Assembly (NCBI GenBank): GCA_023511995.1
Contig: JAIMAL010000008.1
Location: 1 to 64,000 of the forward strand
DNA: 64,000 bases
Source: Burkholderiales bacterium
GTDB lineage: Bacteria > Pseudomonadota > Gammaproteobacteria > Burkholderiales > Thiobacteraceae
Direction: 5' to 3'
Made by a program: the position numbers and the translations under genes
In this document: positions 1 through 64,000 of the stretch, in pieces
Numbering within the stretch: the stretch's first letter is position 1
Layout: the number at the start of each line of letters is the position of its first letter
The notes under the pieces: generated by a model
Told to the model about the DNA's origin: nothing
Seen by the model: only the letters and a program-made list of their open reading frames with translations
Databases searched by the model: none

Positions 1-51
1 TGATGGGGCAAAATGCTCGCACATTCTGACCCACCTACCCGTTAATCAAAA

Positions 52-678
52 TTGCACTTCAAACTTGAATCCGCGAGGTTTTTTGCACCGGCTGAAAGCA
101 CGACCCTGGCCACCCCCCACGAACTGTCCGAATTTCTCAAATCCGTGGAACGGCGCGCCTACAAACAGGCGCAGTTCGCCGTGGGCGACGGTCATCTCGC
201 TCTGGACCTGGTGCAGGAGGCCATGCTCAAGCTGGTGGCGCGTTACGCCGATAAGCCTGTTGAGGAGTTGCCGCTTCTTTTCCAGCGCATCTTGCAGAAC
301 GCCATCCGCGACCATTATCGCCGGCAAAAGGTGCGTAACCTCTGGGTCACCCTCTTTTCCGGCCTGACGCCAAAAGAGAGCGAGGCGGAGCATGACCCGC
401 TGGAAACCCTGGAGGCCGCCGGCGACGGCCTGGAGGCCGTAGGGGCCAACCCGGCCACCAGCCTGGAACGGGCGCAAACCCTGGCGGCCATCGAGGAGGC
501 GTTGCAAAGATTACCGCTTCGTCAACGTCAGGCCTTCCTCCTGCGTTATTGGGAAGGACTGGACGTGGAAGAGACGGCCAAGGTCATGGGGTGCTCGGCA
601 GGCAGCGTGAAAACCCATTGTTCCCGCGCCGCCCACGCCCTGGCCCAGGCCCTGAAGGCAAAAGGAATCGAGCCATGA
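52..678 (+). CDS. RNA polymerase sigma factor, ECF/sigma-70 family
   Basis: A 208-residue sigma factor that would direct RNA polymerase to a small regulon. Region 2 spans about residues 25-95 (it includes LVQEAMLKLVARYAD and the DHYRRQK end) and region 4, a helix-turn-helix, about residues 148-200 (LPLRQRQAFLLRYWEGLDVE, then SVKTHCSRA). A 50-residue linker joins them, as in ECF factors without region 3. The start is TTG at 52: an in-frame TAA at 43-45 rules out anything upstream, and the next alternatives cut into region 2. The stop overlaps the next gene's ATG (ATGA), so the two are coupled. This sigma/DUF3619/DUF3106 order recurs in betaproteobacteria. The family is clear; the regulon is unknown. 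Confidence 0.9.
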   Translation: MHFKLESARFFAPAESTTLATPHELSEFLKSVERRAYKQAQFAVGDGHLALDLVQEAMLKLVARYADKPVEELPLLFQRILQNAIRDHYRRQKVRNLWVTLFSGLTPKESEAEHDPLETLEAAGDGLEAVGANPATSLERAQTLAAIEEALQRLPLRQRQAFLLRYWEGLDVEETAKVMGCSAGSVKTHCSRAAHALAQALKAKGIEP

Positions 679-1052
679 ATGAAAGCGAGTTGGGACGCAG
701 AATCCGCGACCATCTGAACCTTGGCCTGCGTCACCTGGACCGCGAGGTCCTGCGCCGTCTGGAGGATGCGCGCCGCAGCGCCCTTGGCGCCCTCGAGGCC
801 CAGCCGGCCCACGCGCCTGCCTGGCAATGGGCCGGCGGCCCCCACGGAGGCGGTGGCGGCCATACGGTGGTCCGCCGCTGGCTGTGGCTTGCCATGTTCG
901 TCGCCCTTTTGGGGGGCGCCCTCTACTGGCAGCAGCAGATGACCTTGCAGGAAGAGGACGTGGATGCTGCGCTGCTTGCCGACGAGCTGCCCCTGGATGC
1001 GTACCTCGACCACGGCTTCCAAGCATGGCTCGAACGCGCCTCCCAGCGCTGA
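675..1052 (+). CDS. DUF3619-like single-pass membrane protein, possible anti-sigma partner
   Basis: A 125-residue protein starting at the ATG that overlaps the sigma factor stop. About 70 charged N-terminal residues precede one transmembrane segment near residues 74-92 (WLWLAMFVALLGGALYW), followed by about 33 residues presumably in the periplasm. Size and position match DUF3619, commonly encoded directly after this sigma factor. A cytoplasmic head, one TM helix and a short periplasmic tail, translationally coupled to an ECF gene, is the arrangement of many anti-sigma factors. I see no recognisable zinc-binding (ZAS) motif, so the anti-sigma role is inference from topology and context. Confidence 0.75.
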   Translation: MNESELGRRIRDHLNLGLRHLDREVLRRLEDARRSALGALEAQPAHAPAWQWAGGPHGGGGGHTVVRRWLWLAMFVALLGGALYWQQQMTLQEEDVDAALLADELPLDAYLDHGFQAWLERASQR

Positions 1053-1594
1053 TCGCGGGATTTTTGAGCGGCCTGGTGTACGCTGCGGGCGGCCCCCTGC
1101 CGCCGGCACACCCCCCTTCCCCACCCCCTGCCCAGCCCCAGGCCCCCGCACCGCAAACGCCTGCCCAGAAGCCGCCCGCCCAGCCGGCGGCGCCTGCCGC
1201 GGCAACGCGCAGCAAGTCCGCCCCCGCCTGGCATCAGCTCAGCCCCGCCCAGCGCCAGATCCTCGCCCCCCTGGCCGCCCAGTGGGACCACCTGCCCGAA
1301 CGGCAGCGCAGACACCTGCTCCTCGTCGCCCAGAAATATCCCAAAATGACCCCCGTGGAACAGCAGCGGGTGCGGGAAAGGCTCGCCGAATGGGCGCGGC
1401 TGACACCGGAGCAACGGGAGCTGGCGCGCCAGCGCTACAAGAAGCTCAAATCCCTGCCACCGGAAAAACACGAAGAGGTCAAGCGCCAGTGGCAGCAGTA
1501 TCAGACGCAGAAACAGGCCCCCGGGAGCGAGGAACAGGCCTCACCCCCACCCTATGTTTACGGGGGCGGAGAAGAGGAGTCGTCCCCGCCTTAA
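1025..1594 (+). CDS. DUF3106-like secreted helical-repeat protein
   Basis: A 189-residue protein with a short N-terminal signal-like segment (LPALIAGFLSGLVYAAGG), then a Pro/Ala-rich linker to about residue 65, then a helical part. Residues 72-161 are five exactly phased 18-residue repeats opening with LSPAQR, LPERQR, MTPVEQ, LTPEQR and LPPEKH. ATG 1025 overlaps the 3' end of the upstream gene by 28 bp; the longer frame upstream lies inside that gene and is not needed. It is the third gene of the sigma operon and matches DUF3106 in composition and position. LTPEQR-type helical repeats resemble the LTxxQ style of periplasmic stress sensors (Spy/CpxP, CnrX); that functional parallel is inference. 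Confidence 0.8.
   Translation: MARTRLPALIAGFLSGLVYAAGGPLPPAHPPSPPPAQPQAPAPQTPAQKPPAQPAAPAAATRSKSAPAWHQLSPAQRQILAPLAAQWDHLPERQRRHLLLVAQKYPKMTPVEQQRVRERLAEWARLTPEQRELARQRYKKLKSLPPEKHEEVKRQWQQYQTQKQAPGSEEQASPPPYVYGGGEEESSPP
1238..1507 (+). repeat. Five 18-residue (54-bp) helical repeats inside the DUF3106-like gene
   Basis: Residues 72-161 divide into five consecutive 18-residue units with no gaps. Each begins [L/M]-[S/P/T]-[P/E] and most carry an aromatic residue at position 16 (W, Y, W, L, Y). The repeat is seen at protein level; the DNA copies have diverged. Confidence 0.8.
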
Positions 1595-1600
1595 GCCATC

Positions 1601-1710
1601 ATCCCCGATTTGTCATGCGGCGGGCCGCCTCCTTCGCTTGGCCTTTCGCCAAGTCAAATGCCCTCTGCCTCCCTTCCGGCCTGCCCGCGCCCCAATGACA
1701 AATCCGGGAT
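1601..1710. repeat. Long imperfect inverted repeat between convergent genes
   Basis: The left arm ATCCCCGATTTGTCAT (1601-1616) pairs with the right arm ATGACAAATCCGGGAT (1695-1710), 15 of 16 positions matching. Between them is a perfect small hairpin, CTTGGC-CTTTC-GCCAAG (1637-1653). The right arm touches the stop codon of the DUF2173 gene. There is no T-run, so it is not a classical terminator; a two-way termination structure or a small palindromic element are both possible. Confidence 0.6.
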
Positions 1711-2042
1711 CATTCGTGGGCGATTTCGTCCAGTGTTTCCATCACCTGATTGATGGAGGCAGCCTTGTTTTCCAGCATCGCCACCACATTGCCGATGCTG
1801 CAGACCGTCAGCCGATCCCCCCGCACGATCCAGCCCCGCGACGGAGTCCAGCCGCTCATCTGGGAAAAGAGGGAAAAGACATCGGTGTTGCCAGAAATCA
1901 TGCGCCGGTACCAATGGGCGAAGCGGGCAAGATTGCTCAGCATCTCGTCGGGGATGACGCCCAGGCCCTCAATGATGCTCCCGTCATCCTGAAAACGGCA
2001 GACGGCGATCACGCCGTCCAGCACCAGCAAGCGTTTCAGCAT
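1710..2042 (-). CDS. DUF2173 family protein, copy 1
   Basis: A 110-residue cytoplasmic protein of unknown function, the last of three tandem DUF2173 genes. It starts at the ATG of MLKRLLVLDG, just after a G-rich ribosome-binding site (AAGGGGGGGCG); the frame upstream runs into the previous gene. It carries the family's conserved block GWIVRGDRLTVCSIGN and an earlier Cys-Arg pair (AVCRF). DUF2173 proteins are often seen in sulfur-oxidising proteobacteria, but no biochemical role can be read from the sequence. Ten bases separate it from the stop of copy 2, so they are co-transcribed. Confidence 0.8.
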   Translation of the reverse strand: MLKRLLVLDGVIAVCRFQDDGSIIEGLGVIPDEMLSNLARFAHWYRRMISGNTDVFSLFSQMSGWTPSRGWIVRGDRLTVCSIGNVVAMLENKAASINQVMETLDEIAHE

Positions 2043-2052
2043 CGCCCCCCCT

Positions 2053-2397
2053 TCACCGTCCCAGCTCACCGAGGGCGGCAAAGGCCGCTTCGTAATCCGC
2101 GTCCCGGTTGCGCACCACGACGCCAAAATTGCCATTCACCACCGCCGACCAGTCGAGTCCCACCAGGGAAAAGCCCTGCAATGGCTCGAAACCCGTCTGG
2201 CCGGTCAGCGCCTCCCAGCCGCGTGCCTCCAGCGTGGCCACGGCCAGGTTGGCGACACAGGTATGGGCGAGCAGATCCAGCACCTGCGGGGTGAGTTCGC
2301 TGCCTTCCCGGATCTGGTGGGCGATGAGGTCACCCTTGTCGCTGTACTGGAAGGCGGCCATGGCGCCCGGCACTTGCATCAGACGGTCGAGATTCAT
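2053..2397 (-). CDS. DUF2173 family protein, copy 2 (divergent)
   Basis: A 114-residue paralogue of its neighbours, starting MNLDRLMQVPGAM behind an AGGAG site. The N-terminal half (MQVPGAMAAFQYSDKGD) aligns well with copy 3 (MQIPGVIAAGEYAYRGD). The family's signature block is changed: GFSLVGLDWSAVVNGN replaces GWIVRG-x2-LxVCxxGN, losing the Arg and Cys. It is the middle gene of the set, 36 bp after copy 3. Loss of the signature residues suggests a partner subunit with a changed function; that is inference. Confidence 0.75.
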   Translation of the reverse strand: MNLDRLMQVPGAMAAFQYSDKGDLIAHQIREGSELTPQVLDLLAHTCVANLAVATLEARGWEALTGQTGFEPLQGFSLVGLDWSAVVNGNFGVVVRNRDADYEAAFAALGELGR

Positions 2398-2433
2398 CTA
2401 TGACTCCTAAAACAAATGGCGACTTGCCGTGGA

Positions 2434-2841
2434 TCAGTAGAGTTTCTCGTTCACATCGCCGCCGATCTTGGCGTACATGTAAACGAGGGGGTTTTCTTCG
2501 ATGTCGCCCACCTTGGCGCGCATGATGGTCATCACGTCATTGAGCAGACCCGGCGTGTTCTGGCAGAAGCAGAAGATGTTCCCCACCACGCACACGGAGA
2601 GGTCCCGCCCGCGCACGATCCAGCCCTGCAGCGGCTTGCAGCCGCAGTCCTCGGGCGCGAAGGAGGAAAACAGTTCCACCTGCATGTTCATGCTGAGGGT
2701 ATTGGCCCGACACAGGATGGAGGCCATGCGGGCATATTCGGGGGAGAGGTTGCCCTCGTAGGAATAGCGGTCGCCGCGGTAGGCGTATTCGCCGGCGGCG
2801 ATGACGCCCGGAATCTGCATGAGCTGCGAGATGATGCGCAT
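2434..2841 (-). CDS. DUF2173 family protein, copy 3 (first in operon)
   Basis: A 135-residue DUF2173 protein and the promoter-proximal gene of the set, with a GGGAGG ribosome-binding site before ATG. It keeps the signature GWIVRGRDLSVCVVGN and has additional cysteines (SILCRAN, EDCGCKP, FCFCQN), making it the most Cys-rich copy. The C-terminus is about 20 residues longer than in copy 1 (ending near YMYAKIGGDVNEKLY). It is divergent from the RDD gene, with 81 bp between them. The Cys content would allow a metal or thiol role, which is untested. Confidence 0.8.
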   Translation of the reverse strand: MRIISQLMQIPGVIAAGEYAYRGDRYSYEGNLSPEYARMASILCRANTLSMNMQVELFSSFAPEDCGCKPLQGWIVRGRDLSVCVVGNIFCFCQNTPGLLNDVMTIMRAKVGDIEENPLVYMYAKIGGDVNEKLY

Positions 2842-2922
2842 TGACTTCCTCCCATGCTGCCGCTACCGTCGCAGACTGTCGTCCACGCCGATGGCACGTT
2901 TTGACCAGTTGGTTTTAGTCCC

Positions 2923-3354
2923 ATGATAGAGACCGCGACAGAATGTCGCAATCCCCCGCCGGGCCTCCTGCGCCGCCTGGCCGCCATGCTCTACGAAGCG
3001 CTGCTGGTGCTGGCCGTGCTCTTCGTCGCCGCCTTTGTTTACCTTCTTTTCCGCAATCCGCAGGCGCCGGGCGGCATGGCCTTCTTCCGCCTTTATCTCG
3101 CCTTGGTCGTTGCCGGCTATTTCCTCTGGTTCTGGACCCATGGCGGGCAGACCCTGGCCATGAAGACCTGGCATCTGCGCCTCGTCGGCACTGAGGGGGG
3201 CAGCGTCACCTGGCGGCGGGCCTGCCTGCGCCTTGTGCTGGCGGCGGCGGGACTTCTTGCCTTCGGCTTCGGCATCTGGTGGGCCCTGTGGGACCGGGAA
3301 GGGCAGTTCCTCCACGACCGGCTGGCGGGCACGCGCCTGATCCGCAGCCGCTAG
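2923..3354 (+). CDS. RDD family membrane protein
   Basis: A 143-residue inner-membrane protein. The RDD residues are visible: the Arg of LLRRLAAMLYE near the start and the paired Asp region HDRLAGTRLI at the end. About three hydrophobic segments (LLVLAVLFVAAFVYLLF, LYLALVVAGYFLWFW, LAAAGLLAFGFGIWWAL) fit the family. RDD proteins are proposed transporters or ion exchangers. In many betaproteobacteria an RDD gene directly follows DUF3106; here the DUF2173 block on the opposite strand separates them. Confidence 0.85.
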   Translation: MIETATECRNPPPGLLRRLAAMLYEALLVLAVLFVAAFVYLLFRNPQAPGGMAFFRLYLALVVAGYFLWFWTHGGQTLAMKTWHLRLVGTEGGSVTWRRACLRLVLAAAGLLAFGFGIWWALWDREGQFLHDRLAGTRLIRSR

Positions 3355-3372
3355 CCCCAAGGGGGATGAGCC

Positions 3373-4446
3373 TCAGCGACGCTCCACCCAGGCCATCATG
3401 GCCAAAGCGAGCCCCAGGAAAAACAACGTGGGGAGCACGGCGGCAAGCACCGGCGGCCAGTCCTGCAATAGCCCCAGGTTGGCAAACACCCGGTTCAGGA
3501 GGTGGAAAAAAAGGCCCACCATGATGCCGCCGAAGACGCGGCCACCCACTCCGGTAAGCCGCGGCTGGTAAAGGGCGAAGGGTACCGCCAGCAGAATCAT
3601 CACCAGCACCGCCAGCGGATAGACGAACTTGCTCCAGAGGGCGATTTCGTAGCGCGCGGTCCGCTGATTGTTCTCCTCGAGGTGGCGCACGTAGGCGAAG
3701 AGATTCACCGCCGACATCTGCTCGGGCACCACGAGGAGGACACTGAGCATGTCGGGATTGAGCACGGAGGTCCAGTGGGCCTCGCGCAGATGGCTCACCC
3801 GCACCGAAGCCCCCTCGAAATGGGTCTGTTCCACCTCGAGCAGACGCCAGTGGGAATCCCGGATATGCCGGCCTTCCGCGGCGTAGCTGATGGTCCGCAG
3901 GTTATAGGCCGGGTCGAATTCGTAGATTCTCACGCCCATCAGCGTGGAATCCGGCAACACCTCGCGCACGTTGACGAAACTTGAGCCGTCCTTGAGCCAC
4001 AATCCCGAGCGGAACTCCTGGGCAACCACGGTATTCATGGCCCGCGTGCGCAATTGGGCCGCCATGCGCTCGCTGTGGGGGACGATGAACTCGCCGACGA
4101 CGAAGCCCAGCAGGACGAAGAGCAATCCCACCCGCAGCCCGGCCAGCGCGATGCGGTAGATGGAAAAACCCGACGCCCGCATCACCGTCAGCTCCGAGTG
4201 ATGCGCAAGTTGGCCCAAAGCATAGAGGGAGCCGATCAGGGCGGCGATGGGAAAGAGCTCATAGACGTGGCCCGGCGTGAGCAGGAGCACGTGGGCAATG
4301 ATCTGCGGCAGACCATAATTGCCCTTGCCGAGGGAAGGCAGCTCGTTGATGAGATCGAAAAAGGCGAACAGCACCACCAGGGCGGAGAAGACAAGCAGGG
4401 TGCCGCCGAGGATTTCGTGGGCGAGGTAGCGGTCGAGGACTTTCAC
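3373..4446 (-). CDS. lptG: LPS export ABC transporter permease LptG
   Basis: A 357-residue permease of the LptB2FGC complex, which extracts lipopolysaccharide from the inner membrane and passes it to the periplasmic bridge. Three N-terminal TM helices (first at FSALVVLFAFFDL), a large periplasmic beta-jellyroll domain (about residues 140-260, including LKDGSSFVNVREV) and three C-terminal TM helices give the family architecture. The start is GTG at 4446, overlapping the lptF stop as GTGA; the longer frame upstream lies inside lptF. Ends convergent with the RDD gene, 18 bp apart. Confidence 0.93.
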   Translation of the reverse strand: MKVLDRYLAHEILGGTLLVFSALVVLFAFFDLINELPSLGKGNYGLPQIIAHVLLLTPGHVYELFPIAALIGSLYALGQLAHHSELTVMRASGFSIYRIALAGLRVGLLFVLLGFVVGEFIVPHSERMAAQLRTRAMNTVVAQEFRSGLWLKDGSSFVNVREVLPDSTLMGVRIYEFDPAYNLRTISYAAEGRHIRDSHWRLLEVEQTHFEGASVRVSHLREAHWTSVLNPDMLSVLLVVPEQMSAVNLFAYVRHLEENNQRTARYEIALWSKFVYPLAVLVMILLAVPFALYQPRLTGVGGRVFGGIMVGLFFHLLNRVFANLGLLQDWPPVLAAVLPTLFFLGLALAMMAWVERR

Positions 4447-5525
4447 GCGCGTCGGCCGGAAAACAGGGGCGCCAGGACCAGGCGCCGGTGGAAGAGGGCA
4501 CTGACCACCAGCGCCATGGCAAGATGCACGCTCCACAGGCCCACCCACGGCGACAATCGCCCCTGGGCCACCCAGGCCTGGGCCACGGACAACAGGTTGC
4601 TGTAGATCATGTAAACGAAAATCGCCGTCACCAGGTGGAAGGAACGCCCGCTTCTGGGCTGGATGTAACCCATGGGTACCGCGAGCAAAGCAAGCAGCAG
4701 GGCGCCGATGGGCAGGGCGGCACGCCACTGCAGCTCGGCCTGGCCTTCGGGTGTGGGATGGAAGAGCAGAGCCAGCGTGGGCAGGGCCTTGATGCTGGGC
4801 TCCACCACCTTCGCCTCGTAGGGCTCAACGCGCAGCAGATAACGCTCGAACTGCAGGATGCGGTAGTCGAGTCGGCCGGCGATGCCCTCGTAGCGGCGGC
4901 CGTTTTCCATGACGAGGAAGCGGTCCTGGTTGGGCGCCACCCATTGGCGGCCCTCGCGGGCGACGATGATGCCAAGCCGCCCGTGCTGTTCCGAGCGGAC
5001 GAACACGTTGTGCACGCTGTCGCCGGCGAGACCGAGACTTTCCACGAAATAGACGCGGTCGGCCTGTTTGCTCTCCCGGAAAAGCCCCGGTGCGATGGCC
5101 GACAGCTCCTCCCGGCTTTCCACCTGACTGCGGTATTCCGCGCTCTTGTGCACCGCCCAAGGGGAAAGCCACAGACTGATCAAGGCAATCACCAGCGCCA
5201 GGGGAATGGCCACCGTCAACAGCGGCCGAATCCAGGCAGTGACCCCCAGACCGACGCTTTGCCAGACCACCAGCTCATGGTCGCGCCCCATGCGGGTGAA
5301 GGTGAGCAGCGTGGCCACGAACAGGGTCACCGACAGCAGCACCGGCAGGTAACTTACGGTGCTGAAGCCCAGGATCACCAGCACCGCCTCCGGCGGAATG
5401 GCGCCACTGGCCGCGCGGCCGAGGAAGCGGATCCAAAGCGTGGTGACGAAAATGCCCAGCAACACCGCGAACACCGCCAGCATGTTGAGGAGCAGCTCCT
5501 GGACCAGGGCACGACGGTAGAGCAT
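4443..5525 (-). CDS. lptF: LPS export ABC transporter permease LptF
   Basis: A 360-residue partner of LptG with the same layout: N-terminal TM helices (AVFAVLLGIFVTTLWI), a periplasmic domain with ESREELSAIAPGLFRESKQ, a pattern typical of LptF, and C-terminal TM helices. Start MLYRRALVQELL at ATG 5525. It overlaps lptG by 4 bp and is divergent from pepA, whose start is 131 bp away. LptF and LptG form a heterodimer driven by LptB, which is not in this window. Confidence 0.94.
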   Translation of the reverse strand: MLYRRALVQELLLNMLAVFAVLLGIFVTTLWIRFLGRAASGAIPPEAVLVILGFSTVSYLPVLLSVTLFVATLLTFTRMGRDHELVVWQSVGLGVTAWIRPLLTVAIPLALVIALISLWLSPWAVHKSAEYRSQVESREELSAIAPGLFRESKQADRVYFVESLGLAGDSVHNVFVRSEQHGRLGIIVAREGRQWVAPNQDRFLVMENGRRYEGIAGRLDYRILQFERYLLRVEPYEAKVVEPSIKALPTLALLFHPTPEGQAELQWRAALPIGALLLALLAVPMGYIQPRSGRSFHLVTAIFVYMIYSNLLSVAQAWVAQGRLSPWVGLWSVHLAMALVVSALFHRRLVLAPLFSGRRA

Positions 5526-5537
5526 GGGGGTCGAACT

Positions 5538-5567
5538 TTGACTTTTGGCGGCAAAGACGCGAATAAT
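5538..5567 (+). promoter_or_regulatory. Sigma-70 promoter for pepA
   Basis: TTGACT at 5538-5543 and AATAAT at 5562-5567 are 18 bp apart, each one mismatch from consensus. The predicted transcript starts near 5574, about 80 bases before the pepA GTG. Confidence 0.55.
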
Positions 5568-5656
5568 TCAGAGGGATGCCGGGTTTGGCCCGCTGTCCGC
5601 CCGCAGCGCCCGGCCCGGTGCGCGCAAGGCTTCGCAAAAAGAAAAAGGAGTCCGAG

Positions 5657-7162
5657 GTGGAATTTAACATAAAAAGCGGCAGTCCCGAGAAACAACGTTC
5701 GGCCTGCGTCGTCGTCGGCGTGTATGAGGCGCGCAAACTCTCGCTGGCCGCGGAAATGATCGACCGGGTGGCCAACGGGTATTTGTCCGACATCGTCCGC
5801 CGCGGCGACATGGAGGGCAAGCTCGCCACCACCCTGCTTCTGCACAACGTGCCCAACACCCTGTGTGACCGGGTGCTGCTGGTGGGATTGGGCAAGGAGC
5901 GGGAATTCCGCGAAAACGAATACCGCAAGGCGGTGCGCGCTGCCATCCGCACCCTCAACGACACCGGCGCCATGGAAGCCGTTCTCTATCTCACGGAGCT
6001 TCCCGTGCGGCGCCGCAGCGTGGAATGGCGGGTGGAACAGGCGGTGCTGGTGGCCATGGAGGCGGTCTATCGCTTCGACCGCATGAAGAGCAAGCCGGAG
6101 GAAATCCGCCGGCCGTTGCGCAGGCTGACCCTGTCGGTGCAACGGCGCAACGAGATCGCCGGCTGCGAGGAGGCCGCGCGGCGCGCCGAGGCCATCGCCC
6201 AGGGGGTGAACCTTGCCAAGGACCTGGGCAACCTGCCGGGCAATGTCTGCACCCCCGCCTATCTCGCCGATCAGGCGTTGGGGCTTGGCCGCACCTATGG
6301 CCTGGAGGTGGAGGTGCTGGAACAGCCCGAGCTGGAAAAGCTCGGCATGGGGGCCTTTCTCTCCGTGGCCAAGGGCAGCCGCCAGCCGCCCAAGCTCATC
6401 GTGCTGCGCTACGAAGGGGGAAACAAGGGGCGCAAGCCCCTGGTGCTGGTGGGTAAGGGCATCACCTTCGATGCCGGCGGGATTTCCCTCAAACCCGCCG
6501 CGGAGATGGACGAAATGAAGTTCGACATGTGCGGGGCGGCCAGTGTGCTGGGCACCTTCAAGGCCCTCGGTTTGAGCCGCCTGCCCCTCAACGTGGTGGG
6601 GATCATCCCCGCCTGCGAGAACCTGCCCGATGGTGCGGCCAACAAGCCGGGCGACATCGTCACCAGCATGTCCGGGCAAACCATCGAGATCCTCAACACC
6701 GATGCGGAAGGGCGGCTCATCCTCTGCGATGCCCTCACCTACGCCGAACGCTTCCAGCCGGAGGCGGTGGTGGACATCGCCACCCTCACCGGCGCCTGCG
6801 TCATCGCCCTGGGTCACCACGCCTCGGGGCTGTTCAGCACCAGCGACAGCCTGGCGCGGGAGCTGCTGCAGGCCGGCGAGGAAGCCTGGGACCGGGCCTG
6901 GCACATGCCCCTTTGGGAAGACTACCAGGAACAGCTCAAGAGCCCCTTCGCCGACATGGCCAACATCGGCGGCCGTCCGGCCGGTGCCGTCACCGCCGCC
7001 TGTTTCCTGTCCCGCTTCGCCCGCAAATACGATTGGGCGCATCTGGACATTGCCGGCACCGCCTGGAAATCCGGCCAGGAGAAGGGCGCCACCGGCCGGC
7101 CCGTACCCCTGCTCTTCCACTGGCTGGCCCGGCGCGCCGCCGGCTCGAGGGCTTCGGCGTGA
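5657..7162 (+). CDS. pepA: Leucyl aminopeptidase PepA
   Basis: A 501-residue M17 metallo-aminopeptidase that removes N-terminal residues from peptides in the cytoplasm; in E. coli the homologue (503 residues) also binds DNA as an accessory factor in Xer recombination. The M17 signature NTDAEGRL lies at residues 347-354, and the metal-ligand regions GKGITFDAGG and KFDMCGAASV precede it. The start is GTG 5657, preceded at 7 bp by AAAAAGGAG; an in-frame ATG farther upstream would add a Lys/Arg-rich leader absent from the family. holC overlaps its stop, a common proteobacterial pairing. Confidence 0.95.
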   Translation: MEFNIKSGSPEKQRSACVVVGVYEARKLSLAAEMIDRVANGYLSDIVRRGDMEGKLATTLLLHNVPNTLCDRVLLVGLGKEREFRENEYRKAVRAAIRTLNDTGAMEAVLYLTELPVRRRSVEWRVEQAVLVAMEAVYRFDRMKSKPEEIRRPLRRLTLSVQRRNEIAGCEEAARRAEAIAQGVNLAKDLGNLPGNVCTPAYLADQALGLGRTYGLEVEVLEQPELEKLGMGAFLSVAKGSRQPPKLIVLRYEGGNKGRKPLVLVGKGITFDAGGISLKPAAEMDEMKFDMCGAASVLGTFKALGLSRLPLNVVGIIPACENLPDGAANKPGDIVTSMSGQTIEILNTDAEGRLILCDALTYAERFQPEAVVDIATLTGACVIALGHHASGLFSTSDSLARELLQAGEEAWDRAWHMPLWEDYQEQLKSPFADMANIGGRPAGAVTAACFLSRFARKYDWAHLDIAGTAWKSGQEKGATGRPVPLLFHWLARRAAGSRASA

Positions 7163-7584
7163 CCCGCATCGATTTCTACACGCGGGTGGAGGACCGGCTG
7201 CGCTTTGCCTGCCGCCTCTGTGCCAAAGCGTGGGCGAGCGGGCTCAAAGTGGCGGTGCTCACCGCCGATGAGGCGGACACGGAACGCTTCGACCGGCTGC
7301 TGTGGACCCTATCGCCCACCGGTTTCGTTCCCCACGTGCGCGCCGACCATGCCCTGGCGGCGGTGACCCCCGTGCTCATCCACCACGAGGCGGAAAGATT
7401 CCCCCACGATGACTGCCTCATCAATCTGAGCGGGGAGCGCCCGGCGGTGTTCGCCCGTTTTCGGCGTCTTTTGGAAATCGTCAGCAATGAGGAAGAGGAC
7501 CTGCGGGGCGCGCGGGAGCGCTTCCGTTTTTACCGCGACCGCGGCTATCCCCTGACCACCCACGACATGGCCGGCGATGAGTGA
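7159..7584 (+). CDS. holC: DNA polymerase III chi subunit HolC
   Basis: A 141-residue clamp-loader accessory subunit that links the polymerase III holoenzyme to single-strand-binding protein. It opens MTRIDFYTRVEDRLRFACRL, typical of HolC, and has the expected length (about 147 in E. coli). GTG 7159 overlaps the pepA stop (GTGA). The C-terminal YRDRGYPLTTHDM resembles the end of betaproteobacterial HolC. The next gene overlaps its end by 8 bp. Confidence 0.92.
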   Translation: MTRIDFYTRVEDRLRFACRLCAKAWASGLKVAVLTADEADTERFDRLLWTLSPTGFVPHVRADHALAAVTPVLIHHEAERFPHDDCLINLSGERPAVFARFRRLLEIVSNEEEDLRGARERFRFYRDRGYPLTTHDMAGDE

Positions 7585-8275
7585 GCCCGAGGACGATCTT
7601 CTTGGCAAGCTGGATGCCCTGATGAAGCGGCACCGGCCGGAGGTGGACGTTCCGGTCCTCACCGACATCGTGGTGCCCTCCCCCCTCGACCTCGACGCCA
7701 TCCCGGTGCTGACCGAGGCGGTGAGCCACCCCGACGAGCCCGCGCCGGAAGACACTCCCCCCTTCCCCGAATTGCTGCCGGATCTGCCCCCCGAATCCCT
7801 GCCCCTGGTCTCCAGTGCCCCCACGAGCGCCGAGACCCAACCCGCCGCCCCGCCCCCAGGCGAAGCCCCGCCGTCCCCCCCGCCGGTGCTGGAATTCGAG
7901 ATTCCGCCCGAGGCCCGCTATGTGCGCCTGGCCGACCTTACTCCCACCCCGCCTGCCGGGGAGAGCAGCCCCCCCGCGGCGCAAGCGCAGCCGCCCGCCC
8001 CTGCTTTGCATGCGCTGTCGGAGGAAACCATCCAGCTCATCGCCGACACCATCAAGGCCGACGTGGCAAAAATCCTCGATGCGCAATTACAGCAGGCTCT
8101 CGCTCAGCAACTGCAGGCCAGCCTGCACCTCGCCCTGGACCGGGCCCTTGCCAGCATGCTGGACCAGTTCATGATCCACATGGAGGAAGTCGTGCGCCTG
8201 TCCATCGCCAGCGAACTGCAAAAACAACTGGGGCGAAGCGAATCACCGCCAGCGCCAAATGGAAACGACCTGTAG
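7577..8275 (+). CDS. DUF2486-like hypothetical protein
   Basis: A 232-residue acidic protein between holC and valS, where many betaproteobacteria encode a DUF2486 protein. Two short IPVLTE-like blocks (DVPVLTDIV, AIPVLTEAV) occur in the first 50 residues; a long Pro/Glu/Ala-rich disordered stretch follows (about 55-150); the last 80 residues are helical (ETIQLIADTIKADVAKILDA onward), likely a coiled coil. It overlaps holC by 8 bp, so it is probably translated with a replisome subunit. Function unknown; the family call rests on context and the repeated PVLT motif. Confidence 0.65.
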   Translation: MSEPEDDLLGKLDALMKRHRPEVDVPVLTDIVVPSPLDLDAIPVLTEAVSHPDEPAPEDTPPFPELLPDLPPESLPLVSSAPTSAETQPAAPPPGEAPPSPPPVLEFEIPPEARYVRLADLTPTPPAGESSPPAAQAQPPAPALHALSEETIQLIADTIKADVAKILDAQLQQALAQQLQASLHLALDRALASMLDQFMIHMEEVVRLSIASELQKQLGRSESPPAPNGNDL

Positions 8276-8379
8276 CCAGTATCGAGCCCCCGCTCGCACC
8301 CGAGGGGCCACACGCACAGTACAGAACATCCGCCAGGGATCTCGCGCCCTCTGAGCGACCCGGCGCCTTAAGCCAGCCT

Positions 8380-8388
8380 TGCTATAAT
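8380..8388 (+). promoter_or_regulatory. Extended -10 promoter of valS
   Basis: TGCTATAAT is a perfect extended -10 (TGn-TATAAT) with no good -35, as is usual for this class. The transcript would start near 8395, about 23 bases before the valS ATG. Confidence 0.65.
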
Positions 8389-8417
8389 CCGCGCTTTTCC
8401 GCGCCGGAAGCCTCACC

Positions 8418-11162
8418 ATGGAACTTCCCAAGAGCTTCGAACCCCACGAGATCGAACAGCGTTGGTACCGCATCTGGGAGGAGCGCGGCTATTTCGCGGC
8501 GACCCTCGACCCCACGCGCCCGGCCTACTGCATCATGCTGCCGCCGCCCAATGTCACCGGTACCCTGCACATGGGCCACGCCTTCCAGCACACCCTGATG
8601 GACGCTCTCATCCGCTACCACCGCATGCAGGGCGACAACACGCTGTGGCAGCCCGGCACCGACCACGCCGGCATCGCCACCCAGATCGTGGTGGAGCGGC
8701 AGTTGGAGCGCGAGGGCAAGACGCGCCACGACCTGGGCCGGAAGGCCTTCGTCAAACGGGTGTGGGAGTGGAAGGAGGAATCCGGCTCCACCATCACCCG
8801 CCAAATGCGCCGCCTGGGCGCCTCTGCCGACTGGTCCCGGGAGCGCTTCACCATGGACGAGGGACTGTCCCGCGCGGTGGTGGAGGTGTTCGTCCGTCTC
8901 TACGAGGAAGGCCTCATCTATCGCGGCAAGCGGCTCGTCAACTGGGACCCGGTGCTGATGACGGCGGTGTCTGATCTGGAAGTGGTGTCGGAGGAGGAAG
9001 AGGGCTTCCTCTGGCACATCCGCTACCCGCTGGAGGATGGTAGCGGGCATCTGGTGGTGGCCACCACGCGGCCAGAAACCCTGCTCGGCGACGTGGCTGT
9101 GGCGGTTCATCCGGACGATGAGCGCTACCGTCATCTGGTGGGCAAACACGTGCGTCTGCCGCTGGCGGAGCGCTCCATCCCCATCATCGCCGACAGCTAC
9201 GTGGACCCCGCGTTCGGCACCGGCTGCGTGAAAATCACCCCCGCCCACGATTTCAACGACTGGCAGGTGGGGCAGCGGCACGGCCTGCCCGCCATCAACA
9301 TTTTCACCCCGGATGCCAAACTGAACGACTTGGCGCCGGCGGAATACCAGGGACTCGACCGGTACGAAGCCCGCGCCCGCATCATCGAGGACCTGGAGGC
9401 ACGCGGCCTGCTCGCCGACACGCGCAAGCACCGGCTGATGGTGCCGCGGGGCGACCGCACCCATGCGGTGATCGAGCCCATGCTCACCGACCAATGGTTT
9501 GTGAAAATGGAAAGCCTGGTGCGGCGGGCGCTGGAGGTGGTGGAAACCGGGGAGCTGCGTTTCGTGCCGGAAAACTGGGCCACCACCTACCGGCAATGGC
9601 TGGAAAACATCCAGGACTGGTGCATCTCCCGCCAGCTTTGGTGGGGTCACCGCATCCCCGCCTGGTATGACGAGGAAGGCAACGTCTATGTCGCCCGCAA
9701 CCGGGAAGAGGCGGAACGGAAGGCCGGCTGCAAGACCCTCACCCAGGACGAGGACGTGCTGGACACCTGGTTCTCCTCCGCCCTGTGGCCTTTCTCCACC
9801 CTGGGCTGGCCGGAGGATACGCCGGAGCTGGCGATGTTCCTGCCCACCTCGGTGCTGGTCACCGGTTTCGACATTATCTTCTTCTGGGTGGCGCGCATGG
9901 TGATGATGTCGCTGCACTTCACCGGCAAGGTGCCCTTCCGCGAGGTCTACGTGACGGGGCTGGTGCGCGATGCCCACGGCCAGAAGATGAGCAAATCCAA
10001 AGGCAATATCCTCGATCCCCTGGACCTCATCGATGGCATCGATCTGGAACATCTGGTGGCCAAGCGCACCGCCAACCTGATGAATCCCAAACAGGCCGCC
10101 TCCATCGAAAAGGCCACGCGCGCGGAATTCCCCAACGGCATTCCCGCCTTCGGCGCCGATGCCCTGCGCTTCACCTTCGCCAGTCTCGCCACCCACGGCC
10201 GCGACATCAAGTTTGACCTCAAGCGTTGCGATGGCTACCGCAACTTCTGCAACAAGCTCTGGAATGCCAGCCGCTTCGTGCTCATGAACTGCGAAGGCCA
10301 CGACGTGGGTGTCGATGACACCCGGCCGCTGCAATACTCCGACATCGACAAGTGGATCATCGGCCGCCTGCAGCAGGTGGAGGAGGAGGTGGTAACAGCC
10401 TTCGGCCAATACCGCTTCGACCTCGCCGCCCAGGCCATCTATCAGTTCGTCTGGGACGAATACTGCGACTGGTATCTGGAGCTCGCCAAGGTCCAGCTCG
10501 CACAGGGGAATGAGGCGGAACGGCGCACCACCCGCCGCACCCTGATCCGGGTACTGGAGGCCACCCTGCGGCTCGCCCATCCCTTCATCCCCTTCATCAC
10601 CGAGGAGCTCTGGCAGAAGGTGGCACCCCTTGCCGGGGTAAAGGGGGAGAGCATCATGCTGGCGCCCTACCCCAAACCCCAGCCCGAGCGCATCGACCCG
10701 GCGGCCGCGGAAAAGGTGTCCCTGCTCAAGGCCCTGGTGGGGGCGTGCCGCACCCTGCGCGCGGAAATGAACCTTCCCCCCGGGCAGAAAGTGGCCGCCG
10801 TCGCCCTGGGCGACCCGGCCGTACTCGCCGAACTCAAACCCTATCTCATCGCCTTGGCGCGGCTTGGCGAGCTCACCATCGAAACCCAGGCCCTGCCCCA
10901 TTCGCCGGCGCCGGTGCAGATCGTCGGCGATTACCGGTTGATGCTGAAGGTCCAGGTGGACGTCGCGGCGGAACGGGCAAGACTCACCCGGGAAATCGAG
11001 CGCATCACCGGCGAACTGCGCAAGGCGCAGGCCAAGCTGGACAACCCTGCCTTCGTCGAACGGGCACCGGCCGCGGTAGTGGAGCAGGAACGCCAGCGGC
11101 TGGCCACTTTTCGCGCCACCCTGGACAAGCTCAACGCCCAGCTCGCCGCCCTGCCCGCCTGA
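8418..11162 (+). CDS. valS: Valyl-tRNA synthetase
   Basis: A 914-residue class I aminoacyl-tRNA synthetase charging tRNA-Val. The HIGH-type motif is in [15 protein letters not shown] (about residues 42-56) and KMSKSKGN begins at residue 523. Between them is the CP1 editing domain ([17 protein letters not shown]), which hydrolyses mischarged Thr-tRNA. The C-terminal 65 residues form the usual tRNA-binding coiled coil ([20 protein letters not shown]). Length is slightly under the E. coli enzyme (951). Transcribed from its own extended -10 promoter. Confidence 0.97.
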
Positions 11163-11208
11163 TCTTCAGACGGGCCTTGCGCTGAAATGCCAACACCCGT
11201 GTCCCATT

Positions 11209-11394
11209 TCAGACGCAGCGCCGACCCTGCTCCTTGAGCAGTTGGAGGAAAACCTCGGGGCTGATTTCCTCCACCAGCAAGCCCTCGCTGGGGGGTGGCG
11301 CCGAGGCCGGCGCCTGTTCCCGCGCCCGTTCCCGGGCACGGGCGCGGGCGTTTTCCACGGTTTGGGATTTGTGGGGACGGAGCCAGTGGAACAT
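11209..11394 (-). CDS. Small hypothetical protein (61 aa)
   Basis: An uncharacterised 61-residue protein, MFHWLRPHK to KEQGRRCV. A strong ribosome-binding site (AAAGGGAGG, 7 bp before ATG) makes it credible. The N-terminal half is basic (VENARARARERAREQ); the C-terminal half (LLVEEISPEVFLQLLKEQG) is an acidic helix. It ends convergent with valS and diverges from the 92-residue gene, with 135 bp between starts. Not recognised. Confidence 0.55.
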   Translation of the reverse strand: MFHWLRPHKSQTVENARARARERAREQAPASAPPPSEGLLVEEISPEVFLQLLKEQGRRCV

Positions 11395-11529
11395 CGCAAA
11401 CCTCCCTTTTCGTTGCACAGGGAAGCTTTGCAAAAGGCGTGCCATGCTCCGGTGCCTGCCCCGCCCCGCATTGACAAGGCAGGCGGAAGTCCCCAACATC
11501 GGCATCCCTGGGCTTACAGGGAGAGGACC

Positions 11530-11808
11530 ATGCCCCACCAGATCATCCAGCTCAAAGACGAGGAAATCCAAATGCTGCGCCGGGAGCTGGAACTCCTCAT
11601 GGGGGAACGGGAGCTTCTGCTGCGCATCGCCGGGGCGGCGGCAGCCTTCGTCGCCGAGCTCGACACCCAAAGCCTCCCGGAGGAAACTTGGGAGGCAGCG
11701 GAACTGCTCGCCGAATTGCTGAACCGTATCCCCGAAGAAACCCTGCGCGAGGCTTTGGAAGCGGTCAAGGCCCACATCGTCAGTGACGGGGCGCAGCAGC
11801 ACCTCTAA
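11530..11808 (+). CDS. Small helical hypothetical protein (92 aa)
   Basis: A 92-residue acidic, probably all-helical protein starting [14 protein letters not shown], with GAGAGGA before the ATG. A longer in-frame start at 11242 lies opposite the 61-residue gene and lacks support. The first 35 residues look like a short coiled coil ([18 protein letters not shown]). Its stop overlaps the stop of the large AsmA-like gene on the other strand. No family recognised. Confidence 0.6.
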
Positions 11809-14687
11809 CCTTCCGTCGCGCCCTTGCCCTCCACCGGAGCGCCTTTCACCGGCAGCGCGCCGCGAAGCGCGGGCGTTTCCAGGGTGCCCATCAGGACGAG
11901 GGGGACGCGGACAGTGGTCGCCTTGGCGCGCAGCTCGGTCACGAGGCTGCCGCTCACGCTGTGATCGGGCTCGATGGTGACCGTCCCAACGGCGCTCAGC
12001 AAATCCTTGCGCAGACGCAGCCCCCGGTAGTGGTAGCGGCCCCGTGCCAGCTCCAGATAGCCGGAAAACTCGTTGAAGCGGGTTTCTCCACCAGTCACCA
12101 CGCTGCGGGAGGCGGCGTTCACCGCCCGCACCAGATCGATGCCTCCCAGCGCCCCCTCCCGGGCCACGAAGGTGGCGCGCACCGTTGGCGCGCCAGCAAG
12201 CCCACCGAAGGTGGCGGCAGCCGCTTCGATGCGCACTTTGGCATCCAGGGTGCCCTCGGTGCGCAAAAGGGGCGTGAAGACCGGCATCGCCTGGGCGAGA
12301 TTCACCCCCTTCACCTCGCCATCGAAGAGGACGCTGAACCCCTCCTGCCAGCGGGCGCGGCCGCTGCCCCGCACACTGCCGCCGTAGAGTTCCCCCTCCA
12401 GGGTGGGCACTTCCAACACCCCATCCCGCACCATCCCCTCCGCCGCAAGCCGGTCGAATTCCAGGCCCACGCCCACAGGCGGTATCCAGCGGGTGGCCGC
12501 AAGCTCCACCCGGAAGCCTCCCGCCATGGGTTGTAGCGTAAACCTCGCCCGCCGGTCCGCGGTGCTGAGCACCGCCTCCCGCAGCCCCTGGCCCGACCAC
12601 TCAAGGAAACCGCCGAAGGCCGGCAGCTCCAGGCCCGGCAGAATGAGCCTCACCTGATCCAGCTCCACCCGGGCAAGTCGCAGCGGTGCGGCGGCCTGGC
12701 GCTTCGCCCAGGCGCCAAGACGCGGCAGGGCATCCGCCTCCAGGCTCACCCCGGTTAGCCTCACCTGCTCCAGCACGACGACGTCCCTCCCCCAATCGGA
12801 AAGCTGCGGGGTGAGCTCGGCGTGGCTTACGCGAATGTCCTGGGCGTGACCAATCGTTACCTGCTCGAGTTTCCAGTGGGGCATGGGATAGGCGGAAAAC
12901 CGCAGCCCACCGATGCGCACCGGCTCCCCCAGGGTCCGGGAAAGTGCTGCCGCCAGTTGTGGCGCGTAGAAGTCGAAGGAGACCAGGTGCACCAGTAACA
13001 CCCCCAGAAGCAGGGCGATCCCCAGGAAGGCGGCGGCGGTTTTCAGCCCCTTGCGCCAGTCGAGGTGCACCCGCCACAGCCGCGGCTGCCGGTCCGCGGC
13101 GAAAAGGGAGGCAAAGGCCGCGGCGCGGGCCTCCGCTTCCGCCCTTTCCCTTTCCTCCTCTGCGAGCAGGGCGCGGGCCTGCTCTTCGGCGAAACGGCGG
13201 GCCTCCTCGGCGGCCTCCCGCGCCGCCCGCTCGGCAGCCGCCTGGGCCGCGGCGCGTTCGGCGGCACGGGCGGCAGCCGCCGCCTCTGCCGCCGCCCGTT
13301 GTTCGGCAAGTTCCCGGGTGCGCCGTCTAGCCTCTTCCCGTGCCTGCGCTTCCTCCTCTGCGCGTCGGCGGGCCTCCGCCTCTTCCTGGGCGCGACGTTC
13401 CGCCTCCTCCCGCCGCCGCGCTTCCTCCGCAAGCCGCGCCTCCGCTTCCGCCCGCGCCCGGGCCGCCTCCTCCGCCCTGCGGCGAGCTTCCGCCTCTTCC
13501 CGGGCGCGGCGTTCCGCCTCCTCCCGCCGGCGCGCTTCTTCCGCAAGCCGCGCCTCCGCTTCCGCCCGCGCCCGGGCTTCTGCTTCCGCCCTGCGGCGGG
13601 CCTCCGCCTCTTCCTGGGCGCGACGTTCCGCCTCCTCCCGCCGCCGGGCTTCTTCCGCAAGCCGCGCTTCTGCTTCCGCGCGCGCCCGGGCTTCCGCTTC
13701 CGCCCTGCGGCGAGCTTCCGCCTCTTCCTGGGCGCGGCGTTCCGCCTCCTCCCGCCGGCGCGCTTCTTCCGCAAGCCGCGCCTCTGCTTCCGCCCGCGCC
13801 CGCGCTTCCTCCTCCGCCCTGCGGCGGGCTTCCGCCTCTTCCCGGGCACGACGTTCCGCCTCCTCCCGCCGCCGGGCTTCCTCCGCAAGCCGCGCCTCCG
13901 CTTCCGCCCGCGCCCGGGCTTCCGCTTCCGCCCGCGCCCGCGCCTCCTCCTCCACCCTGCGGCGGGCTTCTTCCTCTTCCCGGGCCCGGGCCTCCAGGCG
14001 CCGTTTCACCCGCGCCTCCAGCTCCGCAGCGAGGCGGGCCTCGGCAAGCTGGCGCGCCAGCCGCTGCCGTTCCGCTTCGGCGCGGGCCTTCTCCGCCTCG
14101 ATCTCCAGCAGACGGGCTTCCAGCGCGGCCTTGTCCGCAGCCTCGGAGGTCTTTTCCCCGGTTTCGGCCTGATGTTTCGCAGTGCCCGCCGGAACCTTCT
14201 CCACGGGCTCGGGTGTATGGGTCCCGGCCGGCCGGTTTTCCGGGTTGGTGCGGGCTGGTGCGGGGTTCGCCTTTGCCGCTTCTGCGGCCAGCTCCCGGCC
14301 CAGAGCCTCCCGTTCGCGGGCTTTTTCCTCTTCGGCCCGTTGGGCTTCGCGCCGCGCCCGCGCCTCCAGCTCGCGCTGCGCTTCGAAAAAGGCCTGGGTA
14401 TTGGCCTCATCGACGATGATGGTGGAGGAAAAACCCAGGTCTTCGGCTGCCACGGTGTGGCCTGCGCCGCCCAGGCTGCGGATGAACCCCTGGGCGAGCA
14501 GAGTATTCACCACGCTTTCCAGGCGGGACTCGGAAATACGGCCGGCGCGGGCGAGGATGTCAGCCAGGGTGGAGCGGCCATCGACGAGGGCAAGCACGCG
14601 GCTTTGCTCGCGGTTGAGGAGCCGCGACTTGCCGGCAGCCTCCAGGGCTCCCTTCGAGGTTTTGGTGAAGACGGTCTTGAGATCCAT
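11805..14687 (-). CDS. AsmA-like protein with cytoplasmic winged-helix-like domain and long repeat coiled coil
   Basis: A 960-residue, probably inner-membrane protein. Residues 15-80 ([20 protein letters not shown] then [15 protein letters not shown]) look like the small winged-helix domain of several betaproteobacterial regulators. Residues 110-540 are an Ala/Glu/Arg coiled coil holding five 38-residue repeats (257-446). One TM helix follows (about 547-568, [16 protein letters not shown]). The periplasmic remainder opens [20 protein letters not shown] and continues as AsmA-like beta repeats and an AsmA C-terminal region. AsmA-family proteins are implicated in phospholipid transport to the outer membrane. 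I chose ATG 14687 ([10 protein letters not shown]) over ATG 14723 because homologous N-termini begin there. The TolA-like coil is unusual for an AsmA protein. Confidence 0.75.
13350..13919 (-). repeat. Five tandem 114-bp repeats coding a charged coiled coil
   Basis: Five consecutive 38-residue units begin [15 protein letters not shown]; most differ at only a few positions (AQ/AR, EAE/EEE/EEA). The near-identity at DNA level suggests recent unequal duplication. Copy number could vary between strains and could be miscollapsed in assemblies. Confidence 0.85.
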
Positions 14688-14769
14688 GGAGATTTCCCAC
14701 CCCCTGGCCGACAGGGCGGCCATTCCCTTTCATCGTCACGCCACCGCCCGGCTTGAGGCCCAATCGGCG

Positions 14770-14775
14770 ATTATA
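14770..14775 (-). promoter_or_regulatory. -10 box upstream of the AsmA-like gene
   Basis: A perfect TATAAT on the minus strand lies 83 bp before the chosen start. No convincing -35 is visible at 16-18 bp. Confidence 0.4.
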
Positions 14776-14878
14776 GACAGACTTATGACGCAACAGCCCC
14801 CCATGCCTCACGGGAAAAGCGCTGTCCTTCAGGCGCTTGCAACCCGGAGCGGCAAGCCGGGAGAAGGTGAGAATTTTG

Positions 14879-15745
14879 TCATTTTTGCCCCTTGAGCGCA
14901 GCCAGGCGGCGACGATAGGGCTCCCCCACGACATCGGCCACGCCGGGCAGGGCCAGCACCGCCTGGGCCGCGCGGCGGGCGAGTCCCTGCCGCCATTCCG
15001 GCGCGGCCTCGACAATGGCGAGGAGATCCTCAAGGGCCTCGCCATAGGCATCGGCAAGGAGATGGCGGGCTGCGCGCTGGAAGCGCGCCGCGTGGTCGTC
15101 CGGCGCCTCCCGCACACGCGCGTCAAGGGTGCTTATTTCTGGTGCCCCATCGGCAGCGAGGATGAGGGTGAGATGGGTGTGCAGGTTTTCGATTTCGGGA
15201 TGGCTCGCCAGCGCGGGCGGCAGATGCTCGAGCAGGGCATGGGCCCGGGCGTGCTCCCCATGCTGCACCATCAGGCGGGCGAGATCGAGGGGCGGGCGGG
15301 GGTCGTCGGGACTGTCCAACGCGGCCTGAGCGAGGCGGGCGTAGGCGGCCTCCACCTGTCCCTGGCGGAAGAGTCGCACGGCCTCAAGCTGCGCCGCGCT
15401 CCGTGGGCGGGGCAGGTGGCGATCGAGGGCGGCGCGCAGGACCGGCTCGGCTTCCACCCCCAGGAGGGTTTCCACCACCTTGCCGTGGCGAAAAAACTTC
15501 ACCGTGGGCAGGCTCACCACGCCCCACTCGCGGGCCAGCGGGCCAAGTTCATCCGTGTTCACCCGCACCAGCAGAAAGCGGCCGCCATAGGCTTCGGCGA
15601 GCTGGATCAGCCGCGGCATGAAGACCATGCAGGGGCCGGCGCGGGGCGACCAGAAGTAGGCAAGCACGAGGCCCCGTTCGGAATTGCCCAGCACGAGGGG
15701 AGCAAAAGTCTCGGCAGTGGCGTCGATGACGAAGCGGGAGGCCAT
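14879..15745 (-). CDS. cnoX: Thioredoxin-TPR protein, CnoX/YbbN-like
   Basis: A 288-residue protein with an N-terminal thioredoxin fold (about 1-110) and a helical TPR part (about 115-285), the layout and length of CnoX (284 in E. coli), a holdase that protects proteins from oxidative and chlorine stress and delivers them to GroEL. The redox motif here is AGPC (residues 36-39) rather than CGPC, so the first cysteine is missing and only Cys39 remains; normal disulfide reduction is therefore unlikely, while mixed-disulfide protection is still possible. E. coli CnoX also has an altered motif, so this fits the family. Confidence 0.82.
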   Translation of the reverse strand: MASRFVIDATAETFAPLVLGNSERGLVLAYFWSPRAGPCMVFMPRLIQLAEAYGGRFLLVRVNTDELGPLAREWGVVSLPTVKFFRHGKVVETLLGVEAEPVLRAALDRHLPRPRSAAQLEAVRLFRQGQVEAAYARLAQAALDSPDDPRPPLDLARLMVQHGEHARAHALLEHLPPALASHPEIENLHTHLTLILAADGAPEISTLDARVREAPDDHAARFQRAARHLLADAYGEALEDLLAIVEAAPEWRQGLARRAAQAVLALPGVADVVGEPYRRRLAALKGQK

Positions 15746-15813
15746 GATTGATCATACACCCCAGCCGAGGACGCTTGCCGGGCGGAAGGGGACGCAGCCG
15801 CGTTGCCGCCGCT

Positions 15814-16203
15814 TCAGGCTTCGAGGGCGGCCTTCACCCGATCAAGCCGCGCCCGGGCCTCCTTGGCGATTTCGCACACGGCCTTGTTGCTCACCAGCTC
15901 CACCATGATGTTGGGATCGAGCAGCAGGATGCTCACCTTGCCATCCGGCTCCTGGCGGACGACGACATTGCAGGGCAAAAGCAGACCGATGTCGGGCTCC
16001 AGTTCGATGGCCTTGCTGGCAAGCACGGGATTGCAGGCGCCGAGAATGCGGTAAGGCAGGCGCTCCAAACCCAGCTTGGCCTTGAGGGTGGCGGCGACGT
16101 CGATGTCCGTCAACACCCCGAAACCTTCCTTCTTCAATTCCTCGGTCACCCGTTCCACCGCCGCATCGAAGGGCAGGTTCAAGGTCACGCTCAGTCCATA
16201 CAT
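15814..16203 (-). CDS. DUF302 family protein
   Basis: A 129-residue cytoplasmic protein, starting MYGLSVTLNLPFDAAVERV behind AGGAGG; an ATG 18 bp upstream precedes that site and is rejected. Family features: KKEGFGVLTDIDVAATLK and YRILGACNPVLASKAI, then LLLPCNVVVRQ, with the two conserved cysteines. DUF302 proteins are small, widespread and of unknown biochemical role. Monocistronic, between the cnoX-like gene and the EAL-HDOD gene. Confidence 0.88.
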   Translation of the reverse strand: MYGLSVTLNLPFDAAVERVTEELKKEGFGVLTDIDVAATLKAKLGLERLPYRILGACNPVLASKAIELEPDIGLLLPCNVVVRQEPDGKVSILLLDPNIMVELVSNKAVCEIAKEARARLDRVKAALEA

Positions 16204-16321
16204 GTTGCCTCCTGATTCCACGTTGAATTGCCCATTATACGGCTTGCCCTCAAGCCGCGGCCGACCCTGCCGCTATAGCGGATGGAAAGCAGCATAGCGC
16301 GTCTTTCTTCAGGAATGCCCG

Positions 16322-17764
16322 ATGCTTGGCAAATATTTCAAATTCTTCACCGGGCGTCCGGCGAAGGAGGCAAAGCCACCTGCGGATGATGCGCCGGCGG
16401 GCGCCCCCATCGAGGAAATCGTCCCCCTCCTGGACAAGCCGCCACGGCCCGTGGCGGCGGAAAACCGGGTGGTGGACACCGCCGCCACCCAGTCGGTGGT
16501 GAACGACCTGCTGCCCATCGAAACCCACGGCAAACGCACCCGCGTCGCCGACCTGTTGCAGCGCTTCCTGGGACGCCAGCCGGTGCTGGATGCCGCCGGC
16601 CACATCCTCGGTTATGAGCTGCGGCTGAAGAAAACCCTGCCCCCGGCAGCCTCGGCCACGCTGCAACAGATGCTGGACGAGATGCTGCTGGCAAGCCTCC
16701 TCGATCTCGACATCCACGCGCTGCGCGGCGGCCGCCTCATCTTCGTGCCCCTTTCCGTGCACACCCTGGACAGCGGCTTTCTGCCACGTCTGGCCGGCGA
16801 AGGCCTGGTGCTCGCCGTGCGTGCCGAAGGCGAGCCCGTGGAACTGGCGCGGCGTTTGAGCGAGCTCAAAGGCCTGGGTTATGGGCTTGCCCTCGATGAG
16901 CCGGAACTCGACGACGCCATGGGGCCCCTTTTGCCCCTTGCCGACTACCTGCGGGTCGATGCCCATGGGCGCGATGCGCTGCGCCTGGGGGAATTCGCGG
17001 TGGCCGCGGCCAAACTGAGCCAGGCACGGCTTGTCGCCACCCGCGTCGATGCCGAGGAACTCTTCCTGGCCTGCCGCAAGCTGGGATTCAAGGCTTTTCA
17101 GGGTTATGCCTTCACGCGCCTTGCGCCGGACAAGCCCAGCCGCCTCAACGCCCAGCGCCTGCGCGTCATGGAGCTCCTCAACCTGACGTTGAGCCGCGCC
17201 GAGATCGAGGACATCGAGGCGGTGTTCAAACGGGAGCCGCTCCTTGCCTACAAGCTTTTGCGCTACATCAATTCCGCCGCCAGCGGCCTGCTGCAGCCGG
17301 TGCGCTCCATCAGTCACGCGCTCATGGTGCTGGGCTACGAAAAGCTCTACCGCTGGCTCACCCTGCTTCTGTTCGCCAGCGGCGAGCCGGATTTCCGCAC
17401 CCTCGCCCTCATGCGCACTGCCCTCGTGCGCGGCCGCTTCGCCGAGCTTTTGGGTCGGGACCGCCTGCCGCGGGAGGCGGTCGATGCCCTGTTCATCGTC
17501 GGCATGTTTTCCACCCTCGATGCCCTGCTCAATCTGCCCATGAACGAGGCGCTGGCGGGACTCAAGCTGCCGCTGGAAATCAAGCAGGCTTTGCTTGCGC
17601 GGGAAGGCCCCTATGCGCCCTACCTGGAGCTGGTGCTGGCCACGGAGGAAGGGGAGGAACACATCCTGGAAACCTATGCCGCGGTATGCGGCATCGATGC
17701 GGCCACCCTCAACGCCGCCCAGGCGGAGGCACTGCGGTGGGCCGACGAGATGGACCAGGCGTGA
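16322..17764 (+). CDS. EAL-HDOD (YuxH-like) signalling protein, degenerate EAL
   Basis: A 480-residue cytoplasmic regulator. An N-terminal low-complexity part (1-85) precedes a degenerate EAL domain (about 85-275), in which the EAL triad appears as YEL (HILGYELRLKK) and the usual metal-binding residues are not evident. A C-terminal HDOD domain follows (about 280-470; EDIEAVFKREPLLAYKLLRY, then SISHALMVLGYEKLYRWL). The EAL part is unlikely to cleave c-di-GMP but may bind it or act as a scaffold. Such proteins affect motility and biofilm decisions in other proteobacteria. No operon partner. Confidence 0.88.
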   Translation: MLGKYFKFFTGRPAKEAKPPADDAPAGAPIEEIVPLLDKPPRPVAAENRVVDTAATQSVVNDLLPIETHGKRTRVADLLQRFLGRQPVLDAAGHILGYELRLKKTLPPAASATLQQMLDEMLLASLLDLDIHALRGGRLIFVPLSVHTLDSGFLPRLAGEGLVLAVRAEGEPVELARRLSELKGLGYGLALDEPELDDAMGPLLPLADYLRVDAHGRDALRLGEFAVAAAKLSQARLVATRVDAEELFLACRKLGFKAFQGYAFTRLAPDKPSRLNAQRLRVMELLNLTLSRAEIEDIEAVFKREPLLAYKLLRYINSAASGLLQPVRSISHALMVLGYEKLYRWLTLLLFASGEPDFRTLALMRTALVRGRFAELLGRDRLPREAVDALFIVGMFSTLDALLNLPMNEALAGLKLPLEIKQALLAREGPYAPYLELVLATEEGEEHILETYAAVCGIDAATLNAAQAEALRWADEMDQA

Positions 17765-17820
17765 TGCATCTATGGCCAGAGCGGCCCGCCACCACGCCGT
17801 GAAGGGAGCGGTTTGAGCGA

Positions 17821-18171
17821 TCAGCTTTCGCGGCGGGGGCGCAGCGGCACCACATGGGCCGAGGCGGCCGGCTGCGTCAATGGCGCAGGCTCGCTCAACT
17901 GGCGCACCGACCAGAGGAAGCCGTGGTCGCCATAGACCAGTTCCCACATCATCCTGGAGAGTTTCAGACAAGCCTGCAGGGGATTGTCACAACGCGCCCG
18001 CTCCATGTCGATGCGCCACTGGAAGCGTTGCAGGCGTTCCCGCACGTGGGGCGGGGCCTGGGCGATGAGGGCCTCGATGGCTGCCTGGCGGCGCGACTCG
18101 AAGGCCGCCGGATCACTCTGCGCCAGGCGCATCCACTCATCGAAATCGAAGCGGGAACCACTCTCGCTCAT
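17821..18171 (-). CDS. DUF3135 domain-containing protein
   Basis: A 116-residue cytoplasmic protein, starting MSESGSRFDFDEW after AAGGAG; the open frame upstream has no ribosome-binding site. The N-terminal FDEWMRLAQSDPAAFESRR and the following helical segment (HVRERLQRFQWRIDMER) match DUF3135. Function unknown. Convergent with the EAL-HDOD gene. Confidence 0.82.
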   Translation of the reverse strand: MSESGSRFDFDEWMRLAQSDPAAFESRRQAAIEALIAQAPPHVRERLQRFQWRIDMERARCDNPLQACLKLSRMMWELVYGDHGFLWSVRQLSEPAPLTQPAASAHVVPLRPRRES

Positions 18172-18292
18172 GACGGGTTCTCCTTGGAGGACCTGTCGTC
18201 GATTATGCCTGAGGCTACGCCGCAAAATCCACCAGCCTGGACCTCGCACCCGGCTTTCTGTCTAAAGTGTCATGGTTAGCGCCTCCGCCAGG

Positions 18293-19447
18293 CTAAGGCT
18301 TGTTGCGCCCGTCCCCCTGACGAAAAGGGGCGTGCGCTTGCAGCTCCCCCATCACCTGCGCCACCTGGGCAGCCTCCGCAGTGAGGACGCGGCCGATGAA
18401 GGCGGCGAAATCTCCATCGGCAAACCAGTGGGCCGACCAGGTGAGGCTGGGAACGAACCCCCGCGGCAGCTTGTGCTCCCCGCCCGCGCCGCCTTCGAAA
18501 CGCGCCAGACCCCGTTCGATGCAAAAGGCAATGCCCTGGTAATAGCAGGTTTCGAAATGCAGGCCCGGCACGAATTCGAGACTTCCCCAATAGCGGCCAT
18601 AGAGCGCCTCGCCATCGAAAAGATTGAGTGCCGCGGCAATGGGCTTGTCGCCACGGCGCGCGAGCACGAGCAGGCACGCCTCACCGAGATGCGTGCCCAG
18701 CTCGAGGAAAAACGCCAAGTTGAGATAGGGCGCGCTACCGTGCTCCCGGTAGGTGTGGCGGTAACAGCGGTTGAAGAAATGCCAATCCGCCTCACTGATT
18801 TGGGAGCCAATGCGCCACTCGAAGCGCACGCCGGATTCAAAGAGTCGCCGCCGCTCTTGGCGGATTTTTTTGCGCCGCTCACGGGTGAGGGAGGCGAGAA
18901 AATCATCGAAGCTGGCATACCCGGCATTGTGCCAGTGCAACTGGACACCCTGCCGCAAAAGGAGACCCCCCTGCGCCAGTTCCTCCGCCTGCTGTCGGGT
19001 GGGGAACAGACAATGCCAGGAGGACACCCCCAGCGCGCGCGCCAACGCCAGCGCGCCTTCGAGGAGGCGCTGGCGCGCCGCCGCCTCGCCCAGAAGGCGC
19101 GGGCCCGCCACCGGGGTGAAGGGCACGGCGGAGACCAGCTTGGGGTAGTAGGAGCGGCCCCATCGCGCCGCGAAGGCGCGCGCCCAGGACCAGTCGAAGA
19201 CGAATTCGCCGTAGGAGTCATGCTTGAGATAGAGGGGCAGCGCCGCCTGCAGCCGCCCCTGCCGGCGCAACGCGAGATGCATGGGCAGCCACCCGCTTGC
19301 GCCTCCGACACAGCCGCTCGTCTCCAAAGCACGCAGAAAGGCATGGCGCACAAAGGGCTGGCTGCCTGCCAGCGCATCCCACTGGGATGCCTCCACATCG
19401 GCGAGGGAGTCGAGCTGCTCAAGGGTTGCCGCCGCTTCCTTACTCAT
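18293..19447 (-). CDS. GNAT-fold protein, DUF482/peptidogalycan biosynthesis family
   Basis: A 384-residue protein of the DUF482 family, two tandem acyltransferase-like halves related to FemX-type aminoacyl transferases. Landmarks: WDALAGSQPFVRHAFLRALE near the start, YGEFVFDWSWARAF, FLASLTRERRKKIRQERR and LYGRYWGSLEFVPGLHFE. The start is ATG 19447 (MSKEAAATLEQL) after an AGGAAA site; an in-frame alternative 30 bp upstream adds a Pro/Cys-rich tail without support. Substrate unknown. Divergent from sucC, starts 47 bp apart. Confidence 0.85.
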   Translation of the reverse strand: MSKEAAATLEQLDSLADVEASQWDALAGSQPFVRHAFLRALETSGCVGGASGWLPMHLALRRQGRLQAALPLYLKHDSYGEFVFDWSWARAFAARWGRSYYPKLVSAVPFTPVAGPRLLGEAAARQRLLEGALALARALGVSSWHCLFPTRQQAEELAQGGLLLRQGVQLHWHNAGYASFDDFLASLTRERRKKIRQERRRLFESGVRFEWRIGSQISEADWHFFNRCYRHTYREHGSAPYLNLAFFLELGTHLGEACLLVLARRGDKPIAAALNLFDGEALYGRYWGSLEFVPGLHFETCYYQGIAFCIERGLARFEGGAGGEHKLPRGFVPSLTWSAHWFADGDFAAFIGRVLTAEAAQVAQVMGELQAHAPFRQGDGRNKP

Positions 19448-19494
19448 GGGATTTCCTGGACAATTGGCGCTTCCCACTGCCGGATTGCATGACG

Positions 19495-20655
19495 ATGAAT
19501 CTGCACGAATACCAGGCCAAGGAACTGCTCCGTGAGTATGCCATCCCCACGCCCCGGGGGGTGGTGATCGAAAACACCTTGCATGCCGAAGTCGCCACCA
19601 ATGAACTGGGAGGCACCAGTTGGGTGGTGAAGGCGCAAATCCACGCCGGCGGCCGCGGCAAGGCGGGCGGTGTGCGCATCGTCCACTCGGTGGATGAATT
19701 GCGCCGCGCGGCGGACGAACTTCTGGGCGCGCGCCTCGTCACCCGGCAGAACGCCCCCCAGGGCCAGCCCGTGGCGCGGGTGCTGGTGGAGGAGACCCTG
19801 GCGGTAGCGCGGGAGTTTTATCTTTCCCTGCTCGTCGATCGGGAAAAGGAACGCATCGCCGTCGTCGCCTCAGCCAGCGGCGGCATGGACATCGAGGAGG
19901 TGGCACGGGACAACCCCGCCAGCATCCTGCGTGAGCTCTGCGATCCCCTGCTCGGTCTGCAGGAATTCCAGTGCCGGCATCTCGCCTTCGCCCTGGGACT
20001 TCAGGGGCCTGAGGTGGCGGAGATGACGCGGCTTTTGCGCAATGCCTATCGCCTGTTTGTCAACAACGACCTCTCGCTTCTGGAAATCAATCCGCTGGTG
20101 CTCACGGCAGAGGGCAGGCTGCTGGCGCTGGACTGCAAGATGAGCGTGGACGACAACGCGCTGTGGCGGCGGCCGCGGCTTGCCGATCTGCGTGACCCCA
20201 CCCAGGATGATCCGAAGGAAGCCGCCGCCCACGCGGTGGGGCTCAATTACATTGCTCTCGACGGCAACATCGGCTGCATGGTCAATGGCGCGGGGCTGGC
20301 CATGGCCACCATGGACCTCATCAAGCTGCACGGCGGTGAACCCGCCAATTTCCTCGACGTGGGCGGTAGCGCCACGGCGGAGACTGTGGCCAAGGCCTTC
20401 AAGATCATCCTTTCCGACCCCAAGGTGAAGGCCGTGCTGGTCAACATCTTTGGTGGCATCATGCGCTGCGACATCATCGCCGAGGGCATCATCCAGGCGG
20501 TGAAGGAAGTGGGCGTGAAGGTGCCGGTCATCGTGCGTCTGGAAGGCACCAACGTGGACCTGGGACGCAACCTCCTCGCCCAGTCGGGGCTCACCATCAC
20601 CTCCGCGGCAAGCCTCACCGAAGCGGCGCAGCTTGCCGTGGCTGCGGCCTCCTGA
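19495..20655 (+). CDS. sucC: Succinate-CoA ligase beta subunit
   Basis: A 386-residue ATP-grasp subunit of succinyl-CoA synthetase (succinyl-CoA + NDP + Pi to succinate + CoA + NTP) in the TCA cycle; E. coli SucC is 388. It begins [12 protein letters not shown] and shows the glycine-rich [25 protein letters not shown] and [21 protein letters not shown] 19489, two codons upstream, is also possible. The alpha subunit sucD normally follows in an operon, but the next gene is an MFS transporter on the other strand. It could instead be the beta subunit of a malate-CoA ligase; sequence alone does not separate them here. Confidence 0.9.
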
Positions 20656-20691
20656 CGCCCTGCTCCCCCATCCCGGGGACCTGATCGCCCC

Positions 20692-21990
20692 TCAACCCGC
20701 GCGCAGGGCCGCGCGACGGCCCCGGTGCACCCGCACGCCGGCGAGGATGACAAGGCCGATCACGAAATAGGCGCCCACCACCAGCATCGCCAGACGGTGA
20801 TCGCCACCGGTGAGCCAGGTGCCCACGCCATAGGTGAGGGGACCGAAGACCGCCGAGAGCTTCACGGCGAAGCCCCACAGACCGAAGAATTCGGCGCGGC
20901 GGCTTGCCGGCGAGAGCAGCCCCACCAGGGCACGGCCCGCCGATTGGCTGGCGCCCATGCACAGGCCGGCGATGTTGGCGGCAAGCCAGAAAAGGAGCGG
21001 GCCGCGCGCGGCATAGGCGAGAACGATCATCAGCAACCAGCCGACGAGGGTGAGGGCCACCGCCGCCACATGGCCGATCCGGTCCTGCAAAGCGCCGAAG
21101 AGCAGCGCCCCCACGGCGGCGGTGATGTTGACGACGAAAATGAGCTCGATGGTCTGCCGCACGCTGAAACCCATGACCTGCTGGGCATAGATGGCGGCCA
21201 GGGCAATTACCGCCTGGATGCCCGCCTGATAAAAGAGCGTGCACAACAGGAAACGGAAAAGATCGCGGAAGCGCCGCGCCTCCTTAAGGGTTTGCAAAAG
21301 ACGCCGGAAGGCCTGCTGCGCCGCGCCGGCGGAGTCGGGCGCAGGGCTTGCCCGCTCGCGCAGAAAGAGAAAAGTGGGCAGGGCGGCGAACCCATACAAC
21401 GCCGCCGTGATGAGGAGGGTGACCGCTACCGCCTCTGCCGGCGGCTTTCCCCGCGCCTGCGCCCAGCCGATGTAGGCAAGGCAGAGGGCGAGACTCACCA
21501 ATCCCCCCAGATAGCCAAGCCCCCAACCCCAGGCAGAGACGCGTCCCACGGCGCGGGGCCGTGCCAATTCCGGCAGAAAGGCGGCGATGAGATTCTCGCC
21601 GGTGCCGTAGAAGAAATTGGACAACACGAGAAACAGCACCGCCGGCGCCAGGCTGCCGGGGCCGGTCAGGGAAAGCAGCGCCGTGAAGACGACACAGCCC
21701 AGGGTGGCCACGGCCAGGAGCAACTTTTTCGCCGCCCGCGCATCGGCATAGGCCCCCACCAGGGGGGCAGTGAGCACGATGAGGAGATAGGAGAAGGACA
21801 ATGCGAGCGTCCACGCCAGCGTGGCCCAGGGCGCGCCGCCGGCGATCACGGAGACGAAGTAGGCATTGAACACCGCCGTGATCACCACCGTGGTGTAGCC
21901 GGAATTGGCGAAGTCGTACAACGCCCACGCCCAAACCTCCCGGGGCATCACACCGGAATTGAGCAGGGCGGAAGCGGACGTCTTCTTCAT
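20692..21990 (-). CDS. MFS transporter, Atg22/UMF1-like
   Basis: A 432-residue major facilitator with about 12 TM helices. The N-terminus WAWALYDFANSGYTTVVITA is diagnostic of the UMF1/Atg22-like group. The helix 2-3 loop carries GAYADARAAKKL and the central loop is basic. Substrate unknown; yeast Atg22 exports vacuolar amino acids. ATG 21990 is preferred over the in-frame TTG at 21999. Divergent from the exporter operon at 22098. Confidence 0.87.
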   Translation of the reverse strand: MKKTSASALLNSGVMPREVWAWALYDFANSGYTTVVITAVFNAYFVSVIAGGAPWATLAWTLALSFSYLLIVLTAPLVGAYADARAAKKLLLAVATLGCVVFTALLSLTGPGSLAPAVLFLVLSNFFYGTGENLIAAFLPELARPRAVGRVSAWGWGLGYLGGLVSLALCLAYIGWAQARGKPPAEAVAVTLLITAALYGFAALPTFLFLRERASPAPDSAGAAQQAFRRLLQTLKEARRFRDLFRFLLCTLFYQAGIQAVIALAAIYAQQVMGFSVRQTIELIFVVNITAAVGALLFGALQDRIGHVAAVALTLVGWLLMIVLAYAARGPLLFWLAANIAGLCMGASQSAGRALVGLLSPASRRAEFFGLWGFAVKLSAVFGPLTYGVGTWLTGGDHRLAMLVVGAYFVIGLVILAGVRVHRGRRAALRAG

Positions 21991-22097
21991 GGGTGACAAG
22001 CATAGCGGAAGCCCGCTTTCTGTCGTGGCTTTTTGTCTGCGGTTTACCGTGCCGGTGGGAACGGTTACCCTTCACGGTTGCCCCAGGAAAAGCGGAC

Positions 22098-23297
22098 ATG
22101 AACGACACCGATCTTTCGCGCCTCAACATCGACCGCGATCTGCCCCTGCGGCGGCGCCGGCGCTGGCCTTATCTCCTTGCCGCCGTGGCGATGACCGCCG
22201 CGCTGCTGGCGTGGGCCTGGTTCACCCAGCGCGCCGTGGCCGTGGAAACCACCACCGTGACGCTGGCCTATCCGTCCCAGGCGCTTGCCTTGTTCAACGC
22301 CACCGGCTACGTCACCCCCGCGCGCAAGGCCGCCGTGGCCTCCAAGGCCTCCGGTCGGCTGGAATGGCTGGGGGTGACCGAAGGCAGCCGGGTGCGCGCC
22401 GGGGAGATCATCGCCCGCCTGGAAAGCCAGGACATCGCCGCCCAACTGCGGCAGGCGCAAGCCAATGTCGAGGTTGCCCTGGCCCAGCGGGAACAGGCCG
22501 CCGCCGAATGGCGCGATGCCCAGCAGGCCGCGCGCCGGGCGCGGGAGCTTGCCCAGCGCAATTTCATCTCCGCCTCGGCGTTGGATACGGCGGCGGCGCG
22601 GGAAGAGCGGGCGCGGGCGGCGCTTGCCGCCGCCGAAGCCGCGGTGGCCGCGGCGCAGGCGCAGGCGGCGAACGTGCGCGTGCTCCTCGACTACACCGCC
22701 ATCCGCGCCCCCTTCGACGGCATCGTGCTCACCAAGCATGCCAATGTGGGGGACGTCATCACCCCCTTCACCTCCGCCCTGGAAACCAAGGGGGCGGTGG
22801 TCACCCTCGCCGACATGTCCACCCTGGAAGTGGAGGCGGACGTTTCGGAATCGAATCTGTCCCGGCTGCGGCCCGGTCAGCCCTGTGAAATCCAGCTCGA
22901 TGCCATTCCCGACGTGCGTTTTTCCGGACGGGTGGCGCGGATCGTGCCCACGGTGGACCGCACCAAGGCCACCGTGCTGGTGAAGGTGGCCTTCGATGCC
23001 CTCGATCCCCGGGTATTGCCGGACATGGCGGCCAAGGTGGCCTTCCTCGCGCGGCCCCTCCAGGAGGCGGAACGCCAGGCGCAACCCGCGCTGCCGGCGG
23101 GCGCCGTGGTGCGGCGCGACAAAGGCACCGTGGTGCTGCGGGTGAAAGCCGGGCGCGTCGAGGAAGTGCCGGTGGTGCTGGGGGAGCCCATCGGCGATCT
23201 GGTGGTGGTGAAAAGTGGCGTGTCGCCGGGCGATACGGTGGTCCTCAACCCCGGGGATTTGCGCGATGGCCGCCGCGTGCGCACGGCCAGGCCTTGA
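22098..23297 (+). CDS. Periplasmic adaptor (membrane fusion) protein of an ABC exporter
   Basis: A 399-residue HlyD/MacA-type adaptor. One N-terminal TM helix (about residues 20-38, YLLAAVAMTAALLAWAWF), a lipoyl half-motif (ATGYVTPARKAAVASKASGR), a long Ala/Glu/Arg helical hairpin (residues 115-190) and beta-barrel segments (VRLLDYTAI-type strand, then AIRAPFDGIVLTKHANVGD). The start is ATG 22098 after CAGGAAA; the upstream in-frame extension lies opposite the MFS promoter region. It leads a four-gene operon with an ATPase and two permeases, so it probably bridges them to an outer-membrane channel such as TolC. Confidence 0.88.
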   Translation: MNDTDLSRLNIDRDLPLRRRRRWPYLLAAVAMTAALLAWAWFTQRAVAVETTTVTLAYPSQALALFNATGYVTPARKAAVASKASGRLEWLGVTEGSRVRAGEIIARLESQDIAAQLRQAQANVEVALAQREQAAAEWRDAQQAARRARELAQRNFISASALDTAAAREERARAALAAAEAAVAAAQAQAANVRVLLDYTAIRAPFDGIVLTKHANVGDVITPFTSALETKGAVVTLADMSTLEVEADVSESNLSRLRPGQPCEIQLDAIPDVRFSGRVARIVPTVDRTKATVLVKVAFDALDPRVLPDMAAKVAFLARPLQEAERQAQPALPAGAVVRRDKGTVVLRVKAGRVEEVPVVLGEPIGDLVVVKSGVSPGDTVVLNPGDLRDGRRVRTARP

Positions 23298-23298
23298 C

Positions 23299-23997
23299 AT
23301 GGCGCTTGTTGTCATCCGCCATCTGCGCAAATCCTACCGGCGGGGCGCCCAGATCGTGCCGGTGCTAGAGGACATCAGCTTCGACATCGAGGAGGGCGAA
23401 TTCCTCGGCCTGATGGGCCCTTCCGGTTCCGGCAAGACCACCCTGCTCAATCTCATCGCCGGCATCGACAAACCGGACTCGGGCCTGCTTCAGGTGGGTG
23501 GCGTCGACATCACGCAGCTGGATGAGCCTTCCCTGGCCGCCTGGCGCGCCCGCCACGTGGGCTTCATCTTCCAGTTCTACAATCTGATGCCCGTCCTCAC
23601 CGCACTGGAGAACGTGGAGCTGCCGCTCCTCCTCACCGGCCTTTCCCGCCGGGAGCGGCGCGCCCGGGCGGAACTCGCCCTGTCCATGGTGGGACTTGCC
23701 GACCGCATGGACCACTACCCCGGGGAACTGTCGGGGGGCCAGCAACAGCGGGTGGCCATTGCCCGCGCCATCATCACCGACCCCACCCTGATCGTCGCCG
23801 ATGAGCCCACCGGCGACCTCGACCGGGCCTCGGCGCGGGATGTCCTCGATCTCCTGGATCGCCTCAACCAGGAGCTCCACAAAACCATCATCATGGTCAC
23901 CCACGATCCCAAGGCGGCGGAACGCGCCCACCGTCTGCGCCATCTGGACAAGGGCGTGCTCACCGACGAGGCCCCCGCCACCGACACCCTGCCCTGA
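23299..23997 (+). CDS. ABC transporter ATPase, MacB/LolD family
   Basis: A 232-residue ATPase with Walker A GPSGSGKTTLLN, Q-loop FIFQFYNLMP, signature LSGGQQQRVAIARA, Walker B LIVADEPTGDLD and H-loop VTHDPKAAE, all intact. The DEPTGDLD box and length place it in the MacB/LolD/FtsE group, which powers extracytoplasmic mechanotransmission. ATG 23299 immediately follows the adaptor stop. It would energise the two FtsX-like permeases downstream. Confidence 0.93.
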   Translation: MALVVIRHLRKSYRRGAQIVPVLEDISFDIEEGEFLGLMGPSGSGKTTLLNLIAGIDKPDSGLLQVGGVDITQLDEPSLAAWRARHVGFIFQFYNLMPVLTALENVELPLLLTGLSRRERRARAELALSMVGLADRMDHYPGELSGGQQQRVAIARAIITDPTLIVADEPTGDLDRASARDVLDLLDRLNQELHKTIIMVTHDPKAAERAHRLRHLDKGVLTDEAPATDTLP

Positions 23998-24117
23998 AAT
24001 GACCCGCCTACCCGATGCGGCTGCGCCAAAACCCCCTGTTGCCCCCGCTGGCCGGGCCGGCGGTTGCGCGACGGGAGGTCTTTCCTTCCCGGAAGCTTAA
24101 CGCGCCCGGGCCACGCC

Positions 24118-25272
24118 ATGCTCTTCCGGCTGATCCTCAAAAACGTCTTCCGCCACCGCTTGCGCACCGCGCTCACACTCCTTGGCGTGACCATCGCCGT
24201 GCTCGCCTTTGGGCTCCTGCAGACCGTGGTGGGGGCCTGGTATGCGGGCGCCGAGGCCACCTCACGCACGCGCCTCGTGACCCGCAACGCCATTTCGCTG
24301 GTGTTTCCCCTGCCCTTGTCCTACCAGCAGAAAATCCGCGCCATACCCGGTGTGACCCAGGTCTCCCATTCCAACTGGTTTGGCGGCATCTATGGGAGCG
24401 AACGCAATTTCTTCCCCCAGTTCGCCGTGGAGGCGGAAAGCTACTTCCGTCTCTATCCGGAATTCCGCTTAAGCGGGGAGGAGATGCAAGCCTTCCTCCG
24501 TGACCGGCAGGGTGCCGTGGTTGGTCGCAAACTGGCCCAGCGCTTCGGCTGGAAGATGGGCGATATCGTCACCCTGCGCGGCACCATCTGGCCCGGCACC
24601 TGGCGCTTCGTCATCCGCGGCATTTACCGGGGTGCGGAAGCCACCACCGACGAGGGGCTGTTTTTCTTCCATTGGGATTACCTCAACGAAGTGGCGAAAC
24701 GCCAGTACCCCCGACGCGCCAACACAGTGGGGGTGTTCATCGTCGGCATCAGTGATGCGGGACGGGCGGCGGCCCTCTCCTCGGCAGTGGACGAACTGTT
24801 CCGCAATTCCCTGGCGGAGACGCGCACGGAAACGGAAAAGGCTTTCCAGCTTTCCTTCGTCTCCATGACCGAGGCCATTCTCCTCGCCATCCAGGTCGTC
24901 TCCTACGTGGTGATCCTCATCATCCTCGCGGTGATGGCCAACACCATGGCGATGACGGCGCGGGAACGCCTGGCCGAATACGCCACCCTCAAGGCCCTGG
25001 GTTTTGGCCCCGACTTCGTGCGCCTTTTGGTCTATGGGGAATCCCTGGCCATCGCCACCCTTGGGGGTGCGCTGGGCATTGCCCTCACCTTCCCCGCCGC
25101 CTACGCCTTTGGCGGGCAACTGGCCAGTCTCTTCCCCGTCTTCCGCATCCAGCCGGCCACCCTTTGGCTGCAGGCCGCTGCCGCCATCGCCGTGGGTGTG
25201 GCGGCGGCCGCGGTGCCGGCGGAGAAGGGGGCGCGGGTCAACATCGTGGCCGGTTTGCGGAGCATTGCCTGA
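24118..25272 (+). CDS. ABC transporter permease 1, FtsX/MacB-like
   Basis: A 384-residue permease with one TM helix near the N-terminus (LRTALTLLGVTIAVLAFGLL), a periplasmic domain of about 220 residues and three C-terminal TM helices (VVSYVVILIILAVMANTMAM onward), the FtsX-fold layout. ATARERLAEYATLKALGFG-like coupling sequence is present after the second helix. It starts 120 bp after the ATPase; this gap contains no obvious promoter. The ATGA-type overlap with permease 2 indicates obligate co-expression. Confidence 0.9.
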   Translation: MLFRLILKNVFRHRLRTALTLLGVTIAVLAFGLLQTVVGAWYAGAEATSRTRLVTRNAISLVFPLPLSYQQKIRAIPGVTQVSHSNWFGGIYGSERNFFPQFAVEAESYFRLYPEFRLSGEEMQAFLRDRQGAVVGRKLAQRFGWKMGDIVTLRGTIWPGTWRFVIRGIYRGAEATTDEGLFFFHWDYLNEVAKRQYPRRANTVGVFIVGISDAGRAAALSSAVDELFRNSLAETRTETEKAFQLSFVSMTEAILLAIQVVSYVVILIILAVMANTMAMTARERLAEYATLKALGFGPDFVRLLVYGESLAIATLGGALGIALTFPAAYAFGGQLASLFPVFRIQPATLWLQAAAAIAVGVAAAAVPAEKGARVNIVAGLRSIA

Positions 25273-26447
25273 TGTCGCTCACCGGTGTGCCCTTCCCCTA
25301 TGTGGCGCGCAATCTCGTCACGCGGCGCATGACCACGCTGCTCACCGCAGGGGGCATGGCGCTGGTGGTCTTCGTCTTCGCCACCGTGCTCATGCTGAGC
25401 GAAGGCCTGCGCGCGGCGCTGGTGCAAAGCGGCGCGCCCGACAACGCCGTGGTGATCCGGCGTGGTGCCCAGACCGAAGTGCAAAGCGGTATCGAGCGCG
25501 CCCAGGCGGCCATCATCGAAAGTCAGCCGGAAGTGGCCTTCGATGCCGCGGGCCGGCGACTGGTGTCCAAAGAGGTGGTGGTGTTGATCAGCCTGCGCAA
25601 GCGGGAGTCCGGAGGACCAGCCAACGTCACCATCCGCGGCGTTGGGCCCCAGGGCCTGGCCCTGCGCCCCCAGGTGAGACTCACGGCGGGCCGCATGTTC
25701 CGGCCGGGTGCGTCCGAAATCATCGCCGGCAGCAGCGTGGCGCGCCGTTTCCAGGGTGCGGGAATCAATGAGACCGTCCGCTTCGGCCAGCGGGAATGGC
25801 GGGTGGTGGGGATCTTCGAGGCCGGTGGCAGCGCCTTCGATTCCGAAATCTGGGGCGATGGGGAACAGCTCATGCAGGCCTTCCGTCGCCCGGTCTATTC
25901 CTCGGTGGTGGTGAAGCTCGCCGATCCCACACGGTTTGCTGCTTTCCGCACCCGCCTGGAGACGGACCCCCGCCTGACGGTGGAAAGCAAGCCGGAGACC
26001 CGTTTTTACGCCGACCAGTCGGAGGTGCTGGCGCGCTTCATCGAAATCCTGGGACTGGCGCTTGCGGTGATCTTTTCCCTGGGCGCCACCATCGGCGCCA
26101 TGATCACCATGTACGCTGCCGTCGCCAACCGCATCACCGAAATCGGCACCCTGCGCGCCTTGGGCTTCACCCGCCGGCACGTCCTCATCGCATTTCTCGC
26201 CGAGTCCCTGCTGCTGGCGCTTTCCGGCGGGGTGGTGGGCGTGGTGGCGGCTGCGTTCATGCAGTTCTTCACCCTCTCCACCATGAACTGGCAGACCTTC
26301 TCCGAGGTCGCCTTCGGCTTCCGCCTGACGCCGGGCATCGTGCTCGCCTCCCTGGGTTTCGCCGCCCTCATGGGGGTGGTGGGCGGCTTCCTGCCGGCGC
26401 TGCGCGCCGCGCGCCTCAGCATCGTGGCTGCCCTACGCGCCGCCTGA
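25272..26447 (+). CDS. ABC transporter permease 2, FtsX/MacB-like
   Basis: A 391-residue second permease; its ATG overlaps the stop of permease 1 by one base. Same 1 + 3 TM layout (LTAGGMALVVFVFATVLML; LALAVIFSLGATIGAMITMY) with the coupling sequence NRITEIGTLRALGFTRRHVL. The periplasmic domain differs from permease 1, so the transporter is a heterodimer, as in LolCDE, but with a dedicated adaptor as in MacAB or DevBCA. Substrate unknown. Confidence 0.9.
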   Translation: MSLTGVPFPYVARNLVTRRMTTLLTAGGMALVVFVFATVLMLSEGLRAALVQSGAPDNAVVIRRGAQTEVQSGIERAQAAIIESQPEVAFDAAGRRLVSKEVVVLISLRKRESGGPANVTIRGVGPQGLALRPQVRLTAGRMFRPGASEIIAGSSVARRFQGAGINETVRFGQREWRVVGIFEAGGSAFDSEIWGDGEQLMQAFRRPVYSSVVVKLADPTRFAAFRTRLETDPRLTVESKPETRFYADQSEVLARFIEILGLALAVIFSLGATIGAMITMYAAVANRITEIGTLRALGFTRRHVLIAFLAESLLLALSGGVVGVVAAAFMQFFTLSTMNWQTFSEVAFGFRLTPGIVLASLGFAALMGVVGGFLPALRAARLSIVAALRAA

Positions 26448-26786
26448 TCAAGGACCCCAGGCGGCCCGCACCTCCGCCTCCGCCCGTTGCACCCGCTGAC
26501 GGGCCTCCTTGAGCGCCCGCCGTTGGGCTTCGGCCGCCTCCTCGAGTCTCTGCCTCTGTCTCCGTGCCTCCTCCAACTCGCGGCCCAGGGTTTCCTCGCG
26601 CTGCTTCGCCTCCGCGAGTTCCTGTTGGGCAAGCTGATACGCCCGTTCGGCCTGCGCCGCCTCTTTGCGCGCCATCTCCAGCCGCAACTGGGCCGCCCGC
26701 GCCGCCGCCTCGGCAAGGGGGCGCTCCGCCATCGCCACCGCGGGCAACAGGAAGGCGAGTAACAACAGACGTTCAACGCGCCCCAT
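26448..26786 (-). CDS. Secreted coiled-coil protein (112 aa)
   Basis: Signal peptide (VERLLLLAFLLPAVAMA, cleavage near residue 20) followed by one continuous Ala/Glu/Arg/Gln coiled coil (RAAQLRLEMARKEAAQAERA to the end). Start ATG 26786 overlaps the upstream gene by 14 bp, so the two are co-translated. Its stop abuts that of permease 2 on the other strand. No family recognised; possibly a small periplasmic scaffold. Confidence 0.65.
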   Translation of the reverse strand: MGRVERLLLLAFLLPAVAMAERPLAEAAARAAQLRLEMARKEAAQAERAYQLAQQELAEAKQREETLGRELEEARRQRQRLEEAAEAQRRALKEARQRVQRAEAEVRAAWGP

Positions 26787-27138
26787 AACCGAAGCTTCCC
26801 TGCCACTCGCCGTCGCGGTAATCAATGGCAAGCCAGTCCGGTGTGTAGGCTTCGGCGTGCACGATGTCCACCTCGGCAAGCGGCGGCGGCCCATCGGCCA
26901 CCTTCGCCCCACAGGCACGGCTCACCACCGGACGGAAGCGCACGTGGAGTTTCTCCGCCGCCACCTCACCCGCCGCCCCTTCCCCAAGCTCGCGGAAGTG
27001 CACCCGCTTGCGGATGAGGCAACTGAAATAAAGTTCCATCTCCGCCAACAGCGGCTGCTGGCGCGCGGCGAGTGCGATCTGCGCCCGGGGCGTGAGATGG
27101 AGGGTGATGGATTTTCCGTTCACGGTCACCGTGGGCAT
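26773..27138 (-). CDS. Conserved hypothetical protein (121 aa)
   Basis: Starts MPTVTVNGKSITLHLTPRAQ after GGAGG at 7 bp; an in-frame start 18 bp upstream precedes that site. It has two cysteines (YFSCLIRKRV and SRACGAKV) and a C-terminal ETC-like beta segment (YTPDWLAIDYRDGEWQGSFG). No signal peptide. First gene of a two-gene operon with the secreted coiled-coil protein. Not recognised. Confidence 0.65.
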   Translation of the reverse strand: MPTVTVNGKSITLHLTPRAQIALAARQQPLLAEMELYFSCLIRKRVHFRELGEGAAGEVAAEKLHVRFRPVVSRACGAKVADGPPPLAEVDIVHAEAYTPDWLAIDYRDGEWQGSFGYGAR

Positions 27139-27260
27139 GGATGTCCTCCGCAGCAATGCAGGATTATTCCTCCCTTTACCTCACCCCTGTCAACCGCAGC
27201 GGGGATGCAGCGTTTTTCCTTTTTGTCCGCGACGGTTCCCACTCACACACGGAGGTCAGC

Positions 27261-27518
27261 ATGAATAAGTCTCTTGCCATCCTGTTTGCGACTTTGAGCT
27301 TTGCCGTTGCCGCCCACGCCGCCGATGAGCCGCGTAGCCCCCGCGCCACCCCGGCCACCCCAGCCATGCCGGCGACCCATGAAGCGGGCAAACCCGCCGA
27401 GCCCCCCAAGGCCACGCCCGCCACCCCCGCCCAGCCCGCGATGCCCGCCGCAGGGGAGCATGAAGACAAGGGCAAACACAAGGGCGCCGGTAAGGGCAAA
27501 AAAGCCGGCCAGCACTGA
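27261..27518 (+). CDS. Small secreted Pro/Ala/Lys-rich protein (85 aa)
   Basis: Begins MNKSLAILFATLSFAVAAHA, a clean signal peptide ending AHA-A, with GGAGG 6 bp before the ATG. The mature part has PATPA-type repeats (RATPATPAMPAT, KATPATPAQPAMPA) and ends in a Lys/Gly/His-rich tail (HEDKGKHKGAGKGKKAGQH) that could bind metal, nucleic acid or anionic polymer. A good intrinsic terminator follows. Function unknown. Confidence 0.7.
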   Translation: MNKSLAILFATLSFAVAAHAADEPRSPRATPATPAMPATHEAGKPAEPPKATPATPAQPAMPAAGEHEDKGKHKGAGKGKKAGQH

Positions 27519-27525
27519 TGTCCAC

Positions 27526-27548
27526 ACCGCCCCGTCCGGGGCGGTTTT
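27526..27548 (+). terminator. Intrinsic terminator after the small secreted protein
   Basis: ACCGCCCC-GTCC-GGGGCGGT followed by TTT: an 8-bp GC-rich stem 7 bp after the stop codon. Confidence 0.8.
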
Positions 27549-27553
27549 CCGTT

Positions 27554-28519
27554 CTAGGGGTTGCCCACGCTGCCCAGCCAGAAGGCCTGGTCCATGCGCA
27601 GAAATTCGTCATAGGGGATGTAGTGGGAGCCGTCACAGGAAAAGGTGAGGCCCACGATGCCGTTGAAGAGATTGAGGGTGCCGGAACGCAGGTAGAACAT
27701 CTCATCCATGAAGCGCAATGCCTTGAGCTGATCCAGCACCGGACGAATGCTTTCCTTGGGCACCGCCACGCCCGCGGGATAGGGACGACGGGGATAGGCA
27801 AGACAGCTGTCGGGATCGATCAGCGCTTCGATGCCCAGCAGCCGGTAACGGTAGGGATCGTCGATCACCCACAGCACCGCCCGGCTGCTGGAAAAATGCA
27901 GGATCACGTGATACACCCCGTGATCCACCATCAGTTCCTCCACCACCCCCAGCACGGTGTCGATGTGCCGGTCCATCTCGCTTTCCGCGCGCGTCTGATG
28001 GAAAACCGTGCCGCGGATGGAAGGATCGCCCTTGATCTGGCGCCAGTAGCGGGGCTCCTCATAGAGTTCCCGGGTGAGTGGCAGATCGTGGAGGAAGAAA
28101 TCCGCACCGACGAAGCCCAGCACCAGGCCGGATGCGTTGCGCACCAGCTGGATCGCCGTCAGCGCCGGGCGCTTTTCCCGCAGGCTGATGTAGGCCTGGG
28201 ACAGGCGGAAGCCGTCCGCCGGCACCGCCTCGCGTAGGTAGGGCCGTTCGGAACGGTCGCGACCGAAATCCGCCTCCACGATGCCCTCGTGGCCCACGTT
28301 GTCGCTGATCTGCACACCGTGCACATCGAGGGCGTAGAGATATTTGCAATGGGGCACCCGGGGCAGCATCTCCTCCAGCACCGCATCCAGCCGGGCGCGA
28401 TCGGGCCAGACGGCGGCCACCGCCCGCGCCACCGCGGCGAGAGGCGCGGCAAGCAGCGTCTTCAGCTCGCGTCGTTGCGCGGCAATACTTTCCTGCAGGG
28501 TTTCCTTTGGCGGTTGCAT
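27554..28519 (-). CDS. PDC sensor-domain protein without a membrane or output domain
   Basis: A 321-residue protein resembling a PDC/dCache-type ligand-sensing domain: KYLYALDVHGVQISDNVG, SERPYLREAV and FRLSQAYISLREKRPALTAI are the pattern of extracytoplasmic sensors. There is no TM helix, signal peptide or catalytic domain, so the sensor fold appears to be free in the cytoplasm. The C-terminal 130 residues (HQTRAESEMDRHIDTVLGVV onward) form a second domain I do not recognise. Related stand-alone proteins occur in other betaproteobacteria. Separated from the DsrC/TusE-family gene by 145 bp. Confidence 0.7.
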   Translation of the reverse strand: MQPPKETLQESIAAQRRELKTLLAAPLAAVARAVAAVWPDRARLDAVLEEMLPRVPHCKYLYALDVHGVQISDNVGHEGIVEADFGRDRSERPYLREAVPADGFRLSQAYISLREKRPALTAIQLVRNASGLVLGFVGADFFLHDLPLTRELYEEPRYWRQIKGDPSIRGTVFHQTRAESEMDRHIDTVLGVVEELMVDHGVYHVILHFSSSRAVLWVIDDPYRYRLLGIEALIDPDSCLAYPRRPYPAGVAVPKESIRPVLDQLKALRFMDEMFYLRSGTLNLFNGIVGLTFSCDGSHYIPYDEFLRMDQAFWLGSVGNP

Positions 28520-28664
28520 GGCCGGTAGGATAGCGCCCCATTGTTGCAGAAAGAAATGGGGAGCCCCTCCCGCGCCGCGCCCGCCGGAAAAAAAGCGCAG
28601 GTGGGCAGGCCGGATTTCGGCGAAAAACGGGCGGCGCGAAGGCTACCCTGCGCCCCATTCCCTT

Positions 28665-29039
28665 TCAGGCGACGCTGCCGAAGCTATTGTCGCAGGCGGT
28701 AAAGGGCGGCCTCACACCGGCAAGGCGGCAGCCCTGGGCAATGGGCCCGCCGGGGAGAAGCGTGTAGAGATAGCGCAAGCCCCCTTGGGCGTGGAACGCT
28801 TCGTCGAGGGCATCGTGCAGGTCACGCAAATGGATGGGCAGACCGGCTTCCTGATGGCGCAGGAAATAGGCACGCAGCGCCTCACACACCTGCCAGTGGG
28901 CATCGGTGAAGGCAAGTCCCTCCGCGGCAGCGATGCGTTCCGCATCGGTACGCGACCAGGGGGTGATGATGGATTCAGCATGGGGATCACGGGGAATGTC
29001 CGGCCCGCTGCCGGAAAAAGTCTCAGAAGCGATGGCCAT
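28665..29039 (-). CDS. DsrC/TusE family sulfur-carrier-like protein
   Basis: A 124-residue DsrC/TusE-type protein. TusE passes sulfur during tRNA 2-thiouridine synthesis; DsrC carries sulfur in dissimilatory pathways. It starts ATG 29039 (MAIASETFSG) after AGGAGG. The C-terminal arm is LPGGPIAQGCRLAGVR-PPFTAC, with Cys104 and Cys116. In canonical members the last Cys is penultimate and 11 positions after the other; here the gap is 12 and eight residues (DNSFGSVA) follow. It is therefore a variant, possibly a regulator or paralogue rather than the tRNA-thiolation TusE. No tusBCD or dsr genes are adjacent. Confidence 0.85.
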   Translation of the reverse strand: MAIASETFSGSGPDIPRDPHAESIITPWSRTDAERIAAAEGLAFTDAHWQVCEALRAYFLRHQEAGLPIHLRDLHDALDEAFHAQGGLRYLYTLLPGGPIAQGCRLAGVRPPFTACDNSFGSVA

Positions 29040-29082
29040 GGTGCGTCCTCCTTCCACTCTTGCCATGCTGGACAGTTTGAGA

Positions 29083-29646
29083 TTAGTTCGTGGCCGGCCC
29101 GGATTCAAGGCGATCCCGCCAGTAGAGGTAGATCACCTGCACGGCAAGCGGCAGGGCCTCGCACAGACGCGCATAGCTTTCGCCTCCGGAGGGTGTAAGG
29201 CAGGCCAAGCGCTGGATCACCTCCAGGGGCTGGCGCAGCATGCCGCCCGCCGCGCCGGCCCAGTGCTCGCCGAAGAGCCGGGTGCCGGCGAGGAAACCCT
29301 CACACCAGGGACGGGGATCGAAGCGCACCCGCAAGCCATCCGCCACCGCCTCCCACACCGGTCGGAAATCCCCCTGGCGCAAACCCTCTTCGATGTCCCG
29401 GTAGAGGGCCAGCGCAAGCCCCAGCATTTCACCCGCCTGTTCCCCGCTGGCAAAGACCGGTTCATCGAAGACCAGCCTGATCCATTCCTCCGCCGACAAG
29501 GCCTCCGGGCCGCTCACGGCAGCGGTGAGAAAACCATGGGCACGGGACACACCCATGGCATCGGGCCCGCAGGCGCGGGATCGCAGGAAGCCTTCCAGGC
29601 GGGCGAGATCGGCCTCGGTGAGGGGTCGGGAAGGCACGGGGAACAT
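29083..29646 (-). CDS. UPF0149 (YgfB/YecA) family protein
   Basis: A 187-residue all-helical protein. ARLEGFLRSRACGPDAMGVS-R-AHGFLTAAVSGP is the typical N-terminus, and RPWCEGFLAGTRLFGEHW the mid-protein signature. It lacks the C-terminal SEC-C zinc motif of longer YecA members. Function poorly defined. It lies 43 bp upstream of the DsrC/TusE-family gene on the same strand and may be co-transcribed. Confidence 0.86.
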   Translation of the reverse strand: MFPVPSRPLTEADLARLEGFLRSRACGPDAMGVSRAHGFLTAAVSGPEALSAEEWIRLVFDEPVFASGEQAGEMLGLALALYRDIEEGLRQGDFRPVWEAVADGLRVRFDPRPWCEGFLAGTRLFGEHWAGAAGGMLRQPLEVIQRLACLTPSGGESYARLCEALPLAVQVIYLYWRDRLESGPATN

Positions 29647-29717
29647 CGTCGCAGCTTGCGCCTGGCAACACCAATCGTCAAGCCCCGTCCCCGGCGCAAG
29701 GACAAAGCGGTGCGGCT

Positions 29718-30491
29718 TCAGGGTTTCTCATCATGCTCGTGCAGCCGGGTGATGCTGGCCACCGTACGCAACACTTCCTCGTCGGGCAGCGGGGGCTCAC
29801 AGCGCTCACGGTTCCAGCACAACAGAAGCTCCGCCACCACGTCCGGATCGACACCACGCCACAGCAGGTGTCCGGCGAGAGACGCAATGGTGCTGTTGCG
29901 CCGCCCCTCCGGCACCCCGCGCGCGATGAGCTCGCGCCAGTAGGCAACGGGATGTCCGGCGCGGGCTCTCGCATCACTGAGCAGCCAGCGGGGCAGGGGC
30001 GCCAAGGGGCGTTCCCGCGGCGCATGACCGGGACGCCAGACATAACTGCGCCCGGAAGGGTGGATGGACGGCGGAGCGACGATCAGTCCCCCATCGCCGC
30101 GCAGATCAATGCCCGGCGCCAGGCCCACGCGGTTACGGACTTCCACCCCCGGATGGGCGAAGTAGAGATGCCGTCCGCCACCGCCCGAGACCGCCTCCAC
30201 GGTGATGGGCAGGGGGCCGTGCTCCCTTTCCAAGCGCGCGAGACTCGCCTCGCCCCCGTGCGCCGGATCGACGTCGAGCACCACCAGACCGGAGATGGCG
30301 CCGGTGACGATGGCCACGTTGGCATCGGGCCAGCGCGCGAACCACGCGCGCACCTCTTCCGGCGTCGGGCGGCTGGTCTGGTAGGTCTGCCAGGGGATGA
30401 GGGGACGCTTATCCCGCGGGCGCACGGGGAGCACGGCCCACCCGCGGGCAACATAATCGAGGGCGGCCTGGGCGCAGACAGAAAGCCGCAT
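29718..30491 (-). CDS. PrimPol-type bifunctional DNA primase/polymerase
   Basis: A 257-residue protein with an N-terminal primase-polymerase (Prim-Pol) domain: ARGWAVLPVRPRDKRPLIPW, the catalytic VVLDVDPAHGG, GGGGRHLYFAHPG and LRGDGGLIVAPPSIHPSGRS are all present. A short PriCT-1-like C-terminus follows (PEGRRNSTIASLAGHLLWRG). Such enzymes usually reside in phages and plasmids, fused to a helicase; here there is no helicase and no other mobile gene nearby. It overlaps the THUMP gene by one base (TGATG), so it belongs to a two-gene operon. Confidence 0.88.
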   Translation of the reverse strand: MRLSVCAQAALDYVARGWAVLPVRPRDKRPLIPWQTYQTSRPTPEEVRAWFARWPDANVAIVTGAISGLVVLDVDPAHGGEASLARLEREHGPLPITVEAVSGGGGRHLYFAHPGVEVRNRVGLAPGIDLRGDGGLIVAPPSIHPSGRSYVWRPGHAPRERPLAPLPRWLLSDARARAGHPVAYWRELIARGVPEGRRNSTIASLAGHLLWRGVDPDVVAELLLCWNRERCEPPLPDEEVLRTVASITRLHEHDEKP

Positions 30492-31018
30492 CAGTCGAGA
30501 CGAAGCAGCGGGTGCTGGGCGCGCGCCGTCCGTGACCAGAGGGAAAGACCCGCCTGCTGATCAACGGTCTCCACCGCGAGGATGAAATCCGGGTCGTCGA
30601 AGTCCACCTGAGCCGTCGCCCCCTTGGCCTGCAGATGGTCGATCAGAAAATGGTCGAGGAAGCGTTCCTCCACCGGGCTCACCAGACGGCCGCGAAAGCC
30701 GCGGCGGTGCATGCGCACGTGGAACCGGCTGCCGGCAAGTTCTTCGAGCCATGGCAACGCGGCACGGCCCGCCTGGCTTTCGAATTCCTCCGGCGACTGG
30801 AAATGGAAGGTGACGGTCACCGGCACGATGCGCGCCACGAAACTTTCGATGCCGGGAACACGCTCCGCCTCCGCGAGAAAGGCCAGAGGATCGGCCGCCT
30901 GTCCCACCATGACGTTGTAGTAGGCGGTGGACTGCAGGGAGGCGAGCGGCGCGAGCAGCTCGCAGGCGCGCGCAAACCCCTGGTCGCGCGCGGTGATCAC
31001 CACGTTCCAGTCGGGCAT
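30491..31018 (-). CDS. THUMP domain-containing protein
   Basis: A 175-residue protein opening MPDWNVVITARDQGFARACEL, with the RNA-binding THUMP core RFHVRMHRRGFRGRLVSPVE and the following FLDHFLIDHLQAKG, FDDPDFILAVETV. THUMP domains place tRNA in modification enzymes (ThiI, TAN1). No catalytic domain is attached, so it probably works with a separate enzyme, as TAN1 does with the acetyltransferase Kre33. Overlaps the PrimPol gene downstream. Confidence 0.78.
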   Translation of the reverse strand: MPDWNVVITARDQGFARACELLAPLASLQSTAYYNVMVGQAADPLAFLAEAERVPGIESFVARIVPVTVTFHFQSPEEFESQAGRAALPWLEELAGSRFHVRMHRRGFRGRLVSPVEERFLDHFLIDHLQAKGATAQVDFDDPDFILAVETVDQQAGLSLWSRTARAQHPLLRLD

Positions 31019-31024
31019 TTCCCT

Positions 31025-31483
31025 TTAGCCACGCTCGTAGGTACCCATCAGCACTGCCTCCGCCAGCACATGGCCGGACATGGCGCGTTCCAGCTGGGCC
31101 TTGGTGATGGCCCCCATCTCGGGCAGACGCGTGTCCAAGGCATAAAGCTTGAAGAAATAGCGATGGCGGCCGATGGGCGGACACGGTCCGCCGTAGCGGG
31201 TGCGGCCGAAATCATTCATGCCGGCAGTGGCCCCCTTCGGCACGCCCGCCGCTTCCGCCAGCCCCGGAAGCTCGGGAGGCAGGTTGTAGAGCACCCAGTG
31301 CACCCACACCATGCGCGGCGCGCGCGGGTCGGGGGCGTCGGGGTCGTCCACGATGAGGACCAGGCTCTTCGTTCCCGGCGGCACGCCGGTCCATTGCAAT
31401 GGCGGCGAGACATCCCGGCCATCACAGGTATAGACGTCGGGAATCTCCCCTTCGTGGGGGAATGCAGGGGATGTGAGCTTCAT
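31025..31483 (-). CDS. YbhB/PEBP family protein
   Basis: A 152-residue phosphatidylethanolamine-binding-like protein. The anion-site motifs are present: VSPPLQWTGVPPGTKSLVLI, DDPDAP, WVHWVLYNLP and PCPPIGRHRYFFKLYAL. The start is ATG 31483 after GAGGAGAC; no signal peptide, so it is cytoplasmic. Bacterial PEBP (YbhB, YbcL) have no settled function. The upstream region is only 35 bp from the DUF2934 gene, suggesting co-transcription. Confidence 0.9.
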   Translation of the reverse strand: MKLTSPAFPHEGEIPDVYTCDGRDVSPPLQWTGVPPGTKSLVLIVDDPDAPDPRAPRMVWVHWVLYNLPPELPGLAEAAGVPKGATAGMNDFGRTRYGGPCPPIGRHRYFFKLYALDTRLPEMGAITKAQLERAMSGHVLAEAVLMGTYERG

Positions 31484-31518
31484 CGCTGTCTCCTCAATCC
31501 GTCGGGCGGACCGCCCCA

Positions 31519-31980
31519 TCATTTGAACCGCGCCGCCACCCGCTCCACCGCTGTGCGCAGATCGTCCCAGGCCTTCTCCGCCCCCGCGCGCAGTTCCTCC
31601 CAGGCTCCTTCGACCCCTTCGCGGATGGCTTCCAGCCGTGCCCGCAGCCGGTTGCGTAACACTTCCAGAGTTTCCAGCTCCCGATTGAATTCGCTTTTGA
31701 GTTCCAGCCTCGCCAGGGAAGCCTTGACCTTCAGTTCTTCGATGCGGGCTTCGAGGGCCTTGAGTTCCTCCTCGAGGCGTGCCTCGAATTGCCGCTGCCC
31801 GGTGGCGGAAAGGGGTGCCTTCCCGGCGGCGAGCATGCGGTCGATTTCGGCCTCCGCTTCCAGCCAATCCTGCACCGGATCGCCGCCGACGAAACCGCGA
31901 CGCTCCGCCCGGAAATAAGCCGCCTCCGCAATCATGCGCCGGCGTTCCTCGGCTGTGACAGGGATACGGGGCTCTGCCAT
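31519..31980 (-). CDS. DUF2934 and coiled-coil protein
   Basis: A 153-residue protein. The first 45 residues (ERRRMIAEAAYFRAERRGF, then GGDPVQDWLEAEAEIDRML) are a clear DUF2934 domain. The rest is a long charged helix (QFEARLEEELKALEARIEEL to the end), with repeated Trp near the C-terminus (EGAWEELRAGAEKAWDDL). Strong AGGAGG site. DUF2934 genes are common near stress-type genes; function unknown. Confidence 0.8.
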   Translation of the reverse strand: MAEPRIPVTAEERRRMIAEAAYFRAERRGFVGGDPVQDWLEAEAEIDRMLAAGKAPLSATGQRQFEARLEEELKALEARIEELKVKASLARLELKSEFNRELETLEVLRNRLRARLEAIREGVEGAWEELRAGAEKAWDDLRTAVERVAARFK

Positions 31981-32246
31981 GATGAGTCCTCCTCAGGATG
32001 AAATCGAAACTGCTCCCGGCGCCTGATGGCACCGCTCCCCTTGGGCAAACCGGCATTTGCGGGGATTGGGCCTGCGCCCTGCTTTGCACTCTAGACCATA
32101 CCGCCCCTCACCATGGGGCGTAGGCAAACCCCGCCCCGTATGCTGAGCCACCACGTCCTTCGTCACCGTCCAGCGTGCCGTCGACATATTGCAGGATCTG
32201 GACATAACAGGCGCTCATGGGGAGGCCCGTGGCGGTGAGCGGGGGC

Positions 32247-32252
32247 TATACT
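32247..32252 (+). promoter_or_regulatory. -10 box of the OB-fold lipoprotein gene
   Basis: TATACT, 27 bp upstream of the ATG; no clear -35. The rest of the 299-bp gap (31981-32279) holds a hairpin CGCCCC-TCACCAT-GGGGCG (32102-32120) and no gene I can support. Confidence 0.35.
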
Positions 32253-32279
32253 TGTGCTTTTGCTTGAGGGACCCTGCCC

Positions 32280-32612
32280 ATGCGCCCGCTTTACCTGCTC
32301 GTTACGACGCTTGCCCTCACCGCCTGCCTCGGGACCACCGCCATCGGCGATATCCTTGCCCATCCCCGCGAATATGCGGGCCGCAACGTCACCGTGCAAG
32401 GCGAGGTGAAAAACGTCTTTTCCCTGCTCGTCATCAAGTATTTCACCCTCGACGATGGCACCGGCAGCATCACCGTGGTGACCGAGCGCCCGTTGCCGAA
32501 GAAAGGGGAACGCATCAAAGTGAAGGGGCGCGTGGAGGAGGCGTTCTCCCTGGGCGAGCAGACGCTCACCCTGATCATCGAGGCGCCCGATGAGCGCCCG
32601 CCCCGATCTTAA
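32280..32612 (+). CDS. OB-fold-like lipoprotein
   Basis: A 110-residue protein with a lipobox signal (MRPLYLLVTTLALTAC, Cys16 as lipidation site). The mature part has an OB-fold-like strand pattern (YAGRNVTVQGEVKNVFSLL, then YFTLDDGTGSITVVTERPLP, GERIKVKGRVEEAF), similar to small YgiW/NirD-like or cytochrome-maturation-type OB proteins. Envelope-located; function unknown. 48 bp upstream of mlaF. Confidence 0.72.
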   Translation: MRPLYLLVTTLALTACLGTTAIGDILAHPREYAGRNVTVQGEVKNVFSLLVIKYFTLDDGTGSITVVTERPLPKKGERIKVKGRVEEAFSLGEQTLTLIIEAPDERPPRS

Positions 32613-32626
32613 GGGGAAAACCGCGG

Positions 32627-32632
32627 TAAAAT
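32627..32632 (+). promoter_or_regulatory. -10 box of mlaF
   Basis: GGTAAAATCC resembles the valS -10 context (GCTATAATCC); 28 bp before the GTG start. No -35 seen. Confidence 0.35.
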
Positions 32633-32660
32633 CCGAGTTTTTCGCAAAGCGGGGCGCATC

Positions 32661-33458
32661 GTGAGCGATTCCCTGATCGAAATTTCGGACCTTCATTTTT
32701 CATACGGCGACCGGCCCGTCCTGCAGGGCATCGACCTCAAGGTGCCGCGGGGCAAGGTGGTGGCCATCCTTGGCGCTTCCGGCTGCGGCAAGACGACCCT
32801 TTTGCGCCACATCGGTGGCCAGCTCAAGCCCGCGCGGGGCAGTGTCCGGGTGGCGGGCCAGGTGGTGCACGAGCTCGACGACGAGGCCCTCTACAGGCTG
32901 CGGCGCAAAATGGGCATGATGTTCCAGGCAGGCGGCCTTTTCTCCGACCTCACCGTCTTCGACAATGTCGCCTTTCCCCTGCGGGAACACACCAACCTGC
33001 CGGAATCCATGATCCGCGACCTCGTGCTCATGAAGCTGGACGCGGTGGGACTGCGTGGCGCCCGCCATCTCTACCCCAGCGAGCTGTCGGGGGGCATGGC
33101 CCGCCGCGTGGCGTTGGCGCGGGCCATCGCCATGGATCCGGAACTGCTCATCTACGACGAGCCCTTCGCCGGGCTCGACCCCATCTCCCTCAACGTCATC
33201 GCCAACCTGATCCGCAAGCTCAACGACGCTTTGGGCATCACCTCCATTGTCGTCACCTACGACGTGAGCGAGTCCATCAAGGTGGTGGATTACATCTACC
33301 TCATCCTCGACGGCAAAATCGCCGCTGCCGGCCCCACGGAGGAAATGGTGGCCTCCAAGGACCCCTTCGTGGAACAGTTCCTGCACGCCAAACCCGAAGG
33401 CCCCGTTCCCTTCCACTTCCCGGGACTACCCTACGGCCACGCCTTAGGATTTGCCTAA
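32661..33458 (+). CDS. mlaF: MlaF-like phospholipid-transport ABC ATPase
   Basis: A 265-residue ATPase of the Mla type (inner-membrane phospholipid trafficking). Walker A GASGCGKTTLLRH, Q-loop MMFQAGGLFSDLTVFDNVAF, signature LSGGMARRVALARA and Walker B LLIYDEPFAGLDP match MlaF closely. At the H-loop the usual His is Tyr200 (VVTYDVSES), which would normally cripple hydrolysis. The C-terminal tail (KDPFVEQFLHAK) is typical of MlaF. GTG start. mlaE, mlaD, mlaC and mlaB are absent downstream; the next gene is on the other strand, so it is detached from the usual operon. Confidence 0.87.
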   Translation: MSDSLIEISDLHFSYGDRPVLQGIDLKVPRGKVVAILGASGCGKTTLLRHIGGQLKPARGSVRVAGQVVHELDDEALYRLRRKMGMMFQAGGLFSDLTVFDNVAFPLREHTNLPESMIRDLVLMKLDAVGLRGARHLYPSELSGGMARRVALARAIAMDPELLIYDEPFAGLDPISLNVIANLIRKLNDALGITSIVVTYDVSESIKVVDYIYLILDGKIAAAGPTEEMVASKDPFVEQFLHAKPEGPVPFHFPGLPYGHALGFA

Positions 33459-33526
33459 AGCCTCCGCGGCGCAAAAGGGAAAACCCGGGAAGACACGGAG
33501 GCCTCAGGAACGCAACCGCACCGGGG

Positions 33527-33561
33527 TCCCCTGTCTTCTGTCCCCTGCCCCCTGTAACCTG
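33527..33561. repeat. Degenerate heptamer tandem repeat (5 units)
   Basis: Five phased 7-mers ending in CTG: TCCCCTG, TCTTCTG, TCCCCTG, CCCCCTG, TAACCTG, between the convergent mlaF and usp genes. A similar array lies at 58564-58598. Confidence 0.6.
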
Positions 33562-33565
33562 AAGC

Positions 33566-34012
33566 CTACCCTCCCCTCACCAGCAGCACCGGGCGGCTGG
33601 CCACGCGCACGATGCCTTCCGCCACGCTGCCCAGCAGCAGATGGGACAGTCCGCGCCGGCCATGGGTGCCGGCGACGATGAGATTTGCCGGCCAGTCTTC
33701 GGCTTCCTTGACGATGGCTTCCGCCAGGCGCTGGCCGACGGTGGTGATTTCCAGCAGTTTGAAATCGCCCTCGATGCCCGCCGCATGGACCCGCTTGATG
33801 AGCCGTTCCAGGAGAGCCTGGCCGCCCCTCGCCATGGCATCCCACAGCGCCTGGGGATTGACCCACTCGCCTTCCCAGTCCCAGATCACTTCATCCACGG
33901 CGTGCACCAGGCGCAGACGGGAACCTAGGGCCTTGGCAAGTCCCATGGCCTCCTCCAAGGCGCGCTCTGAGGTGGGGCTGCCATCGACGGCGACGAGTAT
34001 GCGTTCGTACAT
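33566..34012 (-). CDS. Universal stress protein, UspA family
   Basis: A 148-residue single-domain Usp. It opens YERILVAVDGSPTSERAL; the ATP-binding motif GTHGRRGLSHLLLGS matches G-x2-G-x9-G(S/T), so it is likely an ATP-binding member. Cytoplasmic, stress-responsive by family. SD AAGGGAG. Convergent with mlaF. Confidence 0.93.
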   Translation of the reverse strand: MYERILVAVDGSPTSERALEEAMGLAKALGSRLRLVHAVDEVIWDWEGEWVNPQALWDAMARGGQALLERLIKRVHAAGIEGDFKLLEITTVGQRLAEAIVKEAEDWPANLIVAGTHGRRGLSHLLLGSVAEGIVRVASRPVLLVRGG

Positions 34013-34039
34013 GATGGGTTTCTCCCTTCAACGTGAAAC

Positions 34040-34113
34040 AACGCGAAGCGTTTCCGCGTGCTCCCCCTTCCGGGGGCGGGCAGGCGTGAGGGAACCGATT
34101 ACGGCGAAGCCGT
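34040..34113. other. Cluster of small hairpins between usp and slyB-like genes
   Basis: AACGC-GAA-GCGTT (34040-34052), CCCCC-TTCC-GGGGG just after it, and ACGGC-GAA-GCCGT (34101-34113). Two share a GAA loop. No T-run. They lie in the usp leader region. Confidence 0.4.
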
Positions 34114-34146
34114 TTCATCCTTCCCGGCGGCGAGGCGCCAGGATGG

Positions 34147-34611
34147 TCAGCGCGGCACTACGCGCGCCAACTCGCCACTGCCTTCGATGCGCACCGCCAT
34201 GCCCGACTTCAGGCGCTCATCCACCGGCTGCACGATGGTCACCGTGCCGCCGCTGTTCATCTGTACGGTGATGCGCTGGGCATCTTTTTTCTTCATCTTG
34301 CTCTCCACCACCGTGCCTGCGGCGGCACCGGCAGCGGCACCGATGACGGTGGCGGCGGTGGTGCCGCGGCCCTGGCCGATCTGGGACCCGAGCAGGCCGC
34401 CGGCCACGGCACCGGCCACCGTACCGATGCCGAATTTGTAGTCTTCATCCACCTTGATGAGCTCGATGTGGGTGATGCGTCCGTTGCGATCGGTCTGCAC
34501 TGCACTGCCGGCTGTCTCGCCATATTTCGGCCCACCCCAGTCGGGCGCGCCGGCGCAACCGGCACCCAGGGCGAGCACCATGAGCCACGGAATCAAGTGA
34601 GAGGTCTGCAT
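34147..34611 (-). CDS. SlyB-like glycine-zipper outer-membrane lipoprotein
   Basis: A 154-residue lipoprotein with lipobox (LMVLALGAGC, Cys19), a short charged segment (TDRNGRITHIELIKVDEDY) and a glycine zipper (GTVAGAVAGGLLGSQIG then VIGAAAGAAAGTVVE), followed by QRITVQMNSGGTVTIVQPVD. This is the layout of SlyB/Pcp lipoproteins, which stabilise the outer membrane under stress. ATG 34611 after AAGGAG; upstream in-frame sequence is unsupported. Confidence 0.87.
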   Translation of the reverse strand: MQTSHLIPWLMVLALGAGCAGAPDWGGPKYGETAGSAVQTDRNGRITHIELIKVDEDYKFGIGTVAGAVAGGLLGSQIGQGRGTTAATVIGAAAGAAAGTVVESKMKKKDAQRITVQMNSGGTVTIVQPVDERLKSGMAVRIEGSGELARVVPR

Positions 34612-34688
34612 GTCTGCTCCTTCGCTGATCGGGCCGCCAACGGCCCACGCCTTCACTCTAGACAGTCTGCGCCGCGGGCGCAAGGCGG

Positions 34689-36302
34689 TCAGAGGAAGCG
34701 CTGACCGTGCTCGCGGGTGGCGTGGAAGGCGACCTGCGGCCACTTTTCCATCACCACGTTCAGGTTGTAGCGGTTGCTGGCGAGGTAGACGGGATTGCCG
34801 TCCACGTCGGTGGCCAGCCGCCTCATCTGTTCCTTCTCGAAATCCCGGCGCGTGGACGCATCGGGGAAGACGAGCCAGCGCGCGGTGTGGATGTCGGCCG
34901 GCTCATAGATCGCATCCACCTTGTATTCCACCGCCAGGCGCGCCGCCACCACCTCGAACTGGAGCAGCCCCACCGCCCCCAGCAGCAGCTCGCCGCCGGC
35001 AAGGGGCTCGAAGACCTGGATGGCGCCCTCCTCCCCCAGTTCCTGCAGGCCCTTCAACAGTTGCTTGGCCTTCATCGGGTCGCGGGGACGGGCACGGCGG
35101 AAAAGCTCCGGCGCGAAATAGGGGATGCCCTTGAAGGCGAGCTTCTCGCCCTCGGTAAGGGTATCACCGATTTGCAACTGACCATGGTTGTGAATACCGA
35201 TGATGTCCCCGGCGACCGCCTCCTCCCGGTGCAGCCGCTCGTTGGCCATGAAGGTGAGGGCATGGACGAGCTTCATTTCCCGGCCAAGGCGCATGTGGTT
35301 CACCTTCATGCCGGGGCGATAGCGCCCGGAGCAGACGCGGAAGAAAGCGATACGGTCCCGGTGTTTGGGATCCATGTTGGCCTGAATCTTGAACACGAAG
35401 CCGGTGAAGGCGGGCTCCGTCGGCTTCACCTGGCGCGTGCCGCCGTCGCGCGGCTGGGGCGCTGGCGCCCACTCGATGAGCGCCTCGAGCACCTCCTGTA
35501 CACCGAAGTTGTTGATGGCGGAGCCGAAAAAGACCGGTGTCTGCGTGCCGGCAAGGAAGCGCCCCTGATCGAAAGGCGCGGCCGCGCCCTGGATGAGTTC
35601 CACATCCTCGCGCAGGCGGGGCACCTCGTCGGGGAAAGCGGCCATGAGCGCCGGATGGTGAAGGCCCTCAATGATCTCCTGGTCGCCGCGCCATCTTTCC
35701 TCACCGGCACTGAAACGCAGCAGACGCGCTTTCGGCAGGTGCCACACGCCGCGGAAGTGCCTGCCCATGCCGATGGGCCAGGTGATGGGGGCGCAATCGA
35801 TTTTCAGCACCGATTCGATCTCCTCCAGGAGGGCGAGGGGCTCGCGTCCATCCCGGTCGAGCTTGTTGATGAAGGTGATGATGGGGGTGGCACGCAGACG
35901 GCACACCTCGAGCAGTTTGATGGTCTGCGCCTCCACGCCCTTGGCCGCATCGATCACCATCACCGCGCAATCCACCGCGGTGAGCACGCGATAGGTATCC
36001 TCGGAGAAGTCCTCGTGGCCGGGCGTGTCCAGCAGATTGATGACATGCCCCGCGTATTCGAACTGCATCACCGAACTGGTGACGGAGATGCCCCGCTGCT
36101 TTTCCACCTCCATCCAGTCGGAGGTGGCGTGCCGAGCGCTTTTGCGCGCCTTCACCGTACCGGCAAGCTGGATGGCCCCGCCAAAGAGGAGCAGCTTTTC
36201 CGTGAGCGTGGTCTTACCCGCGTCGGGATGGGAGATGATGGCAAAGGTGCGCCGCCGTGCCACCTCCAAGGCAAGCCCGGCGTCGGAAGAAAGTGCAGAC
36301 AT
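34689..36302 (-). CDS. prfC: Peptide chain release factor 3
   Basis: A 537-residue GTPase that recycles RF1 and RF2 from ribosomes after termination. G1 [16 protein letters not shown]2 in [17 protein letters not shown]3 [14 protein letters not shown]4 [11 protein letters not shown], and the C-terminal [18 protein letters not shown] region are all diagnostic. The start is ATG 36302 ([14 protein letters not shown]); the frame upstream runs across a terminator hairpin. No strong Shine-Dalgarno is visible. Confidence 0.95.
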
Positions 36303-36314
36303 GAAAGGCAAACC

Positions 36315-36340
36315 AAAAAGAAAACCGCCGCAAGCGGCGG
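36315..36340 (-). terminator. Intrinsic terminator after the PAS-GGDEF gene
   Basis: On the minus strand CCGCCGC-TT-GCGGCGG followed by TTTTCTTTTT. It lies between the GGDEF stop (36358) and the prfC start (36302), so prfC would need its own start signal or be reached by readthrough. Confidence 0.7.
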
Positions 36341-36357
36341 CGGTAACCTGGTGGCGA

Positions 36358-38007
36358 TTATACCCCGTGCGCAGGCAGTCGGGGTGAGCCGCCGCGTTTG
36401 GCCCGATACATGTCCGCATCGGCGCAACGCAGCAGGTCGTCGGCGTTCACGCCATCGGCGGGGAAGAAGGCAAGCCCGATGCTCGCCCGCACCCTCGCTA
36501 CTCTGCAGTCGAGGGCGAAGGGCTCGGCGAAGCAGGATTCGATGCGGGCAACCAGGGCCTCGATCTCGCTGCCCGGCCCCACCCCGGGGAAAATCCCCAC
36601 GAACTCGTCGCCCCCATAGCGACAGAGGGTGTCCCCTTCCCGCAGCACTTCACGCACCCGGCGCGCCACTTCCACGAGGAGCGCATCCCCCACCTGGTGG
36701 CCGCAATGGTCGTTGACCGCCTTGAAGCCATCCAGGTCGAAGAGCACGAGGGCAAACTCGCGGCCGTCGCGCCGCCCCAGGGCCACCGCCTGCGCCAGCC
36801 GGTCCATGAGCAAAAGCCGGTTCGGCAGCCCGGTGAGGGGGTCCCGATGGGCAAGCTGCCAGAGCTCCCGCTGCAGGTTTTCCGTCTCCGTGACATCCTG
36901 GACGGTGCCCAGGAGCCGCAAGACGCGTCCCGTCGCGTCCCGCTCCGCCACCCCCTGTTCCAGCATGTGGCGCACGCTGCCATCGGGCAGAACGATGCGG
37001 TGGGTGAAACGGTAGGGCTCGCCCAAGGCCAGCGCCTGGGTCACCATCTGATGGAAACGCCTGCGGTCATCGGGATGCACCCGCGCGATGAAGTCGTCGT
37101 AGGTGAGCATCCCCTTGCCGCCATCGAGGCCGAAGAGGGAATGGATTTCCTCGGCCGCGGTGAACCGTCCGCTTTCCACCTCCCATTCCCAATGGGCCAT
37201 GCGGCCAATGCGCTGCGCCTCCCGCAACAGGTCCGCGGTGTGCTTGAGCTCCCGCGTCCGCTGCGCCACCTCCTCCTCCAGGGTGTGGCTCAGCTTCTGC
37301 AGACGGGCGGCGGTTTCGGCATGACCGGCCATTTCATCCAGAAGCTGCTGCCGATCCCGGCGGCTGCGCTGCACCACCACCGCGCCGGTGACGATGGTGA
37401 GGACCATGGCCGCCAAGCCCAGCCCACCGAGGGCAAGCAGGGTGCGCCCATAGAGGGCACGGGCGCGGGCAATGGCCTCGGCTGTCCTCTGCCGGTAAAG
37501 CTCTAGAAGACCCTCGGTGCGCGCCAGCACCGCCTCCTGAAGGGGCACCGCCTGGGTGAGCAACAGGCGCCGTGCCTCCTCCACCGCCCCCGCCTCCTCC
37601 AGCTCCAGGATGCGTTCCACGACGAGAGCCGTTTCCCGGTTCGCCGCGCGTGCTGCGGCCAATGCGGCCCGTTCGGCATCATCCTGCGCCGCCGCCTCCA
37701 CTTCACCGCGCACCTTCATGAAGCGCTCCGCCAGGGCGTAGATGGCCTGGCGGTACTCGTCCCGCCTGAAGGGATCAAGCTCCGTCAAAAGCATGTTCAC
37801 CCGCAGCATGCGCTCCCGCACCGTGCTCCGCATCTCGTGGATGCGGGCAAGCTGCGTATTCTGCATCTCCACGATGCCCTGCACTTCCGCCCGCAGGGTG
37901 CGCAGGCTCAGGATCGCCATGCCGGTGACCAGGGCGACCAGTACCAGCTCGAAGGCGAAGGCGAATTTCAGCCAGCGGAGGAAATTGTTATGGGTGGGAT
38001 CAGCCAT
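36358..38007 (-). CDS. Membrane PAS-GGDEF diguanylate cyclase
   Basis: A 549-residue c-di-GMP synthase. TM1 (about 12-34) and TM2 (about 190-212) flank a helical periplasmic sensor of the four-helix-bundle type. A coiled-coil linker leads to a PAS_3 domain (about 265-370; [16 protein letters not shown]-like, VHPDDRRRF), then GGDEF (about 380-540). The active site [10 protein letters not shown] is intact, and the inhibitory RxxD site (REGD) lies five residues before GGDEF, so product inhibition is likely. Its start codon ATG shares the palindrome CCATGG with the start of the opposite-strand gene. Confidence 0.9.
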
Positions 38008-38380
38008 GGGCGCGTTTTGGATCCTGCAACGCCTGGCAGAAATAGCGGCCGACCCGGGCCGGTCTTTAGCGCCGGGCCTGCCGCTGGGTTACCGTGGCTA
38101 TGCGCCAGGGGAAAGCGTGCTCGTGGGCACGCCCCAGGAAGGCGGTCTGCCCTTGCCCTACGGGGACGGGCAGACGCTGACCGTGCGCGCCTTCACCGGC
38201 ATCGGCGTGTTCGCCTTCGACGCCGCCATCCAGCGCATCGTGGAACGTCCCCACCCGGAGCAGGCAGTGCCCCTTGCCGACTACGGCGTCGCCTTCGAAC
38301 GCCTGACCCTGGGACAGCGGGTCATGCTGCAGAACTTCGTCTATCACCACCTGCTGCACGGCAACCGCCTCAGGGTGTGA
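38006..38380 (+). CDS. YcgR N-terminal (PilZN)-like protein
   Basis: A 124-residue protein, [13 protein letters not shown] to GNRLRV. The middle (ESVLVGTPQEGG, GQTLTVRAFTGIGVFAFDA, ERPHPEQAVPLADYGVAFER) matches the N-terminal domain of YcgR-type flagellar-brake proteins, which sits before a c-di-GMP-binding PilZ domain; no PilZ follows. Being back to back with a diguanylate cyclase fits a c-di-GMP role. ATG 38006 overlaps the ATG of the opposite gene; no ribosome-binding site is obvious and a TTG 18 bp upstream is possible. Family call is by eye. Confidence 0.55.
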   Translation: MGAFWILQRLAEIAADPGRSLAPGLPLGYRGYAPGESVLVGTPQEGGLPLPYGDGQTLTVRAFTGIGVFAFDAAIQRIVERPHPEQAVPLADYGVAFERLTLGQRVMLQNFVYHHLLHGNRLRV

Positions 38381-38475
38381 AAGCCCGAGCCGGGTCCAGG
38401 GCTTGCCGGGTCGAAGGCGTTAGCGAAGGGGCACGGAAGAGGAAGGCCGTGGCCACCCACGGGGAAGGGCGCTTC

Positions 38476-38552
38476 TGGTGGGCCCGCTGGGACTCGAACC
38501 CAGGACCAAAGGATTATGAGTCCTCTGCTCTGACCGGCTGAGCTACAGGCCC
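38476..38552 (-). tRNA. ileX: tRNA with CAU anticodon, most likely tRNA-Ile2
   Basis: A 77-nt tRNA on the minus strand with encoded CCA. Acceptor GGGCCTG/CGGGCCC, D arm GCTCAGCCGGTCAGAGC, anticodon loop CTCATAA (CAU at the centre), T arm CTGGG-TTCGAGT-CCCAG. The C4-G69 and C5-G68 pairs are those used by TilS, which makes lysidine in tRNA-Ile2, whereas E. coli elongator Met tRNA has U4-A69 and A5-U68. This favours Ile2, which reads AUA, over Met; it is inference from identity elements. Confidence 0.85.
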
Positions 38553-38586
38553 GAAGACGCGAAGCCAAGGTCCGCGCAAGGCCGCC

Positions 38587-38616
38587 ATTCTATGCGCGCG
38601 GGCCAAGGGGGCGCAA
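38587..38616 (-). promoter_or_regulatory. Promoter of the CAU tRNA
   Basis: Minus-strand TTGCGC (38611-38616), 18-bp spacer, TAGAAT (38587-38592). It lies between the rpoD terminator and the tRNA, giving a leader of about 28 bases. Confidence 0.4.
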
Positions 38617-38637
38617 TCGGCAGCCGACGCACCCATG

Positions 38638-38661
38638 AAAAAAAGGCCGGCAATGCCGGCC
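38638..38661 (-). terminator. Intrinsic terminator of rpoD
   Basis: Minus strand GGCCGGC-ATT-GCCGGCC followed by TTTTTTT, about 20 bp after the rpoD stop. Confidence 0.88.
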
Positions 38662-38680
38662 TTTCGCGAAATGATCGCCA

Positions 38681-40558
38681 TCACTCGTCGAGGAAGCTGC
38701 GCAGCCGCTCGGACCGGCTGGGATGGCGCAGCTTGCGCAGGGCCTTGGCTTCGATCTGACGGATGCGCTCGCGGGTGACATCGAACTGTTTGCCCACTTC
38801 CTCCAGGGTGTGGTCGGTATTCATTTCGATGCCGAAGCGCATGCGCAGCACCTTGGCCTCCCGCGGCGTCAGCGACTCGAGCACCTCCCGCGTCGCCTCG
38901 CGCAGACTGGAATACACGGCGGCATCCACCGGCTGCATGGTGGAAACATCCTCGATGAAATCGCCCAGATGTGAATCCTCGTCGTCGCCGATGGGCGTCT
39001 CCATGGAAATCGGTTCCTTGGAGATCTTGAGGATCTTGCGGATTTTCTCCTCGGGCATGTCCATCTTTTTCGCCAGCAGCGCGGGATCGGGCTCCTGCCC
39101 CGTCTCCTGCAGAATCTGGCGCGAGATGCGATTCATCTTGTTGATGGTCTCGATCATGTGCACCGGAATACGGATGGTACGCGCCTGATCGGCGATGGAA
39201 CGGGTGATGGCCTGCCGGATCCACCAGGTGGCGTAGGTGGAAAACTTGTAGCCGCGCCGGTATTCGAACTTGTCCACCGCCTTCATGAGGCCGATGTTGC
39301 CTTCCTGGATCAAATCCAGGAACTGCAGCCCCCGGTTGGTGTATTTCTTGGCGATGGAGATCACCAGGCGCAAATTGGCCTCGATCATCTCCCGCTTCGC
39401 CCGCCGCGCCTTGGCCTCGCCAGTGGACATCTGCCGCGAGATCTCCTTCAGGTCCTTGATGGGGATGCCCACCCGGGCCTGCACGGCCATGAGTTTTTCC
39501 TGCAGATCAAGGATGTCGTGCTTGAAGCGCGCCAGTTGCTCCACGTAGGGCTTGCGGGCGCGCAGCTCCTGCGTCAGCCACTCCGGGTTCACCTCATTGC
39601 CCGGGAAGGACTTGATGAAATGCGCCCGGGGCATGCCGCACTTGTTGACGCACAGCTCCATGATGGCCCGCTCGTAGCCGCGTACTTCCTCCACCAGCTT
39701 GCGCACGCTGTCGCAGAGGTTTTCGATCTGCTTGGCGGTGAAGCGGATGCCCATCAGTTCGTTGGAAATCTGCTCCTGCAGTTTCTTGTAGCTCTTGCTG
39801 TCCGGGCCGTGCTTTTCCAACGCCTTGACCATTTTGTTGTAGAGCTGACGGATGACGGCGAAACGCTCCAGCGCATCCGCCTTGAGCTGCAGCAGGCTCG
39901 CCGACTGCACGCTGCCGGCCTCCTCCTCGTCCGCCTCCACCTCGTCGGCGGCCATGGACTCTTCGTCCGCCTCCGCCATTTCCTCGCTGACCTCCTCCAC
40001 GTCGTTGGGATCGATGAGGCCATCGATGAGCTCGTCGATGCGCATTTCGTCGCGCTCGACCTTCTCCGCCATGGCGAGGATTTCGGCGATGGTGGTGGGA
40101 CAGGCGGAGATCGCCTGGATCATGTGTTTGAGGCCGTCCTCGATACGTTTGGCGATCTCGATTTCGCCCTCACGGGTGAGCAGCTCCACCGAACCCATCT
40201 CCCGCATGTACATGCGCACCGGGTCCGTGGTCCGGCCAAACTCGGAATCGACGGTGGACAGGGCCTGCTCGGCCTCCTCCACCACGTCCTCGTCGGCCGC
40301 CACCGCCGTGTTTTCGGTCATGATCAGGGTCTCGGCATCCGGCGCCTCGTCATAGACATTGATGCCCATGTCGTTGAGCATGGCGACAATGCCCTCGATC
40401 TGCTCCGCATCCAGCATGTCGTCGGGCAGGTGGTCATTGATCTCCGCATAGGTGAGGTAGCCGCGCTCCTTGCCCAGGACGATGAGATTCTTCAGACGCA
40501 GCCGCCGTTCGTCGGCCTCGTTGGGCCGGGTGTCCTGCTTGTCGTATTCGCTAGCCAT
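38681..40558 (-). CDS. rpoD: Primary sigma factor RpoD (sigma-70)
   Basis: A 625-residue housekeeping sigma factor. Region 1.1 begins near residue 20 ([20 protein letters not shown]), an acidic spacer follows, then region 1.2 ([20 protein letters not shown]), region 2 with [20 protein letters not shown] and [20 protein letters not shown], region 3, and region 4.2 ([20 protein letters not shown]). ATG 40558 (MASEYDKQD) has no alternative nearby. Last gene of the yqeY-dnaG-rpoD set. Confidence 0.97.
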
Positions 40559-40608
40559 AGTGATGCCCGAGTCCAGGTTGGTTTTGGATTGCGCCAAAAA
40601 AACTGCGT

Positions 40609-40614
40609 ATTTTA
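40609..40614 (-). promoter_or_regulatory. Possible internal -10 for rpoD
   Basis: TAAAAT on the minus strand, 51 bp before the rpoD start, in the dnaG-rpoD gap. No -35 at standard spacing. A hairpin (CCGCCTA-CAGCCTT-TAGGCGG, 40631-40651) overlaps the dnaG stop. Confidence 0.3.
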
Positions 40615-40643
40615 ACCAGTTTTCGGCTTTCCGCCTACAGCCT

Positions 40644-42380
40644 TTAGGCGGGGCGCCTCGCGGCAAGTTCCCGCCGCAGAAGCTCTTTTTGCTCCGGGGT
40701 GAGTCCCTGGGCACGTTCCAGCGCCAGCAGCCGCTCGATGCGCCGCCGCCGCACCGCCTCGTTGACCCGCGCCAGGGCGTCGGCGAATTCCCGTTCCAGA
40801 TCGAAACCCTCGTCAAGGAGCAGGGCTTCCGCCGCCACCGCTTCCAAAAGCGGCCTCCATTCCGAATCGCGGAAGGCCTCCAGGAGCTGGGCGCCGGTTT
40901 CCACATGGGGATGGTCCGCCAGATATGCAAGCACGGCCTCCACCAGCCTGCCCTCGGCATCGTCGGCGGCCTCCGCCTCCCACGTCACGCCGCGCGCCAG
41001 GCTCGGCCGCGCCAGAATGAGCCGCAGTAGTTGCCGGTTGCGGGAGGGGGCGCGGCGATGGGGGGGCGCGGCTGGCCGGGTGGGCTCCGCCCGGGAGACT
41101 GGCGCGGCGGGCAGCAGGGCATCGATTTCGACCGGGTTGAGTCCAGCAAGCTCGGCGAGCCGTTTGCGCAGCAGGGCGGCAAGAAGGGGAGCCCCCACTT
41201 TCCCGATCAGGGGCCGGGCCGCCTGCAGAAGGCGCGCGCGGCCTTCCGCGCTGTCAAGGTCATCTCCCGCCGTCAGTTCCCGGAACAGGAATTGGCTCAA
41301 GGGCACGGCTTCCTTGAGCAGACCCTCGAAGGCGGCGCGCCCCTGACTGCGGATGAAGGAATCCGGATCCTCGCCTTCCGGCAGCAAAAGGAAGGCGACC
41401 CGCGCCCCATCGGAAAGCGCCGGCAGGCTGTTTTCCAGGGCCCGCCAGGCGGCACGCCGTCCCGCCGCATCGCCATCGAAGCAAAAGACGATGTGGTCGG
41501 CAAGGCGCAGCAGACGTTCCACGTGTTGGGCGGTGGTGGCGGTGCCTAGGGTGGCCACGGCGTATTCCACGCCGTGCTGGGCCAGGGCCACCACGTCCAT
41601 GTAGCCCTCCACCACCAGCACGCGGCCAGCCTCGCGGATGGCCCGGCGCGCCTGCGGCAGCCCGTAGAGCTCCCGCCCCTTCTGGAAGAGCGGCGTTTCC
41701 GGCGAATTGAGATATTTCGGTTCCCCCGCGCCCAGCACCCGCCCACCGAAGCCGATGACATTGCCCCGCTGATCGAGGATGGGAAAAATGATGCGGTCGC
41801 GGAACCGGTCGTGCCGGTGGCCGTTTTCCCCTTCCACCACCAGCCCCGCCTCCACCAGGGCGCGCGAGGTGGCGTAGTCGGGGAAAACAGCCTTCAGATT
41901 CTGCCAGCCGGGAGGGGCATAGCCGATGCCGAAGCGGGCGGCGATCTCCCCGGACACGCCCCGCCCCTTGAGATAGGCGATGGCCTCCGGTGCCGCCTTC
42001 AGGGCCTGACGGTAATAGTCCAGTGCCTGGCGCAGCACGGCCGCCAACGCCGTATGTCCCCCCTCCTGCTGCCGCGACGCCTGCCCGCGTGCCTCCGGCA
42101 CCGCCAGCCCCAGCCGGCCGGCCAGCAATTTGACCGCCTCGACGAAACCGATGCCCTCGTATTCCATGACGAAGCCGATGGCGGTGCCATGGGCGCCACA
42201 GCCGAAGCAGTGATAGAACTGCTTGCTGGGGCTTACGGTGAAGGAGGGGGTCTTTTCCTGGTGGAAAGGGCAGCAGGCGGTGTAGTTGGCGCCGGCCTTT
42301 TTCAGCGGCACATAGCGCCCCACCACCTCGACGATGTCCAGGCGAAGGAGGAGCTCATCGATGAAGGACTGGGGAATCAT
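40644..42380 (-). CDS. dnaG: DNA primase DnaG
   Basis: A 578-residue primase that lays RNA primers for replication. N-terminal CHC2 zinc finger ([22 protein letters not shown]), then the TOPRIM core ([29 protein letters not shown]) and a C-terminal helicase-binding domain (from about residue 440). ATG 42380 ([11 protein letters not shown]) with GAGGGAAGG close upstream; the longer frame into the yqeY gap is unsupported. Confidence 0.96.
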
Positions 42381-42456
42381 CCTTCCCTCATCACGCGCAG
42401 CGTGTTCGCCTACGCAAAGGCAGGAGTGAAGGGCGAGGACGGAGGCGTCATGATCG

Positions 42457-42903
42457 TCAGCGGGCAAGCCGCGCCTTGACCAGGGCGGAGACCTTGCCCA
42501 TGTCGGCGCGCCCCGCCAGCTTCTGCCGCAAGGCGTTCATCACCCGCCCCATGTCCGCAGGGGTGCTCGCCCCCGTCTCCGCGAGGGTGGCCTCGATGAG
42601 GTTTTGCACTTCCTGTTCGGAAAGGGGCTCGGGGAGGTAGGTCTTCAGCACCTCGATCTCGAATTTTTCCGCGTCGGCGAGGTCCTGGCGGCCACCTTTC
42701 TCGTACTGGGCCACGGACTCCTGCCGCTGCTTGATCATCTTTTCGATGACGGAAAGGACCTGGGCGTCGTCGAGCACGATGCGCTCGTCCACCTCCCGCT
42801 GTTTGATCGCCGCCAGAAGCAGCCGCAGGCAGGACAGCCGCTGGGCATCCTTGGCGCGCATGGCCTGTTTCATGTCCTCGGTGATGCGGTCTTTGAGCGT
42901 CAT
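42457..42903 (-). CDS. YqeY/GatB-related domain protein
   Basis: A 148-residue helical protein homologous to the tail of GatB: MTLKDRITEDMKQAMRAKD, LLLAAIKQREVDER and VMNALRQKLAGRADMGKVSA are typical. YqeY proteins bind tRNA by analogy with GatB, but their function is unclear. It usually lies between rpsU and dnaG; dnaG is 76 bp downstream, but rpsU is 2.4 kb away here, past a two-gene insertion. ATG 42903 follows GGGGAAGA. Confidence 0.93.
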   Translation of the reverse strand: MTLKDRITEDMKQAMRAKDAQRLSCLRLLLAAIKQREVDERIVLDDAQVLSVIEKMIKQRQESVAQYEKGGRQDLADAEKFEIEVLKTYLPEPLSEQEVQNLIEATLAETGASTPADMGRVMNALRQKLAGRADMGKVSALVKARLAR

Positions 42904-43047
42904 GGTGTCTTCCCCCACCGGCAAGGTTGAGCGGGCCGGCCTCCTGCAATGTTAGCACCCACCCCCCTCGCCGATGAAATCGCCCTCAAGGATGGGAAAG
43001 CGGCGCCGTTGTTGAAGAGGTTACCCCGCCCGGGCCTTGAAACTGGT

Positions 43048-44352
43048 ATGAAAGTCCCTGCTGGTCTGCGCTTCAAACTGGTGGCCATCACCCTGGTGGG
43101 TGTGGTCACGGCTTTCGTCGTCGTGGGCAGCCTGCGCGTGCAGGCGGAGCGGCAACGCCTGATGAACGAGCTGGCCCGCTCCGGGCAGGAACGCGCGGCC
43201 CTGCTGGCGGAAGCCGTGGCCAATCTGGTGGTGGGCTACGACTATTCCAACATGGAGTCCCTGGCCGATCGCCTGGTGCGCCAGGAGGATGTGCTCGCCG
43301 TCACCATCCGCGACCGCACGGGTAAGGTCATGGTGACGCGCACAGCACCCCACCTGCCCGGCACAGCGAGTCTCGCCTTCCGGCTGCCTGTCCTCTTCAC
43401 CGGCAAACCGGTGGGCGAAGTGGAGCTCCTCCTCTCCCTGGCCCGGCTGGAGGGGCAAATCGCGGCCGTGTATCGAAATGTTCTCCTCGAGCAGGCCTTT
43501 TTCAGCCTGTTGCTGGCCCTGCTCATCCATTTTGCCGTCTCCCGCCTCATCGTGAGGCCGGTGGTGGACTTAAGCCGCCACATGCAAAGCCTTGAGGAAC
43601 AGGGAGACACCGCCGCGCCCCTGCCGGAGGTGCGCAGCAGGGACGAAATCGGCGAGCTCGCCCGGGTCTTCGGCGCCCTCCAGGCAAGGGTGGCGGAAAC
43701 CCAGCAGCGCCTGCGGGAAAAAATCGACCTCGCTGGCACGGCCCTGATGCAGACCAACGAGGCACTCCAGGCGCGCACCCAGGAGCTGGAAGCCCGCACC
43801 CGGGAGCTGGAGAAGGCGCTGGCGCTGGTGGAAAAACTGGCGGTGACCGACAGCCTCACCGAGCTGCGCAACCGCCGCTATTTCGACGACCACCTGGCGG
43901 CGGCCTTTGCCCGCGCCCAGCGCTTCGGCGAGCCGCTATGCCTGCTTTTGGCGGACGTGGACCGCTTCAAGGAGATCAACGACACCTTCGGCCATGCCGC
44001 GGGGGATGTGGTGCTGCAGGCCCTGGCCGCCGCCTTCCGCGCCCGCATGCGCAGCACCGATGTGGTGGCGCGCCTGGGGGGCGACGAGTTCGCCTTTCTT
44101 CTGCATCACACCACCGCCGGGGAAGCCCGCGTGGTGGCCGAAGAGCTGCTTGCCCTGGCCGGAAATCTGAACCTGAGCTTCGAGGGCAAACCCCTTGCCG
44201 TGAGCCTTTCCATCGGCGTGGCCTGTACCGACAGACTCACCCACAGTGTGGAGGCCCTCTACGGTGCCGCCGACGAAGCCCTCTACGAGGCCAAGCGGCG
44301 CGGCCGGGGCCAGGCGGTGTGTTACCCCTTTGCAAGCCATCTCAATGCATGA
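43048..44352 (+). CDS. Membrane HAMP-GGDEF diguanylate cyclase, coupled to PhnD
   Basis: A 434-residue cyclase. TM1 (about 10-30), a short periplasmic sensor (about 110 residues; SNMESLADRLVRQEDVLAVT), TM2 near 155-178 (QAFFSLLLALLIHFAVS), HAMP (RPVVDLSRHMQSLEEQGD) and GGDEF (about 270-430). The active site RLGGDEFAFLL is intact, and RxxD (RSTD) lies five residues earlier. ATG 43048 is chosen because TM1 follows directly; an upstream ATG 42949 would add a Pro/Lys-rich leader. Its TGA overlaps the phnD-type reading frame, so the two are likely co-translated. Confidence 0.88.
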   Translation: MKVPAGLRFKLVAITLVGVVTAFVVVGSLRVQAERQRLMNELARSGQERAALLAEAVANLVVGYDYSNMESLADRLVRQEDVLAVTIRDRTGKVMVTRTAPHLPGTASLAFRLPVLFTGKPVGEVELLLSLARLEGQIAAVYRNVLLEQAFFSLLLALLIHFAVSRLIVRPVVDLSRHMQSLEEQGDTAAPLPEVRSRDEIGELARVFGALQARVAETQQRLREKIDLAGTALMQTNEALQARTQELEARTRELEKALALVEKLAVTDSLTELRNRRYFDDHLAAAFARAQRFGEPLCLLLADVDRFKEINDTFGHAAGDVVLQALAAAFRARMRSTDVVARLGGDEFAFLLHHTTAGEARVVAEELLALAGNLNLSFEGKPLAVSLSIGVACTDRLTHSVEALYGAADEALYEAKRRGRGQAVCYPFASHLNA

Positions 44353-44363
44353 AGGAGTCGATG

Positions 44364-45179
44364 ATGTTGGTTTGGCGCAGTGTGCTCTCCGTCCTCCTCC
44401 TCTGGGCCGCCACCGCCCAGGGGCAGACCCTCTTCCTCGGGTCCGTCGCCATGGATGTGCCCGCCGAAATGGTGCGAAGGCTCACCCCCCTCACCGAATA
44501 CCTGAGCCGCAAGACCGGGCTCGACGTCCAGTTCCGCGCCTCGCCCAACCTGGGCTCGGCGGTGAATGACCTGGGAGGCAACGTGACCCAGATCGCCTAT
44601 CTCACCCCCGTGGCCTATCTGGAGGCGCGGGAAAAATACGGCGTGGAACCCTTGGTGAGCCCCCTGACCCACGGCCAATCCACCTTCACCCTGGTCATCG
44701 CCGTGCGCGCCGACAGCCCGTACCAGAAGGTGACGGACCTGCGGGGCCGGCGCTTCGCCTTCGGCGACCCCAAGGCGTTGCTGCAGCCGGCGGTGGTGGT
44801 GGGCAGCGGCATCCGTCTGGAGGAGTTCGCCGCCTACGATTACCTCAAGCATTACGACAACATCGCCAAGGCGGTGCTCAACCGGGATTTCGATGCCGGC
44901 ATTCTCAAGGACACGGTTTTCGAGGAATTCGAGGCGCGGGGGCTGCGACGCCTTTATACCTCGCCGCCCCTGCCGGGCTACGTGTTTGCGGTGAACTCCA
45001 CCGTGCCCGCCGCCACCGTGGCCAAGCTGAAGGCGGCTTTTCTCGAGCTCAAGGCGACGGATCCCGCCCACAAGGCCATCCTGCGGGAACTGGACGCGGG
45101 CTATGACGGCTTCGTCACCGTGACGGACCGGGACTACGAGGTCATCCGCCGGCTGATCGCCCCCTTCCGCAAGCCCTGA
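44364..45179 (+). CDS. PhnD-family periplasmic binding protein 1
   Basis: A 271-residue solute-binding protein: signal peptide (VWRSVLSVLLLWAATAQG), then LFLGSVAMDVPAEMVRRLTP, NVTQIAYLTPVAYLEAREK and GRRFAFGDPKALLQPAVV, the PhnD/SsuA pattern seen in phosphonate and phosphite binders. No ABC permease or ATPase is adjacent, so it more likely serves as a ligand receptor for the upstream cyclase. AAGGAG lies 6 bp before ATG 44364; ATG 44349, overlapping the previous stop, is an alternative. Confidence 0.85.
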   Translation: MLVWRSVLSVLLLWAATAQGQTLFLGSVAMDVPAEMVRRLTPLTEYLSRKTGLDVQFRASPNLGSAVNDLGGNVTQIAYLTPVAYLEAREKYGVEPLVSPLTHGQSTFTLVIAVRADSPYQKVTDLRGRRFAFGDPKALLQPAVVVGSGIRLEEFAAYDYLKHYDNIAKAVLNRDFDAGILKDTVFEEFEARGLRRLYTSPPLPGYVFAVNSTVPAATVAKLKAAFLELKATDPAHKAILRELDAGYDGFVTVTDRDYEVIRRLIAPFRKP

Positions 45180-45201
45180 AGGGGGAAGGCGGGCATAAGC
45201 G

Positions 45202-45220
45202 GCCGGCGGGCGCCGCCGGC
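45202..45220. other. GC hairpin between phnD-type gene and rpsU
   Basis: GCCGGCGG-GCG-CCGCCGGC, a perfect 8-bp stem between convergent genes. No T-run follows on either strand, so it is not a typical terminator. Confidence 0.45.
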
Positions 45221-45302
45221 GCAGAGGACAAGAGGTTGAGGGGCCGCCGGCCATGGGGGCGGAGACGGGCCCATCGCAGCCCCCGCCGGCTGGAAAAGGG
45301 GT

Positions 45303-45515
45303 TCAGTACAGCTTGGGCGGCAGCATCTGGCTGCGCAGCCGCTTGTGGTGGCGCTTGATCGCCGCCGCGAGCTTGCGCTTGCGCTCGGCGGTGGGCTTTT
45401 CGTAGTACTCCCGGGCCCGCAGCTCGGTGAGCAGGCCGCTTTTTTCGATGGTGCGCTTGAAGCGGCGCAAAGCCACATCAAAGGGCTCGTTTTCCTTCAC
45501 GCGTACGACAGGCAT
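45303..45515 (-). CDS. rpsU: 30S ribosomal protein bS21
   Basis: A 70-residue basic ribosomal protein beginning [20 protein letters not shown], the standard bS21 start, ending [13 protein letters not shown]. Needed for translation initiation with strong leaders. SD GAGGGGG. In most proteobacteria it heads the rpsU-(yqeY)-dnaG-rpoD operon; here a plus-strand GGDEF-phnD pair lies between it and yqeY. Confidence 0.96.
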
Positions 45516-45547
45516 CAAACCCCCTCGGTCAAATACGAAAAAGTGCA

Positions 45548-45576
45548 ATCTTAACGGGAAAAAGCCCGCCGAACAA
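45548..45576 (-). promoter_or_regulatory. Promoter of rpsU
   Basis: Minus-strand TTGTTC (45571-45576), 17-bp spacer, TAAGAT (45548-45553). It lies in the rpsU-tsaD divergent gap. Confidence 0.4.
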
Positions 45577-45588
45577 GGCTTGCCGCGG

Positions 45589-45594
45589 TACAAT
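45589..45594 (+). promoter_or_regulatory. -10 box of tsaD, very close to the ATG
   Basis: TACAAT ends 6 bp before the ATG. Transcription would begin at or beside the start codon, so the mRNA may be leaderless; only C residues separate box and ATG, without a Shine-Dalgarno. Confidence 0.4.
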
Positions 45595-45600
45595 CCCCCC

Positions 45601-46638
45601 ATGCGGGTGCTGGGGATCGAAACCTCCTGTGATGAGACAGGTGTTGCCCTTTACGACACGGAACGGGGGTTGGTCGCCCACGCCCTGCATTCCCAGGTGC
45701 GCATGCACGAGGAATACGGCGGGGTGGTGCCCGAGCTCGCTTCCCGCGACCACATCCGCCGCATCCTGCCCCTCATCCGCCAGGTCCTGGCGGAGGGCGG
45801 GCTTTCCGTGGGGGATGTGGATGCCATTGCCTACACCGAGGGGCCGGGTCTGGCGGGCGCCCTCTTGGTGGGCGCGGCGGTGGCCTGCGGGTTGGGCTTC
45901 GCCCTCGGGCGGCCGGTGATTGGCATCCATCATCTGGAAGGCCACCTCCTTGCCCCCCTGCTGGAGGCCGAGCCGCCGGCCTTCCCCTTCGTCGCCCTGC
46001 TGGTTTCGGGCGGTCACACCCAGCTCATGGCCGTGGAAGGAGTGGGCCGCTACCGCCTGCTGGGGGAGACCCTGGACGACGCCGCGGGCGAAGCCTTCGA
46101 CAAGACGGCAAAACTTCTGGGTCTGGGCTATCCCGGTGGGCCAGCGCTGGCACGCCTGGCCGCCCAGGGCCGGCCGGGGCGCGTCCGCCTGCCGCGCCCG
46201 ATGCTTAACAGCGGCGATCTCGATTTCAGCTTCAGCGGCCTGAAAACGGCCGTGCTTAAGTTCGCGCGGGAGCATGTCCTCGACGCGGAAATGCGCGCCG
46301 ATCTGGCGGCAGAGGTGCAGGAGGCCATCACCGAGGTGCTCACCGCGAAGGCCATGGCGGCGCTGGAAGCAACGGGGCTTTCCCGCCTGGTGGTGGCGGG
46401 CGGCGTGGGGGCCAACGCCCGCCTGCGGGAGCGGCTGGCCGAGGCTGCCGCCGGCAGGAGCGTGCGGGTTTTCTATCCGAAGCTGGAATTCTGCACCGAC
46501 AACGGAGCCATGATCGCCTTCGCCGGCGCCATGCGCCTTGCCGAGGGGCGCCGCCAGTATGGCTTCGGCGTCCGCCCCCGCTGGGAGCTGGCGAGCCTGC
46601 GCCCGCCCTCAGGGTCGCCCGTGCAGCCGCTCGACTAA
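45601..46638 (+). CDS. tsaD: tRNA N6-threonylcarbamoyladenosine synthase subunit TsaD
   Basis: A 345-residue Kae1-type protein that transfers threonylcarbamoyl to A37 of ANN-decoding tRNAs, with TsaB and Tsa[16 protein letters not shown] at the start, metal-binding [39 protein letters not shown] and the C-terminal [13 protein letters not shown] are all diagnostic. The start is ATG 45601. The last 30 bp overlap the convergent gene on the minus strand. Confidence 0.97.
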
Positions 46639-47403
46639 ATCCATCAGCCAGCCGCTGCCGGTGAAACGGGCGAGCTCTTCCGGATAAAAGAGGATGGCGT
46701 AAAGAACCGCCAGCACCGCGAGCAGCAGGAGGTGGCCGAAGAGGTTTTCCGGCTTGAGCACCCCCCAGTAGCGCATGGTGAGGAAGACGAGGTCTTTCTC
46801 GTGTTCCGCCATCTTGCGGTAGCGGCGCAGCCACGCCACCACTAGATAAACGCCGTAGCCCCCCGCCAGCGCCACGAACACGGCGCGGAAAACGCCGAAC
46901 AGGTCCATGCCGCCACCGAGCACCCGGTGATAGACCAGGGAAACCCAGCCCATGAGAAAGGCGGCGGCCACCGCGATCAGCACGTTGGCGATCAGCCGCC
47001 GGCGCTCCCGCGCGATATCCCGCTGGCGGGCGACAAAGAAGCCGTCGATCTCCCGCTTGAAGTATTCGACCTTTTCCTGCACCAGGCTGGCGATTTCCGC
47101 CTTGGCCGCAGCGATGCGCGCATCCAGGGTCTCCCCGAGCCGGTCGGCGGCGTAGTCCACCAGCTCCTTCACGTCCGCCTTGGTGAACTGCCGCTGGGCG
47201 TGGAGCTCCTCGGAAATCCGCGTGAGCTTGTCGTCCACCTCGCGGCTTGCATCCATGACGATCTCGCGCATTTCCCGCGCCGCCATGACGATGCCGTCAC
47301 GGACAGTGGCATCCAGCCGCTCGCCGGCCCGGTCGATGGCATGCTCCGCCACCTTCTCCAGGCTGCTCCTGGCGTAATCCATCTCCTTTTCGAACCAGGC
47401 CAT
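46609..47403 (-). CDS. Membrane protein with N-terminal coiled coil
   Basis: A 264-residue protein I do not recognise. Residues 1-125 are long amphipathic helices ([20 protein letters not shown] and [20 protein letters not shown]), followed by TM segments near 135-158 ([20 protein letters not shown]), 165-190 ([20 protein letters not shown]) and 222-245 ([17 protein letters not shown]). ATG 47403 lies 6 bp after an in-frame GTG; either is possible. It is 7 bp downstream of plsY, so it is probably in its operon. The 3' end overlaps tsaD by 30 bp on the opposite strand. Confidence 0.65.
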
Positions 47404-47409
47404 GGCCAC

Positions 47410-48036
47410 TCACTCGGGGGGCATGTCCTGGGGCCGGGGGCGGGGCCCGGCAAAACCGGCCTCTTCACCCCGCAGCAGACGGCGGATGTTGGTCCGGTGG
47501 CGCCAGACGAGGAGCGCGGCGAGGAGGATCACCAGCCCCGTATAGAGCCCCGGCAGCATGAGGGCGGCAAAAATGGGTGCCAGGGCCGCCGCCACCAGCG
47601 CCGAGAGGGAGGAGACGCGGAACATGGCGAAGGTGAGCAGCCAGGCGGCGGCCGCTGCCGCCGCCACCCACACGCTCAGGGCGAGGAGGATGCCGAAGGC
47701 GGTGGCCACCCCCTTGCCGCCGCGGAAGCCGAAAAACACCGGAAACAGATGCCCGAGGAAAACGGCAATCCCCGCTCCGGCCACGGCAGGTTCCGGAATC
47801 TGCCAAAGGGGGCCGAAATGGAGGGCCGCGGCCATCACCAGCCAGCCCTTCGCCGCATCGCCCACAAGGGTGAGCGCCGCCGCTGCCTTGCGGCCACTGC
47901 GCAGCACATTGGTGGCGCCGGGGTTGCCCGAACCATAGGAACGGGGATCGGGTAGGCCGAAGATCCGGCTCACGATCACGGCAAAGGAGAGCGAGCCCAC
48001 CAGGTAGGCGCAGACGAGAAGTGCTATCGGGGCCAT
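47410..48036 (-). CDS. plsY: Glycerol-3-phosphate acyltransferase PlsY
   Basis: A 208-residue inner-membrane enzyme that transfers acyl phosphate to glycerol-3-phosphate, the first step of phospholipid synthesis. Conserved loops SYGSGNPGATNVLRSG, GHLFPVFFGFRGGKGVAT and HRTNIRRLLRGEE match the family; about five TM helices and length fit. Divergent from folB (50 bp between starts). Confidence 0.96.
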   Translation of the reverse strand: MAPIALLVCAYLVGSLSFAVIVSRIFGLPDPRSYGSGNPGATNVLRSGRKAAAALTLVGDAAKGWLVMAAALHFGPLWQIPEPAVAGAGIAVFLGHLFPVFFGFRGGKGVATAFGILLALSVWVAAAAAAAWLLTFAMFRVSSLSALVAAALAPIFAALMLPGLYTGLVILLAALLVWRHRTNIRRLLRGEEAGFAGPRPRPQDMPPE

Positions 48037-48048
48037 GGCAAAACCAGA

Positions 48049-48054
48049 TAAAAT
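48049..48054 (+). promoter_or_regulatory. -10 box of folB
   Basis: TAAAAT within GATAAAATGCG, 33 bp before the folB GTG; no clear -35. Confidence 0.33.
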
Positions 48055-48086
48055 GCGAGACTTTTTGATTTTACGTCAGTTTTTTC

Positions 48087-48443
48087 GTGGACATCATTTT
48101 TCTGCGGGATTGGCGCATCGAGCTTTCCATCGGCATCTATCCGTGGGAGCGCAGGATGCCGCAAACCATCGAGCTGGAACTGGACATCGGCCTGCCCGGA
48201 AGCCGCGCCGGCCAGACCGACCGCATCGAGGACACGCTGGATTATGGCGCCATTGTGGGCCGCATCGAGGAAAGCCTGAAGGGAAGGCGCTTCGACCTTC
48301 TGGAAGCGTTGGCGGAACACATCGCCCACATCGTCCGCCATGAATTCGGCGCCCCCTGGGTGCGCGTCACCGTCACCAAGCTTTGCATGCTGCGCAACAT
48401 CCGCCGCGTCGGCCTCACCATCGAACGGGGCGAAAGGATCTGA
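48087..48443 (+). CDS. folB: Dihydroneopterin aldolase
   Basis: A 118-residue folate-pathway enzyme that splits dihydroneopterin to hydroxymethyldihydropterin and glycolaldehyde. IFLRDWRIELSIGIYPWERR, TLDYGAIVGRIEESLKGRRF and LLEALAEHIAHIV are typical; the active-site Glu region (SIGIYPWE) and Lys (VTVTKLCML) are visible. GTG start at 48087, chosen because MDIIFLRD is the common N-terminus. The TSUP gene follows at 6 bp. Confidence 0.94.
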   Translation: MDIIFLRDWRIELSIGIYPWERRMPQTIELELDIGLPGSRAGQTDRIEDTLDYGAIVGRIEESLKGRRFDLLEALAEHIAHIVRHEFGAPWVRVTVTKLCMLRNIRRVGLTIERGERI

Positions 48444-48449
48444 ACGCCC

Positions 48450-49181
48450 ATGGAGGTCCTCGCCTACGGCTTCGCCGCCGGCGTCATCCTCCTCGCCTAT
48501 TTCGTGCGGGGCATCTCCGGCTTCGGCTCCGGCTTGATCGCCGTGCCGCTGCTCGCCCAGGTCTTTCCCCTGATTAAGGTCGTGCCCTTCGTGCTTCTCC
48601 TCGATGTCACCGGCTCGGTGATCCTGGGGCGCGCCAACCGGCGCCTGGTGGCCTGGAAGGAGCTCAAGCCGCTGCTGCCCGGCAGCGCGGTGGGGGTGGG
48701 AGTGGGAGCCACCCTGCTCATGAATCTGGACCGCCAGGCTTTGCTCGCCACCCTGGGCACGGTGGTCATTCTCTTTGCCCTGCGCAATCTCCTCTCCCTG
48801 GGGGGCAGTGAGCCCGTCTCCCGCTGGTGGGCGCTGCCCGCCAGTCTCGTCGGCGGCACGGTGAGCGCCCTGTTCGGCACGGGAGGGCCGCCCTATGTGA
48901 TCTATCTCAGCCACCGGATACGGGACAAGTCGGTCTTCCGCGCCACCACCTCGCTCCTCTTCGTCATCGACGGCGGCCTGCGCATCGTAGTTTTCCTCGC
49001 CACCGGCATCCTCACCGCCGCCACCTTCGCCGCCTATGCCGCAGCGCTACCCCTCATGGCCCTCGGCCTGTGGCTGGGCAGCCGTGTCCATGTGGGCATC
49101 AGCAATGCACAGATGGTGCGCCTGATCGGTCTTTTGCTGTTGGGCAGTGGCGCAAGCCTCCTGTGGAAAGCGCTGGCCTGA
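48450..49181 (+). CDS. TSUP (TauE/SafE) family permease
   Basis: A 243-residue membrane protein with about eight TM helices. The paired glycine-rich motifs FVRGISGFGSGLIAVPLLAQ and VGGTVSALFGTGGPPYVIYL define the TauE/SafE (TSUP) family, implicated in sulfite, sulfoacetate or other anion export. Located 6 bp after folB on the same strand. The substrate is unknown; sulfur-anion export would fit the lineage. Confidence 0.88.
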   Translation: MEVLAYGFAAGVILLAYFVRGISGFGSGLIAVPLLAQVFPLIKVVPFVLLLDVTGSVILGRANRRLVAWKELKPLLPGSAVGVGVGATLLMNLDRQALLATLGTVVILFALRNLLSLGGSEPVSRWWALPASLVGGTVSALFGTGGPPYVIYLSHRIRDKSVFRATTSLLFVIDGGLRIVVFLATGILTAATFAAYAAALPLMALGLWLGSRVHVGISNAQMVRLIGLLLLGSGASLLWKALA

Positions 49182-49186
49182 GGCCT

Positions 49187-50107
49187 TCATCCCCGCGGAT
49201 GATGCCGGGCGTGCAGCGCCTTGAGCCGCTCCCGCGCCACGTGGGTGTAAATCTGGGTGGTGGAGATGTCGGCATGCCCCAGAAGCATCTGCACCACGCG
49301 CAGATCGGCGCCGTGGTTGAGGAGATGCGTGGCAAAGGCATGACGCAGCGTATGGGGGGACAGCGTCTCCCTGATACCCGCCCGCCGCGCATAACGCTTG
49401 ATGAGATTCCAGAACATCTGCCGGGTCATGGCGCCACCGCGACCGGTGACGAACACCGCCTCGCTCACCCGGCCCGCAAGCAACGCCGGCCGCGCCCCGG
49501 CTAGATAACGGCCAAGCCATTCCGCCGCCACCTCCCCGAGGGGCACCAGCCTTTCCTTCGCGCCTTTTCCCATCACCCGTACCACCCCTGCCTCGAGGCT
49601 CAACTGGGCAAGCGCCAGCCCCGTCAGTTCACTCACCCGCAGACCGGTGGCGTAGAGGGTCTCCAGCATGGCGCGGTCGCGCAGACCCAAAGGCGTGGTG
49701 ACATCGGGCGCGGCCAAGAGTGCTTCCACTTCCCCTTCGCTCAGGCTTTTGGGCAGCGGCCGCGGGCGTTTGGGGCGCTCCACCTCCAGGGTGGGGTCCA
49801 CGGTGAGGCGACCCTGCCGCAGAGCATGCTGGTAGAAGCGCCGTACGCTGGAGAGGAAGCGGCCGGTGCTGCTCGCCTTCATGCGGGGCGCCCATTCGGC
49901 TAGGAAGGCCAAAAGCTGCGCCCGACTGGCGGTGGTGAGGTCCGCCCCCCGCGCCTCCAGCCAGACGGCGAATTTGGCGAGATCGCGCCGATAGGCCGCC
50001 AGGGTGTTGCGGGACAAGCCTTCTTCGAGCCACAGGGCGTCGCAGAATTCGTCCAGCAGCGCCGCGCTGGCCGCCGATTCCGCGCGTCGCTCATTGCGCC
50101 CGCTCAT
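49187..50107 (-). CDS. xerD: Tyrosine recombinase XerD
   Basis: A 306-residue recombinase that resolves chromosome dimers at dif with XerC. N-terminal SAM-like core-binding domain (FCDALWLEEGLSRNTLAAYR) and catalytic domain with R (TGLRVSEL), K (GKGAKERLVPLG), H-x-x-R (LSPHTLRHAFATHLL), H (LLGHADISTTQIYTHV) and Tyr nucleophile, all intact. Longer N-terminus than XerC. Overlaps ogt by 17 bp, last gene of a three-gene operon. Confidence 0.93.
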   Translation of the reverse strand: MSGRNERRAESAASAALLDEFCDALWLEEGLSRNTLAAYRRDLAKFAVWLEARGADLTTASRAQLLAFLAEWAPRMKASSTGRFLSSVRRFYQHALRQGRLTVDPTLEVERPKRPRPLPKSLSEGEVEALLAAPDVTTPLGLRDRAMLETLYATGLRVSELTGLALAQLSLEAGVVRVMGKGAKERLVPLGEVAAEWLGRYLAGARPALLAGRVSEAVFVTGRGGAMTRQMFWNLIKRYARRAGIRETLSPHTLRHAFATHLLNHGADLRVVQMLLGHADISTTQIYTHVARERLKALHARHHPRG

Positions 50108-50558
50108 GGGCTAGCAGCCACTCCTTGATGGCGAGGGCAAAACCCTCTCTTTGCCCCATGAAGCCGCCGATACCCCCGCGCGCCACCACCCGGTGACAGG
50201 GAATCACCAAGGGGATGGGATTGGCGCCACAGGCCTGCCCCACCGCGCGGGCACTGGACCCCAGCCTCCGGGCGAGCTCCCCATAGGTCACCACCTCCCC
50301 CGGCCCGATGCCCCTCAAGGCCGCCCACACCCTTTGCTGATGGGGGCTCCCGCCGGGGCAAAGCGGCAGGTCGAAGACGTGACGGGGATCGGTAAGATAG
50401 GCTTCGATCTCTTCCACCACGCGCGCGGTGAAGGCATCCTCCGGCGCCTTGGGCGTCGCCCCGCGCGGCAGAAAATCGATGGCGATGAGGCGATTGCCCT
50501 GGGTGCGGATGCCCAGGGTGGCGAAGGGCGTGGCAAGCTTCGCCTGATGGAGCCTCAT
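50091..50558 (-). CDS. ogt: Methylated-DNA-protein-cysteine methyltransferase
   Basis: A 155-residue suicide enzyme repairing O6-alkylguanine. The active-site PCHRVV (in GANPIPLVIPCHRVVARGG), the Arg-finger region GQACGANP and the helix-turn-helix (VWAALRGIGPGEVVTYGELA) are present. No Ada N-terminal domain, so an Ogt-type enzyme. ATG overlaps the TPR gene stop (ATGA) upstream and its end overlaps xerD. Confidence 0.94.
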   Translation of the reverse strand: MRLHQAKLATPFATLGIRTQGNRLIAIDFLPRGATPKAPEDAFTARVVEEIEAYLTDPRHVFDLPLCPGGSPHQQRVWAALRGIGPGEVVTYGELARRLGSSARAVGQACGANPIPLVIPCHRVVARGGIGGFMGQREGFALAIKEWLLAHERAQ

Positions 50559-51955
50559 GGGGCACGCTTCCGCGCAGGGCGCGTGGTCTTTCCGACAGGC
50601 TGCGGTGCCCGCTGGGCGAGGGCGTAGCGGTGTAGCGCCGCCGCCTCGAGGCCAAGCCCCGCCCTTTCCAGATAGGCGAGCGCCCTCTTCAGGGTCTCGG
50701 TGGCGGCGAGGTCGGGGTTGCGCAAATCCGTGGCGAGCACCGCCTGCACCGCCGCATCGGCGGCAAGCTCGGGCCGGCCCTCGAGTTCCCCGTAACGGGC
50801 CGCGGCCAGCAGGACCGCCGGGCGCGCCGATGGCGGCAGCGCCTCGGCGGCATCGATGGCAAAGCGCAGACCGGCCTCAGGCGACACGGGCGCCTCGCCC
50901 CAGGGCGAGGCCTTGAGCAGGCGCGCCGCAAGCTCTCCCCGCCCCCCTTGCGCGAGGAGGACAAAAAGCCGCCGACGCGCCGTCTGCCGGGTTTCGGCCT
51001 GGCTACCCTTCTGCGCCAGCGTCCCATACACCACCCTCGCCCGCAGCGGCTCCGTTGCCGCAAGCCCCGCGGCCAATGCCAGCCAGGCTTCATCCTCGCC
51101 CTGCAGAAGCTGGGCGCGGTTGCCCGTCGCTTCCCCCAGCGCACCATAGCTTCGCCAGAGCGCGGCAAGCCGGTCTTTCTCCCCCGCCGCGGCCTCCCGC
51201 TCCAAGGCGTCGAGGGCAAGGAGCGGATCCCCCATTTTTGCCGCCGCCACCGCCAGCACCCGCACCCAGTCGGCGGCCTGGGGAACGCGGGCGAGCTCCG
51301 TCCCCGCCCGCGCCGCCGCCTCCTCCGGCGCCATCAACCCGGCTTCAAGGCGGGCCCACACGGCCACCGCTGACGCCGAATCCAGTTGATTGAGCCAGGT
51401 GAGCGCCTCCGCGGCGCGCCCCTCGGCAAGCAGCCCCCGCACGAACTCCGCCGCCACCTCCCGCTCCAGCGGCGCGAAATCCTGCTGATACCGCAGCATG
51501 GCGCGATAGGCTTCCTCCGGCCGGTGATCCGCAAGCCAGGAACGGATCACCAGGCGCCGCGCCCAGCGGTGGTTTTCGGAAGACAAAGGAAAGGTCCACA
51601 AAAGCCGCGCCAGCTCCGCGCGGGCGGCCGCCCCCTCGCCCCGTTCCAGATGCGCCCAGGCGGCATGGCCCAGCACCTTTTGCCGGAAATCGGCAGGAAG
51701 CTCCGCTGGCAGGTCCTTCACCCGCGCCAGCAGCCGGTCGGGCGCCTGGATTTGCGCCAGCAGGGTAAGCCGCAGCGACTCCCATTCCAGCCAGTCGGGC
51801 GCCTTGGGGTTTGCCGGCTGGTCCCGCTCCACGCGACTGAGGGCCAGCCGCGGCAGGCCCAGTTCCAGGAAGGTGCGGGCGGTGGTCAGGGAATCGGCCG
51901 CTGCCGCAAGGGGGAGCAGAAAGAGAAGGAGGCCAAGGCGCCGCATGGCGGGCAT
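50555..51955 (-). CDS. Secreted TPR-type helical repeat protein
   Basis: A 466-residue protein with a signal peptide (RRLGLLLFLLPLAAAADS) then Ala/Arg/Leu-rich helical repeats with TPR character (ARTFLELGLPRLALSRVERD; AAWAHLERGEGAAARAELAR; LLAEGRAAEALTWLNQLD). Probably a periplasmic protein-interaction scaffold. ATG 51955 or 51946 are both plausible starts; the upstream frame lacks support. Coupled to ogt by ATGA, an unusual partner. Confidence 0.75.
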   Translation of the reverse strand: MPAMRRLGLLLFLLPLAAAADSLTTARTFLELGLPRLALSRVERDQPANPKAPDWLEWESLRLTLLAQIQAPDRLLARVKDLPAELPADFRQKVLGHAAWAHLERGEGAAARAELARLLWTFPLSSENHRWARRLVIRSWLADHRPEEAYRAMLRYQQDFAPLEREVAAEFVRGLLAEGRAAEALTWLNQLDSASAVAVWARLEAGLMAPEEAAARAGTELARVPQAADWVRVLAVAAAKMGDPLLALDALEREAAAGEKDRLAALWRSYGALGEATGNRAQLLQGEDEAWLALAAGLAATEPLRARVVYGTLAQKGSQAETRQTARRRLFVLLAQGGRGELAARLLKASPWGEAPVSPEAGLRFAIDAAEALPPSARPAVLLAAARYGELEGRPELAADAAVQAVLATDLRNPDLAATETLKRALAYLERAGLGLEAAALHRYALAQRAPQPVGKTTRPARKRAP

Positions 51956-52122
51956 TTTATACCCCGCCCACCCCTGTGGGGGGTGGCATGGGCGGGCTTG
52001 ACTGGCCAATGGCATGGGGCGGGTCGAAGACAATGGGGGGAACGGGCACCCTGCGACCCTGATGAGACGCGGATGGATTCCCTCCCTTTGCGGGGCGGAA
52101 GGCGTTTTTCGTTTTTCCCAGG

Positions 52123-52159
52123 GCGCGTTGAACGCGCGCAGGGGGCAAGGCTTGCCCCC
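52123..52159. other. Two tandem hairpins downstream of rplS
   Basis: GCGCGTT-G-AACGCGC (52123-52137) and GGGGGCAA-GGC-TTGCCCCC (52141-52159). No T-run in the minus direction; possible rplS mRNA 3' end structure. The rest of the 246-bp gap holds nothing I can name. Confidence 0.45.
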
Positions 52160-52201
52160 TTCGGCGCCGCCATGGGGCGGATCGTTGCGCGAGGCTCGCC
52201 G

Positions 52202-52579
52202 TTACTGGGCCGCCGCCTGGCTTTTACCGGTGAGCTTTTCCTTGATGCGGGCCGATTTACCGGAGCGGCTGCGCAGGTAGTAGAGCTTGGCGCGGGCCAC
52301 GTCACCCTTGCGCTTCACCTCGATGGAGGCCACCGTCGGCGAATAGGTCTGGAAGGTCCGCTCCACGCCCTCGCCAGAGGAAATCTTGCGCACGATGAAG
52401 GAGGAATTGAGGCCGCGGTTGCGCTTGGCGATCACCACCCCCTCGAAGGCTTGCAGCCTTTCCCGGTTGCCCTCCTTCACCTTCACCTGCACGACGACGG
52501 TGTCACCGGGGGCGAAATCGGGGATGGTCTTCCCCAGACGGGCGATTTCTTCCGCTTCGATTTGCTGGATGAGATTCAT
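52202..52579 (-). CDS. rplS: 50S ribosomal protein bL19
   Basis: A 125-residue ribosomal protein at the subunit interface: [57 protein letters not shown] and [19 protein letters not shown] are typical. Last gene of the rpsP-rimM-trmD-rplS operon, 36 bp after trmD. Confidence 0.97.
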
Positions 52580-52615
52580 GGCTTACTCCTTGTTTTCCCA
52601 TTCGGTCGGCGGGCC

Positions 52616-53380
52616 TCATGCGTCCCCGTCGATGCCGCGTTCCCGTTTCAATTCCTGCCAAAGCCTGGCCTCTTCCGGGGTCAGGCGGTGTTCCTTGAGC
52701 CAGCGCGCAAAAAGATCCGGCCGTCGCTCCCAGGTGCGCAACATGGCTTCCTTCAGCCGCCACAGGCGGATGCGCTCGTGGTGCCCCGACAACAACACCG
52801 GCGGTACCGGCATGCCCCGATAGACTTCCGGCCGCGTGTAGTGGGGATGGTCCAGCAGGCCCTTGACGAAGGACTCCTCCACCACCGAGTCCGCATCGCC
52901 CACCGCTCCCGGCAGTTGACGCACGACGGCGTCGATCACCACCATGGCGGCGAGCTCGCCACCGGAGAGCACATAGTCGCCGATGGACAGCTCCTCATCC
53001 ACCTCGCGCTGGATGAGCCGTTCGTCCACGCCCTCATAGCGCCCGCAAAGCAGCACGAGCCCCGGCTCCCCGGCCAGGGACATGACCCGCGCGTGATCCA
53101 GCCGCGCCCCCTGGGGCGAGAGGTAGATCACCCGGCTGCGGGCGATCCCCGCATCCCGTTGCGCCGCCCGCGCCGCCTCGATGGCCTTCTCCAGCGGCTC
53201 GGCCAGCATCACCATGCCCGGCCCGCCGCCGTAGGGCCGGTCGTCCACGGTGCGGTAGGCATCCGTGGCGAAATCCCGGGGATTCCACAGCCGCAGCGTC
53301 CACAGCCCCTGCTCCAGGGCTCTGGCGGTGATCCCCTGCTTCGCCACCGCATCGAACATGGGCGGGAAGAGGGTGATCAC
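52616..53380 (-). CDS. trmD: tRNA (guanine37-N1)-methyltransferase TrmD
   Basis: A 254-residue SPOUT methyltransferase making m1G37. The knot motifs [34 protein letters not shown] and [16 protein letters not shown] are intact. GTG 53380 is the first ordinary start, but it yields MITLFPPMF and drops part of the first beta strand. Family members usually begin [10 protein letters not shown], and here RFDV is encoded just upstream, led by ATT at 53398 that overlaps the rimM stop. An ATT start would give 260 residues. Third gene of the rpsP operon. Confidence 0.95.
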
Positions 53381-53393
53381 ATCGAAGCGGGGC

Positions 53394-53879
53394 TTAATAG
53401 TCCACCCCCCAATCCACCCGGATGGTGCCGGCCGTCAGGTCCACGTCGAGGATGACCTGCCGGATGAAGGGGATCAACCGCTCCCGTTCCCCCTGCACCA
53501 CCAACACATCGTTGGCGCCGGTTTCAAGCAGCGTCTTGACGGTGCCGAAACGGACCCCTTCGGTGTTCACCACGGTCAGGCCGATCAAATCGACCCAGTA
53601 ATATTCGTCCTTGCCGGGCCGCGGCAGCTCGCCCCGCGGCACCACCACCCACTGACCCTTGAGCTTCGCCGCCTCGTCGCGGTCCTCGATGCCGGCAAGC
53701 TTGGCCACCACCGCCGCCCCGTGCGCCCTGGCTTCCACCACCTCATAGCCGGTGTAGGGCGCCTCGCGTCCCAGCCACCAGCGGCGGTAGCGGGCAAGCC
53801 CGGCGGCTTTCTCGGTGTAGGGATGGACCTTGATCCAGCCCAGCACACCGAAGGGGCCGGTGACCCGCCCCATCACCAC
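53394..53879 (-). CDS. rimM: Ribosome maturation factor RimM
   Basis: A 161-residue 16S rRNA processing factor that binds uS19. [20 protein letters not shown] opens the N-terminal RimM domain, and the PRC-barrel part contains [17 protein letters not shown] and [11 protein letters not shown]-type residues ending [15 protein letters not shown]. The start is ambiguous among GTG 53879, GTG 53876 and ATG 53873. Ten bases after rpsP. Confidence 0.94.
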
Positions 53880-53889
53880 CCACTTCTCT

Positions 53890-54129
53890 TCAGGAGGCGT
53901 GCTTGAGGAGCTTGGCAACGGTGTCGGAAAGCTTCGCACCGACGCTCTGCCAGTAGGCCACGCGTTCCTTGTTGATGCGCAGGGACTCGGTCCCCTCGGG
54001 CGCCACGGGATTGTAAAAGCCCACGCGCTCGATGAAATTGCCATCGCGCCGGCGCCGGGAATCGGTCACCACCACGTTGTAGAAGGGGCGCTTTTTTGCG
54101 CCGCCCCGGGAAAGTCGGATCACCACCAT
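53890..54129 (-). CDS. rpsP: 30S ribosomal protein bS16
   Basis: A 79-residue ribosomal protein: [40 protein letters not shown] and [17 protein letters not shown] match bS16. First gene of the rpsP-rimM-trmD-rplS operon. ATG 54129; upstream frame runs into the GGDEF-EAL gene. Confidence 0.97.
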
Positions 54130-54163
54130 GTTGTTTGCCTTGGGAACGGAAAAGTGGGGGATT

Positions 54164-56974
54164 TTATTGGGTTTTCCCGCCGCTGGCAAGGTGCGTCCCG
54201 GCTGACCAAGCGGGCGGCCGCCAGTGGGCATACCACTCGGGCAGGGCCTCCGCCGGCATGGGGCGGGCAATCCCGTAGCCCTGACCGAGTCCGCAGCCAA
54301 GATCCAGCAGCGCCCGCGCATGGGCTTCCGTTTCCACCCCCTCGGCCAACACGGTCATGCCGAAGGCCTCGGTGAGCCCGATGATGCCCTGCACGATGGC
54401 AAGATCGTTCTGGTCGATGAGCAGGTCGCGCACGAAGCTCTGGTCGATCTTGACCAGGTCCGCAGGCAGGCGCCGCAGATAGGTGAGGGAGGAATAGCCG
54501 GTGCCGAAATCGTCCAGCGCAAAGGTCACCCCCAGTTGCCGACAGGTCTCGATGAGGCGGGCCACGTGCTCGATGTCGGCGAGCGCCGCGCTTTCCACCA
54601 CCTCGAGCTGCAGGTGACCCAGCGGTAGGGGCGGATGCCGGGCAAGCAGTCGGCGAAGACGCTCCCCGAAATCTTCCCGCGCCAGATGCCGCGGTGCGAT
54701 GTTGACCGCCACCGGCAGGTCGAGGCCGCGCTCGCGCCAGCGCGCCATCTGGGAAAGGGCCGCTTCGATCACCCATTCGCCCACGCTGACCTCGAGATCG
54801 CTGCCCTCCAGAACGGGCAGGAATTCGGCGGGCGGCACCAAGCCGCGCTCCGGATGCTGCCAGCGGATCAGCGCCTCGACACCGATGACGCGACCCTGGC
54901 GCAGGTCCACCTTGGGCTGATAGTGGAGCACGAACTCCCCTTGGGCCAGCGCCACCGCCAGGCGCTCCAACAGGGCACGTCGGCTGCGCGCCTCGCTGTC
55001 CCGCTGCGGGTCGAAGAGATGGATGCGGTTGCGGCCCGCCTCCTTGGCCGCATAGAGGGCCTGGTCGGCGTGGCGCAGCAGGGTATCGGCGTCCACTCCA
55101 TCATTGGGATAGAGGGTGACCCCCACACTTGCGGTGACGTTGAGAACCAGGCCCTCCACGGCCACGGGCCGGGCCACCGCCTCGAGGAGGCGGGTGAGCA
55201 CGGTGAGACATTCCACCTCGTCGGCAAGCTCGGTGAGAAGGAGCACGAACTCATCGCCCCCCAGGCGGGCCACGGTATCGCCGCCGCGCACGCTGGCTGC
55301 CAGGCGTTGCCCGATTTCCACGAGCAGCCGGTCTCCGGTGGCGTGCCCGAAGCTGTTGTTGATGGGCTTGAAGCCGTCCAGGTCGAGGTAACACACGGCA
55401 AGCCGACGGCCACTGCGCTCCACCTGGGACAGGGCCACCTTCAGACGGTCCGCCAGCAGCGCCCGGTTGGGCAGGCCGGTCAGCGGATCGTGGTGCGCCA
55501 GATGGCGCAACTGTTCCTCCTGCACCTTGACCTGGGTGAGATCGCGGAAGATGCCGATGTAATGGGTCACCTCCCCTTCCTCGTCCTTGACGGCGATGAT
55601 GGCAAGCTCCTCCGGGTAGATGCCCCCTTCCTTGCGCCGGTTCCAGATTTCCCCCAGCCACTGGCCCGTCTCGCGGATCTGCGCCCACATGGCGGCATAA
55701 AACCCCGCATCATGTCGGCCGGAGGAAAGCACGCGGGGTTTCCTGCCCATCACCTCCTCGGGCGTATAACCGGTGATGCGTGTGAAGGCGGGGTTGACGG
55801 CGATGATGTGGGTGTTGCGGTCGGTGATCATCACCCCGTTCAGGGAATGTTCGTAGACGCTTGCCGCAAGCCGCAGCTTTTCCAGGGTGCGCCGTTCCTC
55901 CGTCTGGTCGCGGAAGACCAGCACCGCGCCGAAGATGCGCCCGTCGGCGGCGCGGATGGGTGCGGCGGAATCGGCAATGGGTCGCTCCTGCCCATCCCGG
56001 GCGATGAGCAGGGTGTGGTTGGCCAGGCGCACGGCACGACCCTCCCGCAACACCTGTCCCACAGGACACTCTGTCTCCTCCCGCGTGCGCTCATCGACGG
56101 TGGGAAAGACCTGGAGGATGGAGCGCCCCTTTGCTTCCGCAAGGAGCCAGCCGGTGAGCCGTTCCGCCACCGGGTTCATGAACACCACCCGGCCCTCCTG
56201 ATCGGTACTGATCACGCCATCGCCGATGGAGCTCAGGGTGACGGCAAGCCGCTCGTGTTCGGCAAGCAGTTCCCTGCGGGCAGCGGCCACGGTTTCGGCC
56301 ATGCGGTTGAAGGCAGTGATCACTTCCCGCAGTTCGGGGCTGCCGGCGGCGGGTAGGCGCGCCGCGTAATCCCCGGCGGCGATGCGCCGGGCACCCTCTT
56401 TCAGCGCCGCCAAGGGCGCGAGCCCCCGCCGCAGGATGAAGAAGATGCCGGAGAAATCGATGCCGAGAGCGACGAGCAGAATCAAGAGATGCCGGAGGAA
56501 GGCCGACCACAGGCGGTCCACCGTCGGCTGCGCGGTCATCTCGACAGTGATCTCGCCATAGCTGCGGCCACCGATGAAAAGGGTGCGGCTTGCCTTTGGC
56601 GAGGGAACGTCGGCCAGGCGGGCAAACCAACGGGGGGCTTTCGCCGGCTCATCCTTGTCGGCGGCGGCAAGGGGATTGCCGCGGGGCGTGGTGAACACCA
56701 TGCGCCGCACATCGCGCTTCTTCACCCGCTGGCGAAGCTGCAACTCGATGCTCGCGTAATCGCCGATCACCGCACTTTCCGCCAGCGCCGCCTCGAGGGA
56801 GACAAGCTCCGCCTCCAGATGCTCGACGATCTGGCCGCGGGCGAATTCCGCCTCGGAGCGGGTGGAAACCAAAAGCAGCAGCGTGCCCGCCACGAGAAGC
56901 GCCAGGGTGGTGATGAGCATCACCCTGCCAATCAGGGGAAGCTTCTCCCACAGGCGGATCGCGGCAAGGTTCAC
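54164..56974 (-). CDS. Membrane PAS-PAS-GGDEF-EAL protein coupled to PhnD
   Basis: A 936-residue bifunctional-type c-di-GMP enzyme. TM1 near 18-38 ([19 protein letters not shown]), a periplasmic sensor of about 120 residues, TM2 near 160-180 ([19 protein letters not shown]), HAMP, PAS1 (about 235-350), PAS2 (about 365-480), GGDEF (about 490-655) with intact [11 protein letters not shown] and RxxD (RGGD), and EAL (about 670-920) with [26 protein letters not shown] and [14 protein letters not shown]. Both catalytic motifs are intact. GTG 56974 overlaps the phnD-type stop (GTGA) with a GAGGG site, so they are coupled; an ATG 21 bp upstream is an alternative. Confidence 0.9.
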
Positions 56975-57807
56975 TGGCGGCCCTCGGCTTGCCACAGGCG
57001 GCGGTAGACCGCGCGCTGGTTGTCGTATTCCGCATCCTGCGCGGCGACGAAGCCATAAGGCGGCTTCTGGTTGATCACGGCGGCACTCGCCTCGAGGATG
57101 CGACGTCCCTCCGCATCCGCCGTCATGCCGATGAGGGCGGCCTGCACCGCGGAAGCCACCTTCGCCGGCACGCGGGGATGCACCGCCACCGGCAGATCGA
57201 GGAAAGGCTCAGAGGTCCACAGGACACGGTAGCGGAAGTGTTCCCGCGCCGCATACTCCTCCATCACGCGGGAATTGACAGCAGCCGCGGCAATCTGTCC
57301 CGCTTTGAGCTGCGCCATCACGCCTTCCTGGTTGCCAGCGAACACCGGTTTCACCTGCACCTTCGCTGCATACAAGGCCACCATGGGAACGGCATAGCCG
57401 GTGAAGCCGTTGCGGTTGGGAAAGCCCACCTCCTGCCCCTGCAGCTCCGCCAGGGAATGGATCGGCGAGGTGTCCGCGACGACGATCTGGCTGCGGATCG
57501 GCTCACCGACCGGCCGAGCGATCACCCGGTAGCGGGCTTGCGCATGGCTGGGGGCGAAGATGTGGTTGTTGTAAACGAAATCGAATTCGCCGCGCGCCTC
57601 GGCCGCCGAATATTCCTGGGAATCGCGCCGCGTGGCGAGTTCTAGGGTCACCCCCGCCTTGCGCCCGACATAATCGAGAATGGGGTTCCAGTAGCGGGCG
57701 GTGAGGACGGGGTTGCGATGGGGCAGCACGCCGAAGGTATAGGTTTCTCCCCACGCATGCGGGGCGAGGAGAAGCAGAAAAAGAATGCCGGCAGCGAGCG
57801 ATTTTAT
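56971..57807 (-). CDS. PhnD-family periplasmic binding protein 2, unusual start
   Basis: About 278 residues. The mature part (TFGVLPHRNPVLTARYWNPI, RGEFDFVYNNHIFAPSHAQA, LQGQEVGFPNRNGFTGYAVP) is a clear PhnD/SsuA-like binding protein. The first standard start, GTG 57729, falls after the hydrophobic core, yet 26 in-frame codons upstream encode a complete signal peptide (KSLAAGILFLLLLAPHAWG). Its first codon is ATA at 57807, one base from ATG. I take 57807 as the start, with ATA initiation, a mutated start or a base error as explanations. Coupled to the GGDEF-EAL gene; no ABC transporter genes adjoin. Confidence 0.75.
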   Translation of the reverse strand: MKSLAAGILFLLLLAPHAWGETYTFGVLPHRNPVLTARYWNPILDYVGRKAGVTLELATRRDSQEYSAAEARGEFDFVYNNHIFAPSHAQARYRVIARPVGEPIRSQIVVADTSPIHSLAELQGQEVGFPNRNGFTGYAVPMVALYAAKVQVKPVFAGNQEGVMAQLKAGQIAAAAVNSRVMEEYAAREHFRYRVLWTSEPFLDLPVAVHPRVPAKVASAVQAALIGMTADAEGRRILEASAAVINQKPPYGFVAAQDAEYDNQRAVYRRLWQAEGRQ

Positions 57808-57883
57808 GGGTGTGGGGTCAAAGCCGTATGATACGGTTAAATTCCAACGAATCCACCCAATGAACGGCGCGCTCCGCTCAGGC

Positions 57884-57889
57884 TATATT
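57884..57889 (+). promoter_or_regulatory. -10 box of mobA, close to the ATG
   Basis: TATATT ends 6 bp before ATG 57896; the mRNA may be leaderless, as proposed for tsaD. Confidence 0.35.
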
Positions 57890-57895
57890 TACCCC

Positions 57896-58501
57896 ATGTC
57901 GGAAACCTCCCGCCCCGCCATCACCGGCCTCGTCCTCGCCGGCGGAGAAGGCCGCCGCATGGGTGGGCAGGACAAGGGACTCGTCCCTCTGCGCGGCCGG
58001 CCCCTCATCGAATGGGTGTTGAGCCGCATCCGCCCCCAGGTCACCGACATCCTGATTTCCGCCAACCGCAATCTCGAAGCCTACGCCCGTTTCGGCCACC
58101 CGGTGCTCACGGACCGCACGGAAGGCTACGTGGGCCCCCTGGCGGGCATCGCCCGCGGCCTTCTGGAAACCCGCCACGGGCTGCTGCTCGCCGTGCCCTG
58201 CGACACGCCTTTCCTGCCGGACGATCTGGTGGCCCGTCTCTGGGACGCCCTGAGCGCGGGGGATTTCGACCTCGCCGTGCCCCTCGTCAAGGGCCGTACC
58301 CAGAACGCCATCTGCCTCATGCACACCCGGGTAGGCGCAAGCCTCGCCCAATACCTGGCCCAGGGCGGCCGCCAGGTGGAAGCCTGGCAGACTGGCCTCA
58401 AGCGCGCCGTGGCCGACTTCGACGACGAGGCCGCCTTCTTCGTCAACCTGAACCGCCCGGAACAACTCGCTGCCCTCGAAGACCTGCCCCACCGCTCCTG
58501 A
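57896..58501 (+). CDS. mobA: Molybdenum cofactor guanylyltransferase MobA
   Basis: A 201-residue enzyme that attaches GMP to molybdopterin to form the bis-MGD cofactor of DMSO-reductase-family enzymes. The GTP-binding loop LAGGEGRRMGGQDKGLVPL, SANRNLEAYARFG, PLAGIARGL and VPCDTPFLPDDLV match MobA. The start is ATG 57896; the frame upstream overlaps the opposite phnD-type gene. It is the only Mo-cofactor gene in the window. Confidence 0.94.
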   Translation: MSETSRPAITGLVLAGGEGRRMGGQDKGLVPLRGRPLIEWVLSRIRPQVTDILISANRNLEAYARFGHPVLTDRTEGYVGPLAGIARGLLETRHGLLLAVPCDTPFLPDDLVARLWDALSAGDFDLAVPLVKGRTQNAICLMHTRVGASLAQYLAQGGRQVEAWQTGLKRAVADFDDEAAFFVNLNRPEQLAALEDLPHRS

Positions 58502-58563
58502 AAACCCCGAAAGCGATTTGGGCAAACCACGAAGGAGACGGAGAAGCGCAGAGGCACGCGGCG

Positions 58564-58598
58564 TTCCCTGACCCCTGACCCCTGACGCCCGCTGCCCG
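58564..58598. repeat. Degenerate heptamer tandem repeat, second array (5 units)
   Basis: Phased 7-mers TTCCCTG, ACCCCTG, ACCCCTG, ACGCCCG, CTGCCCG immediately before the ackA stop codon, between convergent mobA and ackA. Same repeat type as at 33527-33561. Confidence 0.6.
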
Positions 58599-59804
58599 TC
58601 ACCCCTTCCCCGTCACCCACAACCCGACCTGCCGCGCAATGTGCAGTTCCTCGTTGGTGCGGATGACCAGCACCCGCACGGGCTGGCCGGCTTGCTGGAT
58701 TTCCGCCACCTCCCCCAGGGGGGCCGTGTTGGCCGCCTCGTCGAGGGCAATGCCCAGGCCCTCCAGTCCCGCACAGGCCAGGCTGCGCACCCGCGGCGCG
58801 TTTTCCCCCACACCGGCGGTGAAGACCAGGGCATCGACGCGGCCCAGCACGGCCAGGTAGGCCCCGATGTATTTGCGGATGCGATAGGTGTACACCTCGA
58901 GGGCGAGCCGGGCGGCGGCATCCCCGTCTGCCGCGCGGGCAAGGATTTCCCGCATGTCATTGACGCCCGCGAGTCCCTTGAGGCCGCATTCGTGATTGAG
59001 GGCATGATCGAGGCCGGCCCAGCCAAGACCACTCACCCGCTCCATGTGCAGGGGCACGGCGGGGTCCAGATCGCCGCTGCGGGTCCCCATCACCAGACCC
59101 TCGAGGGGGGTGAATCCCATGGAGGTGTCCACCGATCGCCCACCCTGGATGGCACAGGCGGACGCCCCGTTGCCCAGGTGCAGGGTGATGAGGTTGAGTT
59201 CCCCAAGGGGCTTGCCCAGATACGCGGCGGCGCGTTGCGCCACGTACTCGTGGGACAGACCGTGGAAGCCATAACGCCGCACCTGGTGCTGCCCATACCA
59301 GGCATCCGGGACGGCATAGCGGAAGGCCCGTTCCGGCAGGGTGTGGTGGAACGCGGTGTCGAAGGCCGCCACCTGCGGCACCTCCGGCCAGGTCTGGCGG
59401 GCAAGCCGGATGCCAACGAGGTTGGCCGGATTGTGCAGCGGAGCGAGCACCGCCAACGCCTCGATGCGCGCCTCCACCTCGGCGTCGATGGGCACAGCAC
59501 CGTGGAAGTCCTCGCCGCCGTGCACCACCCGATGGCCGATGGCAAGGAGGCGATGGTGCGTGCCCGCATCCAGAGCTTCCCGCATGTGGTTGAAGGCCTC
59601 GCGGTGGCTGGGGGCGACGACGCCGCGGCTTAAGCGGGAACTCACGCCGCCGACGTTGTAGCGGGTGTGGTGGTGGCAGGGGGCGGCCTCGCCGATGCGT
59701 TCGATGATGCCCTCCGCCAGCAAGGCATCGGTGGCCACATCGAACAGGCGGTACTTGAGGGAGGAGCTGCCGCAGTTGAGGACGAGGATGGCCCCATCCA
59801 TCAT
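58599..59804 (-). CDS. ackA: Acetate kinase
   Basis: A 401-residue enzyme interconverting acetyl phosphate + ADP and acetate + ATP. LVLNCGSSSLKYRLFD, the GHRVVHGGEDF and FDTAFHHTLPERAF blocks, RYGFHGLSHEYVA, HLGNGASACAIQGG and FTAGVGENAPRVRS are all diagnostic, including the catalytic Arg and His. ATG 59804 lies 10 bp after xfp with AAGGGGG, so the two form an operon: phosphoketolase makes acetyl phosphate and AckA recovers ATP. Confidence 0.97.
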   Translation of the reverse strand: MMDGAILVLNCGSSSLKYRLFDVATDALLAEGIIERIGEAAPCHHHTRYNVGGVSSRLSRGVVAPSHREAFNHMREALDAGTHHRLLAIGHRVVHGGEDFHGAVPIDAEVEARIEALAVLAPLHNPANLVGIRLARQTWPEVPQVAAFDTAFHHTLPERAFRYAVPDAWYGQHQVRRYGFHGLSHEYVAQRAAAYLGKPLGELNLITLHLGNGASACAIQGGRSVDTSMGFTPLEGLVMGTRSGDLDPAVPLHMERVSGLGWAGLDHALNHECGLKGLAGVNDMREILARAADGDAAARLALEVYTYRIRKYIGAYLAVLGRVDALVFTAGVGENAPRVRSLACAGLEGLGIALDEAANTAPLGEVAEIQQAGQPVRVLVIRTNEELHIARQVGLWVTGKG

Positions 59805-59814
59805 CGTGCCCCCT

Positions 59815-62187
59815 TCACCCCGGCCAGTGCCAGTCGGCGATTTCCGGCGGGTCCACGCCGTGTTCCAAGGCGTGCTGCCGGTAGGTGAACTGGAGATTGC
59901 GCATCTGCTGTTTGACGTGGGCGCCGATCACGGTCAGGCGCGGCACGCGGTCGATGACATCCACCACCAGGCTGAAGCGATCGATTTCATTGAGCATGGC
60001 CAGTTCCAGCGGTGTGTTGATGCTTCCCTTCTCCTTGTAGCCGCGCACGTGCAGGTTGCGGTGATTGGTGCGGCGGTAGGCCAGCCGATGGATGAGCCAG
60101 GGATAACCGTGGAAGTTGAAGATGATGGGCTTGTCCCGGGTGAACAGGCTGTCGAAGTCGCGGTCGCTCAGACCATGGGGATGTTCCGTGTTGGGGGTGA
60201 GAGTGAAGAGGTCCACCACATTGACGAAGCGGATGCGCAGATCGGGGAAATATTGCCGCAGCAGGGCGGTGGCGGCCAGCGCCTCCTGGGTGGGAATGTC
60301 GCCGCAGGCGGCCATGACCACGTCCGGCTCGGCCCCGGCGTCGGTGCTTGCCCACTCCCAGATACCGATGCCCTGGGCACAGTGACGCAAGGCGCTTTCC
60401 ATGTCCAGATACTGCAGATGGTTCTGCTTGTCGGCGACGATGACGTTGATGCGGTTGGTGGTGGCAAGACAGTGATTCGCCACGGCCAGCAGGCAGTTGG
60501 CATCCGGCGGCAGATAGATGCGCACCACGCGGGGGCTCTTGGTCACCACCACATCGAGGAAGCCCGGATCCTGATGGGTGAAGCCGTTGTGGTCCTGCCG
60601 CCAGACGGTGGAAGTGATGAGCAGGTTGAGGGAGGAGATGGGCGACCGCCAGGGAATGTCGGCGGCGATCTCCAGCCACTTGGCGTGCTGGTTGAACATG
60701 GAATCGATGACGTGGGCGAACGCCTCGTAGGTGGAGAGGAAACCATGGCGCCCGGTGAGCAGATAACCTTCCAGCCAGCCCTCCAGGGTATGCTCGGAGA
60801 GCACCTCCATGACCCGGCCATCGGCAGCCAGCTCGCCACCGTCCGCATCCTCCGGCCGCAGTTCCAGCCACATCTTCTTCGCCGCCTCGTACACGGCGTC
60901 GAGGCGGTTGGAGGTGGTCTCGTCGGGACCGAAGATGCGGAAGTTGTCGGGGTTTTTGCGCAGCACATCCCGCAGGAACGCCCCCAGGGGGCGCGTCGTC
61001 TCCGCCCGCACCGCGCCCGGCGCCGGCACCTTCACCGCGTAGTCGCGCACCTCCGGCAGCCGCAAAACGCGGCGCAGCCGGCCACCATTGGCGTGGGGGT
61101 TGGCGCTCATGCGCCGCTCCCCCCGCGGGGCGAGCGCAGCAAGCCTGGGATCGAGGCGTCCCTTTGCATCGAACAGCTCCTCCGGGCGGTAGCTCTTGAG
61201 CCACGCTTCCAGCGCGGCAAGCCGGGCAGGATTTTCCCGCACCTGGGTGAGGGGCACCTGATGGGCGCGCCAGGATCCTTCCACCCGATGCCCGTCTACT
61301 TCCCGGGGGCCGGTCCAGCCTTTGGGGCTGACCAGCACCACCATGGGCCAGGCGGGCCGCGTTACCCTGTTGCGGCGCCTCGCCTCGTTCTGGATGGCGC
61401 GAATCTCCAGCACACAGCGTTCCAGGGTCTCGGCCATGGCGCGATGCATGGCCATGGGTTCGTCGCCTTCGACGAAATGGGGCGTTAAGCCATAGCCTCT
61501 GAGGAGGAGAGTGAGTTCCTCGCGGGGCAGGCGGGCGAGCACGGTGGGGTTGTTGATCTTGTATCCGTTGAGATGCAGGATGGGCAGCACCGCGCCATCC
61601 CGCTGGGGATTGAGGAATTTGTTGCCATGCCAGGCGGTGGCGAGCGGCCCGGTTTCCGCCTCCCCATCCCCTACCGCCACCGCCACCAGCAGGTCCGGGT
61701 TGTCGAAGGCGGCGCCGAAGGCATGGGCGAGGCTGTAGCCCAACTCGCCCCCTTCATGGATGGAGCCCGGCAGTTCCGGCGTGCAATGACTGCCCACACC
61801 CCCCGGAAAGGAAAAGGCGCGAAAAAGGCGCCGCAACCCCTCCTCGTCCTGGGTGCAGTCGGTATGGAGCTCGGAATAGGTGCCCTCCAGATAGACCGGC
61901 GCCAGGACACCCGGCGCACCGTGTCCAGGGCCGGCGAGGAAGATGACGTTGAGGTCGTATTTGACGATGAGCCGGTTGAGGTGCACATACATGAAGGCAA
62001 GGCCGGGGCTCGACCCCCAGTGACCGAGAAGCCGCGCCTTGACGTGCTCCGGCCGCAGCGGTTCGCGCAACAGGGGATTGTCCCGCAGATAGATCATGCC
62101 GGCGGCGAGGTAATTGCAAGCCCGCCAGTAGGCGTCAAGCCGCTCGAGTTCGGCCTCGCTGGGGGGGTCAAAGGGGGGAAGCTGCAT
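59815..62187 (-). CDS. xfp: Xylulose-5-phosphate/fructose-6-phosphate phosphoketolase
   Basis: A 790-residue thiamine diphosphate enzyme that cleaves xylulose 5-phosphate (and often fructose 6-phosphate) with phosphate to acetyl phosphate plus a shorter sugar phosphate. Signature parts: [20 protein letters not shown], the [20 protein letters not shown] block, TPP-binding [28 protein letters not shown] and, near the C-terminus, [19 protein letters not shown]. Full length for the family. It lies 84 bp downstream of glcF on the same strand. Confidence 0.97.
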
Positions 62188-62271
62188 GAGGGAAACTCCC
62201 AGGTTGGGCGACAGTCTGCATCGCCTTTGCGACGCGAAGATGACGTCTGCAGGATAACCGGCGCCGGCGCT

Positions 62272-63501
62272 TCAGGCCAGAAGCTCGTCCAAAAGCTCCA
62301 CCCAATGGCTCACCGGAAGCGTGGTGCCGCTTTGCAGGTGCAGCAGACACCCGATGTTGGCGGTGACGATGCGCGCCGGCCCTCCGCTCGTCAAGGCGGC
62401 GACCTTGTTGGCAAGAAGCCGCTGGGAGAGGTTCCGCTGCAGCAGCGAATAGGTACCCGCCGAACCGCAACAGAGATGCGCATCGGGCGTGGGCGTAAGG
62501 GGAATGCCGGCAAGCTCCAGGATGCGCTCGATGAGGCCGTTGAGTTTCTGCCCATGCTGCAGGGTGCAGGGGGTGTGCACCGCCACCGGCGGCGGTTTGC
62601 GCCGCGTAGCCGCGAGCAGCCCGGCCAAGCGGGTCCTTTCCGCCCACACCACTTCCGCAATGTCGCGGGTGTGTTCGGCGATGCGCCGCGCCTTCTCGCC
62701 ATATTCCGGGCAGGTGCGCAGGTGATGGGCATATTCCCGCACCGTCACGCCGCAGCCGCTCGCCGTCATGACGATGGCCTCCACCCCCGCCTCCAGATGG
62801 GGAAGCCAGGCATCGATGTTGCGGCGCATGGCGGCAAGGGCCTCCTCCCGCCCGCCGGTGTGCAGCGGCAACGCCCCACAGCATCCCGCCTCCGAAGCCA
62901 CGATGAGGCTGATGCCCAGGCGGTCCAGCACACGGGCAGCGGCGGCGTTGATGCCGGGGGCGGCGGCCGGCTGCACACAGCCCGCCAGCACCAGCATGCG
63001 CCGCCCATGGCGGGGAGGCGGCCAGTCTCCGGCAGGTTTGGGGCTGATCACCTGGCGCGCAAGCCGTCCAGGCAGAAACGGCCGCACCAGACGGCCGAGG
63101 CCGAGCAGCAAGGAGACACGGCGGGCATCGACAAGGGTGGTGCGCAAAAGCCAGCGCCTGACGCGCCCTTGCAGACTGCGGCCGATTTTTTCCTCCGCTA
63201 GCGTGCGCCCGATATCCAGCAGCCGACCGTATTCCACACCGGAAGGACAGGTGGTCTCACAGGCGCGGCAGGTGAGACAGCGGTCCAGATGGGTGAGGGT
63301 TTTTTCCGTGGCGGCTGCGCCCTCCAGCATCTGCTTCATGAGGTAGATGCGCCCGCGCGGACTGTCCAGCTCATCGCCGAGGAGCTGATAGGTGGGGCAG
63401 GTGGCAAGGCAGAAACCGCAATGCACACAGGTGCGCAGAATGCGGTCGGCCTCCCGGCCTTCCGGCGTATCGCGAATGAAATCGGCGAGATTCGTCTGCA
63501 T
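62272..63501 (-). CDS. glcF: Glycolate oxidase iron-sulfur subunit GlcF
   Basis: A 409-residue subunit of glycolate dehydrogenase, which oxidises glycolate to glyoxylate. Two 4Fe-4S clusters are bound by CVHCGFCLATCP (about residues 25-36) and CLTCRACETTCPSG (about 75-88); two CCG domains follow (e.g. EAGCCGALPLHTGG and HLCCGSAGTYSLLQ). It follows glcE at 44 bp. In autotrophs the enzyme salvages 2-phosphoglycolate-derived glycolate. Confidence 0.95.
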   Translation of the reverse strand: MQTNLADFIRDTPEGREADRILRTCVHCGFCLATCPTYQLLGDELDSPRGRIYLMKQMLEGAAATEKTLTHLDRCLTCRACETTCPSGVEYGRLLDIGRTLAEEKIGRSLQGRVRRWLLRTTLVDARRVSLLLGLGRLVRPFLPGRLARQVISPKPAGDWPPPRHGRRMLVLAGCVQPAAAPGINAAAARVLDRLGISLIVASEAGCCGALPLHTGGREEALAAMRRNIDAWLPHLEAGVEAIVMTASGCGVTVREYAHHLRTCPEYGEKARRIAEHTRDIAEVVWAERTRLAGLLAATRRKPPPVAVHTPCTLQHGQKLNGLIERILELAGIPLTPTPDAHLCCGSAGTYSLLQRNLSQRLLANKVAALTSGGPARIVTANIGCLLHLQSGTTLPVSHWVELLDELLA

Positions 63502-63545
63502 GGCGGTTCAGTGGGGATAGCCCAACAAGGCGCAAGGCGGCATCG

Positions 63546-64000
63546 TCAGAAGTCCGGATACAGCCGGCCCGGGTTGAAAATCCCCTGGGGATCGAACACC
63601 TGTTTGACCCGCCGGTGCAGAGCCAGCAGAGCCGGGGGCAGGGGCTCAAAGACGGGCACGTCCTTGCGTTCGGAACGGAACAGGGTGGCATGACCGCCGG
63701 CCGCCCGCGCCGCCGCCCGCACGGCTGGCGCGCCTTCGTCGGTGAACAGCCAACGAAGCGCCCCGCCCCATTCCACGAGCTGTCGCCCCGGCACGTCGAA
63801 GGCGGCGGTGGAGGGCAGGCTCACCCGCCACAAGGGGCGGGGATCGCGGAAAAAATTGGCGGTGTGTTCGCGGATGCCCCGCCAGAATTCCTCCCCCGCC
63901 GAAAGCACCTGGCCGCCCAGACGTTGGCGCGCGGCGCGCACCGCGGCCTCCGCGCCCGACAGTCGCACACTCAGCACGTGGTCGTGGTAACAGGTGGCGG
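63546..64000 (-). CDS. glcE: Glycolate oxidase subunit GlcE, C-terminal part (runs off the window)
   Basis: The last ~150 residues of a FAD-binding oxidase subunit. LFRSERKDVPVFEPLPPALL and LHRRVKQVFDPQGIFNPGRL are the typical GlcE C-terminus; the frame stays open past 63977 to the window edge (HDHVLSVRLSG). Partial at its 5' end, so no start is assigned. glcD presumably lies farther right. Confidence 0.92.
   Translation of the reverse strand, partial: ATCYHDHVLSVRLSGAEAAVRAARQRLGGQVLSAGEEFWRGIREHTANFFRDPRPLWRVSLPSTAAFDVPGRQLVEWGGALRWLFTDEGAPAVRAAARAAGGHATLFRSERKDVPVFEPLPPALLALHRRVKQVFDPQGIFNPGRLYPDF

Follow-up and report, generated by a model that had tools for sequence, protein, structure and literature searches.

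A widespread Burkholderiales operon that probably encodes a sigma factor, a DUF3619 membrane anti-sigma factor and a DUF3106 periplasmic partner

The window analysed here, a stretch of 64,000 nt, carries near its start three consecutive plus-strand genes, for an ECF sigma factor, a DUF3619 protein and a DUF3106 protein (Table 1). Base 1 of the window is base 1 of its contig (C8), and most of the region upstream of the operon is therefore missing. As the initial annotation had noted, the DUF3619 gene overlaps the sigma gene in an ATGA, its ATG (675) running over the TGA stop (676-678); the start of the DUF3106 gene in turn overlaps the end of the DUF3619 gene by 28 nt. The sigma protein passes NF006550/PRK09047, whose cut-off is 173 bits, also matches Pfam Sigma70_r2 and Sigma70_r4_2, and is the only protein of the operon with clear relatives in a sequence search of the PDB. 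The DUF3619 protein (PF12279, 96.6 bits against a gathering score of 22.2) has the anatomy that had been predicted for it, a head of roughly 70 residues and one membrane helix: about 68 residues precede a helix near residues 69-87 and about 38 follow it. The third protein was expected to be secreted and to carry LTPEQR-like repeats, and it does show a signal-like N-terminus and repeats of the LTPEQR type, with a PF11304 match of 105.6 bits against a gathering score of 24.3. Downstream, three DUF2173 genes lie in a row on the minus strand (1710-2841) between the DUF3106 gene and an RDD gene. Models of defence systems gave no match at E≤0.01.

Table 1. Features of the operon and its downstream neighbour in the window
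Feature	Position	Strand	Basis
ECF sigma factor gene	106..678	+	NF006550, 260.1 bits; likely start at the CTG of the conserved start column (longest ORF: TTG at 52)
DUF3619 gene, proposed membrane anti-sigma factor	675..1052	+	PF12279, E=2e-27; ATGA overlap
DUF3619 residues 1-42, predicted cytoplasmic two-helix head, proposed sigma-binding part	675..800	+	AlphaFold2 helices 3-19 and 23-42; L14, L29 and R33 invariant in 61 sequences
DUF3619 residues 69-87, predicted membrane helix	879..935	+	Hydrophobic stretch; AlphaFold2 helix 63-103; charge rule (225 loci)
DUF3619 residues 95-120, predicted periplasmic motif D..LL.DDLP..AY.D..F..WL, proposed DUF3106 docking site	957..1034	+	Conserved; decayed in 4/5 genomes without DUF3106
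DUF3106 gene, proposed periplasmic partner or sensor	1025..1594	+	PF11304, E=2.3e-30; signal-like N-terminus
RDD membrane protein gene, usual downstream neighbour	2923..3354	+	PF06271, E=4.9e-20; same strand downstream in 80/123 loci

Each family was sought in one and the same sample of 300 genomes of the order (E≤0.001 for DUF3619 and DUF3106, E≤1e-30 for sigma), and DUF3619 was found in 217, the sigma factor in 218 and DUF3106 in 219. Sigma and DUF3619 occur together in 215 genomes and are jointly missing from 80, with 3 genomes holding sigma only and 2 holding DUF3619 only; for sigma and DUF3106 the figures are 212 with both, 75 with neither, 6 with sigma only and 7 with DUF3106 only. Most of the sigma/DUF3619 singletons dissolve on inspection. 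Among the genomes with sigma only (G001, G004, G096), G001 and G096 hold divergent DUF3619 proteins (L184, L187) and in G004 a divergent protein of 106 residues stands where DUF3619 would be; among those with DUF3619 only (G123, G216), the sigma gene of G216 is missing since the stretch upstream of DUF3619 reads N, and G123 is a genome 85% complete with a DUF3619 match at E=0.001. For DUF3106, G277 could not be scored because its contig ends, and three genomes (G043, G245, G261) have weak matches without the operon. About seven in ten of the genomes sampled from the order thus carry the trio, and the claim of a common betaproteobacterial operon stands, the named loci being mostly betaproteobacterial. 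In a sample of the phylum, DUF3619 was found in 17 of 299 genomes, 15 of them from this order. The gene order sigma, DUF3619, DUF3106 on one strand is seen in 182/182 sequences holding all three genes (another 6 of the 188 sequences had an incomplete set and were dropped, and some genomes are present more than once). Of 232 distinct loci, 197 have the DUF3619 reading frame at -1 where the sigma gene stops. Judged from these sequence counts, the association of the three families, in one gene order throughout the taxonomic order, is far beyond chance.

The start of the sigma gene should probably be moved from TTG at 52 to CTG at 106. The TTG merely gives the longest ORF, and the conserved start column falls on the CTG at 106-108; no clear ribosome-binding site precedes this CTG in the window, and TTG at 52 is a possible start for this copy of the gene. 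Among 196 loci with the N-terminal motif (34 of 230 loci without it were dropped), the start column holds CTG in 130, ATG in 49, TTG in 13 and GTG in 4, and dereplicating at 80% sigma identity leaves CTG 69, ATG 23, TTG 8 and GTG 4. No leucine codon besides CTG and TTG occurs in this column, whereas all six leucine codons are used for the leucine at codon 7. Of the 130 CTG loci, 64 have no ATG, GTG or TTG between the in-frame upstream stop and the CTG, and 52 of these 64 have none in codons 2-12 either. An agGG block lies 9-12 nt 5' of the CTG in 87 dereplicated CTG loci. By contrast, the DUF3619 start that overlaps the sigma stop is ATG in 169 loci, GTG in 26 and CTG in 1. The Gallionella, Nitrosovibrio and Dechloromonas examples among the named loci have CTG, and those of Burkholderia and Cupriavidus have ATG. 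The sigma gene therefore seems, from codon usage at this column, to have a conserved CUG start in most of the lineages sampled. It would be unusual for a regulator to retain a CUG start in much of an order. The start of this gene will be placed wrongly by gene callers restricted to ATG, GTG and TTG.

The ortholog of this sigma factor in Cupriavidus metallidurans may, as a guess, be rpoR (Rmet_0910). Context is given in the part of PMC11647585 available to us. The available part of PMC6085468 lists Xanthomonas rpoE2 (XC_3383) with RSc2078 as a homolog; this may be the intact relative. Under the conditions reported there, no virulence role was seen for sigma-70 factors except RpoE1, RpoD and RpoH. 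The large ECF classification may already give this sigma factor a group number. Pfam still lists both DUF3619 and DUF3106 as of 'unknown function', as the initial annotation had stated, and neither name was mentioned in the literature searched, supplements being outside its scope; the portions available of PMC2864759, PMC7563307, PMC9045368 and PMC11647595 held nothing useful on the operon's terms.

Conservation in DUF3619 is found at both ends of the protein (alignments of 33 and 61 sequences), with a head motif L..RL..AR..AL and the tail motif given in Table 1. In the AlphaFold2 model (mean pLDDT 75.7, pTM 0.30), the two head helices and the long helix that spans the hydrophobic stretch are followed by a short helix at residues 115-124. 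Against Pfam, the window protein matches only PF12279 at E≤1, with no known anti-sigma domain and no PF17524; the class I zinc anti-sigma motif HxxxCxxC is absent, and the protein has no cysteine. We used a set of 225 loci, 7 of 232 distinct loci having been removed by gene and length filters, and in 214 of them DUF3619 has a 19-residue stretch with a mean hydropathy of at least 1.4. Lysine and arginine are more frequent before the helix than after it in 164 of the 225 loci, with 49 ties and 12 loci showing the reverse, these orientation calls, like the signal calls for DUF3106, being simple counts rather than the output of a trained predictor. By the charge rule, the head of DUF3619 should therefore be cytoplasmic. 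The initial annotation had named a periplasmic N-terminus as one observation that would speak against its proposal; the charges instead point to an N-in protein.

The five genomes with sigma and a DUF3619 protein but without a DUF3106 match (G004, G063, G183, G274 and G299, the DUF3619 of G004 being recognised by its place only) bear on the function of the tail. Where DUF3106 is present (225 loci), no locus scores under 7.4 bits against a model of the tail motif. The tail falls below the lowest of the 225 in four of the five genomes without DUF3106: it scores 3.4 bits in G274 and -1.9 bits in G299 and gives no hit in G004 and G063. Three of these four keep a typical head (G063 41.8, G274 44.3 and G299 52.7 bits, the median of the 225 being 46.8), and the head of G004 is low (15.9 bits). 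G183 is the opposite case, with the tail kept (32.9 bits), a low head (8.5 bits) and DUF3106 missing. G063, G183 and G274 share a genus, leaving about three independent cases. The pattern of decay supports, at the level of sequence, a docking of DUF3106 on the DUF3619 tail and a separate role for the head. In two of the genomes the lost tail is replaced, by a long acidic stretch in G063 and by a Pro/Ala-rich stretch in G299 (L360, L361).

The DUF3106 protein is modelled by AlphaFold2 as helices only (pLDDT 77.5, pTM 0.56), and a signal-like segment was counted in 200 of the 225 loci. The model had no match in the PDB at E≤0.001, with a best Z of 3.7 among the 23 chains compared.

Regarding expression, the initial annotation had suggested a search for a shared promoter motif upstream of the operon in relatives, and the ECF-type motif that a self-regulated sigma factor might have was not found in these regions. 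The motif that is shared, TTTGcTAnnAT, occurs in 66 of 119 dereplicated upstream regions (score above 5) with no conserved -35, and the width-14 motif has a log-likelihood of 316, compared with 46 for one shuffled set. This form is that of the extended -10 promoter of the housekeeping sigma factor, and the shared motif looks like such a promoter. In the window itself, which is cut by the contig end, a consensus scan of positions 1-3400 gave no promoter for the operon. Another upstream motif, of the TTGACC-17-TA...T type, was rejected as operon promoter: it lies on the opposite strand and faces the divergent upstream genes. In 9 of 14 named loci these genes are opposite-strand ORFs resembling ilvB, ilvH or ilvC, called by eye from the start sequences of the ORFs, with other genes in 4 and an unclear case in 1. 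On the downstream side, an RDD gene is found on the same strand in 80 of the 123 loci with room for it, often directly after DUF3106, compared with the intervening DUF2173 genes of the window.

Similar sets recur outside the order. DUF3106 was found in 24 of 249 genomes of a phylum sample, 13 of them outside the order, and 10 of these 13 matches are strong (E≤6.3e-15). At 9 of the 10 strong loci DUF3106 is closely preceded on its strand by a sigma gene and, between the two, a small ORF; these sigma proteins score 129 to 178 bits against the model built here, and one, from another class, passes the NF006550 cut-off (217 bits). Six of the nine intervening ORFs have a membrane stretch above the threshold used, and 4 of 6 that were scanned match PF12279 at E≤0.041, none of them at its cut-off. 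At one locus (L301) DUF3106 is accompanied by a remnant of the small ORF, and the sigma gene is absent.

In one genome (G387), a second set has sigma-like and DUF3619-like parts in a single ORF (L305). The N-terminal part has an NF006550 match at E=2.6e-6, well under the cut-off, and the best Pfam match of the fused protein is PhyR_sigma-like (E=0.0045, under the cut-off of that model). Among 60 genomes of the same family, 47 match the fusion and 39 align across both parts, defined as a single alignment with a query start of at most 17 and an end of at least 264. At the 25 fusion loci fetched (L329-L353), a DUF3106-like ORF is next in 17, lies in the same ORF in 5 and was not found in 3; the five triple fusions (L336, L337, L340, L346, L350) come from four genera, with modest matches for the DUF3106-like part (E 3e-7 to 8e-4, set of 25). 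The fusions tie the three products together and place DUF3106 across the membrane from the sigma part. Residues conserved at 97% or more in the intact sigma factors are kept in 210 of 500 cells of section 2 and 160 of 600 of section 4 in the fused parts, which being degenerate may be misaligned in places, compared with 147 of 180 and 178 of 216 in the nine intact sigma factors from outside the order. The recognition-helix residues V166, K167, T168 and H169 are kept in 0 of 25 fused parts. Since these and the other conserved residues are mostly lost, the fused part looks like a pseudo-sigma factor. Intact sets coexist with fusions in three genomes (G387, G391, G329). In another three (G134, G235, G265; L362, L363, L364), a 248-residue ORF with a DUF3619-like tail replaces sigma and DUF3619 and is followed by DUF3106 and RDD; it matches sigma only weakly (L364, E=0.0018 in a set of two; L362, E=0.75), and it is perhaps a second pseudo-sigma fusion.

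The layout resembles several known systems. CnrH/CnrY/CnrX of C. metallidurans (class II, PF17524), to which the initial annotation had compared it, likewise has an ECF sigma factor, a one-helix membrane protein with a short cytoplasmic head and a periplasmic helical partner, although the gene order is cnrY, cnrX, cnrH rather than sigma, DUF3619, DUF3106. CnrY holds CnrH with two helices (PMC4598750, in the part available; anti-sigma classes are treated in that of PMC7406223), and the model of the DUF3619 head also consists of two helices. While this likeness of layout and model stands, homology of the head to CnrY does not: CnrY residues 1-45 score 0.9 bits against a model of the DUF3619 head, and 731 of 5000 shuffles were as good. 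The small ORF at L295 matches Pfam CnrY at E=0.36 only, and few genomes of the order have PF17524 (8 of 249 at E≤0.01, 2 of them above cut-off). A CnrX-like fold is possible for DUF3106, though no such match was listed in the PDB comparison (E≤0.001; 23 chains). A membrane-bound pseudo-sigma would recall the mimicry of PhyR/NepR, which also involves a sigma-like domain without promoter recognition. PhyR, however, is a soluble response regulator, unlike the fused sigma-like part here, which is joined to a membrane helix. In RpoE/RseA/RseB, too, a sigma factor, a membrane anti-sigma factor and a periplasmic partner are encoded together (PMC8103513, available part), but DUF3619 has no known Pfam anti-sigma domain and DUF3106 is modelled as helices only. 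Sigma and membrane anti-sigma factor in one chain are described for IutY (ECF243) and ECF48/52/53 in the part of PMC8999054 available to us; IutY is an active sigma factor freed by proteolysis, whereas the fusions here have mostly lost the conserved sigma residues and are built with DUF3619- and DUF3106-like parts.

We consider it likely that the operon encodes a sigma factor, a membrane anti-sigma factor and a periplasmic partner. This reading draws on the co-inheritance and fixed order of the genes, the ATGA overlap, the N-in charges and the separate end motifs of DUF3619, the recurrence outside the order, the natural fusions and the decay of the tail where DUF3106 is missing; the last two indicate that the three products may work as a unit. 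The initial proposal of a sigma/anti-sigma/sensor set is thereby upheld in part, as to the common operon, the orientation and the unit; homology to CnrY is not supported, and an ECF-type promoter was not seen in the upstream regions compared. We infer that the two-helix cytoplasmic head of DUF3619 would bind and inhibit the sigma factor, holding it at the inner membrane, and that the C-terminal periplasmic motif would dock DUF3106, which as a sensor would read an envelope condition, or else would stabilise the inhibitor. A change outside would then loosen the head and free the sigma factor, and the CTG start together with the translational overlap may keep its level below that of the inhibitor. 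Running counter to this scheme are the coupling analysis reported below, the lack of CnrY homology above shuffles and of a recognised ECF-type self-promoter, G183, with its tail kept and head degraded in the absence of DUF3106, the low head of G004, and L301, where DUF3106 occurs without a sigma gene. If it is true, DUF3619 and DUF3106 gain a role and a widespread envelope signalling system can be named.

Other arrangements of the same parts can be imagined. DUF3106 could be an output, or a periplasmic chaperone riding in the operon, with DUF3619 alone regulating the sigma factor; the five genomes that keep sigma and a DUF3619 or DUF3619-like protein without DUF3106 would fit this, as would the lack of a recognised sensor fold, yet the DUF3619 tail is decayed in four of those five and 5 of the 25 fusion loci have a DUF3106-like part within the chain, which makes a mere rider unlikely. 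Co-inheritance, overlap and fusions, moreover, show a partnership and not its sign, so that DUF3619 might be a membrane tether or a positive co-factor, a carrier delivering the sigma factor and switched by DUF3106, rather than an inhibitor, and G004, G063, G274 and G299 do keep sigma and the head without DUF3106. We think this quite unlikely: the fused sigma-like parts have lost their promoter-reading residues, which a holding role fits better, and most of the known single-helix partners whose genes adjoin those of ECF sigma factors are inhibitors. Such partners are reviewed in PMC8999054 and PMC4598750, in the parts available.

That the genes are mere neighbours under a shared promoter, with no physical contact, is very improbable given their co-inheritance with the same gaps, the recurrence outside the order and the fusions, even though direct coupling analysis (225 paired loci, Neff 165 for all three proteins) did not rise above its control. 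The top coupling between sigma and DUF3106, the control pair that should not touch, has a z of 9.1 and exceeds that between sigma and DUF3619 (8.3), and no contact is claimed. The split of the couplings by membrane side is weak, with Fisher p values of 0.08, 0.13, 0.03, 0.002 and 0.0009 for the top 20, 50, 100, 200 and 400 on cells that are not independent; for this split the circular-shift null gave 8/120.

Within the sigma/anti-sigma reading that we prefer, one may speculate further on the fusions. According to this speculation, which we regard as possible but rather doubtful, the family became at least once, and perhaps twice, a membrane-bound pseudo-sigma decoy, that is, a sigma-like part that has lost its promoter-reading residues and is joined to its DUF3619-like inhibitor, in some species also to DUF3106. 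The decoy would tune the intact set of the same cell, in which the CUG start would throttle the sigma factor and the ATGA overlap keep the inhibitor in excess. As sigma mimics, membrane-bound pseudo-sigma fusions would, if true, be of an unusual kind. The sigma/anti-sigma family has no name in the literature searched, and what is brought out here is its apparently conserved CTG start and these putative fusions.

Two minor observations concern DUF3106. The E. coli control genome has a sub-cut-off match to it, which is perhaps, as a guess, a distant periplasmic protein of the LTXXQ type. Directly before DUF3106, three loci (L297, L300, L301) encode a further small secreted protein whose motif resembles (D/E)LL/FEFIADW...DGQWVEP.
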